DNA of 40,614 nucleotides from Methanomassiliicoccaceae archaeon (GTDB lineage Archaea > Thermoplasmatota > Thermoplasmata > Methanomassiliicoccales > Methanomethylophilaceae). Position 1 is the first letter of the stretch. Every line of letters starts with the position of its first letter. Under the pieces are notes generated by a model, which saw only the letters and a list, made by a program, of their open reading frames with translations, was not told the origin of the DNA and ran no database searches. The position numbers and the translations under genes were made by a program. The stretch is taken from the NCBI GenBank assembly GCA_016281925.1, contig JAEEJP010000070.1, forward strand, positions 1 to 40,614. The letters are read 5' to 3'. Positions 1 through 40,614 of this stretch are shown in pieces.

Positions 1-521
1 GACTCGAAAAGCTTCCTGTTGTAAGTTTCCTGGTAGCATGCATACCAGTCCGCGCCCGCTTCCCTTATCAGCGGGAACATGCGCTCCGGAAGCGCCCCGG
101 GCGAGGCCATGATATTGATTCCTACTTCGTCGTGGACGGCGTGGATGATGTCCAGAAGCTGCCTGCAATCCTCGGCGTACATCTGGGGGTCCTCGCCCAT
201 GGTCAGGTCGGCCAGATTTATCCCGGCGTCCTGCAGAGAGCCGGCGAGCTCGACGATCTCTTCCTTCGACTTCCTGTATCTCTCCTGGATCTTGTTGGTG
301 GTCCTGTAATAGCAGAATGCGCAGTTGTTCTTGCAATAGGTCGAGAAATAGACGAAACCGTAGGTATAGATCTTCTTTCCGAATTTCCTGTCGCGCACTC
401 TTTTAGCCGCGTCGAAAAGCTCCCTCAGCTCATCATCCTTAGTTATCGACATCAGCTCGTAGATGTCGCGGGACCCGAGCGGGTATCCCTTCTCCGCATT
501 CGCGATAATATCAGATATCAT
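1..521 (-). CDS. pylB: PylB, methylornithine synthase (3' part outside window)
   Basis: Radical SAM enzyme that converts lysine to 3-methylornithine, the first step of pyrrolysine synthesis. About 173 N-terminal residues are visible and the frame runs open off the left edge. The radical-SAM cysteine motif CKNNCAFC (CxxxCxxC) lies near residue 63 and is followed by YYRTTNK, as in PylB. The start (MISDII) is the ATG at 521, nine bases after the pylS stop, with a short purine stretch (GAGG) before it. pylC and pylD would be expected further left, since the usual order in this archaeal group is pylT-S-B-C-D. The family assignment rests on the motif together with the adjacency to pylS and tRNA-Pyl. 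Confidence 0.93.
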   Translation of the reverse strand, partial: MISDIIANAEKGYPLGSRDIYELMSITKDDELRELFDAAKRVRDRKFGKKIYTYGFVYFSTYCKNNCAFCYYRTTNKIQERYRKSKEEIVELAGSLQDAGINLADLTMGEDPQMYAEDCRQLLDIIHAVHDEVGINIMASPGALPERMFPLIREAGADWYACYQETYNRKLFE

Positions 522-530
522 GTCTCTGCC

Positions 531-1352
531 TCAGTCCATCTTGTAGCCGTTGACGTAAGTGATGCTTTTGCCTGTCTTTCTGACGTTGCTCTTGCCGTTC
601 CTGAGCATCAACAGGCGTTCGAGCCCGAAGCCGACTCCCGCCCAGGGCTCGTGGATGTCGTGCGCCGGGTCGAGCCTATGCGGGCCTATGGCGCCGGATG
701 CGACTTCGGTCCCTCCGATCTCGACGTCCAGCGTCTCCACATAGACGTCGGATTCCTCGCGGGAAGTCGTATATTCCACTCCGACGGCATCCATTATGTC
801 GCCGATGTATGTCTTGAGATGCTCCATCGCATCCCCGTCGGGACCCAGCTCTACGAGGTTGAGCATCGTGAATTCTTCCAGATGGGTGGAGCTCTTGGAT
901 TCCTTTCTGAAGCAGGAGCCTATCTCGAATATTCTGACGGGACCGTCGGTATGGTCCCTGAGCTTCCTCATGACCGCATAAAGGTTCATGGCATGCATCG
1001 GTCTCAGGGCCCTCTTGTCGTCGATGAAGAAGACCTGCTTGTAAAGGGGATGGTCTTCGGTTATCGTCATCTTGGCCAGGGCGGCTTTGGATACGAATAT
1101 GGGCGTGTGGACTTCGATGAAGCCTCTGGACTTCAGCTTGGCTCTGATGGCGTTGGCCAAATCGGTGAGGTCGTTGGACGGATCTGCGATGACGCCCTTC
1201 AGGCCTTTGTCGTTCGCGGATTTCAGAGCAGACATTCTGGCCGAGAATTCTTTGTCTCTGGCGGCGGCGTCAGCGAACTCCGCGTCGGCCCAGTTTTCGT
1301 CTCCGTATTCCATCAAATGCTGTATCTGAGGGTCCGTGAATTTTACGCCCAT
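531..1352 (-). CDS. pylS: PylS, pyrrolysyl-tRNA synthetase lacking the PylSn domain
   Basis: Class II aminoacyl-tRNA synthetase that charges tRNA-Pyl with pyrrolysine. At 273 residues it matches the short enzymes of Methanomassiliicoccales (about 275 in M. alvus) rather than the longer Methanosarcina enzymes, which carry an N-terminal tRNA-binding domain. Visible landmarks are motif 2 (GSCFRKES), the HLEEFTMLNLVE stretch and motif 3 (GFGLERLLML). The ATG at 1352 lies 18 bases downstream of the tRNA-Pyl 3' end, and the gene ends just before pylB, so tRNA and mRNA probably share a transcript. No separate pylSn gene is visible in the window. Confidence 0.97.
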   Translation of the reverse strand: MGVKFTDPQIQHLMEYGDENWADAEFADAAARDKEFSARMSALKSANDKGLKGVIADPSNDLTDLANAIRAKLKSRGFIEVHTPIFVSKAALAKMTITEDHPLYKQVFFIDDKRALRPMHAMNLYAVMRKLRDHTDGPVRIFEIGSCFRKESKSSTHLEEFTMLNLVELGPDGDAMEHLKTYIGDIMDAVGVEYTTSREESDVYVETLDVEIGGTEVASGAIGPHRLDPAHDIHEPWAGVGFGLERLLMLRNGKSNVRKTGKSITYVNGYKMD

Positions 1353-1370
1353 AATATCGACCGTGACATA

Positions 1371-1441
1371 TGGCGAAAGGCCGGGGGGTCGAACCCCGCT
1401 TACAGGTTTTAGAGACCCGTTTGCTCGCCGGAGCGCCCTCC
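1371..1441 (-). tRNA. pylT: tRNA-Pyl (anticodon CUA)
   Basis: Folded by hand, the 71 bases give a complete pyrrolysine tRNA. The acceptor stem pairs GGAGGGC with GCCTTTC. The D stem is GCTC/GAGC with a loop of only four bases (CGGC) and no base between acceptor and D stem. The anticodon stem has six pairs around a seven-base CTCTAAA loop, with anticodon CTA at 1410-1412. The variable region is three bases, the T stem is CGGGG/CCCCG, and GCCA is encoded at the 3' end. The minimal D loop and missing linker base match the M. alvus type of tRNA-Pyl. It reads UAG, as needed by mtmB in this window. Confidence 0.97.
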
Positions 1442-1463
1442 GTTGCGGTCTAAGACGTTTAAC

Positions 1464-1477
1464 TAATATTTAAGTAT
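1464..1477 (-). promoter_or_regulatory. TATA element of the pyl operon
   Basis: On the minus strand the AT-rich stretch TACTTAAATATTAG lies about 26-30 bases before the first base of tRNA-Pyl, the normal spacing for an archaeal TATA box. It probably drives the pylT-pylS-pylB transcript. The rest of 1442-1706 holds no gene that I can support. Confidence 0.6.
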
Positions 1478-1706
1478 TGCGCAAATATGGCGCTTTGTTT
1501 AAATAGTTTTGATTTCAGCATTATCATTAGGCGGGACAGTCATAGCGCACGCTGGCAGCGGCGGCTGCAGCCGGGCAGGTACTTCTGTTCGCCTATGCCT
1601 ACATGCATCAGTCATCGGTTAATCTGTATTTAACGGCATCGAACGTTATGTCGGCATGAATCCAACTGGCCGAAACAGAAGTATATGACGTGAAAGATGC
1701 GAAGCC

Positions 1707-2258
1707 GTGTCTATTATAGCCATCATCTCAAGCCCCAGGACAGGGGGATTCGGCGGAAGGCTGGCCATGAGGGCGGCAGAAGGCGCGCGCGGATCCGGCA
1801 GAGAAGTCGAAGTGATACGCCTCAACGGCCTGAACATCAGGCAGTGCCAGAACTGCGAGGCATGCAGGAACAACGGCGGCCATTGCGTCCTCGGAGATGA
1901 CGCAGCCCCGATTCTGGAAAAGATACGCTCTTCCGAGGGCCTGATCGTCTCCGGGCAAATACGCTTCGCGAGGATCGACGGCGCGCTGAAGACGTTCATG
2001 GACCGCTTCTACTCTTTCATGACGGACAGATCCACCGTGCTTGACAGAGGAAAGAAACTGGTCACCATACTGACGGCGGGGGCCGACGAGACCAATGTCG
2101 AGAAGGAATCCGCCGAATTCGAGAGGATGCTGAACCAGTATTTCCTTTTCGAGCCTGTCGGAAGGATAACCTATCTCAGCTATCTGATGCCGGCGGATTC
2201 CGATTTCATCGACGAAACTCCGCTCATGGAAGCGTATGAGGCGGGCAAACGGATGTGA
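1707..2258 (+). CDS. Iron-sulfur flavoprotein, NADPH-dependent FMN reductase family
   Basis: A 183-residue flavodoxin-fold protein. It opens with IIAISSPRTGGFG, the phosphate-binding loop of the FMN reductase family. Residues around 48-61 carry CxxCxxC-x6-C, the compact cysteine motif of archaeal iron-sulfur flavoproteins, which bind FMN plus a 4Fe-4S cluster and serve as electron carriers in methanogens. The start is GTG at 1707, and no better ATG lies in frame upstream. AT-rich elements at 1621-1635 and 1678-1690 may be promoters. The gene converges on a nitroreductase with one base between the stops. Its redox partner is unknown. Confidence 0.85.
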   Translation: MSIIAIISSPRTGGFGGRLAMRAAEGARGSGREVEVIRLNGLNIRQCQNCEACRNNGGHCVLGDDAAPILEKIRSSEGLIVSGQIRFARIDGALKTFMDRFYSFMTDRSTVLDRGKKLVTILTAGADETNVEKESAEFERMLNQYFLFEPVGRITYLSYLMPADSDFIDETPLMEAYEAGKRM

Positions 2259-2259
2259 A

Positions 2260-2808
2260 TCAGATGCCTGCGGTTCCATAAGCAGGGAAGGCCGGCGCTC
2301 GGATCTCCGTGACCGTCTCTTCCAGAGGCTTCCTGTCCCCGTGGCGCGGGGACGGCTTCGAGTTTTCGGACGGATATCCTATCGGGAGAAGGTTCATCAC
2401 CTCCAGGTTTTCCGGGATTCCCAGGGCTTTCTTTATCTCAGCGGGGTCGAACCATCCCACCCAGCATGTTCCAAGCCCGAGATCCGCGGCCTGGAGCATC
2501 ATATGGTCGGTCACTATCGCGGCATCGGTCTCGCCTAAATTGCGGCCGGAGAACGGGCTCACGAATGAAGCGGAAAGATCGGCGCATATCACGATCACGG
2601 CGGGAGCGTCGAAAGTCATGCCGCATACCGAGCGGAGTTTTTCAAGCATATCCCCGCTTTTCACCGCATAAATGCGCTGAGGCTGGGCGTTTTTCGCTGT
2701 GGGAGCCAGGCGTCCGGCTTCGAGGACCGCCCTGAGCTTCTCTTCTTCCACCGGTTTTCTGCTGTATTCTCTGACGGAATATCTTTCCCTGATCAGATCG
2801 GAGAACAT
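2260..2808 (-). CDS. Nitroreductase family protein
   Basis: A 182-residue FMN-dependent oxidoreductase of the nitroreductase fold. The N-terminus RERYSVREYSRKPV is the family signature for phosphate and FMN binding. The segment RLAPTAKNAQPQR and the central GLGTCWVGWF (flavin and dimer contacts) are also typical, and the C-terminus is IGYPSENSKPSPR. Length is normal for the family. Substrate cannot be predicted; members act on nitro compounds, flavins or quinones. It is a single gene, convergent with the iron-sulfur flavoprotein, with a TATA element 25 bases upstream that implies a leaderless mRNA. Confidence 0.9.
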   Translation of the reverse strand: MFSDLIRERYSVREYSRKPVEEEKLRAVLEAGRLAPTAKNAQPQRIYAVKSGDMLEKLRSVCGMTFDAPAVIVICADLSASFVSPFSGRNLGETDAAIVTDHMMLQAADLGLGTCWVGWFDPAEIKKALGIPENLEVMNLLPIGYPSENSKPSPRHGDRKPLEETVTEIRAPAFPAYGTAGI

Positions 2809-2826
2809 GACCGGGCAATAATGATA

Positions 2827-2838
2827 GGATATAAAAGA
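2827..2838 (-). promoter_or_regulatory. TATA element of the nitroreductase gene
   Basis: The minus-strand run CTTTTATATCC is centred about 25 bases before the ATG at 2808, which fits a leaderless archaeal transcript. Confidence 0.55.
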
Positions 2839-2890
2839 TGAAAGAAGCGGCTCCCGCCAAGGAGGGACGGAAGCCTGAAGGAGGAAGGAT

Positions 2891-2913
2891 GCGCCCGGAG
2901 GTTGTCCGAGCGC
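2891..2913 (-). terminator. Hairpin downstream of mtmB
   Basis: An inverted repeat of eight bases (GCGCTCGG/CCGGGCGC with one G-U pair) with a seven-base loop lies 17 bases after the mtmB stop. No long T run follows. It could be a terminator or an mRNA 3'-stabilising hairpin. Confidence 0.45.
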
Positions 2914-2929
2914 TTATTGAAGTTTCGAA

Positions 2930-4345
2930 TCAGTTTTTGTAGACCCTGATGCCGGAGCAGTTGGATCTGCTGAGATCGAGTCCAAGTCCCTCAAGGGTGG
3001 CAGCTGCCTTGTCGTATACTTCAAGGTACTCCTTGGTGGGCCTGACAGTGGTGACGTCGTAGCATTCCTGGAAGGTCTTTCCAGCGGGGGCGTCGGTGTA
3101 GTGCGCCTCGTAGAGCGGGACCAACTTGCTGAGGATCTCGTTGACTTCGGAGACTTTCATTCCGGCGGCGGCCGCGGCGGCGTTACCCATCATCCTGGCT
3201 TCCATTCCGGTGGTCTTGTCCTGGACGACACCCTTTGCTGCTGCAGATCCGGAGAGGAGCTCTCTTCCGGAGGCGGTGTCGTTGATGGCCTGGGCCGCGG
3301 TCTCGAGGAGACACATCTCAGTGCAGGGCCCTGCGATCGGGTAGTACTGGTTGGCGAGCAGCAGGTCGGTGTTGGCATCGACTGCGGCGCAAGCCCATCC
3401 CGCAACCTGCAGGGTCTCTTTGGCCATGGTGGTTCCCCATCTGATGTGGATCGGACCGTCCAGGTGGAAGTTGCCGGAGAACAGTGCGAAGGATGCGAGC
3501 GTGGTAGCGACGTCGCAGATCGCGGTCTCCTCGACTCCTCCGGTGTATCCGCCGAAGATAGGCATCTGCTCGACCATGATGGTGTCCCCTGAGACGGTCC
3601 ATCCTGCGAGCATGTTGAGTCCGGTCATGTCCATTTTGAGCTCGTTCAGCTGGGAGCACTCGTGGGCATCGGTGATCCTGTGTCCCGCGGAGGGGCAGTC
3701 TGCGACCAGCCTGGCGGCTTCGGACAGAGGGGTTTCAGGTCCCTAGACACCGAGTCCAGGTCTCTGGGCTCTGGTCCTTGCCTCTTTAGTGGCCCTGAGC
3801 TCCTGCATGGTAGCGCGGATCTCCCAAGGAGTCTTGCTCTTCGCGGGCTTTCCCTCGACGGTGGTCATGACTCCGTTCACCAGGTCGTCCACGATTCCTT
3901 CCTGGGCGTAGGACTGCATGATTTTCACGAAGTAGTCCTCGGACAGAGGGGATCCGGTAGGGCCTCCCTGGATGATCGGCTTGACAGGGGAGTTTCCGCG
4001 CCTGGGGTAGAACCTGGCGATGTCTCTTCCCTCTCCAAGAATGAGTTTCTTGGGGGCCCTCTTGATTCCCTCGAAGACCTCTTCCTCGGTGACTTTCATG
4101 ACGCGGCCGAGATCCTGGCAGTAGTATCCGGTCTCGACGAGCATCTCCAGTCCGGCCTGGAACAGAGCGTCTTTCTGGTCTTTGTCCTCGGGGATGAATG
4201 TGTCGATCTTGATGTTGTACTTCTCTTTGAGGGCCGTAGCGTTTCCGGGGATGATCTTGTAGTCCCAATCCGCCTCGGGAACCTTCTTTCCTTTTATGAA
4301 TCTCTCGTATACGTCGGTAACAGTGAGGAATCTAGTTGCTGCCAT
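2930..4345 (-). CDS. mtmB: MtmB, monomethylamine:corrinoid methyltransferase with in-frame UAG (pyrrolysine)
   Basis: Transfers the methyl group of monomethylamine to the cobalt of MtmC. The reading frame has one amber codon at 3743-3745 (residue 201). Before it the protein reads QRPGLGV and after it GPETPLSEAA, which match the sequence around the known pyrrolysine of Methanosarcina MtmB (residue 202). Read through, the product is 471 residues, against about 458 in Methanosarcina; the extra residues are a C-terminal tail after GLDL. Conserved blocks are VQGGPTGSP-like (IIQGGPTGSP), EQMPIFGGYTGG, HLDGPIHIRWG and GPCTEMCLLE. The start at 4345 has a GAGGTGT ribosome site at 4351-4357 next to the mtmC stop. 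The gene ends in TGA. Splitting it in two at the UAG would be wrong. Confidence 0.97.
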
Positions 4346-4360
4346 TTTTTACACCTCGAA

Positions 4361-4999
4361 TCAGTTTCCAGTGAGTCTGTCTACAAGCCCGATGATTTCG
4401 TTCGCGGTCTCGGAGTATCCGTCGGCTCCGATCTGATCGCACCACTCCTGGCTGCAAGGTGCTCCGCCGAAGATTGCCTTGTAGGGGGCGTCCATTTCCT
4501 TGATGGTCTCCACGAGCTCCCTCTGAGCTTCGAGGGTGGTGGTCATGAGAGCGGATCCTCCGCAGACCTGGGCGTCGTTCTCTTCTGCAGCATCCATGAA
4601 GTCCATCGCGGACACATCGGGTCCGAGGTCGATGACGTTGTAGCCTGCGCCTCTGAGCATAGCGCAGCAGACGTTCTTTCCGATTTCGTGGATGTCTCCC
4701 TCAACGGTTCCCATAACGACGGTTCCCTTGAGCGATCCGGATCCGGATTCCATCAGAGGCTTGAGGACGTTCAGAGCGGCCTCCATTGCCTTGGAAGCTG
4801 CGACGACCTGGGGGAGGTAGATCTCCGCCTTGTCGAACCTGATTCCGATGGTTTCCATTCCCTTTCCGAGTCCGTCTCCGATGATCTCTCCGACAGACAT
4901 TCCGGCATCGATTGCTTCTTGGGTTGCAGACTGGGCAAGCTTGAAGTCCCAGGTTTCTACCGCCTTTCTTAGATTTGCAATAATTTCTTCATTAGCCAT
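4361..4999 (-). CDS. mtmC: MtmC, monomethylamine corrinoid protein
   Basis: A 212-residue cobalamin-binding protein that accepts the methyl group from MtmB and passes it to a methylcobamide:CoM methyltransferase. The first 90 residues or so form the helical B12-binding cap. The Rossmann-like domain follows with the DxHxxG motif (GDIHEIGKN), whose histidine ligates cobalt, near residue 103. The start at 4999 has a strong GGGAGG ribosome site about eight bases upstream. It is the first gene of the mtmC-mtmB operon, 15 bases ahead of mtmB, and the promoter lies near 5090. Confidence 0.96.
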   Translation of the reverse strand: MANEEIIANLRKAVETWDFKLAQSATQEAIDAGMSVGEIIGDGLGKGMETIGIRFDKAEIYLPQVVAASKAMEAALNVLKPLMESGSGSLKGTVVMGTVEGDIHEIGKNVCCAMLRGAGYNVIDLGPDVSAMDFMDAAEENDAQVCGGSALMTTTLEAQRELVETIKEMDAPYKAIFGGAPCSQEWCDQIGADGYSETANEIIGLVDRLTGN

Positions 5000-5085
5000 T
5001 TTTGTTTCCTCCCTTTACGCAAATCACTTTGCGTTGAGTTGCTTCCGAGTCTCTGACTCATCGGCGAAGATTACATCACATCATC

Positions 5086-5099
5086 AGTATATATAACTT
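5086..5099 (-). promoter_or_regulatory. TATA element of the mtmCB operon
   Basis: The minus-strand run AAGTTATATATACT is followed by about 85 bases to the mtmC ATG, leaving a leader of roughly 60 bases with a strong ribosome site. The long AT-rich DNA further upstream is typical of highly expressed methyltransferase operons. Confidence 0.55.
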
Positions 5100-5366
5100 T
5101 GTATGATAGTCATTTTCGATGATAAACCATATTTAAGTGTATCTTTTTTGGATTTTTATCCAAATGTCATTATATTTAAAACAGTATGTTAATAGTAACT
5201 ATTATAGTATTGTTTTAAATATTATAAATAATAAAAATGGATTTGATATAAAATATATTGATTATAAAACAATATAATGAATAAGGATGAAATCACTTGT
5301 TTACCGAAGTATTGATCGAATATGTGAATAAATTAATAAAAAAATAAAAATATATTATTTGTATTG

Positions 5367-5382
5367 ATTAATAGCTATTAAT
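5367..5382. promoter_or_regulatory. 16-base perfect palindrome
   Basis: ATTAATAGCTATTAAT reads the same on both strands, inside the AT-rich region about 280 bases upstream of the mtmCB promoter. It could be a regulator site, or chance in AT-rich DNA. Confidence 0.3.
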
Positions 5383-5751
5383 TATAGATGATAAGATGAT
5401 AATATTCGGAAACACTCGTCAACAGGCCGAGCAGATATTTGATATACATTTATGATGACATCTCAACAATTATAGCCGAAAACAACGGAAATGCCGGTCC
5501 GGATCCCGGCCTATGGCGGCGGCAGGAAGCGGCTGAACCTGGCAGCAAAACGGTTGATAATCAGACATTAATTATTAGAAGGTAGAATGAAATGTTACAG
5601 CAATTGAACCAATCGATGATGAAAACGGCCGATCATTTTTTGCCGTGTCAGCCCCGATGGCTTCTTCCTGAATCATTTATATTTAAATCTTTCTTTTTGG
5701 CCAATCCGCCGGAAGTTCGGGCGCAGTGGCGGCATAATTCCGGCGCTGCCG

Positions 5752-5779
5752 CCCCCTCCAGAAAACGGACGGGAGGGGG
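5752..5779 (-). terminator. Hairpin downstream of the BrxD-like gene
   Basis: A perfect eight-base stem (CCCCCTCC/GGAGGGGG) with a 12-base loop lies 22 bases past the stop of the minus-strand gene ending at 5801. No T run follows directly, so the terminator role is an inference from position. Confidence 0.4.
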
Positions 5780-5800
5780 AGGCTTTCCAGACGACGCGGA

Positions 5801-7060
5801 TCAGATGAATTCCTGGCCGGTATCGGTTTCCACGGATCTCCCTTCCAAGAGGCCGTCGAAATCCTTGTCCGGATAGGCGCGCAAAACGTTCAAGAGGGCG
5901 ATGAAATCTCTGGACAGTATTCTCGGGCTGACGGAATCCGAATTCGCCCTTACCGAGCTTATGTATCTCTCGACCATTTCCGGGGTTACCGTGGACTGGT
6001 ATTCGTTCGCCGTCTGATGCAGCTCCATTATCCTCAGGAGCAGCGCTTCCTGTTCCTCGGCGGTGAGCGGCTTGGTCCTCACGATCGGGCCGGAATTCAG
6101 AGCCAGGCCCTTCTCGAAGCGGCTTTCCTCCAGCCTGGTTCTCAGCGCTCCGTAGCTGTACAGCCCGATGACCGGATTCTCCAGGAATTCGGGGGTTCCG
6201 CACATGTATGCGGCCATATGGCGGGAACGGCCCTGAGCGATGTCGTTGTACATCGCCAGTATCATCTCGTAATTGGCGTTCCTCGCCGAATTCGCCGTTT
6301 TCAGCAGCACGTCGGCCTGATCCATTATCAGCACCAAGCCTTTGTATCCGGCCATCACCGCGAATTCGGACCATATCCTGATGAACATATACCAATTCTC
6401 GTCCTTTACGCATGATCCTATGTCGAGCCTGTCCCTGGCCTCTTTGATCGAATTGCATTCGCCTCCGAACCAGCGGACCTGATCCGCCACATCGCGGCCG
6501 GCTCTGTTGCGGACATAGTATTTTGTTAGGACCTTGCTGAAATCCGCGAAGAACGGCATGGAAATGCGCTCGGTGTCGATGTCGATCTGGGATTCCACGT
6601 CTCTGACCTGGAGATTCTGCGCCGGGACGCCGATCCTTTCGGATGCTCTTGCCTCCACGCCGGCCAGCCATGTCTGTATCAGCGCTTCGATCGCCCCTCC
6701 GTCCATCATGCCTTTCACAGTAGTGCTGGAGATCAGCTTCCGGTAGAGCATCACCCCCTCGCCGCCGCTTCCCTTCAGCCTGCTGGACGGGGTCAGATCG
6801 GCGTTCATCACCACGAAACCCATGTCGGCCGCGTGGCCGCGGATGAGCTGGGACAGAAAAGTCTTTCCTGAGCCGTATTCCCCTATGATGAATCTGAATG
6901 CGCCGATGCCTTCGGCTGCGTCCCTGAGATCCGAGTCGAAAGCGCATATCTCGTCGCGCCTTCCGACGGCGATCTGCTCGGCGCCTCTGGGCGGCACCAC
7001 CCCGGACGAAAGGGCTTTGATGATTATTGTGGCTGATTTCTTCCCTATCTTAGTTCCCAT
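5801..7060 (-). CDS. BrxD-like P-loop ATPase (DUF2791 family)
   Basis: A 419-residue AAA-type ATPase. The N-terminus has the family pattern (ALSSGVVPPRGAEQIAVGR), then Walker A (GEYGSGKT) near residue 60 and Walker B (LVLIMDQAD) near residue 240. This matches the ATP-binding protein called BrxD in BREX systems, which also occurs with TerB-domain proteins and helicases in stress or defence operons. It overlaps the upstream TerB_C gene by 11 bases, so the two are translationally coupled and probably act together. No helicase, methyltransferase or other BREX gene is nearby, so calling this BREX would go too far. Function in this pair is unknown. Confidence 0.8.
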   Translation of the reverse strand: MGTKIGKKSATIIIKALSSGVVPPRGAEQIAVGRRDEICAFDSDLRDAAEGIGAFRFIIGEYGSGKTFLSQLIRGHAADMGFVVMNADLTPSSRLKGSGGEGVMLYRKLISSTTVKGMMDGGAIEALIQTWLAGVEARASERIGVPAQNLQVRDVESQIDIDTERISMPFFADFSKVLTKYYVRNRAGRDVADQVRWFGGECNSIKEARDRLDIGSCVKDENWYMFIRIWSEFAVMAGYKGLVLIMDQADVLLKTANSARNANYEMILAMYNDIAQGRSRHMAAYMCGTPEFLENPVIGLYSYGALRTRLEESRFEKGLALNSGPIVRTKPLTAEEQEALLLRIMELHQTANEYQSTVTPEMVERYISSVRANSDSVSPRILSRDFIALLNVLRAYPDKDFDGLLEGRSVETDTGQEFI

Positions 7061-8156
7061 CCCTCAGCACCTCAAGCAATTCGCCGATATAGTCGGGATC
7101 CAGCTCTCCCCCGTCGATTATCGGATCGCCCAGCGACGATTCCGCGATGGCGTTGATCTCCGCTTCCGCGGCCATTCTCATGCGCCCGTGCCTTCTGAGG
7201 ACATCGCCGGGATCGGATGCTCCGCCGGCCAGCGATGCCAGGTATTCTTTCTGGAAGGGGGACAGGCTTCCCGCGAATCCGGCCCAATCGGCTTCTCCAT
7301 CCGTATCGTGCGCCGAATTTATAGCATATGCGGGTTTCTCCGCCGGTTCGGGAGGCTCATCCTCCACCGAGCTCCAGATTTCGGATACATAGTCGAGGTC
7401 TTCCAGCGCTTTCCTGACTTTCTCCATGTCGATCTCCGGGATCCTTTCCGCATGCGGCATTCCGGCCGGGGGCGCCCTGAAATACACGGGATTCAGCGCG
7501 ATATCCGACGTTCCTATCAGAAAATCCTCCCATTTTCCGGTGAAACCGAGTTTTTCGGGGACGGGGGGAAGGCTGAAGCCGTCCGGGTCGTATCTCACCT
7601 CGGCGCATTTCCCGATCCCGGTCCGGCAGACTATCGATATCGGCTCGTAGACCGCGTCTATCCTGATGCGGCGCGAAGTCGGGGCGAACGATGGCCATCT
7701 GGCTCTGAACCCTTTTTTCCTTGGGGGCTGGGGAAGCCTGGGGAACTCGCCGGAGCGGCATTCCACCGTCGCCAAGCGCTTCCCGTCCGCGAACAGCTCT
7801 ATCGAATGGTGCGGGCCGCTGTACATCGCGCGCACGGAGATGTCCCCGGATCCGACGGCGAACGGCTCCCAGCAGCCTCTGCATCCCGGGACCGGCAAAG
7901 GTTCCGGATACGGGCCGCCGGCGTCCGATTCCGATTCGGAACCGTCGCATTGGATGAAACGTATTCTGGCCGGCCTGTACAGCGCTCTGATGACGGCATC
8001 CGAACCGCCCAGCTCTGCAGGCTCCCATTCGCCTACCATGCCTCTGATCTTGGGGACCTCCGGAGCCTGGCACCTTAGCCCGTCCGAATCGAAGCGTATG
8101 ATCCTCACGGTCACGCCGCGGGCTTCGAACCTTGCCGTATGCATTCCTTCCGCCAT
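7050..8156 (-). CDS. TerB_C-domain protein with four N-terminal InlB/Listeria-Bacteroides-like repeats
   Basis: A 368-residue protein in two parts. Residues 1 to about 230 hold four repeats of 50-58 residues, each with the pattern P-x-P-x4-G-x3-W-x-P/D-F, then a beta segment ending in AxY or PVY. This resembles Listeria-Bacteroides (InlB B-type) repeats, which are normally extracellular. From about residue 236 the sequence fits TerB_C: IDMEKVRKALEDLDYVSEIW, then a spacer, then EINAIAESSLGDPIIDGGE and a final DPDYIGELLEVL. TerB_N is absent. No signal peptide or membrane segment is seen, so it is probably cytoplasmic. A TATA element (ATTATATC, about 8185-8192) fits the start at 8156, and the ATG at 8144 is an alternative. 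The ATPase gene follows with an overlap. Confidence 0.72.
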   Translation of the reverse strand: MAEGMHTARFEARGVTVRIIRFDSDGLRCQAPEVPKIRGMVGEWEPAELGGSDAVIRALYRPARIRFIQCDGSESESDAGGPYPEPLPVPGCRGCWEPFAVGSGDISVRAMYSGPHHSIELFADGKRLATVECRSGEFPRLPQPPRKKGFRARWPSFAPTSRRIRIDAVYEPISIVCRTGIGKCAEVRYDPDGFSLPPVPEKLGFTGKWEDFLIGTSDIALNPVYFRAPPAGMPHAERIPEIDMEKVRKALEDLDYVSEIWSSVEDEPPEPAEKPAYAINSAHDTDGEADWAGFAGSLSPFQKEYLASLAGGASDPGDVLRRHGRMRMAAEAEINAIAESSLGDPIIDGGELDPDYIGELLEVLRDGN

Positions 8157-8211
8157 CGTTTCCGGGATGCTTTACGCCGATATAATCCGTGGCAGGGTCC
8201 CTCAATGCCGT

Positions 8212-8253
8212 AACCGTTCCGGCAGGCTGGAAACCGGTCCGGAACCGTTCATC
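8212..8253. repeat. Three spaced AACCG-type direct repeats between divergent promoters
   Basis: AACCGTTCCGG (8212), AACCGGTCCGG (8232) and AACCGTTCATC (8243) share most positions and start 20 and 11 bases apart, close to two and one helical turns. They lie between the TerB_C and marR promoters and could be operators for either gene. Confidence 0.35.
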
Positions 8254-8279
8254 AGACGGATGGGAGACCATATTTGATA

Positions 8280-8304
8280 TCTATTTATAGAATTGATAAA
8301 TCAA
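8280..8304 (+). promoter_or_regulatory. marR promoter with operator-like inverted repeat
   Basis: The TATA-like CTATTTATAG (8280-8289) is about 25 bases before the ATG at 8311. TTGAT-AA-ATCAA (8293-8304) is an inverted repeat between the TATA box and the start, the usual position for a MarR autoregulation site. Confidence 0.5.
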
Positions 8305-8310
8305 CTGCAT

Positions 8311-8748
8311 ATGGATGAAATGGTCTGCTATGGCATCGCGCTTCATGCCGTCGATTCTTTCATAGACCGGCAGATGCGCCCGGCCATGGAGAAATACGGC
8401 ATCAGAAGGACGTACGGCCCGGTTCTTCTGGCGGTCAGGACGAATCCCGGCTGCTCGCTGAAAGAAGTCGCGGATCTCATGCGCGCGGACAAAGCGCTGA
8501 TCACCCGCGTCTCTTCTTCCCTGATATCGGAGGGATTTCTGGTCAACTCCAGCGGGAAGCCCCGCGCTTACAGCCTGAATCTGACTCCAAAAGGCCGGAA
8601 GGCTCTGGATATCATAGACGACGAGCTCAGGAAAGCCTGGGGGTCGCTCACGCAGGAGCTGACCGCGGAGGAGCGCGAGGCACTGGGGGCTGCGATCTCC
8701 AAGATGGTCGCCGCCGCGGAGAGTACGGACGGAGGCCGCAGGGAATGA
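8311..8748 (+). CDS. MarR family transcriptional regulator
   Basis: A 145-residue winged-helix dimeric regulator. The central segment NPGCSLKEVADLMRADKALITRVSSSLISEGFL is the helix-turn-helix, followed by the wing (SGKPRAYSLNLTPKGR), both in the MarR pattern. I chose the ATG at 8311 rather than the TTG at 8293 because the TATA spacing predicts a transcript beginning at about 8310. The gene overlaps the first ABC gene by four bases (ATGA) and so heads the operon. It probably represses the exporter until a drug-like ligand binds. Confidence 0.9.
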   Translation: MDEMVCYGIALHAVDSFIDRQMRPAMEKYGIRRTYGPVLLAVRTNPGCSLKEVADLMRADKALITRVSSSLISEGFLVNSSGKPRAYSLNLTPKGRKALDIIDDELRKAWGSLTQELTAEEREALGAAISKMVAAAESTDGGRRE

Positions 8749-10493
8749 TACTCAAATATCTCAGGGCATCTGACTGGGCGGTCGTCGCCGTCTGCGTCCT
8801 GCTCATCGCGCTGCAGGTATACCTCGACCTCGAAGTGCCGGGCTACATGGCCGGCATAACCACGGTGCTCAACACCGGCGGGACCGCGGACCAGGTCCTG
8901 GAAGAAGGCATCCCCATGCTGGCCTGCGCGTTCGGGAGCCTGATCTCATCCGTGATCGTCGGATACCTTTCGGCGCGGACGGCCACATCCCTGGCAAAAA
9001 CGGTCAGGAAAAAGCAGTTCGATTCGGTTCAGAGGTTCTCTTCCGAGGAGATCGGAAAGTTTTCCGTGGCATCCCTGATCACCCGCAGCACCAACGATGT
9101 CAACCAGGTCATGATGGTGATAGCGCTCGGGCTGCAGGTAATGATCAAAGCCCCCATCATGGCGGTCTGGGCCGTCTCCAAGATCATAGGCTCGGATCTG
9201 AGATGGACATCCGCCGTCGCGATTTCCGTCGCCGTCATGCTGGCGATCATCCTCGCCATAATGCTGTTCGTAGTGCCGAGGTTCAAGAAGCTTCAGGGAT
9301 ACACGGACGACGTCAATGCCGCCACCAAGGAGGGCATCGAAGGCATCCGCGTGATCCACGCCTACAACGCAGAATCGTTCCAGGAAAGCAGGTTCAAAAG
9401 AGCGAACAGGATCCTCACCGGTACGCACCTTTCAGTGACCAGAGCGCTTGCATTCCTCAGCCCGGCGATGCAGACGGTGATGAATCTGATGTCGCTGTCC
9501 ATATTCTGGATAGGCGCCAGCATCATCAACGAGGCGGCCGGCATGATGAGGATAGAAGAATTCTCGTCTATGGTCGTGTTCTCCTCGTATGCTCTCCAGA
9601 TAGTGGCTTCTTTCATGATGCTGACGGCGGTATTCATGATACTTCCCAGGGCACAGGTCGCCGCCCGCCGCATCGAGGAGGTCATCGATACCGAGCCGTC
9701 GATCAGGGACGGCGGCGTGGAAGCGGCTCCTGAGGGGCACGAGGGCGAAGTGGAATTCGTGGACGTGAGCTTCAGATATCCGGGAGCCAGGGAGGACGTG
9801 TTCAGCGGCATCAGCTTCTCCGCCAGGAAGGGGGAGACCGTCGCTTTCATCGGATCGACCGGGAGCGGGAAGAGCACCCTGGTGAATCTCATACCCAGAT
9901 TCTACGACGCCACCGGGGGGAAGGTGATGGTCGACGGGGTGGACGTCCGCGATTATGACATAGGCGCGCTCCGCGGCAGGATCGGATACGTGCCCCAGAA
10001 ATCCGTCCTGATGAGCGGCACCATCGAATCGAACGTAAACTACGGCAGCGGCTCGGAAGAACGTACCTTGGAGGATGTCAGAAAGGCAGTGGAGATTGCC
10101 CAGGCAGCCGATTTCGTCGGGAAAGCCGACGGCCAATACGGAGCCAGAGTGGCCGAGGACGGGACCAATTTCTCCGGGGGGCAGAGGCAGCGCCTTTCCA
10201 TAGCCCGCGCGGTCTGCAGGAAGCCGGAGATCTACATCTTCGACGATTCCTTCTCCGCGCTGGATTACAGGACGGACAGGGATCTCAGAGCTGCCCTGAG
10301 AAAGGAAGCCGCCGGGGCCACCAAACTCATCGTCGCCCAAAGGATCGGCACCATAAAGGATGCCGACAGGATCGTCGTGCTGGACGGCGGGAAAGCCGTC
10401 GGCATCGGGAAGCACGAGGATCTGCTCAGGGACTGCCCTGTGTACCGCGAAATAGCGTCGTCGCAGCTTTCCGCAGAGGAGCTGGGAATATGA
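8745..10493 (+). CDS. ABC exporter half-transporter with degenerate catalytic site
   Basis: A 582-residue type IV ABC half-transporter. Six membrane segments occupy about the first 310 residues and the nucleotide-binding domain follows: Walker A GSTGSGKST, signature FSGGQRQRLSIAR, Walker B YIFDDSFSALD. The residue after the Walker B aspartate is Asp, where the catalytic Glu is expected. This is typical of the non-catalytic partner in heterodimeric bacterial and archaeal multidrug exporters. It overlaps both marR (ATGA) and the second ABC gene (ATGA). Substrate is unknown, but MarR control suggests drugs or toxic metabolites. Confidence 0.92.
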   Translation: MILKYLRASDWAVVAVCVLLIALQVYLDLEVPGYMAGITTVLNTGGTADQVLEEGIPMLACAFGSLISSVIVGYLSARTATSLAKTVRKKQFDSVQRFSSEEIGKFSVASLITRSTNDVNQVMMVIALGLQVMIKAPIMAVWAVSKIIGSDLRWTSAVAISVAVMLAIILAIMLFVVPRFKKLQGYTDDVNAATKEGIEGIRVIHAYNAESFQESRFKRANRILTGTHLSVTRALAFLSPAMQTVMNLMSLSIFWIGASIINEAAGMMRIEEFSSMVVFSSYALQIVASFMMLTAVFMILPRAQVAARRIEEVIDTEPSIRDGGVEAAPEGHEGEVEFVDVSFRYPGAREDVFSGISFSARKGETVAFIGSTGSGKSTLVNLIPRFYDATGGKVMVDGVDVRDYDIGALRGRIGYVPQKSVLMSGTIESNVNYGSGSEERTLEDVRKAVEIAQAADFVGKADGQYGARVAEDGTNFSGGQRQRLSIARAVCRKPEIYIFDDSFSALDYRTDRDLRAALRKEAAGATKLIVAQRIGTIKDADRIVVLDGGKAVGIGKHEDLLRDCPVYREIASSQLSAEELGI

Positions 10494-12283
10494 GGATCCG
10501 CGACAGAAGCCAGGCCGAGAAGCCCGACGATTTCGGGTCCGCATGGAAGAGGATATTCCGGTACATGGGAAGATACAGATACGCTTTCTATGCCGCCGTC
10601 GGGATGTCCGCGGTGGGCACCGCCATATCGCTGGCCGGCCCGAACATGATCAGCGATATCACCGATCTCATCAAGGACGGCCTCGCCCCGGGGAAATCGG
10701 TGGATCTGGATGCGGTCGCGTCTATAGGCATGAGCCTTCTGATGCTGTACGGGATCAGCGCCGCGATCCTGCTGGCTCAGAACCTCATAATGTCGACCAT
10801 AACCCAGAGGACCGCGGGAAACCTCCGCGACGACATATCCGAGAAGATGAACAGGGTGCCGCTGGGATTCTTCGACGGATCCAGCTCCGGGGATCTCATG
10901 AGCCGCGTCACCAACGATGCGGACAGCATGGGCCAGTCGATGAACCAGAGCTTGGGCATGATGATCTCTTCGGTAACGCTGTTTCTGGGCTCCCTGGCCA
11001 TGATGTTCCTGACCAACGTTCCGATGGCGGTGACCGCGGTCCTGTCGTCGCTGCTGGGCATCGCCATGATGGCCGCCATAGTCAAAGTGTCCCAAAAGCA
11101 TTTCGAGATGCAGCAGACCAACCTCGGCCGCATGAACGGACACGTGGGCGAGACGTATTCGTCGCACATAATCGTCAAAGCCTTCGGGGGCGAGGAAAGC
11201 GCGACCGGGAAATTCGACGCGATCAACGGGGATCTGACCCGTTCGTCCTTCTACGCGATGTTCATTTCGGGGACGATGATGCCCATAACCAATTTCGTGG
11301 GCAATTTCGGATACGTCATGGTCTGCCTCGTAGGCGCGGTGCTGGTCATCGACGGCAGCGCCACTATCGGGACCATAGTCGCTTTCATGATCTACATCCG
11401 CCTTTTCACACAGCCCCTTTCGCAGATTTCCCAGGCCCTCACCAACATGCAGTCGGTGGCGGCCGGAGCGGAGAGGGTCTTCGCCTTCCTGGATGAGGAG
11501 GAGATCCCCGAGGAGCGCAGGGACGGCCCGCACATAGAGCGCGCGGTCGGGCGCGTGGAATTCAGGGACGTCCATTTCGGATACGTCCCCGGGAAGGAGA
11601 TCATCAAAGGGTTCTCCGCGGAGATCGAGCCGGGCCAGAAGGTCGCCATCGTGGGGCCCACCGGGGCCGGGAAGACGACCATCGTCAACCTGCTCATGAG
11701 ATTCTATGACGTGGACAGCGGCCAGATCCTCATAGACGGGATCCCCGTGAGCGAGATGACCCGCGCCAACGTCCACGAGCAGTTCTGCATGGTCCTGCAG
11801 AACTCGTGGCTCTTCGGGGATACGGTCAGGAACAACATAGCGTTCAACCGCAGGGACGTCTCCGACGAGCAGATCAGGGAGGCATGCAGGGCGGTCGGAA
11901 TAGACAGATACATAATGTCGCTGCCGGACGGCTACAGCACCGTAATCGGGGCCGATACCGAGCTTTCCGCCGGCCAGAAGCAGCAGCTCGTCATTGCGAG
12001 GGCGCTCATCGACCGCTCCCCCATGCTGATATTCGACGAAGCCACGAGTTCGGTGGACACCAGAACGGAGAAGATCATCCAGGAAAGCCTGGACCGCCTC
12101 TCCAGCGGAAGGACGTCGTTCGTCATCGCCCACCGCCTCTCCACCATCAGGAACTCCGACCTTATCCTGGTCATGAAAGACGGGAACATCATAGAGCAGG
12201 GGAACCACGAGAGCCTGATGGCGCAGGGCGGGTTCTACTGCGGCCTATACAACAGCCAGTTCGAAACCGCCGGCGCAAACTGA
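10490..12283 (+). CDS. ABC exporter half-transporter, catalytic partner
   Basis: A 597-residue ABC half-transporter. About the first 330 residues carry the membrane segments. The ATPase domain has Walker A GPTGAGKTT, signature LSAGQKQQLVIARAL, Walker B LIFDEATSSVD with an intact catalytic Glu, and switch histidine VIAHRLST. Together with the preceding gene it would form a heterodimer with one active and one degenerate ATP site. It is the last gene of the marR operon, and a hairpin follows at 12299. Confidence 0.93.
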   Translation: MRIRDRSQAEKPDDFGSAWKRIFRYMGRYRYAFYAAVGMSAVGTAISLAGPNMISDITDLIKDGLAPGKSVDLDAVASIGMSLLMLYGISAAILLAQNLIMSTITQRTAGNLRDDISEKMNRVPLGFFDGSSSGDLMSRVTNDADSMGQSMNQSLGMMISSVTLFLGSLAMMFLTNVPMAVTAVLSSLLGIAMMAAIVKVSQKHFEMQQTNLGRMNGHVGETYSSHIIVKAFGGEESATGKFDAINGDLTRSSFYAMFISGTMMPITNFVGNFGYVMVCLVGAVLVIDGSATIGTIVAFMIYIRLFTQPLSQISQALTNMQSVAAGAERVFAFLDEEEIPEERRDGPHIERAVGRVEFRDVHFGYVPGKEIIKGFSAEIEPGQKVAIVGPTGAGKTTIVNLLMRFYDVDSGQILIDGIPVSEMTRANVHEQFCMVLQNSWLFGDTVRNNIAFNRRDVSDEQIREACRAVGIDRYIMSLPDGYSTVIGADTELSAGQKQQLVIARALIDRSPMLIFDEATSSVDTRTEKIIQESLDRLSSGRTSFVIAHRLSTIRNSDLILVMKDGNIIEQGNHESLMAQGGFYCGLYNSQFETAGAN

Positions 12284-12298
12284 GCCCAAACCAATCCT

Positions 12299-12323
12299 CT
12301 GCCTTCAATGCGCCGGAAGGCAG
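12299..12323. terminator. Bidirectional hairpin between convergent genes
   Basis: CTGCCTTC pairs with GAAGGCAG across a nine-base loop. It lies between the ABC gene stop (12283) and the SDR gene stop (12334), and may serve both strands. Confidence 0.45.
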
Positions 12324-12333
12324 GGTTTCCGCA

Positions 12334-13092
12334 TCAATCCCAGTATCTGCGCCAGCAATATGATGCAAAACGTGGGAAATGGCCGGCGAGTGCGATGGTC
12401 GCGCGGGTGGATAACCCGCATACGGACCTTTTCCTGCCGGCGGCGCAGTCTTTCATCGCCTTCGCCACTACGGCCTCTCTGGTGGCCGCGCTTCCGAAAA
12501 CCTTGGGAGGGGCGTCGAAACTGGATCTGACCCCGTCGATGAACGGGGTATCCACCCATCCCGGCGACACCTCCAGCACGGAAATCCCTCTCTCTTCGAC
12601 CTCGTATCTCAGGGAATCCAGATAGCTTCTGACGAAGGCTTTGGACGCGGAATAGACGCCCAGCCTGTAGGCCGCCACATAAGCGGCTTCCGAGCACAGG
12701 GCTATGATATGCGACCCGTTACCCATGAATGGGACGCACATGGAAACGAAATCCACGGTCGAGGACACGTTGACCTCTATCATGGAGCGCGTCTGCTCCT
12801 TTGGGATGGAGAAACTGTCCCCGAAGCGGCCGAGCCCGGCACAGGCTATCGCATAGCGTATGTCAGGCTTCTCTTCGCCGACTGCATCCGCCAGACGGTC
12901 TCTTTCTTTTGCGTCGGAAAGATCGGCAGGGATGATGCGACATTCCGTGCGGATGCCGGAGGCTACAGCCCCCATGGCATCCGCGCGCCTGGATATCATC
13001 CAGATCTCGTCGAGACCTTCGGAATCCAGGGCGCGGCAGAATTCGGCGCCGATCCCCGAGGATGCACCGGTGACTGCCGCGATCCTCGCCAT
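12334..13092 (-). CDS. Short-chain dehydrogenase/reductase
   Basis: A 252-residue Rossmann-fold oxidoreductase. The N-terminus VTGASSGIG is the TGxxxGxG cofactor loop, and the ISRR at the end of the second strand favours NADP. ADLSD, the CAG motif (ACAGLG), a serine in ALCSEAAY and YSASK supply the classical Ser-Tyr-Lys active site. Two basic, hydrophobic stretches at the C-terminus (ALAGHFPRFASYCWRR) may let it sit at the membrane. Its ATG shares one base with the stop of the 31-residue peptide gene upstream, so the two are coupled. Substrate is unknown. Confidence 0.9.
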   Translation of the reverse strand: MARIAAVTGASSGIGAEFCRALDSEGLDEIWMISRRADAMGAVASGIRTECRIIPADLSDAKERDRLADAVGEEKPDIRYAIACAGLGRFGDSFSIPKEQTRSMIEVNVSSTVDFVSMCVPFMGNGSHIIALCSEAAYVAAYRLGVYSASKAFVRSYLDSLRYEVEERGISVLEVSPGWVDTPFIDGVRSSFDAPPKVFGSAATREAVVAKAMKDCAAGRKRSVCGLSTRATIALAGHFPRFASYCWRRYWD

Positions 13093-13187
13093 CAGACAAG
13101 CACCGCAACCGCTGCCGTGAGAGCGACAACGACCATGATGCCGACCATGAGGAAAGCGAGCAATTTTTTCTTCTGTTCGAGCTTCAT
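13092..13187 (-). CDS. 31-residue single-pass membrane peptide coupled to the SDR gene
   Basis: A small ORF. It starts at the ATG at 13187 with a short basic stretch (MKLEQKKK) and continues as one hydrophobic segment of about 22 residues (LLAFLMVGIMVVV and onward) to TGA at 13092-13094. The stop overlaps the SDR start codon (TGATG). A good minus-strand TATA element sits at 13216-13229, giving a leader of about ten bases, so this is the first gene of the transcript. The composition (positive N-terminus plus one helix) fits a membrane microprotein. It may anchor or regulate the SDR; that is inference. Confidence 0.65.
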   Translation of the reverse strand: MKLEQKKKLLAFLMVGIMVVVALTAAVAVLV

Positions 13188-13215
13188 AATTATCTGCGCC
13201 GAGATTATGCTTTAG

Positions 13216-13229
13216 TTATAATATTTTAT
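13216..13229 (-). promoter_or_regulatory. TATA element of the microprotein-SDR operon
   Basis: The minus-strand AATATTATAAC-like stretch lies about 30-40 bases before the ATG at 13187. Confidence 0.5.
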
Positions 13230-13253
13230 TGAATGTATCAACAAAAAACGGCG

Positions 13254-14099
13254 TCATCTGTAGCAGCATTCGGGGATGAAGCTGACGGGAGCGGCCTTCC
13301 TTCCGCGGTCCTTGGATGCCATCCTCGTCTGGACAGCATTAAACTCGTCGGGATCCAGAACGGTCTCTGCGGTATGCCGTATCAGCAGCTCCTCCCAGCG
13401 CATGAATCCGGCATAGACGGGATTGTGGAGCACGTTTCTGAGATTGTATTTGTTCCAGGGATTGCCTTTCCTGGTCAGCAGCCCCAGTCCGTTGAGCTCA
13501 TAGCAGATGGAATCCACCGTCGCCCCGCCCATGTATTCGGAGAAAATGCGGCCGGCGACCGCGAGCTCTTCCGGCTCGGCGACGAGAGCGCCCTTCTCGA
13601 TTGAATAGCCGAATGGGGGTGTGAACCCCATGGTTTTCTTCTTGGAATCGGATGTTCCCAAGGATTCCGCCTTCTCGCGCATGCCCATGTAGGTCCTCTC
13701 GCCGATCTGCTCGCTCTCCAGCTGGGCGATGCGCTGGATCATGTCTACGACGAACCTTCCCAGAGCGTTGGTGGTATCCAAAGACTCGGAGGACGACACG
13801 AATTTCTTCCCGTTCCTGTCGAGCTCCTCCATCATCTGCATGAAGTTCCTGCTGTTCCTGTGTATGCGGTCCATTTTGATCACGAGGATGACATCCCAGG
13901 AATCGGATTCCTCCATCATTCTGCGGTATGCGGGACGCTTCGCGCTTCTCCCCGAATACCCGTCGTCTTCGTACGTCGCTGCGACGTCCCATCCTTCGGC
14001 GATGCAATAGTCTTCCAGAAGCGATTTCTGCGCTTCCAGGGAGTATCCTTCCGCGGCCTGCTCGTCTGTGGATACCCTGACATATATCGCAGCGCGCAT
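13254..14099 (-). CDS. Serine recombinase, short form
   Basis: A 281-residue site-specific recombinase of the resolvase/invertase superfamily. The N-terminal catalytic domain starts IYVRVSTDEQ, with Ser 10 as the likely nucleophile. It continues with EDDGYSGRSAKRPAYRRMM, KMDRIHRNS and the LESEQIGERT helix. A recombinase domain follows (GFTPPFGYS...VYAGFMRW). The protein stops soon after this, with no zinc-ribbon and coiled-coil C-terminus, so it is shorter than full large serine recombinases (usually 450 or more). Its 5' end overlaps the upstream paralogue by 184 bases. No att sites or cargo are recognisable, and activity is uncertain. Confidence 0.85.
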   Translation of the reverse strand: MRAAIYVRVSTDEQAAEGYSLEAQKSLLEDYCIAEGWDVAATYEDDGYSGRSAKRPAYRRMMEESDSWDVILVIKMDRIHRNSRNFMQMMEELDRNGKKFVSSSESLDTTNALGRFVVDMIQRIAQLESEQIGERTYMGMREKAESLGTSDSKKKTMGFTPPFGYSIEKGALVAEPEELAVAGRIFSEYMGGATVDSICYELNGLGLLTRKGNPWNKYNLRNVLHNPVYAGFMRWEELLIRHTAETVLDPDEFNAVQTRMASKDRGRKAAPVSFIPECCYR

Positions 14100-14872
14100 C
14101 GCCCGACCACCACCGGGCCGTTGACAGCCTCATATTTTTCCTCGCCGATTATGGCCTCGTGATCTCCGCGCTTGATTATGCCGTTCCAATCCGAATAACC
14201 GGCATATATGGGGTTTCTGAGGATGTTTGATACGGTCTGAGGGCTCCATTTCCCTCCTTTTTTGGTAGGAATGCCGCTGCGGGACAGGAAATCGGCGATG
14301 TCTTTCAGCGTGGATCCGCGGATCCTCATGTCGAACATCATGCGGACGGCATCCGCCTCCTCGGGGATTACCAGCATTTCCCCTCCTTCGAATGAATAGC
14401 CGTAGGGATGGGCGGAACCCAGATGCCCTTTCCCGCTTTTCGCTTTGTAAGTCATGCCGAGTTTGACCCTTTCGCCGATCTGCTCGCTCTCCAGCTGGGC
14501 GATGCGCTGCATTATGTCCATTACGAACCTTCCCATCGCGGTGGTGGTATCGAACTTGTCCTGCATCGAATTGAATTCCTTTCCGTTGGAGCGGAGGTCG
14601 TCCATCATCAGCGCGAAGTTCACGCTGTTCCTGTGTATGCGGTCCATCTTGAGGACCAGAAGGATGTCCCAGGAGCCGGATTCCTCCATCATCCTGGCGT
14701 ACTCCGGACGGTCGGTGGTGCGGCCTGAATGCCCTTCGTCCCTGTAGATCCCGGCCACTTCCCATCCGCGGACTCTGCAGTAGGCCTCCATCCTTTTCAC
14801 TTGGGCGTCCAGGGAGAAGCCTTCCCTTGCCTGGTCTTCTGTCGAGACCCTTGCATACAATGCCGCGCGCAT
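13916..14872 (-). CDS. Serine recombinase paralogue with out-of-frame chimeric tail
   Basis: A 318-residue ORF closely related to the gene downstream. The catalytic domain is LYARVSTEDQ (Ser 10), DEGHSGRTTDRPEYARMM, KMDRIHRNS, LESEQIGERV, followed by the recombinase domain (SAHPYGYS...IYAGYSDW). Homology ends at EEKYEAVNG. From there the frame reads about 60 residues of the start of the second recombinase gene in the wrong frame. So the native 3' end is missing and has been replaced at a junction near 14110. This suggests a tandem duplication or recombination between two copies that deleted the middle. It may be a pseudogene. Confidence 0.75.
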   Translation of the reverse strand: MRAALYARVSTEDQAREGFSLDAQVKRMEAYCRVRGWEVAGIYRDEGHSGRTTDRPEYARMMEESGSWDILLVLKMDRIHRNSVNFALMMDDLRSNGKEFNSMQDKFDTTTAMGRFVMDIMQRIAQLESEQIGERVKLGMTYKAKSGKGHLGSAHPYGYSFEGGEMLVIPEEADAVRMMFDMRIRGSTLKDIADFLSRSGIPTKKGGKWSPQTVSNILRNPIYAGYSDWNGIIKRGDHEAIIGEEKYEAVNGPVVVGRCALRYMSGYPQTSRPRKDTPWKRRNRFWKTIASPKDGTSQRRTKTTGIRGEARSVPHTAE

Positions 14873-14937
14873 GACATCCCTCGGGCGGCCGGACGGGAAT
14901 GGTTCCGCGGGCGCCTTCCCGCAGTAATCGGCGGAAT

Positions 14938-14952
14938 TCTAAATAAAATCTT
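14938..14952 (-). promoter_or_regulatory. TATA-like element upstream of the recombinase pair
   Basis: The minus-strand run GATTTTATTTA is about 70 bases before the ATG at 14872. The leader would be about 45 bases. Confidence 0.35.
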
Positions 14953-15048
14953 AGAGACCATGCTTAAATCGGCCGTTCCATAGGGATAGCCCGGATTCTC
15001 CGCGCAGAACGGCGCTTCCCGAGGCGTCTGGCCCGGGATCAAAGGAAT

Positions 15049-15080
15049 GCAGGGTACGGCCGTTTCTGGGCCGGCCCTGC
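15049..15080 (-). terminator. Hairpin downstream of the surface-protein gene
   Basis: GCAGGG and CCCTGC form the outer stem with inner GGCC pairs, 17 bases past the stop at 15097. Confidence 0.4.
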
Positions 15081-15096
15081 GGTTTCGGTATCGGCC

Positions 15097-17553
15097 TCAG
15101 GCGCCGCTTCCGCGCTTCCTGAGGATGAGGAAGGCAGCCAGCGCCACGAGGACCAGGGCTATTATTGCTATCGCGATGTAGAGCATCGTGCTGTCGCCGG
15201 AAGAGAGGGATTTGCCCTGCACATTGTATGCGGCGATGCTCCCCGAAGTCTTTTCCGCGGAGACGTCATAGTATCCGGCTTCGTTCTTGACGAGATATGC
15301 GGCAGGTTCGGTGTCGGAGATTTTGCTGTATTTGACGTCCGTGCCGCCGATGACGGTCTCGGCATCGGCAAGATACAGGGATCCGGTTCCGGATTCGTCG
15401 TACTTGTATTCGTAAGAGCTTCCCTTGATCATGCTGCTGCTGTCGGCTTTGGCGACGACGTCGGCGAACTCCGTCATGGAGCAGCTCCCGCGGTCGGAGA
15501 TTCTGTAAGAATCTATCTTCATCGAGTTCCCCGAAGACGCAGAGAGATCGACGGCCGAGAAATCTGCCAGAAACGCCACGTCCGAGTCGAAGCTGGCATC
15601 GGCCATGGCTATCTTCTCGGCGTAAGCGGTCCTGCCCGTTCCGGTGGACCAGGAGTTCCTTTCGACGTCGGCTTTGACGGACAGTTTCATCTCCGCGGCG
15701 TCGGAAAGCCTGCTGGGATCCGTGAAATCGTCGGCGTAGGCGTCCACCATGAAGGTCTTGACGTCCACTTTCATGTTCTTCGTGATGATTTCGCCGCCGT
15801 TGATGCCTTTGGAATCTGAGGTGAGGACCTTAGTGTATAGGACTGCTGAGCCGGAGAAAGACGGGGAGACTGTTCCGGCGAGTCTGATCTTTTCGGTGGG
15901 CCTGTCGGCGGCGATCTTTATGTCGAGGGACGACTGGAAATTCTTCCTGTCATTTCCGGTCAATGACAGTTTGGTCTCTTTGTAGTTGATTCCTTCGACC
16001 CCTTCGGCTGAGAACAGGTCCAGCGTTCCGACGCTGATGTCCCCTTTTATGGTGGCTCCGTTCAGATAATCAAGGATTGCGGCCTTGTAGTCTGCATCGA
16101 CATGCGGGATGCGGTCTCCGTATCCCCTGTCATTCCCGTCGATCCTGACGAACTTGAGGATGCTGAAGACGTTCTTTCCGTTGGTGGACAGGCTTTCGCT
16201 GAATCCGGTGAGTTTCAGCGTCTCTTTGGCGTTCTTGCCTTCGGCCTGCAGGTCCAGCTTGGAAAGGGATCCCTTGAACGAGGTTCCTGTGCTGCTGACA
16301 TCTGTGCGCAATTCGAATCCTGAGGCGTCGAATGCTATGTTTCTGGCTATGCCGTCGGCGGCGACCGGTCCGCTGGCCTTCACAATTCCGGCCTGGATGC
16401 TGGATGTCCCGGAGATGGAGGCATCGGAATCGGTAAGGGCATCCATGACGGCCTGAGGGCCGTTGAGGATGTTGGATACGACGATGTCGATGATCTTATC
16501 CCCTCTGCTGGAGAATTCGAATTTTAGGTCCTGGAATTCGGCGCTCTGTCCGGATGCTCCGGCTGCGGAGCCCGCATTCCTGACGATCAGGCTGCCGGCG
16601 CTTCCGGTGATCTCCGCTTTCGAGAGGGATATGCTGGCGTTCAGGGAGAGGTTACTGCAGTTTATGTTGCCCTCGCCTGAGCCGATGCTCATCCCGAGCT
16701 TCAGGCCCTTGCTCGCCTGGCTGGAAACCAGGGTGATGCTGGCATCGGAGATGGTCGTTCCCTTGCCAGAAGCCTTGGCGATCTTGATGGAGGCGTCTGC
16801 GTCAGGATACACCATATTGCCGTAAAGGTAGTCGACGATCTTGGCCGCGTAGTTCTTATCCAAGACCAGCCCGTCGAGGTTGTTCTTGAGGCTCCTGTAG
16901 AATCCGTCAAGGTTGTAGCTGATTTTCGCTTCGGCGGCCGGGGAGCCGCTGCCGGAATAGATTCTGTACTCGCTGGAATCGGCGATGCTCATGTATCCGT
17001 CGACATAGACGCTGATGTTTACGGAGCCTTTCAGACCTTTGGAAGGGTCGAACGTCCCGGAGGCTGGGTCATAGAACCCGGTGTTCTCTTCCTTCGCATC
17101 GATGGTGACGGATTTGTCGGTGAATAATTTGCAGCCGCCCTGCATGTATATGCCTGAAATGAAGACTTTATCGGCGAGGAGCTTGAAGTTGGTGCCGTCT
17201 TTGTTGACGATCTTCACGTTCCCGTCTATGAAGAGATTATCCACGGCAAGAACGGAGGAGTTGGAGAAATTCAGGACAGCACCGTTCTTGAGGACGAGAT
17301 CGGCGAACGCCCCGCTTCTGCTGACGTCGTAGCTGCTGGATATCACTTTTGCGTAACTGGACGGTTCTTCGACCAGGATCGCGGAGATAAGACTGAAAGC
17401 GGACGAGAGCGTCTCGTCCACATCCAATGTCTCCTCCCCGCTGCCTGCCGCATCGGCCGTGTCGGAGCAGACGGCCGCGGCAGAAAGCACGAAGATGGCG
17501 GCGGCGATCGCCGCTATCCATTTGGAATTGCTGTCGTTCATGATGCTTGTCAT
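15097..17553 (-). CDS. Large secreted, membrane-anchored surface protein of unknown family
   Basis: About 818 residues. A signal peptide is visible (basic/polar start, then WIAAIAAAIFVLSAAAVCS with a likely cleavage after ADA). The C-terminus has one membrane helix (LYIAIAIIALVLVALAAFLIL) followed by RKRGSGA, so the bulk faces outside. The exterior part is rich in Ser, Ala, Asp, Gly and short beta-like stretches, without a domain I recognise. I prefer the ATG at 17553 over the one at 17583: the TATA element at 17594-17606 would start transcription near 17574, after the first ATG. An adhesin or S-layer-associated role is likely but unproven. Confidence 0.75.
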   Translation of the reverse strand: MTSIMNDSNSKWIAAIAAAIFVLSAAAVCSDTADAAGSGEETLDVDETLSSAFSLISAILVEEPSSYAKVISSSYDVSRSGAFADLVLKNGAVLNFSNSSVLAVDNLFIDGNVKIVNKDGTNFKLLADKVFISGIYMQGGCKLFTDKSVTIDAKEENTGFYDPASGTFDPSKGLKGSVNISVYVDGYMSIADSSEYRIYSGSGSPAAEAKISYNLDGFYRSLKNNLDGLVLDKNYAAKIVDYLYGNMVYPDADASIKIAKASGKGTTISDASITLVSSQASKGLKLGMSIGSGEGNINCSNLSLNASISLSKAEITGSAGSLIVRNAGSAAGASGQSAEFQDLKFEFSSRGDKIIDIVVSNILNGPQAVMDALTDSDASISGTSSIQAGIVKASGPVAADGIARNIAFDASGFELRTDVSSTGTSFKGSLSKLDLQAEGKNAKETLKLTGFSESLSTNGKNVFSILKFVRIDGNDRGYGDRIPHVDADYKAAILDYLNGATIKGDISVGTLDLFSAEGVEGINYKETKLSLTGNDRKNFQSSLDIKIAADRPTEKIRLAGTVSPSFSGSAVLYTKVLTSDSKGINGGEIITKNMKVDVKTFMVDAYADDFTDPSRLSDAAEMKLSVKADVERNSWSTGTGRTAYAEKIAMADASFDSDVAFLADFSAVDLSASSGNSMKIDSYRISDRGSCSMTEFADVVAKADSSSMIKGSSYEYKYDESGTGSLYLADAETVIGGTDVKYSKISDTEPAAYLVKNEAGYYDVSAEKTSGSIAAYNVQGKSLSSGDSTMLYIAIAIIALVLVALAAFLILRKRGSGA

Positions 17554-17593
17554 AAATACACCATTAGAGTGGTGGATTATCATCGGATGGAGG

Positions 17594-17606
17594 ATATAAA
17601 ATATGT
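17594..17606 (-). promoter_or_regulatory. TATA element of the surface-protein gene
   Basis: The minus-strand run ACATATTTTATAT lies about 45 bases before the chosen ATG at 17553. It decides the start of that gene. Confidence 0.5.
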
Positions 17607-17734
17607 TTCGAATGAAACCAATGGAGAATATGATGCGTGACGGTTTTTTGGCACTCGCATCTGGGTCCCGGCAGATGCATCGGAATCTGTTCTGATGGAT
17701 GGAAGAAAAGATGCGGGAGCCCGGACGGCCCCCT

Positions 17735-18010
17735 TCAGAGTTTTATGAAGATATAAGCGATTGCCGCCAGATGTATCAGGAGGAAGACATAGACAAGCTT
17801 GAACTTCGCTTTTTTGGTCTTATGCCTGGCCATCTGCATCCCCGCGGCGGCGCCGAAGGGCCCGACCAATGCCCATGCCAGAAGCACGGATTCTTTGGTC
17901 CTCCATTTCCCGCTTTTGGCTTTGTGTTTGTCCGAAACGTACATCCCCAGCGCGACGATGTTTATGATGACATAAACAGCCGCAATCAGCATCAATGTGG
18001 TCTGGCTCAT
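17735..18010 (-). CDS. DUF1294 family small membrane protein
   Basis: A 91-residue protein with hydrophobic segments at both ends and in the middle, around the conserved DUF1294 core: YVSDKHKAKSGKWRTKES, then LVGPFGAAAGMQMARHKTKKAKF. The function of the family is unknown. It overlaps the flavodoxin gene upstream by four bases (ATGA), so the two are co-transcribed. Confidence 0.85.
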   Translation of the reverse strand: MSQTTLMLIAAVYVIINIVALGMYVSDKHKAKSGKWRTKESVLLAWALVGPFGAAAGMQMARHKTKKAKFKLVYVFLLIHLAAIAYIFIKL

Positions 18011-18411
18011 AATCTCTCGATGAAATCGTCGACCGACTTCGGGAAGCCCTTGTCATTCATCTCCGGCTCTTTCTTGTTGAAGAAAACCGCGTCCGGAATG
18101 CCCAGCGTTTTGGATACCGCCGAGCACTGTCTGCTCCCTTTCTCGTCGTTGTACATGCAGCATATGAAAAGCTTCACGTCCTTTCCATTAAGCTGCCCTC
18201 TGTTCTTGCCGATGAATTCCGCGACCTGCTTGTAAGGCTTTCCGGCATGTATTCCGGTCCCGAAGACCACCGTCTGATACATGCTCAGATCGATCTCCGT
18301 GATGTCTTTGAGGTCGTAGCTGTCGCCGTCGGAATTCTTGGCGATGTATTTCGCCACCCTTTCGGTGTTCTTAGTGAACCCTGAGGCGTATAAGACCGCC
18401 GTCTTGACCAT
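18007..18411 (-). CDS. Flavodoxin
   Basis: A 134-residue FMN-binding electron carrier of the flavodoxin fold. The start VLYASGFTKNTERVAKYIA is the FMN phosphate loop, and FGTGIHAGKPYKQ is the second flavin loop. It is closest in style to the small flavodoxin-domain proteins related to protoporphyrinogen oxidase HemG. It is divergent from the HxlR regulator, whose operator-like palindrome lies in the shared upstream region, so it may be an HxlR target responding to redox or electrophile stress. Confidence 0.85.
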   Translation of the reverse strand: MVKTAVLYASGFTKNTERVAKYIAKNSDGDSYDLKDITEIDLSMYQTVVFGTGIHAGKPYKQVAEFIGKNRGQLNGKDVKLFICCMYNDEKGSRQCSAVSKTLGIPDAVFFNKKEPEMNDKGFPKSVDDFIERL

Positions 18412-18483
18412 ACTATCCCTTCTTTGAGCGCAGGATGCCGCAGCTTCCGCGTCGCATCCCTTTGGATGGCGTATCGTTCCGAT

Positions 18484-18495
18484 GATATAAAATCG
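18484..18495 (-). promoter_or_regulatory. TATA element of the flavodoxin-DUF1294 operon
   Basis: The minus-strand run GATTTTATATCATC lies about 75 bases before the flavodoxin ATG, giving a leader of about 50 bases. Confidence 0.4.
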
Positions 18496-18522
18496 GTCGC
18501 AAAATGTTATTTAATATCATGT

Positions 18523-18537
18523 ATGATACTGTATCAT
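18523..18537. promoter_or_regulatory. HxlR operator-like palindrome
   Basis: ATGATAC-T-GTATCAT is a perfect seven-base inverted repeat that overlaps the HxlR start codon. A second inverted repeat, ATCAT-GT-ATGAT (18517-18528), overlaps it. A TATA-like TTATTTAATA at 18508-18517 would place transcription start right at the palindrome, so binding would block the gene's own transcription. This is the GTATGATAC style of site known for HxlR-family proteins. Confidence 0.6.
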
Positions 18538-18910
18538 GAACGACAAGGCCCCCGGATACTGCCCGGTCAATGCCGCCATGTCTGTGATCGAGGGAAGATG
18601 GAAGCCAACCATACTTTGCATGCTTTCCAGGAACGGAGGCATGAGGTTCTCGGAGCTCCAGAGGAGGATAGGGGGCATAACATCCAGGATGCTTTCGAAG
18701 CAGCTCAAAGAGCTGGAATCCGACGGAATGGTCGGGAGGTCTGTGTCGCCGTCCGGGAAACTGAAGGTGACATACTCCATAACAGCGAAAGGGGAATCCA
18801 TATGCCCAATCCTGATCGAGCTTTCCAAATGGGGCGTCGAGCATCAGATGGCGGAAGTCATCGTCCCGGAACCCGAAGCTTCTCCGAAGAATCCGGGCAG
18901 ACCTATTTGA
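18536..18910 (+). CDS. HxlR family transcriptional regulator
   Basis: A 124-residue winged-helix protein. The family signature is clear: CPVNAAMSVIEGRWKPTILCML with Cys 9 near the N-terminus (a redox-sensing residue in several relatives), MRFSELQRRIGGITSRMLSKQLKELESDGMV as the helix-turn-helix, then the wing (KLKVTYSITAKGES). It is divergent from the flavodoxin operon and has an operator-like palindrome over its own start. Autoregulation and control of the flavodoxin are likely. The P-loop protein gene follows 28 bases later on the same strand. Confidence 0.92.
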   Translation: MNDKAPGYCPVNAAMSVIEGRWKPTILCMLSRNGGMRFSELQRRIGGITSRMLSKQLKELESDGMVGRSVSPSGKLKVTYSITAKGESICPILIELSKWGVEHQMAEVIVPEPEASPKNPGRPI

Positions 18911-18917
18911 ATTAAGT

Positions 18918-18936
18918 TAACGTTCATTGAACGTTA
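18918..18936. promoter_or_regulatory. 19-base perfect palindrome before the HPr-kinase-like gene
   Basis: TAACGTTCA-T-TGAACGTTA is a perfect nine-base inverted repeat ending two bases before the ATG at 18939. It differs from the HxlR-type palindrome, so it would be a site for another regulator or a 5'-UTR hairpin. Confidence 0.5.
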
Positions 18937-18938
18937 CC

Positions 18939-19877
18939 ATGGCATACGAAGTAAAGATCATCGATCCGGACCGCTCATCAGAGCTGCGCAGAAAAGCGCT
19001 TGCAACAAACTGCTACAGCTCCAAAGCGGACATCAACGGGATCTGCGTCGAGCTTTTCACCCCTAACAAGAAATACGCCGAGATGTGGACCGACAATTTC
19101 TACCACATGTCCGACCGCGTCCGCGCCCATGCCAGGATTTTCTGCATGACGGATCCGGAAACCGATCTGCACGTCGAATACGACTATGTGAATTCGGTCG
19201 CTTTCCTATTCAATTTCGACTATTACGGGTGGGTCAAGAGCATCGCTCTCGGGCTCGCGGGGAACATCCTGGAGGAGCAGGGCATATTCGCCGTCCACGG
19301 GGCCGCCCTGGACATGGACGGCATCGGGGTGACTCTCATCGCCCCGTCGAAGACCGGCAAGACCACACAGTCCTGGGGGCTTCTGAGGAAGGACAACACA
19401 TATCTCATCACCGACGACTGGTATTTCGTCGAATTCGGCAGCGGACGCCCGACCGCAACCGGTTCCGAAAAGAACTGCTATATAGACGCCGACATCGGAG
19501 ACGTCTGGGAGGAATACAGGCCTCTCGTCAGCAGCGTGGAGTTCGACAACAAAGGCCGCGGGATCGGGAACGTCAGATGGGTTGCCGGAGAGGGTTCCGT
19601 GATCGACAGGACGTCCATGAGGTTCGTCCTCCTCCTGAAGAGAGATGCCAGCGACCCGTCCATCATCAGAAAGATGGGGACCGGCGAAGCCTTGGAGTAT
19701 CTGTCTTCCAACGATTTCTGCAATCCACATCAGCTCGTCAGGGACCCGAGGAGGGTGAAGATGCGCACGGAATTCTTCAGGAGATACCTGTCCCACTGCA
19801 CCGTTCTTATGGTCAACACCACTTGTCCGGCGGAGGAAACCCAGAGACGCATCAGAGAGGCTCTGGATTCATTCTGA
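18939..19877 (+). CDS. HPr-kinase/PEPCK-like P-loop protein
   Basis: A 312-residue protein. The middle has VHGAALDMDGIGVTLIAPSKTGKTT: a Walker A (APSKTGKT) right after an HGA strand, as in the HPr kinase/PEP-carboxykinase fold. A DDW motif (LITDDWYFVE) follows about 25 residues later. I see no HPr in the window, and archaea of this group are not known for a PTS, so the substrate is probably something else. I use the ATG at 18939 (MAYEVK); a TTG at 18927 falls inside the palindrome. The 3' end overlaps sfsA by nine bases on the other strand. Confidence 0.65.
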   Translation: MAYEVKIIDPDRSSELRRKALATNCYSSKADINGICVELFTPNKKYAEMWTDNFYHMSDRVRAHARIFCMTDPETDLHVEYDYVNSVAFLFNFDYYGWVKSIALGLAGNILEEQGIFAVHGAALDMDGIGVTLIAPSKTGKTTQSWGLLRKDNTYLITDDWYFVEFGSGRPTATGSEKNCYIDADIGDVWEEYRPLVSSVEFDNKGRGIGNVRWVAGEGSVIDRTSMRFVLLLKRDASDPSIIRKMGTGEALEYLSSNDFCNPHQLVRDPRRVKMRTEFFRRYLSHCTVLMVNTTCPAEETQRRIREALDSF

Positions 19878-20588
19878 GTATCTGTGCGGGATGCCGGCGC
19901 GTCCGATGGAGATGCTGTCTTCGGCCACGTCGCATCCGCACACCATTATTTTCACTCCGTTCCTCTCGGCTATCTCCATCTCTTCGCCGAACTCCCTGTG
20001 CGTAGCGTAGTTCGGGACGAATTCCTTCATCCCGCCCATCTGGACAACAAGGGCGAGGCATGCTTCGTACCCGTCTTCGACGCACTTCACAAGTCCTTTC
20101 AGATGTTTCACCCCTCTTTCGGTGGGAGCATCCGGGAACATGCAGATGCCTTCCTTCTCAAGCGTCACGCCTTTCACTTCGATGAAGATCTTCCTGTCTC
20201 CGGATTCAACGTAAAAATCGAATCTCGAATCCCCGCGGGTACGTTCCGGGAACACTTTCGGATTCTTTCCGAAGAGATCCGAAGATCTGATGTATTCGCC
20301 GAAGACTTTGTTAGGGGCCTGGGAGTCGATGTTTATGAGCAGATCGCCTTTGTAAGCGGCTATGAGGTCATATGCCGTCTTTCTGGACGGGCTGGAAGAC
20401 TTTTCCAGTATGATTCTAGCGCCCTCCGCGAGTATCTCCCTACATCTGCCGGTGTTCTTCACATGGGACATTATGATTGGGCCGTAGGGGACCCCTTCCG
20501 GATCGGTCAGACGCACTTTCGCCACGAAACGGTTGGGACGCTCTATGAAAATGCCTTTGACTGTGCTGCTGTATTTCATGTATATCAT
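19869..20588 (-). CDS. sfsA: SfsA family DNA-binding/nuclease-like protein
   Basis: About 239 residues, matching SfsA length. The signature blocks are RPNRFVAKVRL at the start, HVKNTGRCREIL, RFDFYVE, FIEVKGVTLEKEG and FPDAPTERGVKHLKGL. SfsA (sugar fermentation stimulation protein) has an OB-like and a PD-(D/E)XK-like domain, and its real role is unclear. The longer ORF begins at 20639, but the family begins at about the MKYSS methionine, so I take the ATG at 20588 (20579 is also possible). Confidence 0.9.
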   Translation of the reverse strand: MIYMKYSSTVKGIFIERPNRFVAKVRLTDPEGVPYGPIIMSHVKNTGRCREILAEGARIILEKSSSPSRKTAYDLIAAYKGDLLINIDSQAPNKVFGEYIRSSDLFGKNPKVFPERTRGDSRFDFYVESGDRKIFIEVKGVTLEKEGICMFPDAPTERGVKHLKGLVKCVEDGYEACLALVVQMGGMKEFVPNYATHREFGEEMEIAERNGVKIMVCGCDVAEDSISIGRAGIPHRYSE

Positions 20589-20732
20589 ACACTCATCAGG
20601 TTCATTCGAGCGAGCTTTATCTGGGACGCAGTCCGGCACCGAGCATCCGGCCGCCGCTCTCGAACAGCGCCAGACCTCTGAACTCCAGGCGCATCTCGAA
20701 ATCTTCCAAACTTAAGACCTGTACCGTCTGAT

Positions 20733-20932
20733 TTAGACCTTTGGTGAGCTAGAGTCCCTCGCCCCCTTGATTATTCCGGGCGAGATACCCTTATTCGCCG
20801 CTATCGACTTCTCCTTCTGTATGTCGATTATGTCCATCATGATGAAACTGCCCATAAATGCGGCCACTACGGAGGAAAGCACACCGACGAAGCAGTTTGA
20901 CGGCGGAACCGGAGCCCCGCCATTTCTGGCAT
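20733..20932 (-). pseudogene. Small membrane protein ORF, one base short (frameshifted)
   Basis: If one base is restored in the run of four C/G at about 20915-20918, the strand reads MPEMAGAPVPPSN, a membrane segment (FVGVLSSVVAAFMGSFIMM) and a charged tail ending in SSPKV, 66 residues in all. As given, the ATG frame stops after 21 codons. The start lies ten bases after the stop of the leucine-rich-repeat gene upstream. The reconstruction is mine and the family is unknown. Confidence 0.35.
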
Positions 20933-20941
20933 GCCCCTTCG

Positions 20942-21979
20942 TCAGATGTAGTAGTAATACAGGGTTGTGTCCTCGGTTATGGGCCCGAAGACCACTTCGG
21001 AGTTCGCATCGTCGATGACGTAGATCTGAAGCATGCCGACGTCGTATTCGGCGGAGTGGTACTCGCCGTCTATGCCGTCCATGGAGATCACGATGCTCTT
21101 CCCTATGTCAATCCGTAGGCCTGGATCACCTGGTCAAAGCGCTCGCCGTAAGCGACGGTCAGCACGTTGCCGTCGGCCGACACTTGGGTCCCGTACGGGC
21201 CGTGAAGCTCTTCCCGCTGACAGACCCGTATCTGGCTACGTTCTTGGTTACGGTGACGGTGAATTCCTTGGGGATCTCCCTGAACTCGGCGGTGTAAAAT
21301 GCGTCGAAATAGGCCGCAGCGACATCCGGGACCCATCCCGCGAACTCATAAGAGAACGTGTCGGTCGGCTCCTTTTCCAGTCCTTCGTGCATCGGCATCC
21401 TGCCCTTCATCACAAACGTCGTGTCGGCGAGGACCCCGGCGCCGTCCAGCCAGGAGATCTCGAAGGACTCGTACAGAATACCGTCCCCGGATCCGGTGAA
21501 GATCCTTCCCGCAAGCGAAGCGGCATCGGCAGACAGCTCCATGTCCCCGCTGTAGAATGACACCGGGAAGGCGTCCCTTCCTACGCTCTGCAGGGAATTG
21601 GAGAACCTGATGTAGGCCAGCGAGCCGATGCTATCAAAGGCCTGGACTCCTGCGGATTCCGCGGAGAGCAAGCTCACCTCCTTCAGGCTTCCGCAGTCAT
21701 AGAAGGCATAGGCCCCAACAGACCCCACGGCCCATTCGGACCCGCCGTAGTTCATAGTTCCGCCAATCCGGACGGGGCTGTTCTCGTACCCGATTATCTC
21801 TACGTATTGATTGTATGCGTTGGTTACTTTGTAGCTGATATCATCGACGACAATTAATCGCCGTTCGAAATCGCCTCGGCGTCATCCGCGGCGGACACGG
21901 CCGCCAGGGCGAGCGGCGCCAGGGCCATCATGGCGGCGGCCCGGACGCCGGCCGCCCACATTCCTGAGATGCATTTCAT
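20942..21979 (-). pseudogene. Secreted leucine-rich-repeat (BspA-like) protein, three frameshifts
   Basis: The start at 21979 gives a signal peptide (MKCISGMWAAGVRAAAMMAL, cleavage after about DDAEA). A first frameshift falls near 21855. The next frame holds a BspA-like repeat unit (GAYAFYDCGSLKEVSL and related) and an InlB-like segment (EFAGWVPDVAAAYFDAFYTAEF). A second frameshift falls near 21190 and a third near 21110, and the last frame ends TLYYYYI and TGA at 20942-20944. All three are repaired by adding one base. About 345 residues result. A purine-rich site (GAGGGG) precedes the start. It is either a true pseudogene or an assembly error. Confidence 0.7.
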
Positions 21980-22358
21980 GGGTGCCCCTCGCGTTGCGTT
22001 ATATTAACAAGGGTGCAGGGCGGCGTAATCCGTCAGGCTGCCGCATGGCCTTCCGGAGTTCCCCCCGACGTTTCCCAGGGCCTACATGTGAAGATACCCT
22101 CCCTGCCGTATCCCCGACGGGAGGCTAATATTTATTTCCCGCATCGCAACACGCCCTTCCGCCGGTTCTGGACGCCACCACCGAAAGGCATCTCCCCCTC
22201 GTTTCTCCGACCGCCCGCTTCGCCGGGGTATCGTCTGCCTACTCCGGCTATGACATAGGGTTGGCCAACCAATTCAAATGGGCTCACCTTTAATCTCATG
22301 CCGGAAGGTGCTATGCGATGCGATCCATGAGATGGCCGGGCATAGCCCCGATCTGCCT
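21980..22358. other. Gene-free stretch between the two LRR genes
   Basis: About 380 bases. A minus-strand TATA-like GTTAATATAACG (about 21995-22007) probably serves the LRR gene starting at 21979. A second AT-rich element (TAATATTTATTT, about 22125-22136) has no clear gene after it. GGTTGGCCAACC near 22260 is a 12-base palindrome. I see no ORF or RNA I can support. Confidence 0.5.
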
Positions 22359-23389
22359 TCATTCTTTCCCAGAACCAGCAGAATGACTCCCTTTGACGAT
22401 CTCCGCCCCTTCCGGGACCCAGCCCATCCATTCTATCCTGTCTCCTTCGACGTATATGGTCCTGAGGCTTTCGCAGCCTTCGAACGCATCCTCCGACACA
22501 AAATAGACTTCAGAAGGAATGTTGACGCTCTCCAGACCGCTGCAGCGCTGGAATGCTTTCTCCCATATCGCCAGGACCGTACCCGGAAGCCTCACCTCCC
22601 TGAGCTTCGGACAGTCCAAAAAAGCGGAATTGTTGACATCGCGGATGCCCTCCGGAATCGAGACCTTTTCAAGGGACCCGCATCCTCCGAGAACGGCATA
22701 TTCCAGCTGATCGAATCCCGGGGGAATGTCGAAGACTTTCAGGCTGGAGCAATTGGCGAAGATTCCGGCCCCAAGGATTCCAGCCTGTCCGGGAGAGCGA
22801 CATCCTCCAGCGAATAGCAGCAGAAGAACGCGTACATAGGTATGCTTCTGACCCCCCGCGGAATGCGGATGGTTCTGAGGCTCTCGCACCATTCGAAGGC
22901 TCCGCTGCCTATCTCCCTGAGGCCGCCGGGCAGAGCTATGCTCTCCAAGCCCCGGCAATATGCGAATGCATCCGGCGCGATGCGCTCCACCGCATCCGGG
23001 ACGGAATACGAGCTTCCGGCTTTCCTCTGGGGATATTGGATCAGCGTTTTCATATCCCTGGAGAACAGCACGCCGTCAACCGAACGGTACGCCGGATTCC
23101 CGGGATCCACGGAGAACTCCTCCAGGACCCCCTCGTCCCCCACGAAGAAAGCGTTCTCGGACAGATCGGCCAATGTCGAGGGGATCTCGAAGCGTTTTAT
23201 CAGAGGGCAGTCCTGGAAGACGAAACTTCCTGCCGACTCCACGCCCTCCGGGATCCTGACCTCCTCCAGCGCGGAGCATCCGCTGAAAGCGCCGTCCCTG
23301 ATATGCCTCACCTTTCCGCCGAGCTCCAGAACCCTCATCCCGCGGCCGCGGTATTCTCCGCTCCGGACCGTCTTCCTGTCTACTTTCAT
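22359..23389 (-). pseudogene. Leucine-rich-repeat (BspA-like) protein, one frameshift
   Basis: About 343 residues once repaired. Repeats follow the BspA pattern: DGAFSGCSALEEVRIPEGV, PDAFAYCRGLESIALPGGL, SGAFEWCESLRTIRIPRGV and, after the break, GIFANCSSLKVFDIPPG, SAFLDCPKLREVRLPGTV, KAFQRCSGLESVNIPSEV, DAFEGCESLRTIYV. The frame changes in a run of four C (plus strand, 22769-22772); one extra base joins the two halves exactly between repeats. No signal peptide is visible, so it may be cytoplasmic or exported by another route. A TATA-like element about 30 bases upstream fits the start at 23389. Confidence 0.75.
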
Positions 23390-23482
23390 GCCCGTGGGAT
23401 GGCTGAGCCTTTATTTCAGGCATTATGGCCTCATTCTGCCGGATGAAACCGTGCCGGAGCCGGCAGCTTTCCGCGTAACGGG

Positions 23483-23496
23483 ACATATTTTTTAAT
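23483..23496 (+). promoter_or_regulatory. TATA element of the vWA gene
   Basis: ACATATTTTTTAAT is centred about 28 bases before the ATG at 23518, implying a leaderless mRNA. Confidence 0.5.
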
Positions 23497-23517
23497 CAGC
23501 GCTACGATTCGCTTCGC

Positions 23518-24159
23518 ATGGATCAGTCCCTGATGGAATTGGTATTCATACTCGACAGAAGCGGAAGCATGAGCGGCAAGGAGAGCGATACCATCGGCGG
23601 CTTCAACTCTCTGATCGAGAAGCAGAAAAAGGAAGAAGGCGACGCTCTGGTCACCGTAGTCCTCTTCGACGACCAGTACGAGCTTCTCTACGACAGGATT
23701 TCTCTCAAGGAAATCCCCGAGATGACGACCAAAGAGTACTACGTAAGAGGATCCACCGCGCTCCTGGATTCCGTCGGAAAGACCATAAACAGCATCAAAT
23801 CGAAGCAGGACGGGACCGACGAGGCTTCGAAGCCCGGAAAGACCATGTTCGTGATAATAACGGACGGCTACGAGAACGCCAGCCGCGAATACAGGCGCAG
23901 CACCATAAAGAATCTGATAGAAACCCGCAAGAAAGAGAACGACTGGGAGTTCCTGTTCATAGGGGCCAACATAGATTCTGTCACCGAAGCTGAGTCCCTC
24001 GGAATAGATGCCTCCCGCGCGGCCAACTTCAGAACGGATGCGGCAGGCGCCAGCTCCATGTTCGCGGCCGTCGGGAATGTGGTGGCTGAAGTCAGAAGAA
24101 GCAAGGACAAGACCAGCGAATCCATATCGGACGACTGGAGCAAGGACATCAAATCCTGA
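23518..24159 (+). CDS. von Willebrand factor A domain protein
   Basis: A 213-residue single-domain vWA protein. The metal-ion-dependent adhesion site is complete: DRSGS near residue 13, the threonine in RGSTALLD near residue 81, and ITDGYEN near residue 117. No signal peptide or membrane segment is seen, so it is cytoplasmic. Such stand-alone vWA proteins often work with AAA or TerD-like partners, but none is adjacent. It sits alone between the LRR gene and a convergent flavin reductase. Confidence 0.85.
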   Translation: MDQSLMELVFILDRSGSMSGKESDTIGGFNSLIEKQKKEEGDALVTVVLFDDQYELLYDRISLKEIPEMTTKEYYVRGSTALLDSVGKTINSIKSKQDGTDEASKPGKTMFVIITDGYENASREYRRSTIKNLIETRKKENDWEFLFIGANIDSVTEAESLGIDASRAANFRTDAAGASSMFAAVGNVVAEVRRSKDKTSESISDDWSKDIKS

Positions 24160-24235
24160 TCTGAACCGGCCCCGGGAATCCCAGGGCCGCCCTTCTCTTT
24201 TATCAGAGCCCGGGAATCCCGGCAAAATAAGATGG

Positions 24236-24252
24236 CGGGCCTCGACGGCCCG
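24236..24252 (-). terminator. Hairpin between convergent vWA and flavin reductase genes
   Basis: CGGGCC/GGCCCG with a five-base loop, four bases past the flavin reductase stop. On the minus strand a T-rich stretch follows a few bases later. Confidence 0.5.
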
Positions 24253-24256
24253 AGTT

Positions 24257-24814
24257 TCACATGATCTTCTTTCCTTCGCCGAAAGCCTGCCCGACGATCC
24301 CTCCGAAAGAGTGATACTTCTTGTTGGCGCCGTCGTATGTTATCGGCCTGAGCTTCCTGGGGTCGATCTTTCCGTCTGTCAGGACGCTTTCGTCGGCGCA
24401 GACGTTGGCTATCCTGCCCAGAAGCATGCAGGTCTTCTCGTCGTAGCTTATGAGCTCGCATTCCAGGGCCATCGGAAGCTCCTTTATCAGCGGGGCATCG
24501 ACCTTGGAGCTTCTCTCCGCATGGAACCCTGATCTCGCGAACTTGTCCGGGACGTCATTGGCGGACACTATCCCCACGTAATCGCATTCTGCGACGCGGT
24601 CTTCAGTGGCCATGCTGACAGTGAAGGCTTTCTTCGCGAGTATGTTCTTGGTGGTCTTGTGGGCGGGATCCAGGCAGATCATTATCCTGTCCTCCTCGGC
24701 GATGCCTCCCCATGCCGCATTCATGGCATTGGGGACGCCGTCCTCCCCGTAGGTTGCGATTATGAAAACCGGCATCGGATATACGCAAGGCTTGGAGCCG
24801 AAATCTTTCCTCAT
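24257..24814 (-). CDS. Flavin reductase / flavoredoxin-like protein
   Basis: About 185 residues with the split-barrel flavin reductase fold. The family pattern is visible: KPCVYPMPVFIIATYGEDGVPNAMNAAWGG, then ICLDPAHKTTKNILAKKAFTVSM and later YHSFGGIVGQAF. Relatives bind FMN and transfer electrons. The ORF can begin at a GTG at 24832, but a TATA element near 24845 would start the mRNA at about 24823, so the ATG at 24814 is preferred. Divergent from cysS. Confidence 0.85.
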   Translation of the reverse strand: MRKDFGSKPCVYPMPVFIIATYGEDGVPNAMNAAWGGIAEEDRIMICLDPAHKTTKNILAKKAFTVSMATEDRVAECDYVGIVSANDVPDKFARSGFHAERSSKVDAPLIKELPMALECELISYDEKTCMLLGRIANVCADESVLTDGKIDPRKLRPITYDGANKKYHSFGGIVGQAFGEGKKIM

Positions 24815-24922
24815 ATCGATCGGAACAGGCACGGCCTCGCGGATATATCATTTCTGCCTCGGACTCCGGACGGCTGGATCCTGGGGTGCAAACTTATCTA
24901 TCATCCGCCCTATTGAGGCGCG

Positions 24923-26368
24923 ATGTCGCTATTCATCCACAACACGCTGACCAATTCCAAAGAAGAATTCGTTTCCATAGAGCCGGGGAAGGTCCGCATG
25001 TACGTCTGCGGAGTCACCGTGTACGATGACATCCACATGGGCCATGCGAGGAGCATGATCGTGTTCGATACCGTGGCCCGCTACCTCAGATATCTCGGGT
25101 ACCAGGTCACCCACGTCACCAACTTCACCGACGTGGACGACAAGATCATCAGAAGGGCGGCCGAAAGAGGGATGGAACCTCTGGAGCTCTCCGCGGAATA
25201 CATAAGGAAATACTTCGAGGACGCGGAGAAGCTCGGGATAAACAGGGCGGACATCTATCCCAAAGCGAGCGAATGCATCGGGGACATCATAGACATGGTC
25301 CGGAAGATCATCGACAGCGGCTACGGATACGCCACCGAGGACGGGAGCGTCTATTTCTCGGTCCGCAAGGTCAAGGATTACGGGAAGCTCAGCAAAAGGA
25401 ACCTGGACGACATGCAGCAGTCCGAAAGGGTGAAATCCGGCCTCAAAAAGCTCGACGAGAGCAAAATCGACCCCATGGATTTTGCGATCTGGAAGGCTGC
25501 GAAGCCCGGGGAATGCTCCTGGGACTCCCCCTGGGGCCCCGGACGGCCCGGATGGCACATAGAATGCTCGGCGATGATCGGCAGATACCTCGGCGACCAG
25601 ATAGACATCCACGGAGGAGGGAACGATCTGGTCTTCCCCCACCACGAGAACGAGATCCTGCAGTCGGAGGCCGTGACCGGGAAGCCTCTGGCCAACTATT
25701 GGATGCACAACGGCATGCTCATAGTCAGAGGCCAGGGGATGAGCGAAGCCGAGAAGATGTCCAAGTCCAAAGGCAATTTCTTCACCGTCAAGGACGTCTC
25801 CAAGAAATTCGACGCCCAGAGCATAAGGTTCTACTTCCTGAACGCCCACTATATGAGCGAGCTGGAATACAGCGAGGACATACTGAACGAATCGAAGTCG
25901 GCGCTGTCCAGGCTCATAAACAATTATGCCGGACTCGCGGACTGCGCCAGGAACGGCCCGGAAGGGGATGCGGAGAGCGACGACTGCTGCGACCTGATCG
26001 AATCCTACAGGAAAGCGTTCAGGGACGCCATGGACGACGACTTCAACACCCGCGCCGCCATAGAGGTCATGTTCCAGATGGCCAGGGCGACGAACAAGGC
26101 CATGGGCGAGAAGACCCTGTCCAGGAAAGCCGCTGAAAGGCACCTGAAGCTCATAGGCGAGTTCAACGGCATACTGAACATCATCCCGGAGCCCAAGGAA
26201 GCGGACGACGGCACCGTGGATTCGCTGATATCCATACTCATCGATCTCCGCGGGGAGATGCGCAGGAACAAGATGTACCAGTACGCGGACATGATCCGCG
26301 ACAGGCTAAAGGAAGCCGGAATCCAGCTGGAAGACTCCGCTGACGGGGTCAGATGGAAGAGGAACTGA
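24923..26368 (+). CDS. cysS: Cysteinyl-tRNA synthetase
   Basis: A 481-residue class I synthetase of normal length. It has YVCGVTVYD with the first zinc-binding cysteine, the HIGH motif as HMGH near residue 38, the zinc ligands CSAMIG and [15 protein letters not shown], and KMSKSKGN. The start at 24923 has a TATA element about 30 bases upstream (AACTTATCTATC), consistent with a leaderless mRNA. It is a single gene with no operon partner. Confidence 0.97.
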
Positions 26369-26426
26369 TCCGATCCCCTTCATGAAACGTTTTGCGGCGG
26401 CCCGGAACTGATGCCGGGGCCGCCGG

Positions 26427-27905
26427 TCATTTCTTGAACAGGCTTCTGAAGATGCCTTTGCCGATCTCCCTTCCGGCAGTCGTCGCGGCCCTGTTGAGGG
26501 CTTTCTCTGCGGCCTTGGTCGCCGAGCTCTTGGACGAGCTGCTTCTGGCTGATGCGGTACCGGATGATTTGGGCGCGGCTTTGGCCTTGGATTCGGCGGC
26601 TTTCGCTTCCTCCTTCTTCCTCTCCTCGTCCAGCTTCTGCATCGTCTCGTAAGCCGACTGCCTCTCTATGCGCTCCCTGTACTTGGATTCGAAGCGGGAC
26701 GATTTTATGATGCCCTCATACTCCGCCGGGCTCAGAGGGTTCAGGCTGCTCTGCGGAGGAAGGACGAATGCCCTCTCGACTATCGTAGGGATGCCTTTCT
26801 CGTCCAGGCAGGACACCAGCGCCTCTCCCACGCCCAGCTCGGTTATGGCGGTCTCCGTCTTGAATTTCTCATTGGTGCGGAAGGATGACGCCGCCGCCCT
26901 CACGGATTTCTGCTCTGCCGGCGTGTAAGCGCGGAGAGCATGCTGGATGCGGTTGCTCAGCTGGGCCAGGACGCTGTCCGGGATGTCGGACGGGCTCTGT
27001 GAGACGAAATAAATCCCGACTCCCTTGGATCTTATGAGCTTGACCATCTGCTCTATGTTCTGGATGACGGGCTTGGGCGCGTCGGAGAACAGCATGTGGG
27101 CTTCGTCGAAGAAGAAAACGAGCTTCGGCTTCTCCGGATCTCCGGCTTCCGGAAGCTTCTCGAAAAGCTCCTGGATCAGCCACATCATGAAGGTGCTGTA
27201 TAGTTTCGGGCTCCTCGAAAGCTTCTCGGAGTTAAGCACGTTCAGCACGCCCTTTCCGTTCTCGTCGGTCCGTATCCAGTCGAATATGTCAAGAGCCGGC
27301 TCCCCGAAGAAGAAATCTCCGCCCTCGTCCTCGAGCGTGCGGACGGACCTCTGTATGGCCCCCAGTGTCTGGGACGACATGTTCCCGTACTCGGCGATGT
27401 AATCGTTGCGGTTCAGCGCGATGTGCTGCAAAACGGAGATGAGATCCTTGGAATCTATGAGATCCCAGCCCTTGTCTTTGCAGATCCTGAAGATCATGGC
27501 GAGGACGTCGCTCTGGACGCCGGTCAGATCCATCAGGCGGGACAGAAGCGATGCTCCGAGGGACAAGACCGTGGTCCTCACGGGATGCCCGCAATCCCCG
27601 TATACGTCCCAGAAGACAGTAGGGAAACCTTTGAATTCGAATGCTTCGGCGCCGAGCTTCTCCGCGCGCCCGCGCATCTTGGCCGTGTCCTCGCCGGCGT
27701 TGCATACGCCGCCCACGTCACCTTTCATATCGCTGAAGAACACTGGCACGCCAGCGTCGCTGAACGATTCGGCCAGAACCCTCATTGTCACGGTCTTCCC
27801 GGTTCCGCTGGCGCCCGTTATCAGTCCGTGCCTGTTGGCCATACGGGGAAGCAGATATACCCTCTCGTCGCCCTTGGCGATCCAGATCTTTCCATCCGAA
27901 TACAT
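26427..27905 (-). CDS. HerA-like DUF853 ATPase
   Basis: About 492 residues. The start matches the DUF853 (YjgR) family: LLPRMANRHGLITGASGTGKTVT with Walker A, then FSDMKGDVGG, and Walker B LVFFFDEAHMLF near residue 275, followed by VGIYFVSQSPSDIPDSVLAQLSNRIQHALRA. The tail is a charged coiled coil and a Ser/Ala/Lys-rich segment. HerA relatives are hexameric DNA translocases, but the cellular role of DUF853 proteins is not settled. I prefer the ATG at 27905 over the GTG at 27923 by comparison with the family. Confidence 0.85.
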   Translation of the reverse strand: MYSDGKIWIAKGDERVYLLPRMANRHGLITGASGTGKTVTMRVLAESFSDAGVPVFFSDMKGDVGGVCNAGEDTAKMRGRAEKLGAEAFEFKGFPTVFWDVYGDCGHPVRTTVLSLGASLLSRLMDLTGVQSDVLAMIFRICKDKGWDLIDSKDLISVLQHIALNRNDYIAEYGNMSSQTLGAIQRSVRTLEDEGGDFFFGEPALDIFDWIRTDENGKGVLNVLNSEKLSRSPKLYSTFMMWLIQELFEKLPEAGDPEKPKLVFFFDEAHMLFSDAPKPVIQNIEQMVKLIRSKGVGIYFVSQSPSDIPDSVLAQLSNRIQHALRAYTPAEQKSVRAAASSFRTNEKFKTETAITELGVGEALVSCLDEKGIPTIVERAFVLPPQSSLNPLSPAEYEGIIKSSRFESKYRERIERQSAYETMQKLDEERKKEEAKAAESKAKAAPKSSGTASARSSSSKSSATKAAEKALNRAATTAGREIGKGIFRSLFKK

Positions 27906-28004
27906 ATTTAACACCGCCGGCACTGCCGGGCCATGTTTGTAATCGCTTACTGATAGATAATGGGTTGTCCGATCAGGGATCCAACGCCCAATTCTGGCTG
28001 TAAG

Positions 28005-28035
28005 ACTATAGTGTAATTACTATCAGACTATAGTG
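28005..28035. repeat. Two ACTATAGTG direct repeats upstream of methanogenesis marker 8
   Basis: ACTATAGTG occurs at 28005-28013 and 28027-28035, 22 bases apart start to start (about two helical turns). The same motif, inverted and again as a pair, occurs before the YbjN gene (35555-35581). The 11 bases ACTATAGTGCT are identical at the two loci. A shared regulator site is the simplest reading. Confidence 0.45.
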
Positions 28036-28055
28036 CTGATAATCAGAAGACACGT

Positions 28056-28069
28056 AGCACTGCAGTGCT
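28056..28069. promoter_or_regulatory. 14-base perfect palindrome
   Basis: AGCACTGCAGTGCT, 44 bases before the methanogenesis marker 8 start. It could be an operator or an mRNA hairpin. Confidence 0.35.
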
Positions 28070-28112
28070 CGACAGCAAATGATTTACCTACAAAAATGGA
28101 TGGTTATTCATC

Positions 28113-29534
28113 ATGTCAGAGATAAGAGACCACCACGTGATGGAAGTCCTCGGATTGGCCGTCGTCACCGTAGAAAACGGAAATATAGTCGATATACAGC
28201 CCCCTAAACTGAAATTCTGCCCCCTGTTCAACAAGATACTGGGGATAGAGAAGATAGACACCGAAGCCGTCCGCAAAAACATAGAGTTCCGCATCAAGGA
28301 TTTCGGGCTGTTCACAGAGAACCGCGTCACCCGCGCCGGCGATTACGTGACGTTCGGAGTGTCGGAGATCCTTTCCACGGCGCTGTCTAAAAAACAGATC
28401 CAGGCTTCGGTCGTAGTCGGAGACGGCGCGGGAAGCTTCATCAGCGAGGACCCCGAAATAATCCAGGGGATGTGCGGAAGGATATCCGGGATAGTCGAGA
28501 CCAGCCCCATAAAGAAAGTCATCGCTGACATAGGCCCGGAAAATGTCTTGGATCCGGAAAACGCGAAGATAGATCAGAGAGCATGCGCAGAGAAGGCGGC
28601 AGCCCGCGGATACGATAGGTTCTCCGTCACCGTGACCAATGCGGACGATGCCAGATACATCAGAGAGAAATACGGCGAAAGGGCGATCATCATTGCCGTC
28701 CACACCTCCGGCACCAGCAGATGCGATGCGAAAGCCCTATTCGACAATTGCGATTTCATAACTGCATGCGCATCGGGGCCGATAAGAGAGGAGGCGCTGT
28801 CCAGAAAGGACGAGATAGTGATCGCAGGAAACAAGGTGGAAATCTTTGCCGTCACCGACATCGGAAAGGAGCTGGTCATCGGCAAATTGCGCTCGATAGG
28901 CAAAGAGCCCTGGAACGGAAGCCCGGAATGGGTCAACCCGGATCCTCTGCTGCGATCGCGACGCGCCGGAGATCTTTCTCCTGGCCTCCTCGAGAAGCTC
29001 GCAGGATTTGCATCTGTTCCCCACGGTAGGCTCCCCGCATGCGCACAGCCTGAGATTGGACGGCGGAAGCTCCCTGTACAGCATCGGGCGCAGCGCGTCG
29101 TACGAGGAGAGGATGCTGAATTTGGAGCCCGGGGAACGCTCCTCGAGATCGTCGACGATGTCGCGGTACTGGTTCCTCAGAGCCTCCTTCCAATACGGGC
29201 ATTCGCCGTCCCAGAACTCCAGCCCGGAGACCAGAGCGTAAAGGAGGGTCTCCTTCTCCGGAATCGTCCTCAGAGGGAGGAACCTGGGTATCAGCCCGGG
29301 CTGAACCTTCTCATGCGGGCCGAGGCGGGCCAGCCTTTCGACGTCGCCGCGGACGAAATTCATCATGACCGACTGGGCCATGTCGTCGAGATTGTGGCCG
29401 GTAGCCAGATATTTCGCGCCTATCTTCCTGGCCTCGTCGTTCATCAGACGGCGCCTGAACACCCCGCAGTATGTGCACGGGCTGCTCTCCCCCGACAGCG
29501 GGGCGATCCCGTCCATAGTCACCCCCAGCTCTGA
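28113..29534 (+). CDS. Methanogenesis marker protein 8 (DUF2099) with antisense run-on tail
   Basis: The conserved protein is about residues 1-280: HHVMEVLGLAVVTVENGNIVDIQPPKLKFCP, then FGLFTENRV, FGVSEILSTAL, VVGDGAGSFI, AVHTSGTS and CASGPIREEAL. This family is confined largely to methanogens; its role is unknown. The domain should end near 28950 (KEPWNGSPEWVNPDP), but no stop follows. The frame runs 190 more codons, antisense to the NcsA-like gene, to 29534. The tail looks like shadow sequence rather than protein. The real end is uncertain, and the gene may have lost its own stop codon. See the finding on the collision. Confidence 0.8.
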   Translation: MSEIRDHHVMEVLGLAVVTVENGNIVDIQPPKLKFCPLFNKILGIEKIDTEAVRKNIEFRIKDFGLFTENRVTRAGDYVTFGVSEILSTALSKKQIQASVVVGDGAGSFISEDPEIIQGMCGRISGIVETSPIKKVIADIGPENVLDPENAKIDQRACAEKAAARGYDRFSVTVTNADDARYIREKYGERAIIIAVHTSGTSRCDAKALFDNCDFITACASGPIREEALSRKDEIVIAGNKVEIFAVTDIGKELVIGKLRSIGKEPWNGSPEWVNPDPLLRSRRAGDLSPGLLEKLAGFASVPHGRLPACAQPEIGRRKLPVQHRAQRVVRGEDAEFGARGTLLEIVDDVAVLVPQSLLPIRAFAVPELQPGDQSVKEGLLLRNRPQREEPGYQPGLNLLMRAEAGQPFDVAADEIHHDRLGHVVEIVAGSQIFRAYLPGLVVHQTAPEHPAVCARAALPRQRGDPVHSHPQL

Positions 29535-29879
29535 AAATGACCTCAGATGGAACGCTATCCCGTTGGATCCGCAGTATCTGCGGACGATATCCACGCTCGG
29601 AGGGCGGTATCCCTCTATCCCCTCGTCGATCGTGATGGCGTGGACTTCAATACCGTTCCTGGGCCCGAACACCGACGACACCATCGACAGGGCCAGCATG
29701 CTGTCCTTGCCTCCGGAGACCGCCACGGCTATTCTGTCCCCGGCATGGACATGGATCTGCTTCCTGATCTCCTTCTTCACCCTTCTGTCGACGTAGCGCA
29801 TGAAATGCCTGCCGCAGAGGTGCGTTCCGTTGTATCTGATGAACGTGACGGCGTCCCCGCCGCATATGTCGCACTTCAT
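28737..29879 (-). CDS. NcsA/TtcA-type tRNA thiolation ATPase
   Basis: Residues 1 to about 310 are an N-type ATP pyrophosphatase for 2-thiolation of tRNA uridine. It opens with a zinc ribbon (CDICG...LCGRHF), then the PP-loop SGGKDSM, CTYCGVFRR and ATGHNLDD with the catalytic cysteines, and a C-terminal zinc ribbon CGEPTVGNRCKSCELLE. The domain should end near KISG (about 28960). As with the opposite gene, no stop is present there and the frame runs about 70 codons further into methanogenesis marker 8. The start overlaps the stop of cdc6 by four bases (ATGA). Confidence 0.85.
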   Translation of the reverse strand: MKCDICGGDAVTFIRYNGTHLCGRHFMRYVDRRVKKEIRKQIHVHAGDRIAVAVSGGKDSMLALSMVSSVFGPRNGIEVHAITIDEGIEGYRPPSVDIVRRYCGSNGIAFHLRSFSELGVTMDGIAPLSGESSPCTYCGVFRRRLMNDEARKIGAKYLATGHNLDDMAQSVMMNFVRGDVERLARLGPHEKVQPGLIPRFLPLRTIPEKETLLYALVSGLEFWDGECPYWKEALRNQYRDIVDDLEERSPGSKFSILSSYDALRPMLYRELPPSNLRLCACGEPTVGNRCKSCELLEEARRKISGASRSQQRIRVDPFRASVPGLFAYRAQFADDQLLSDVGDGKDFHLVSCDHYLVLSGQRLLSYRPRCACSYEIAIVE

Positions 29880-31042
29880 TCCGAAGCCTTCTCGAGCAGG
29901 CTCTCGACCTTCTCGGCCAGGACCTTCGACGGCACCCCCGGAAGGGATATCCTAGTGGTCCTGCCGCTTGCCTCGTTCACCACCGCGGTCTTGATCACGC
30001 CCAGCTTCTCGATGTCCTGGATGTAGGTCCAGAACTGGGTGTGCTTCCTGGGGGTCTCCCCGTACTCCTCGCAGACCACGGCATAGGTCTTCTCCGCGGA
30101 CGTTATGCTTATCGACGGCTGCTTCCTGATAGCCCTGGAGACGGCCAGCAGAGCCAGCATCCTGCTTCTGTCCAAGGTCTTGAGCTTGGATTCGGACACG
30201 GTGCTGTATATCATCGCCTTCGCGCCGCGCACGTGCTCCGCGTCGATCTCGTCCGCGCCTTCGCTCTCGGCCATGTTCGCCGCCCTGTCCAGCAGCTCTA
30301 TGGCCATCCTGGCGTCGCCGTATTCCGAGGCGGAGTCCGCGATCATATCTATGGGCTCCTCGCCTATCCTCCCCGGCAGTATCCCGGCGTTCGCCCTCTG
30401 GAGGACTATCTCCCTCAGCTCCGGCATGTCGTATTTGTCGAATACGACGGAATTCGCCCTGCGGAACGAAGAGAAAGAAGCTTCGTCCAGAAGGTCGAAC
30501 AGCGGCTCCTGGGATATCATGACCAGAGATACCGAGCGCCCGATGTCCGGGCCGCCCTCCGTGAAGCGGGAGATCTGGTAGACAAGATCCATGGAGTTCT
30601 TCTTCAGGAGGATGTCGACCTCGTCCAGGACTATCACGATATCCTTGCCCTCGCCCGAAATCTGCTGCCTCAGGGCCCTCCACATCTGGTCCGGCGAGAA
30701 TCCTCTGTCGGGGAATCCCCTGTCGAAATGCTGTACCATATGGAGCAGCACGGCGGCCTCGGAGTTTCTGGCCCTGCAGTTCACGAAAACGACCTCGATG
30801 GGGGAGCCTTCCTTGGAGCAGTGCTCGGCCAGCTCCCTGCAGAAGCACTTCGCGGCGGCCGTCTTCCCGGTTCCCACCGGGCCCATGAGGACTGCCGTGC
30901 AGGATCTTCCGTATTCCGCCAGGGGACGGAACAGGAGCTCCATAGCCTTCAGCTGCTCGTCCCTGCCGATGAGCTTCGGCGGGACGTAATCGTAATCGAA
31001 GACCTTCGGATCGCGTATTATGCGGGAGCCTCTCTCGAACAT
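29876..31042 (-). CDS. cdc6: Orc1/Cdc6 replication initiator
   Basis: A 388-residue AAA+ protein with a C-terminal winged helix. It has Walker A GPVGTGKTA near residue 54 and Walker B IVLDEVD near residue 140. Sensor 1 is in ISQEP, the sensor 2 region is GDARMAIELLDRA, and the winged helix includes YGETPRKHTQFWTYIQDIEKLGVI. It would recognise replication origins and load MCM. No ORB-like repeats are obvious nearby, so an origin here is not supported. It sits between NIF3 (one base between stop and start) and the NcsA-like gene. Confidence 0.93.
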   Translation of the reverse strand: MFERGSRIIRDPKVFDYDYVPPKLIGRDEQLKAMELLFRPLAEYGRSCTAVLMGPVGTGKTAAAKCFCRELAEHCSKEGSPIEVVFVNCRARNSEAAVLLHMVQHFDRGFPDRGFSPDQMWRALRQQISGEGKDIVIVLDEVDILLKKNSMDLVYQISRFTEGGPDIGRSVSLVMISQEPLFDLLDEASFSSFRRANSVVFDKYDMPELREIVLQRANAGILPGRIGEEPIDMIADSASEYGDARMAIELLDRAANMAESEGADEIDAEHVRGAKAMIYSTVSESKLKTLDRSRMLALLAVSRAIRKQPSISITSAEKTYAVVCEEYGETPRKHTQFWTYIQDIEKLGVIKTAVVNEASGRTTRISLPGVPSKVLAEKVESLLEKASE

Positions 31043-31043
31043 C

Positions 31044-32006
31044 TCAATTCCTGCTGTGGCGGGTGAATCCGGAGCACGGGATGACCTCGATGCCTTCCCT
31101 CTCCCAGATGTCGCATATGAGATTGACCCCGAGCGAATCGGAGGACATATGGCCGGAAATCACGAGATTGATGCCGCATCTCCTTGCCTCGTCGAAATGG
31201 CTGTCCGGGAAGTGCATCCCCACGACGGTCCCGACGCCGGCCCAGGCCAGCTTCTCATAGATCTCCTTGGGCGAGGATGTGCCGCCGTTCATCTTGCAGA
31301 TGACCTTCCCGCAGCGGGAGTCGGGGCTTCCCACCATTATCTTCGGAGGGGAATTATATCTCGCCGCGTCGCGGTATTCCGGCTCGGAATAGAGGGCATC
31401 GATGATTTCGGAAAGCCTGTACGGATTGGCCTTTTCGAAGAGATCCGTGAGATAGCTCTGGACCATGTTGTCGGCCGGGCAATGGACGTTGAAAAGCGGG
31501 ATGCCGAGGATCCTGGCCGCGTCCGCGCCTTGGTTGTAGTTGGATCCCATCACGCCTCTCAGAACCTCCTCGGTCCTAGGCGCGATGACGCTCTCGGCGA
31601 TATTGATCGGGACCCCGGCATTGTGGTATAGATCGGCCTGGAGGCTGACGACCTCCGGAAAACAGGTGCGGGCCGTACCAATGGGATGGTGGGCGGCGAC
31701 CGCGGAAACCGTTCTCCCTTTCTCTCTGAGCCTGTCGGCCAGCAGAATCTCCGCCGGACCTATGTCGATGCCCCACATTATGGCTTCCGCCTCCAGATCT
31801 CTGGCTTCCTCGGCCATGACCGAGAAGCGGGAATCGGCGTAGGGATTCCAGAGGCGCTCGGGATCGAACAGATCCTTCCTCCCCTCGGGAAGACGGTCGT
31901 ACGCCTCCTTCTCCTTGGACAGCGCCCTGCGGATCTCGGCCTGAGGGCGCGGGTCCTTGGAAATCCCGGCTTCAATGGCCGTTCTGTAGGCATCGTAAAT
32001 CTTCAT
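31044..32006 (-). CDS. NIF3-like (DUF34) metal-binding protein
   Basis: About 320 residues. The NIF3 fold is suggested by AVAAHHPIGTA with paired histidines and by a C-terminal VISGHMSSDSLG, both likely metal ligands, plus HFPDSHFDEA. NIF3/DUF34 proteins bind two metal ions; function is not settled. A TATA run (TATTTTTAAT, 32031-32040) lies 29 bases before the ATG at 32006, so I reject the longer start at 32081. The transcript probably continues into cdc6 and the NcsA-like gene. Confidence 0.8.
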   Translation of the reverse strand: MKIYDAYRTAIEAGISKDPRPQAEIRRALSKEKEAYDRLPEGRKDLFDPERLWNPYADSRFSVMAEEARDLEAEAIMWGIDIGPAEILLADRLREKGRTVSAVAAHHPIGTARTCFPEVVSLQADLYHNAGVPINIAESVIAPRTEEVLRGVMGSNYNQGADAARILGIPLFNVHCPADNMVQSYLTDLFEKANPYRLSEIIDALYSEPEYRDAARYNSPPKIMVGSPDSRCGKVICKMNGGTSSPKEIYEKLAWAGVGTVVGMHFPDSHFDEARRCGINLVISGHMSSDSLGVNLICDIWEREGIEVIPCSGFTRHSRN

Positions 32007-32030
32007 GCGCAGGGTATCGGAAATAAGGCA

Positions 32031-32040
32031 ATTAAAAATA
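32031..32040 (-). promoter_or_regulatory. TATA element of the NIF3-cdc6-ncsA operon
   Basis: TATTTTTAAT on the minus strand, 29 bases before the ATG at 32006. It decides the NIF3 start and implies a leaderless mRNA. Confidence 0.6.
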
Positions 32041-32194
32041 TCCGAGTCCCAGCGGATATCTATTAAATATCGCTCAGGCATGGCATAACCGGGATGCGTA
32101 GCGGTAAGACCCGTTCCTTATGCATGGAGACACCCGAGCTCCTTCGATTCGAACTTGGACAGGCCCGCGTCAGGCGCAATTGCCTGCGCATCCT

Positions 32195-32674
32195 TCATCT
32201 TCTGCCGATCTCGCGACGGATCAGCCAGCCCAGAAGCATCCCGGCGCCCGTCCCCGACACGATCCCGGTCAGGAATCTCGTCCTCGGGAGGTCCCCGAAA
32301 TAAGGTTCTGCGGCCCACTCAGCTATTGTGAAGCATACCATTGCCGCGGCTATGGCGATATGCTTCCGCCCGAACTTTCCGTCCAGAGGGATGTATGCGA
32401 GGCATCCGAGCGCGAAGCCCGCCAATAACCCGGTATCCCTCATGCATATCGGCATCTGCGAGCCGTTCAGGATGAAACTCCTAGCAGTCTCCTGATGGCA
32501 GAGGATGTCCCCCAGCATATACGGGAATTCGGACAGCCCCCAGCTGTGGTCCATATGGGCCGGGCTGCCGTCCAGTCCCAGATACGCGCCGCATGGGGCG
32601 GCGAACGGAGCGAGAACGAACATGGCCAGGAGAATCCCCGCGGCCGCGGCGATCGCGGCCATGATGTGCTTCAT
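32195..32674 (-). CDS. DUF2085 family membrane protein
   Basis: About 159 residues with four or five membrane segments. The family core is CHQETARSFILNGSQMPICMRDTGLLAGF, which fits the DUF2085 pattern CHQxxxRS...PxCxRxxG. The first membrane segment follows MKHIMAAIAAAAG. The start at 32674 overlaps the upstream gene stop (ATGA). Function unknown. Confidence 0.8.
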   Translation of the reverse strand: MKHIMAAIAAAAGILLAMFVLAPFAAPCGAYLGLDGSPAHMDHSWGLSEFPYMLGDILCHQETARSFILNGSQMPICMRDTGLLAGFALGCLAYIPLDGKFGRKHIAIAAAMVCFTIAEWAAEPYFGDLPRTRFLTGIVSGTGAGMLLGWLIRREIGRR

Positions 32675-33117
32675 GAAACGATCCCGGCCCTGCGGCATTG
32701 CTTGATGCAGACCATCGAAGATATCTTGATCATCTTCTCGAACCACGAGTATCCGTATTCCCATGCGTCCAGGCTCTCCGATCCGAAAGGCATCTCGGCC
32801 CTCAGAGCGCGCTCCTTCTTGGTCTCGGCGTTCTGTTCGAACAGGCATCCTGCCCTCGAGGAAAGCTCATCAGCCCTGGACAGGATTGTCTCCGGATCCG
32901 GGAAGCCCTGCCCGATGCGTATCTCGAACCATGCGATCCCCTCGGACAGCCCCGCCACGAAATGGAGATTCTTGATCCCGGGATCGAATTTCATCCTGTC
33001 CTTCCTTCCCGGCCTCTCCGCGCGGACGCTGGAGAGCTCTCCGATCCTGTCATAAAGGCCCGACCAGAAAGGCTCCAGCTTATCTTCGCCCAACATAGCA
33101 TGGGAATCCACGGACAT
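32671..33117 (-). CDS. Hypothetical protein, possibly DUF4268-like
   Basis: A 148-residue soluble protein (MSVDSHAMLGEDKLEPFW to QCRRAGIVS). The layout of an aromatic N-terminus (FWSGLYDRI), a central beta-rich part (HFVAGLSEGIAWFEIRIG) and a C-terminal WEYGYSWFEKMI resembles DUF4268 domains, but I am not certain. A longer ORF upstream is a shadow of the divergent gene. The stop overlaps the DUF2085 start by four bases, and it is divergent from the PD-(D/E)XK gene with only 30 bases between starts. Confidence 0.65.
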   Translation of the reverse strand: MSVDSHAMLGEDKLEPFWSGLYDRIGELSSVRAERPGRKDRMKFDPGIKNLHFVAGLSEGIAWFEIRIGQGFPDPETILSRADELSSRAGCLFEQNAETKKERALRAEMPFGSESLDAWEYGYSWFEKMIKISSMVCIKQCRRAGIVS

Positions 33118-33147
33118 CGATTTAACCGATGCCGTATATGCGCAGTC

Positions 33148-34386
33148 ATGCCCACCCTTTCCTTCGGAGACATAAGGAAATACGAAGGATGCCCGCATGC
33201 ATACAGGCTTTCCGCCATGTCTGACGACTGGAGGATCTCCCTCAGGGACTGCCTGGACGTCTCCATCCACAGGATGATGGCCCATGCCAACAGCAGGCGC
33301 GTGATGGGCCATCCAATAACCTCCGCGGAAGCCTTGGCCATGTTCAGGGAGGAATGGGACGCCTGCATGGAGGACGTCTATGCCGGAGAAGGGCAGGATA
33401 TCGCCGAATTCTACAGGAAAGGCGAGATCTGCGCCAGAAAATTCGCCGAATTCGCCGGGAATTCCGACGGCCGCGACATAATCGCGTTCGACATAAGAGG
33501 CGTCCAGAGCCTCCCCCGCGGCAGATCCGCCAGGATTTCCATAGACGAGATCTACAGGAGGGGAGATTCCGCGGTCCTGTGCAGATACATAACCGACGAG
33601 ACCGGCCTCAGAAAGGATCTGGCCGAGGATCTGGAAGCCCGCGTATCGGCTCTGTGGGCCACGTACAGCCTCCAAGGGACCGACAGGATCGTCCTCCAGT
33701 GGAGATACCTTCTGACCGGGGACGAGACGGAATGCCCCGTCCGGAAGCAGTCCATGGGGGAGGCGGCCGAAAAGCTGTCGGAAGAGATAGCCGCGATCGA
33801 AAGCGACCCGGATTATCCTCCCGTCCTGGGGGAAGGATGCTCCGAATGCCCGCACAGAAACAGGTGCCGGCATTACCTCTCTTCGATCAACGGCAGAGAA
33901 AGCATGCCTCAGGAAGAGATAGAGAGCCTCGTCGAGGAATACTCCGATCTGGACGAGAAGATCGCCGCCCTCAGACAGCGCATGGAGATGCTTCAGAGCA
34001 GGAGGGACACCGTCAAAGCGAAGATTGTGGCGTACGCTGACTCAACGAGATGCGACATGGTCGACGGGAGAGACGCGACGATCGGCATCCGCCGCTACAA
34101 AAAGGCGAACCTGCCGAAGGACAAGACCGCGGTCATAAAGAGGCTCAAAGAAACCGGGCAGTACGACAGCATCAGCATGGTGAATTATTCCAGGCTGAGA
34201 TCGGACATCGCCAAAGGGATCGCCGACCCGGTCATAGCGAAGATGGCGGAGATCACCTACGACGTCAGGATGACCCTCACCAGAAAAAGGCGATCGGATC
34301 GGAAATCGACGCGGGTCGCCCCCACAAGAGCGGAGCATACCATCACGTGGGCGCCGATGATCACGCTCAGAACCGCCAGAGGGTAG
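33148..34386 (+). CDS. PD-(D/E)XK-like protein with Cas4-type cysteines and altered active site
   Basis: About 412 residues. An N-terminal cysteine (YEGCPHAYRLS) plus CSECPHRNRC near residue 235 gives the four-cysteine arrangement of Cas4/AddB-type iron-sulfur nucleases. The likely core is ISIDEIYRRGDSAVLCRYIT, but where these enzymes have D/E-x-K it reads CRYIT, so the catalytic lysine seems lost. A coiled-coil segment (LDEKIAALRQRMEMLQSRRD) and a C-terminal domain follow. The last 40 residues or so overlap the opposite gene and end in TAG. The ATG at 33148 starts right at the conserved N-terminus, and the ORF extending to 32698 is not real. Confidence 0.7.
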   Translation: MPTLSFGDIRKYEGCPHAYRLSAMSDDWRISLRDCLDVSIHRMMAHANSRRVMGHPITSAEALAMFREEWDACMEDVYAGEGQDIAEFYRKGEICARKFAEFAGNSDGRDIIAFDIRGVQSLPRGRSARISIDEIYRRGDSAVLCRYITDETGLRKDLAEDLEARVSALWATYSLQGTDRIVLQWRYLLTGDETECPVRKQSMGEAAEKLSEEIAAIESDPDYPPVLGEGCSECPHRNRCRHYLSSINGRESMPQEEIESLVEEYSDLDEKIAALRQRMEMLQSRRDTVKAKIVAYADSTRCDMVDGRDATIGIRRYKKANLPKDKTAVIKRLKETGQYDSISMVNYSRLRSDIAKGIADPVIAKMAEITYDVRMTLTRKRRSDRKSTRVAPTRAEHTITWAPMITLRTARG

Positions 34387-34931
34387 ATCAGGTCATCGAA
34401 CCACCCGCCCGAGTGGATGCCGTAAATCCATGATGCCGCCCCGGCGGCCCCCATCAGGAAGCTCGCCGAAGTTTTCCTGAGCATCAGCGCCAGATACGCC
34501 GCTATAGGGAAGAAGACAAACAGCGACATGCATATGCAGAGGCTATTGTTCTCGGTGATTATCATCCCGTCGTTGACCTGCGTATCGTAAAGGACAATGG
34601 CAAGCGTCAGAACGAAGGAAGCCGCGACCATGCACACGGCAGGATTCCAGACGAACGCCCTCACAGCGCCGTTCTTCCTTCTCATCTCTGCGCTGCGCCT
34701 CGCCTGGAGCTCCGGATCGATGTCCCTCGCTATCTCGAGGATGGAGCGCTTCCCCGCGGCATCGCCGCAAAGCGGACTCTGCAGGCCTGCACCCGCACTC
34801 TTCATGAAGCCTGCAGGCACGCTGGGCTCCGATTCAGAATGGGAAGGCATGGCGGTAGCGTCGAGCATCGCCAAGGAATGCGCGAGCCCATGATTAACAT
34901 TGCCGTCGGCGGATGGGGGCAAGGGAAACAC
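34257..34931 (-). CDS. Hypothetical membrane protein
   Basis: Up to 224 residues. The first 80 or so are polar; four or five membrane helices follow from about residue 93 (VCMVAASFVLTLAIVLY, LCICMSLFVFFPIAAYLALML, ASFLMGAAGAASWIYGI, LIYPLAVLSVIIGAHVMVCSALV). I do not recognise the family. The start is uncertain: 34931 is the longest and 34868 (MLDATAMPSH) is an alternative. The 3' end overlaps the convergent PD-(D/E)XK-like gene by 130 bases. Confidence 0.55.
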   Translation of the reverse strand: MFPLPPSADGNVNHGLAHSLAMLDATAMPSHSESEPSVPAGFMKSAGAGLQSPLCGDAAGKRSILEIARDIDPELQARRSAEMRRKNGAVRAFVWNPAVCMVAASFVLTLAIVLYDTQVNDGMIITENNSLCICMSLFVFFPIAAYLALMLRKTSASFLMGAAGAASWIYGIHSGGWFDDLIYPLAVLSVIIGAHVMVCSALVGATRVDFRSDRLFLVRVILTS

Positions 34932-35001
34932 TGCGCCATGAGAATTCCGCCGCGGCCAGATGGATAAAGGTCGGTTGGGCCCCGGAGTCCGACGGCTCCG
35001 G

Positions 35002-35490
35002 TCAGATGTACATGTAGTCCGAGGACTTCTTCCAGGCGTCGGCCTCGATCATCTGCTTGATGTCGCCGTCGACCTTGTCCACTGTGTCCAGAGACATCTG
35101 GATGAATGTCGCCACCACCTCGGGAGTGAGGTTGATGACGCTGTCGGGTATGCTGTACTGGAACACCGGAGCGTATCCGTCGTCTATCGGATGGAGATAG
35201 AAGCGCCCGTAGCGGATGTCATTGTTCAGGGTGTTGATCCTGTCGAGAACGCCCATCTTATGGGATTCGTCCACCGAGAACGACATGAGAACGAGGATCC
35301 CGATGGAATTCTCGTCGGAAGCTGCCACGACCCTCATCGGGATGTCGTCGCCCATGACATCGCAGATGACGCTGCCGTTCTCGTCGACGCTGTACTTGTA
35401 CTCCATGAGGTCGAACGACTTCCTGACAGTCTCCTTGATCTCGGAAAGACTGTGCCCTTTCACGGAGACCTTCTTCTTGAGCCCAAACAT
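35002..35490 (-). CDS. YbjN-domain protein
   Basis: A 162-residue soluble alpha/beta protein. It has the YbjN layout (single-copy type III secretion-chaperone-like fold): an N-terminal helix with SLSEIKETVRKSFDL, a middle sheet with VVAASDENSIGILVLMSFSV, then LDRINTLNNDIRYGRFYL and LTPEVVATFIQMSLDTVDKV. Proteins of this type often act as chaperone-like regulators; its partner is unknown. A TATA-like stretch precedes the start, and paired CACTATAGT repeats lie further upstream. Confidence 0.75.
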   Translation of the reverse strand: MFGLKKKVSVKGHSLSEIKETVRKSFDLMEYKYSVDENGSVICDVMGDDIPMRVVAASDENSIGILVLMSFSVDESHKMGVLDRINTLNNDIRYGRFYLHPIDDGYAPVFQYSIPDSVINLTPEVVATFIQMSLDTVDKVDGDIKQMIEADAWKKSSDYMYI

Positions 35491-35554
35491 GACGGAGGCA
35501 ATAGTTTAGCATTATGAATAAGTATTGTCTCGGCCCCCGGTTAAGCAATGATAG

Positions 35555-35581
35555 CACTATAGTATGCAGTATCACTATAGT
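35555..35581. repeat. Two CACTATAGT direct repeats upstream of the YbjN gene
   Basis: CACTATAGT occurs at 35555-35563 and 35573-35581, 18 bases apart. It is the reverse complement of the ACTATAGTG pair at 28005-28035. Between the tadC stop and the YbjN promoter, so it could regulate YbjN. Confidence 0.45.
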
Positions 35582-35594
35582 AGTATAATCGGCA

Positions 35595-37052
35595 TCATAC
35601 GGGCCGGAATCCCTGCTCCCGGCCCGCATAATGCCCGTTTCCCGGCCGTCGGAGCGCTATCCCGCAGCACACGCAGAATACTGCCTGGCCTATCGGGCAC
35701 ATCAGGCAGAACCTCCACAGCATCCTCCTGAACCCCTCTCCGCCGCCCAGGCTTCCCATCAGTATGGCGATCGTGGCGCAGAGCTCGGCCAGATACACCG
35801 AGAGCACGGCCGCGGTGCCGTCCAATCCGGTGAAGCCCTCTATCTGCGAGAGGGGAGCCAGCATGGACACGCTCATTCCGAGGACCATCGGCGCGAAGAA
35901 GACAGCCGTGGCCAGCATCATGTCGGTCATGCTCTTGAGGTTCATCTCCAGCCTCCTCCATGCGTGGCTCCTGTTCTGGAACTGCCTCCCCAGCGCGATA
36001 GCCAGGCGCCCGGCGTCGGCCACATCCCTGCGGGAGCACCTGCAGATGTCCGCGAACGCAACGGCCACATCCCCTGATATGGGCTTTATGGATCTGGCCA
36101 CTGCCTTCACCGCATCCCCTTTGCACAGGGACAGCTCCCTGGAATATGCCGCGGCGGCATCGGCGCATTCGCTCCTGACGGCAATTGCGCCGGACGATGC
36201 GCTCTCGAAGTTGTCGCCGGAGATCATCCTGCTGCCCATGTCGAACACGCAGTCCCTCAGGCCGCCCTCGCATTTGGAGCGCTTCCTATCTTCGGCCACA
36301 TCCTTCCACATCAGAGCCAGCGTTATCACCGAGGCCGGAGCCAGGGTGAACAGCACCAGCTCGTCCGCCCCGCCGCCCATGCTGAGATACGCGGCGGCCA
36401 GGGGTATCGACAGAAGAAGGGGGAACGCACAGCGGAGTTCGCGGGCCTCCAACCCGGCGATGAGGAACGGATTGGTGTATCTGAGCCAGAAGGATATCAG
36501 CAGTATCGCCGCCGGGATCAGGGCCACCGTGACGAAGACGATAGCGCCTTTGTCAATGGTCCCTATCCCCATCATCCCGCCGACGCTCAGCATAGGAAGG
36601 ATCGACATCAGTATCATCGGCACCAGGATCCCGATCCCGAACACCGTCATGCATGGGGTGTTCAGAGATGCGCCGTATTCGTCCCCCATGTCCTTCACTG
36701 CGGTCAGAGCTATGTCGGAGGCGTCCTTCAGCATGCTGGACCTCTCCTCGCGGCCGGATGATTCCGAAGCCGCCATGCACATATGGATCGCCCTTCTGTA
36801 TCCGGCGGCCGAATCAGGGAGCTCGGACATGGAATCCGAGACGCAGGACGCCATGGTCTCGGAGGACTTCGTGTCGACGCTCCTGACTATGGACGAGAAC
36901 AGCTTCCTGGACAGCGGCGGCCCCTCGGAAGCCACCATCCTCACGGCGGCGTCCCATGAGCCCCCTGATTCGAGGGAAGACGTCATCATGCCGACGACCG
37001 TGGGGCACTCGTTCAGAAGCCTTTTGCTGTCGGTGCCGCTGAGCCCCCTCAT
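35595..37052 (-). CDS. tadC: TadC-like type II secretion/pilus membrane protein
   Basis: About 485 residues. It is the inner-membrane platform protein (GspF/TadC domain) of archaeal type IV pilus or Tad-like systems, with two cytoplasmic helical F domains, membrane helix pairs (VFGIGILVPMILMSILPML, FVTVALIPAAILLISFWL) and a final hydrophobic block. The helical domains carry ALGRQFQNRSHAWRRL and similar. The start at 37052 overlaps the tadA stop (ATGA), so both form one operon. Without its ATPase partner complete, the system is probably not working; pilin or prepilin peptidase genes are not in the window. Confidence 0.8.
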   Translation of the reverse strand: MRGLSGTDSKRLLNECPTVVGMMTSSLESGGSWDAAVRMVASEGPPLSRKLFSSIVRSVDTKSSETMASCVSDSMSELPDSAAGYRRAIHMCMAASESSGREERSSMLKDASDIALTAVKDMGDEYGASLNTPCMTVFGIGILVPMILMSILPMLSVGGMMGIGTIDKGAIVFVTVALIPAAILLISFWLRYTNPFLIAGLEARELRCAFPLLLSIPLAAAYLSMGGGADELVLFTLAPASVITLALMWKDVAEDRKRSKCEGGLRDCVFDMGSRMISGDNFESASSGAIAVRSECADAAAAYSRELSLCKGDAVKAVARSIKPISGDVAVAFADICRCSRRDVADAGRLAIALGRQFQNRSHAWRRLEMNLKSMTDMMLATAVFFAPMVLGMSVSMLAPLSQIEGFTGLDGTAAVLSVYLAELCATIAILMGSLGGGEGFRRMLWRFCLMCPIGQAVFCVCCGIALRRPGNGHYAGREQGFRPV

Positions 37053-37915
37053 AGCTGGGACACCCTCCTCTTCAGCTCGTCCAGAGCGGCTTCCGCGGGA
37101 GCCGACGGAGGCATCCTGGAAAGCACGTCGTTCGACAGCGCGATCCATTCCGGGCCGAAGTATCTCTCGTCGGTCCTCCCCATCTCCGCCAGCCAGAACC
37201 TCATGGCAGACCTTGCCCGGATGTCCTTGGCCGCCTCTGCCTTCCCCATCTGGGACATCTTCATGGCCCTTTTCATGGACGGGGCCTCGAACATCGCCGA
37301 CTGGTCCGTCATGTCTATGAACTTCCCGGGCTCCGGCGCCGTGCATACGAACTCCACCGCCCTCCTGACGAGGCTCCCGGTCCGCCGGTCCTTCACCGTC
37401 CCCAAAGACACGATGGCATCCGTGGCCATGAACGCCTCGGGGGCGATCCCCATGTCGTATACGACGCGGTTGTATACCGACAGCGCGGAATCGCCGTGTA
37501 TGGTCCCCATTATTGCGCTCCCCGCCTTGCCCGTCCTCATGCTCTGGTAAAGGGTGCGGGCCTCGTCGCCCCTCACCTCGCCCATGACTATGGCGGATTC
37601 GCCCATCCTGAGCGACACTCTGAGCGCCTCGTCGGCGTTGGAAAGGGGGCTGCCGTCGTTCCTGTCGTCCACCAGTATGGTCTGGACCTTGTACCCCATG
37701 TTGCGCATCTGTTCCCCGGGCAGTTCGATAGTGTCCTCCATCCCTAAGATCCCCGAGGTCCGAGGAAACTCAAACCGGGAATCCGAAAAGCGGGACGGGC
37801 CTGCTTCCGATCGTGCACGACAGGACTCGGCATCTCCCGATATCCGGGCGGAGCGCCGCCTCCCTCGGAGGCCGCTATCAGCAAGGGTGGCTATTAAGGT
37901 TTGCAGGGCCGGCAT
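37049..37915 (-). pseudogene. tadA: TadA-like secretion ATPase, N-terminal half missing
   Basis: From about GMEDTIELPGEQM the sequence is a clear TadA/VirB11-type ATPase: YKVQTILVDDR, the Walker B and Asp-box region AIVMGEVRGDEA, then QSMRTGKAGSAIMGTIHGDSALSVYNRVVYDMGIAPEAFMATDAIVSL. Full proteins have some 300 residues before this with Walker A (GPTGSGKT); here only about 60 low-similarity residues precede, with no Walker A. A TATA run at 37936-37950 is placed for an ATG at 37915, so a truncated protein may still be made. The missing part lies just where the RloAB-integrase island begins, so an insertion or deletion probably removed it. Confidence 0.75.
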
Positions 37916-37935
37916 ATCGAACGTTTGCAAAAGAT

Positions 37936-37950
37936 TATTTTAAATATAGT
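37936..37950 (-). promoter_or_regulatory. TATA element before the truncated tadA
   Basis: On the minus strand ACTATATTTAAAATAATC lies about 25 bases before the ATG at 37915. The neighbouring plus-strand ATATAGTGACATATAGTTG is a pair resembling the CTATAGTG repeats elsewhere. Confidence 0.4.
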
Positions 37951-38001
37951 GACATATAGTTGTAAAATACTTTCAAATAAAAAAACGAGTATTTATTACT
38001 C

Positions 38002-39216
38002 ATGCTCGTAGACCTGTCAATATAGAACTACGGGCCGTTCCGCGACAGGAGGACATTCAGCATGGTCGCGTCGTCGCTCAAAGACGACGAGTCGGGGGTC
38101 CTGAGGACCGAGGGAGTAGACTCCGGGCTGCTGAAGGCATCCGCCGTGTTCGGCCCCAACTCCTCCGGGAAGTCGTACATCGTCAAAGCGGTCCAGAGCC
38201 TCAAAATTGTGGTCGGCTCCGCCCGCCCGGAGGGTCTGATGCCCGAGTACATACCATTCAGGCTGTCGAAGGACTGCCTGAACGCCCCTGTCGAGCTGTC
38301 CATAAGGGTGCTTAGGGACGGCACCGTATACGAGTACAGCATATCGTACCGTTTAGACGGGATCGTATCTGAGTCCCTCCGCAGGAAGGTCGGGAGGAAG
38401 TACGAACCGGTGTTCGTGAGGGGGACTGGAAAGGAGATGATGGACCCCGTCGTCAAAGAGAGGCTGACAAGCACCACCGCCTACCTCAACATCGCCCCAG
38501 GGTTCAACTACCCAGTCTGCAACGCGGTACTCCAGGAGATCATGGGCATCATGATCGTGTACCAGTCCATGGACCTGTTCGTGCAGGAGTCCTACAGGTA
38601 CGCCATGCGCGACCCGGAGATGAAGGAGATGATGAGGTCGGGGCTGGACGCAGCCGACCTGGTAACAGGGTTCGTGGGCGAGGAGCGCACCATCCCCGGA
38701 CGCAGGGTCAAGGTCAGCGAGGGCATCGAGACCGAGATCAGGCCGCACACATACGCCGAGATCCAGCTCATCCACAGCTTCAAGGACGCAGACGTAGACC
38801 AGAAAATGCTCTCATTCCCTTTAGATATCGAGTCGTCCGGTACCGTCGAGATGTTCTCGCTGATGGGCCCCGTCGCCAAGGCCCTGAAGGAAGGGCGCAC
38901 ACTGATTATCGACGAGTTCGGGGTGAACCTGCACCCTCTCCTGAACAGATGGATAGTGGGGCTGTTCAACTACACCTCCAACGACAACGGGGCGCAGCTC
39001 ATAGTGAACACCCACGACCTGTGCCTCATGGACATCGAGGAGGTGTTCAGGAGAGATCAGATCTGGCTCACCAACAAGTGCCGCGACACCGGCGCATGCG
39101 ACCTGTACTCGTTGGCCGACATCAAAGGGGTCCGGAAGACCACCGACGTCAGGAAGGAGTACCTCCTAGGGAGATACGACGCTCTGCCAATGATCGTAGG
39201 GGTCCGCGTGCTATGA
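38002..39216 (+). CDS. RloA/AbiLi-type ATPase with in-frame UAG at codon 8
   Basis: The conserved AAA_15 ATPase reads SAVFGPNSSGKS (Walker A), a long insert, LSFPLDIESSGT (signature-like) and TLIIDEFGVNLHP (Walker B), as in RloA or AbiLi proteins of abortive infection. The ORF without UAG begins at 38062, but the family start lies upstream: ATG at 38002 gives MLVDLSI, then TAG (38023-38025), then NYGPFRDRRTFSMVASS in the same frame. Family members have this N-terminus with a normal residue at the UAG, often Lys. A TATA-like run near 37972-37980 fits a start at 38002. UAG may be read as pyrrolysine or may be a nonsense mutation. Confidence 0.75.
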
Positions 39217-39833
39217 GCCAAGGGGCGCGTCCAGAGGGCAGAAGAAGGCATCGCCGGCCGGCCGACGTCTACGTCATCGTAGGGGAAGGGGCGTCCGAGA
39301 CGCTGTACTTCGACATGATATCCAGGATCTTCCCAGGAGCCTCGGTACACACTTGCGATGCGAAAGGCGGTGACCTGAGGAGCATGAGGCAGGCGGTGTC
39401 GAGGGAAGCGTCGCGGAGCGGGAAGAGCAATCGCATCGCGGCAGTCATGGACGTCGATGAGAAGACTCCTGCCCAAGTAGGGGAGTTCGACAGATGGTGC
39501 CAGGAGAGAGGCGTCGATCTCTACGTCTCCAACCCGTCCTTCGAGGTGTACCTCCTCATGCACTACCGGAACGTCCCCTCGAGCCTGACCCAGAAGGACC
39601 TGGAGGAGGCCCTGTCGGTCAGCACCGGGAGGAGGTACGACAAGGGGAGGGGGATACGCATCTCCGAGGAGGCCGTGGCGGGAGCTCTGCGCAGGGCCGA
39701 GGCCTCTCTGCCAGACCCCGCCACAGTCGAGGAGGTTGCAGCGAGGCCGGGCACCACTACGGTCCACAAGCTGGTGAAGAAGATCGCCGGACTGGCCGGA
39801 GAGCGGCCGGAGCCGCCTCCGGCCAGGCCATGA
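39213..39833 (+). CDS. RloB/AbiLii-type protein
   Basis: A 206-residue RloB-family protein. It opens with a basic tail and then VYVIVGEGASETLYFDMISRIF, the conserved EGxxE start of the family, and later NPSFEVYLLMHYRN and YDKGRG. RloB is the partner of RloA ATPases; together they form AbiL-type abortive infection modules. The start overlaps the RloA stop (ATGA), so the two are translationally coupled. No signal or membrane segments. Confidence 0.82.
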   Translation: MSQGARPEGRRRHRRPADVYVIVGEGASETLYFDMISRIFPGASVHTCDAKGGDLRSMRQAVSREASRSGKSNRIAAVMDVDEKTPAQVGEFDRWCQERGVDLYVSNPSFEVYLLMHYRNVPSSLTQKDLEEALSVSTGRRYDKGRGIRISEEAVAGALRRAEASLPDPATVEEVAARPGTTTVHKLVKKIAGLAGERPEPPPARP

Positions 39834-39855
39834 ATAAGAAGTTTGGAGGGGCGGG

Positions 39856-40614
39856 TCAGACCAACGCGCCGAAGGCCCTGTCCACCGCCCCGACGGCCGC
39901 ACCGATTCTGCGGGGGTCGGCGTAGATGTAGCAGCGAAGGGTAGTGTCGATCGACGAGTGCCTCATCATCCTGCGCAGGGTGTCCAGATCGACCCCTGCG
40001 TCCTTCATGGTCGTCGCGAAGAAACGCCGAAGGCAGTGGGGACTGAAGGATACCCCCGACCGCTCCACGAGGCCGTCCAGGACGGTCTCCAGCGCCCTGA
40101 TGGACATGGGCCTGCCCACGTTCCTCATGCGCTCGTTGATGAAGAGGCGGCCGTTGGACCTGTCCCCGTATTCGCTCAGGATCCTCTCGCGGTGCTCCAG
40201 GTAGGGTCCGAGGTCCCGCTTTACCAGCTCGGACATGGCCATGATCTCGACCTTCCCCGCTCCGGCCCCCTTCCCTTTGACGTACAGCTTGTCCCCTCTG
40301 ATGTCGTCAAGCTCTATGGACACGATCTCCTTCCTGCGGAGGCCCATGGAGGCGCCGAGGCCGAGGATCAGACGCTCGGCCACGTCCGCGGCCCTGTAGA
40401 GCTCCACCCATTCGTCGCTGAAGATGAACTTCCTCCTGGCGGTCTCGCCGTTGAACCTTATCCTCGCGTCCGGGAAAGGGTTGTATCCGGTGGCGAAATC
40501 CATGAACCACCCGAACGTGTAGAGGTAGTTGCGGGCGGTTGCCTCCGTGTACCCTCCGAAGGCGGCGCGGAGCTTCCTGAAGTCCACGGGGTCGACGTCC
40601 TCCAGTTCGAAATC
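39856..40614 (-). CDS. Tyrosine recombinase/integrase (5' end outside window)
   Basis: About 252 visible residues, open to the right edge; the GTG at 40587 is only an internal possibility. An N-terminal SAM-like core-binding part (GGYTEATARNYLYTFGWFMDF) is followed by the catalytic domain with Arg (MGLRRKEIVSIELDDI), His-x-x-Arg (HCLRRFFATTM), His (MMRHSS) and the Tyr nucleophile in CYIYAD. It resembles XerD-like and archaeal element integrases. It probably moves the island that carries the RloAB pair. No att repeat is recognisable. Confidence 0.9.
   Translation of the reverse strand, partial: DFELEDVDPVDFRKLRAAFGGYTEATARNYLYTFGWFMDFATGYNPFPDARIRFNGETARRKFIFSDEWVELYRAADVAERLILGLGASMGLRRKEIVSIELDDIRGDKLYVKGKGAGAGKVEIMAMSELVKRDLGPYLEHRERILSEYGDRSNGRLFINERMRNVGRPMSIRALETVLDGLVERSGVSFSPHCLRRFFATTMKDAGVDLDTLRRMMRHSSIDTTLRCYIYADPRRIGAAVGAVDRAFGALV

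Follow-up and report, generated by a model that had tools for sequence, protein, structure and literature searches.

Pyrrolysine (Pyl) is a catalytic residue of the methylamine methyltransferases MtmB, MtbB and MttB. Beyond these enzymes, Pyl reportedly occurs in a tRNA-His guanylyltransferase, for which Heinemann is said to have proposed neutral evolution in 2009, and a 2025 report is said to propose that some archaea read all TAG codons as Pyl. The Pyl system of the Methanomassiliicoccales is described in the available text of an earlier study (PMC3941956). For Ca. M. alvus, the available text lists 16 predicted Pyl proteins besides the methyltransferases, including Cas1, a Fic protein and a 444-residue 'ATPase domain' protein, gives TAG as only 1.6% of the stops, and records Cas1 in the two other genomes compared without a detected amber codon (PMC4153887). 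For ISO4-H5, 46 amber-containing genes are given in the available text, among them Cas3 and 10 insertion elements (PMC5011839). As far as these texts go, the earlier predictions of Pyl proteins outside the methylamine methyltransferases each come from single genomes. Our literature searches on pyrrolysine with abortive infection and on RloA with RloB listed nothing about pyrrolysine in this system.

We analysed a stretch of 40,614 nucleotides, termed the window, from a Methanomassiliicoccaceae archaeon (assembly GCA_016281925.1, contig JAEEJP010000070.1). It is contig 94 in a genome of 122 contigs and 1.96 Mb, estimated to be ~86% complete. The window contains a gene for an RloA-type ATPase with UAG as its eighth codon, and from the comparative data given below we consider it very probable that pyrrolysine is inserted at this UAG, a permissive site, and that full-length RloA is made from the ATG at 38002. 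The gene and its neighbour comprise the following features:

38002 to 39216, plus strand: rloA/abiLi, an RloA-type ABC-class ATPase of 404 residues with one in-frame UAG (open reading frame, AAA_21, AbiLi, AF2)
38002 to 38061, plus strand: codons 1-20, the family N-terminus, which supplies strands 2-8 and 17-20 to the ATPase head (alignment, AF2)
38023 to 38025, plus strand: the in-frame amber TAG, codon 8 (sequence; same codon in loci L002/L046 and L003/L047)
38062 to 38064, plus strand: an internal ATG, codon 21, the start in a rival reading (sequence)
38152 to 38175, plus strand: GPNSSGKS, which we take to be Walker A (sequence, alignment)
38911 to 38916, plus strand: Asp304-Glu305, presumably the Walker B acidic pair, both invariant in 61 aligned sequences
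39213 to 39833, plus strand: rloB/abiLii, its start overlapping the rloA stop in ATGA (PF13707, AbiLii)

The frame begins MLVDLSI-TAG-NYGPFRDRRTFSM and ends with the TGA at 39214-39216. ATG 38002, the TAG, ATG 38062 and the TGA all lie in this one frame, which confirms that the TAG is located upstream of and in frame with 38062, as a preliminary description had stated. When read through, RloA matches Pfam AAA_21 (71.3 bits versus a cut-off of 27; 2e-19) and, over residues 1-398, PADLOC AbiLi (E 8.5e-67). Asn9 directly follows the amber and belongs to the 15 columns that are invariant in the 61 aligned sequences (query included). The AF2 model built from these sequences (pLDDT 92, pTM 0.90) shows strands 2-8 and 17-20 in residues 1-20, with a pLDDT of 98 for this segment. 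To judge from the alignment and the profile match, the peptide encoded upstream is the real N-terminus of the RloA family, as had been claimed, and a standard ORF call (38062-39216) misses the first 20 residues. The best Foldseek matches of the model are Rad50 heads, SMC heads and retron PtuA; relatives in the PDB by sequence are only distant (best E 3.6e-5 to 5e-5).

The downstream gene, which stops with TGA, matches PF13707 (69.6 bits versus a cut-off of 31.5) and PADLOC AbiLii (1e-19). The locus therefore has the composition of a two-gene RloA/RloB (AbiL) system, namely an AbiLi/AAA_21 ATPase with Walker A and B motifs and an adjoining RloB/AbiLii. The defence function of RloA is predicted from family membership alone.

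Relatives of rloA were sought in 100 relatives' genomes, 31 of the genus and 102 of the family, sets that overlap and include the window's own genome. Close copies are present in assemblies of two other species, G018 (95% protein identity; assigned to SUSZ01000004.1, isolate SIG7) and G006 (88%; assigned to JAEEKU010000009.1, isolate Tb.RUG.20), and both carry TAG at codon 8. The next homologues have at most 44% identity, with none between 44% and 88%. The TAG is therefore present in three assemblies and not unique to one, and its recurrence in two other species rules out both an error of assembly and a fresh mutation. Moreover, it persists across a synonymous divergence of 0.36-0.60, which disposes of the recent nonsense mutation that had been put forward as the simple alternative.

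At the start of the gene, 49 genome homologues were counted out of 51 (63 loci minus those without a hit and those with identical 60-nt starts), L033 and L043 being without an anchor. Site 8 is occupied by Glu (19), Lys (10), Arg (8), Ser (4), amber (3), Phe (2), Gly (1), Gln (1) and Thr (1), and site 9 by Asn (47) or Asp (2). The commonest site-8 codons, GAG (17) and AAG (8), are each one change away from TAG. From a viral collection, 68 homologues were used out of the best 80 of 116 confirmed relatives, with duplicates and matches short of the N-terminus excluded. In these 68, site 8 is Lys (17), Glu (16), Ser (9), Gln (8), Thr (6), Gly (4), Ala (4), Arg (2), Asn (1) or Asp (1), site 9 is Asn in 67, the exception having a match that begins at residue 2, and codon 95 of one homologue (L154) is an in-frame TAA, with no TAG in any of them. 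A search of the viral collection for exact copies of the amber region gave none. The earlier statement that Lys is frequent at this site is thus borne out in both sets, and the two patterns that had been named as support for readthrough, a UAG common to several genomes and other residues varying freely at the site, are both observed. On these alignments, site 8 is variable and permissive, and only one lineage of the RloA family has the amber there.

Among the family-set matches listed, the only in-frame stops were four TAG codons, three at codon 8 and one in G010; the 100-genome search added a single TGA, located in a short fragment (G041). The G010 homologue (L019:1501-2694, 34% identity) has its TAG at codon 68 just past Walker A, aligned with Lys68 of the window RloA, in an otherwise open frame. 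Its genome has tRNA-Pyl and pieces of pylS, and the ORF that follows its rloA appears, by eye, unlike RloB. A restart bypassing this TAG is impossible without losing Walker A; coming from a single genome, the codon-68 amber could also belong to a dying gene.

For the three species pairs, the dS/dN values of rloA are 0.36/0.024, 0.60/0.071 and 0.50/0.069. With a dN/dS of ~0.07-0.14 and neither a frameshift nor a further stop before the end in the three species, rloA is under purifying selection on both sides of the amber. In codons 2-20, we counted 5 substitutions on the three-species tree versus ~41 expected at the synonymous rate of the gene (P ~1e-12); when the slower rate of codons 21-60 is used, the deficit has a P of 2e-4. 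The changes are a synonymous one in Ser6, a replacement of Ile7 by Val and replacements of Arg16 and, through two bases, Arg17 by Lys, and outside the apical loop of the hairpin described below, Arg to Lys at 16 and 17 are the only differences. The pS of codons 2-20 is 0.11 versus a mean of 0.36 over such codon windows, and 18 of 385 of them, itself included, are as low. This unusually low value hints at a constraint at the nucleotide level besides protein coding.

The components for decoding UAG are located at the other end of the window:

3 to 521, minus strand: pylB, partial, running off the window (TIGR03910, 1.3e-61, 208 bits, below the cut-off of 348; the gene is cut)
531 to 1352, minus strand: pylS, pyrrolysyl-tRNA synthetase of the C-terminal-domain type (TIGR02367, 255.8 bits versus a cut-off of 178.15)
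1371 to 1441, minus strand: tRNA-Pyl with the anticodon CUA
2930 to 4345, minus strand: mtmB with an in-frame TAG at codon 201 (3743-3745), an internal positive control (PF05369 MtmB, 762 bits, residues 7-456, spanning the TAG)

The genome of the window encodes tRNA-Pyl, PylS and a Pyl-dependent methyltransferase. In line with the preliminary description, which had taken the cell to decode UAG, tRNA-Pyl, PylS, part of PylB and a TAG-containing mtmB are all found within the window itself. tRNA-Pyl and pylS are present in G018 as well; they were not found in the G006 bin, which is 82% complete. An mtmB homologue with TAG occurs in 31 of 31 genomes of the genus, including G006, where both mtmB matches carry TAG.

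Readthrough of amber codons in other genes was assessed in a sample of 434 kb, consisting of the window and 20 further stretches (14 from G018, 5 from G000, which is the genome of the window, and 1 from G006). Selection of ORFs by length only gave a set full of likely antisense ORFs and was therefore replaced by selection on a codon score. The 292 genes predicted in this way stop with TGA (236), TAA (31) or TAG (25, some of which are still likely spurious as TAG-ending genes). A coding-like in-frame extension of at least 60 codons follows 10 of the 25 TAG codons versus 14 of 236 TGA and 2 of 31 TAA codons (Fisher P 7e-6 for the excess at TAG; 6e-4 without the three methyltransferases). Nine of the ten candidates, among them the window mtmB, have a Pfam hit and one has none. 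The Pfam stretch crosses the amber in six, namely MtmB, MtbB, MttB, histidinol dehydrogenase (G000), TP_methylase (G000) and a DDE transposase. It does not in four: the PHP and MobA-like (G000) stretches end before the amber, the best Sel1 stretch lies after it, and one candidate is hitless.

In the window's own genome, the in-frame TAG of hisD is found at L081:13154-14446 (G000:C106:23154-24446). The gene is present in 12 of 12 genomes searched, with TAG only in this one. An amber codon in a histidine-synthesis gene makes UAG decoding look routine rather than a special switch, and similar genes such as hisD would be called broken by standard annotation. The TP_methylase and MobA-like genes of G000 with an in-frame TAG lie at L078:12627-13421 and L080:3492-4232, respectively, and the Pfam stretch crosses the amber in the former only. 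PYLIS-type elements are stable RNA stem-loops just 3′ of a UAG. No such element was found in rloA, where the 85 nt 3′ of the UAG fold no better than shuffles (z 0.35, -0.13 and 1.78 for the three sequences).

Comparison with the two other species also bears on the history of the gene pair. Positions 37939-39826 of the window, comprising the upstream region, rloA and rloB, match G018 (L046:9937-11824) at 89.4%, whereas other stretches common to both match at 66-79%, except for a phage-integrase-family gene adjoining the cassette (92%). The protein identity between the two genomes is 84% for HisD and 95% for RloA. In the window and G018, the cassette lies on opposite sides of a shared block with a type II/IV secretion ATPase-like gene, and an RloB-like ORF is likewise found downstream of rloA in G018 (blastn). 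The match of G006 is limited to 37884-39219 of the window; rloB was not found beside the amber-containing rloA in this locus (L047:11206-11600), and a short stretch past the rloA stop still aligns. The sequence comparison suggests that the rloAB cassette, including the amber, was transferred among species of the genus, and the three amber copies may consequently represent one event. The rloB gene of G018 (L046:11212-11868) ends with TAG, followed by a 16-codon in-frame extension to a TGA, and the C-terminus of RloB may be extended past the TAG in this species as well. Elsewhere in the window, at 13254-14872 on the minus strand, there are two overlapping serine recombinase genes with Resolvase and Recombinase domains.

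The sequence around the beginning of rloA contains signals relevant to both possible starts:

37972 to 37979, plus strand: TATA-like TTCAAATA, centred at -26/-27 from ATG 38002, a candidate leaderless promoter present in all three species
38004 to 38035, plus strand: a predicted RNA hairpin of 8+4 bp and -12.7 kcal/mol with the UAG in its upper stem (folding; same in the three species)
38047 to 38052, plus strand: AGGAGG, Shine-Dalgarno-like, ahead of the internal ATG (the two relatives have AAGAGG and AGGAAA)

In 64 first genes of these genomes, TATA-like matches number 6 in the bin from -30 to -26, while the remaining 19 bins average 1.0, a pattern that leaderless genes among them would produce; the bins at -95 and -90 contain 4 matches each, and the promoter signal is therefore weak. 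A Shine-Dalgarno match of at least 4 bases precedes 30 of the 64. Since other TATA-like words occur nearby, the one at -26/-27 lends support to 38002 but does not prove it. As for the hairpin, its stems are identical in the three species, and the two changes both fall into the 4-nt apical loop. It has a shuffle z of -4.5, and 0.5% of 20,000 codon-resampled versions are as stable. The same stability is reached by 22 of 280 ORF starts, a number that refers to the first, cruder length-only set, and by 40 of 1184 windows of rloA (its own included). As the hairpin was singled out after being seen, its significance is modest, and it is not exceptional.

These signals raise the question whether the UAG is a true stop or part of an untranslated leader, with translation from ATG 38062 yielding 384 residues without the first two strands. 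In the window genome, a perfect AGGAGG is located 9 nt ahead of ATG 38062, which is a usual distance, while ATG 38002 is preceded by at best 3 matching bases. A shorter mRNA would be possible from the TATA-like TCAATATA or TCTATATA around 38021 or TATTTATTA around 37994, and the low synonymous divergence together with the hairpin would suit a regulatory leader. However, a start at 38062 would remove the invariant Asn9 and two core strands modelled with high confidence. Moreover, the changes between 38035 and 38061 all fall within the Shine-Dalgarno sequence (matches of 6, 4 and 4 nt in the three genomes) and all convert Arg to Lys, and the 27 nt outside the hairpin show 3 changes where neutrality would predict ~20 (P 4e-6, or 0.03 if the slower local rate is applied). 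We therefore regard the internal start as unlikely. A still lower probability is assigned to a dual output, which overlaps with full-length synthesis through Pyl insertion in that the full-length protein is made in both: the UAG would be decoded partly as Pyl and lead partly to termination with reinitiation at 38062, so that the level of Pyl-tRNA would determine the proportions of full-length and truncated RloA and thereby the defence activity. The conservation of the amber, the in-frame ATG and a Shine-Dalgarno match of at least 4 nt in three species, as well as the UAG inside a hairpin kept in all three, would fit such an arrangement; the ordinary stability of the hairpin argues against it, and the TAG in hisD of the same genome implies that the Pyl supply is not a signal special to rloA.

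The last point also applies to a suggestion of the preliminary description, according to which the defence module depends on the Pyl supply or senses foreign translation. Its reading of the UAG as a Pyl codon is well supported by the comparative evidence, and the dependence or sensor part has no specific support, hisD likewise carrying an in-frame TAG. In a related scenario, which we consider a long shot, a mobile rloAB would be tied to the expanded code: it would work, and hence spread, only in cells that read UAG as Pyl, with the Pyl-tRNA level setting the amount of full-length ATPase via termination and restart at 38062. If true, this would link defence to methylamine metabolism or to the disturbance of translation by viruses. 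Least probable of all is that rloA is a pseudogene or the TAG an error of assembly. Pseudogenes are typically recognised by a nonsense codon, and the G006 copy, without an adjoining rloB, may be decaying, but the TAG is found in three assemblies within an intact frame that has a dN/dS of ~0.07-0.14 and no other stop or frameshift.

Taken together, the amber codon in three species, purifying selection on both sides of it, an N-terminus belonging to a conserved fold and TAG codons inside other genes make readthrough well supported. According to the reading that we prefer, translation would begin at ATG 38002, and tRNA-Pyl (CUA) would decode the UAG of codon 8 as pyrrolysine, resulting in a protein of 404 residues. 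Site 8, at the end of the first beta-strand, tolerates Glu, Lys, Arg, Ser, Gln and other residues in the family. A single base change, for instance GAG or AAG to TAG, could have occurred in the ancestor of one rloA lineage, which would now be represented with its amber in three species of one Pyl-decoding genus. The codon-8 amber probably arose neutrally.

Other defence proteins of this order have already been published as predicted Pyl proteins, and RloA would add another family, one unusually well supported by conservation. To the extent that the available texts allow the comparison, the locus resembles Cas1 of Ca. M. alvus and Cas3 of ISO4-H5 in that the amber lies in a defence gene and the carrier is a gut methanogen from the same order that encodes Pyl. 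It differs from both in that RloA/AbiLi is another family and in that the amber is found in three species, with purifying selection on its two sides. Given that the cassette also seems to be mobile, rloA is well suited to a test of whether these methanogens treat UAG like any other sense codon. As in MtmB, MtbB and MttB, the UAG of rloA would use the same tRNA-Pyl, and mtmB is present in the same window; unlike these methyltransferases, RloA belongs to another family (AAA_21, AbiLi), and its amber is confined to one lineage. With the tRNA-His guanylyltransferase it would share a Pyl, here a predicted one, at a permissive site without an evident catalytic role, although that protein is a tRNA enzyme and rloA is part of a defence cassette. 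In domain content and in the arrangement of two adjoining genes, the locus corresponds to RloA/RloB, that is, AbiLi/AbiLii. Its distinction from other RloA proteins lies in codon 8, since a sense codon occupies this site in 46 of the 49 genome homologues and in all 68 homologues drawn from the best 80 of 116 in the viral collection.
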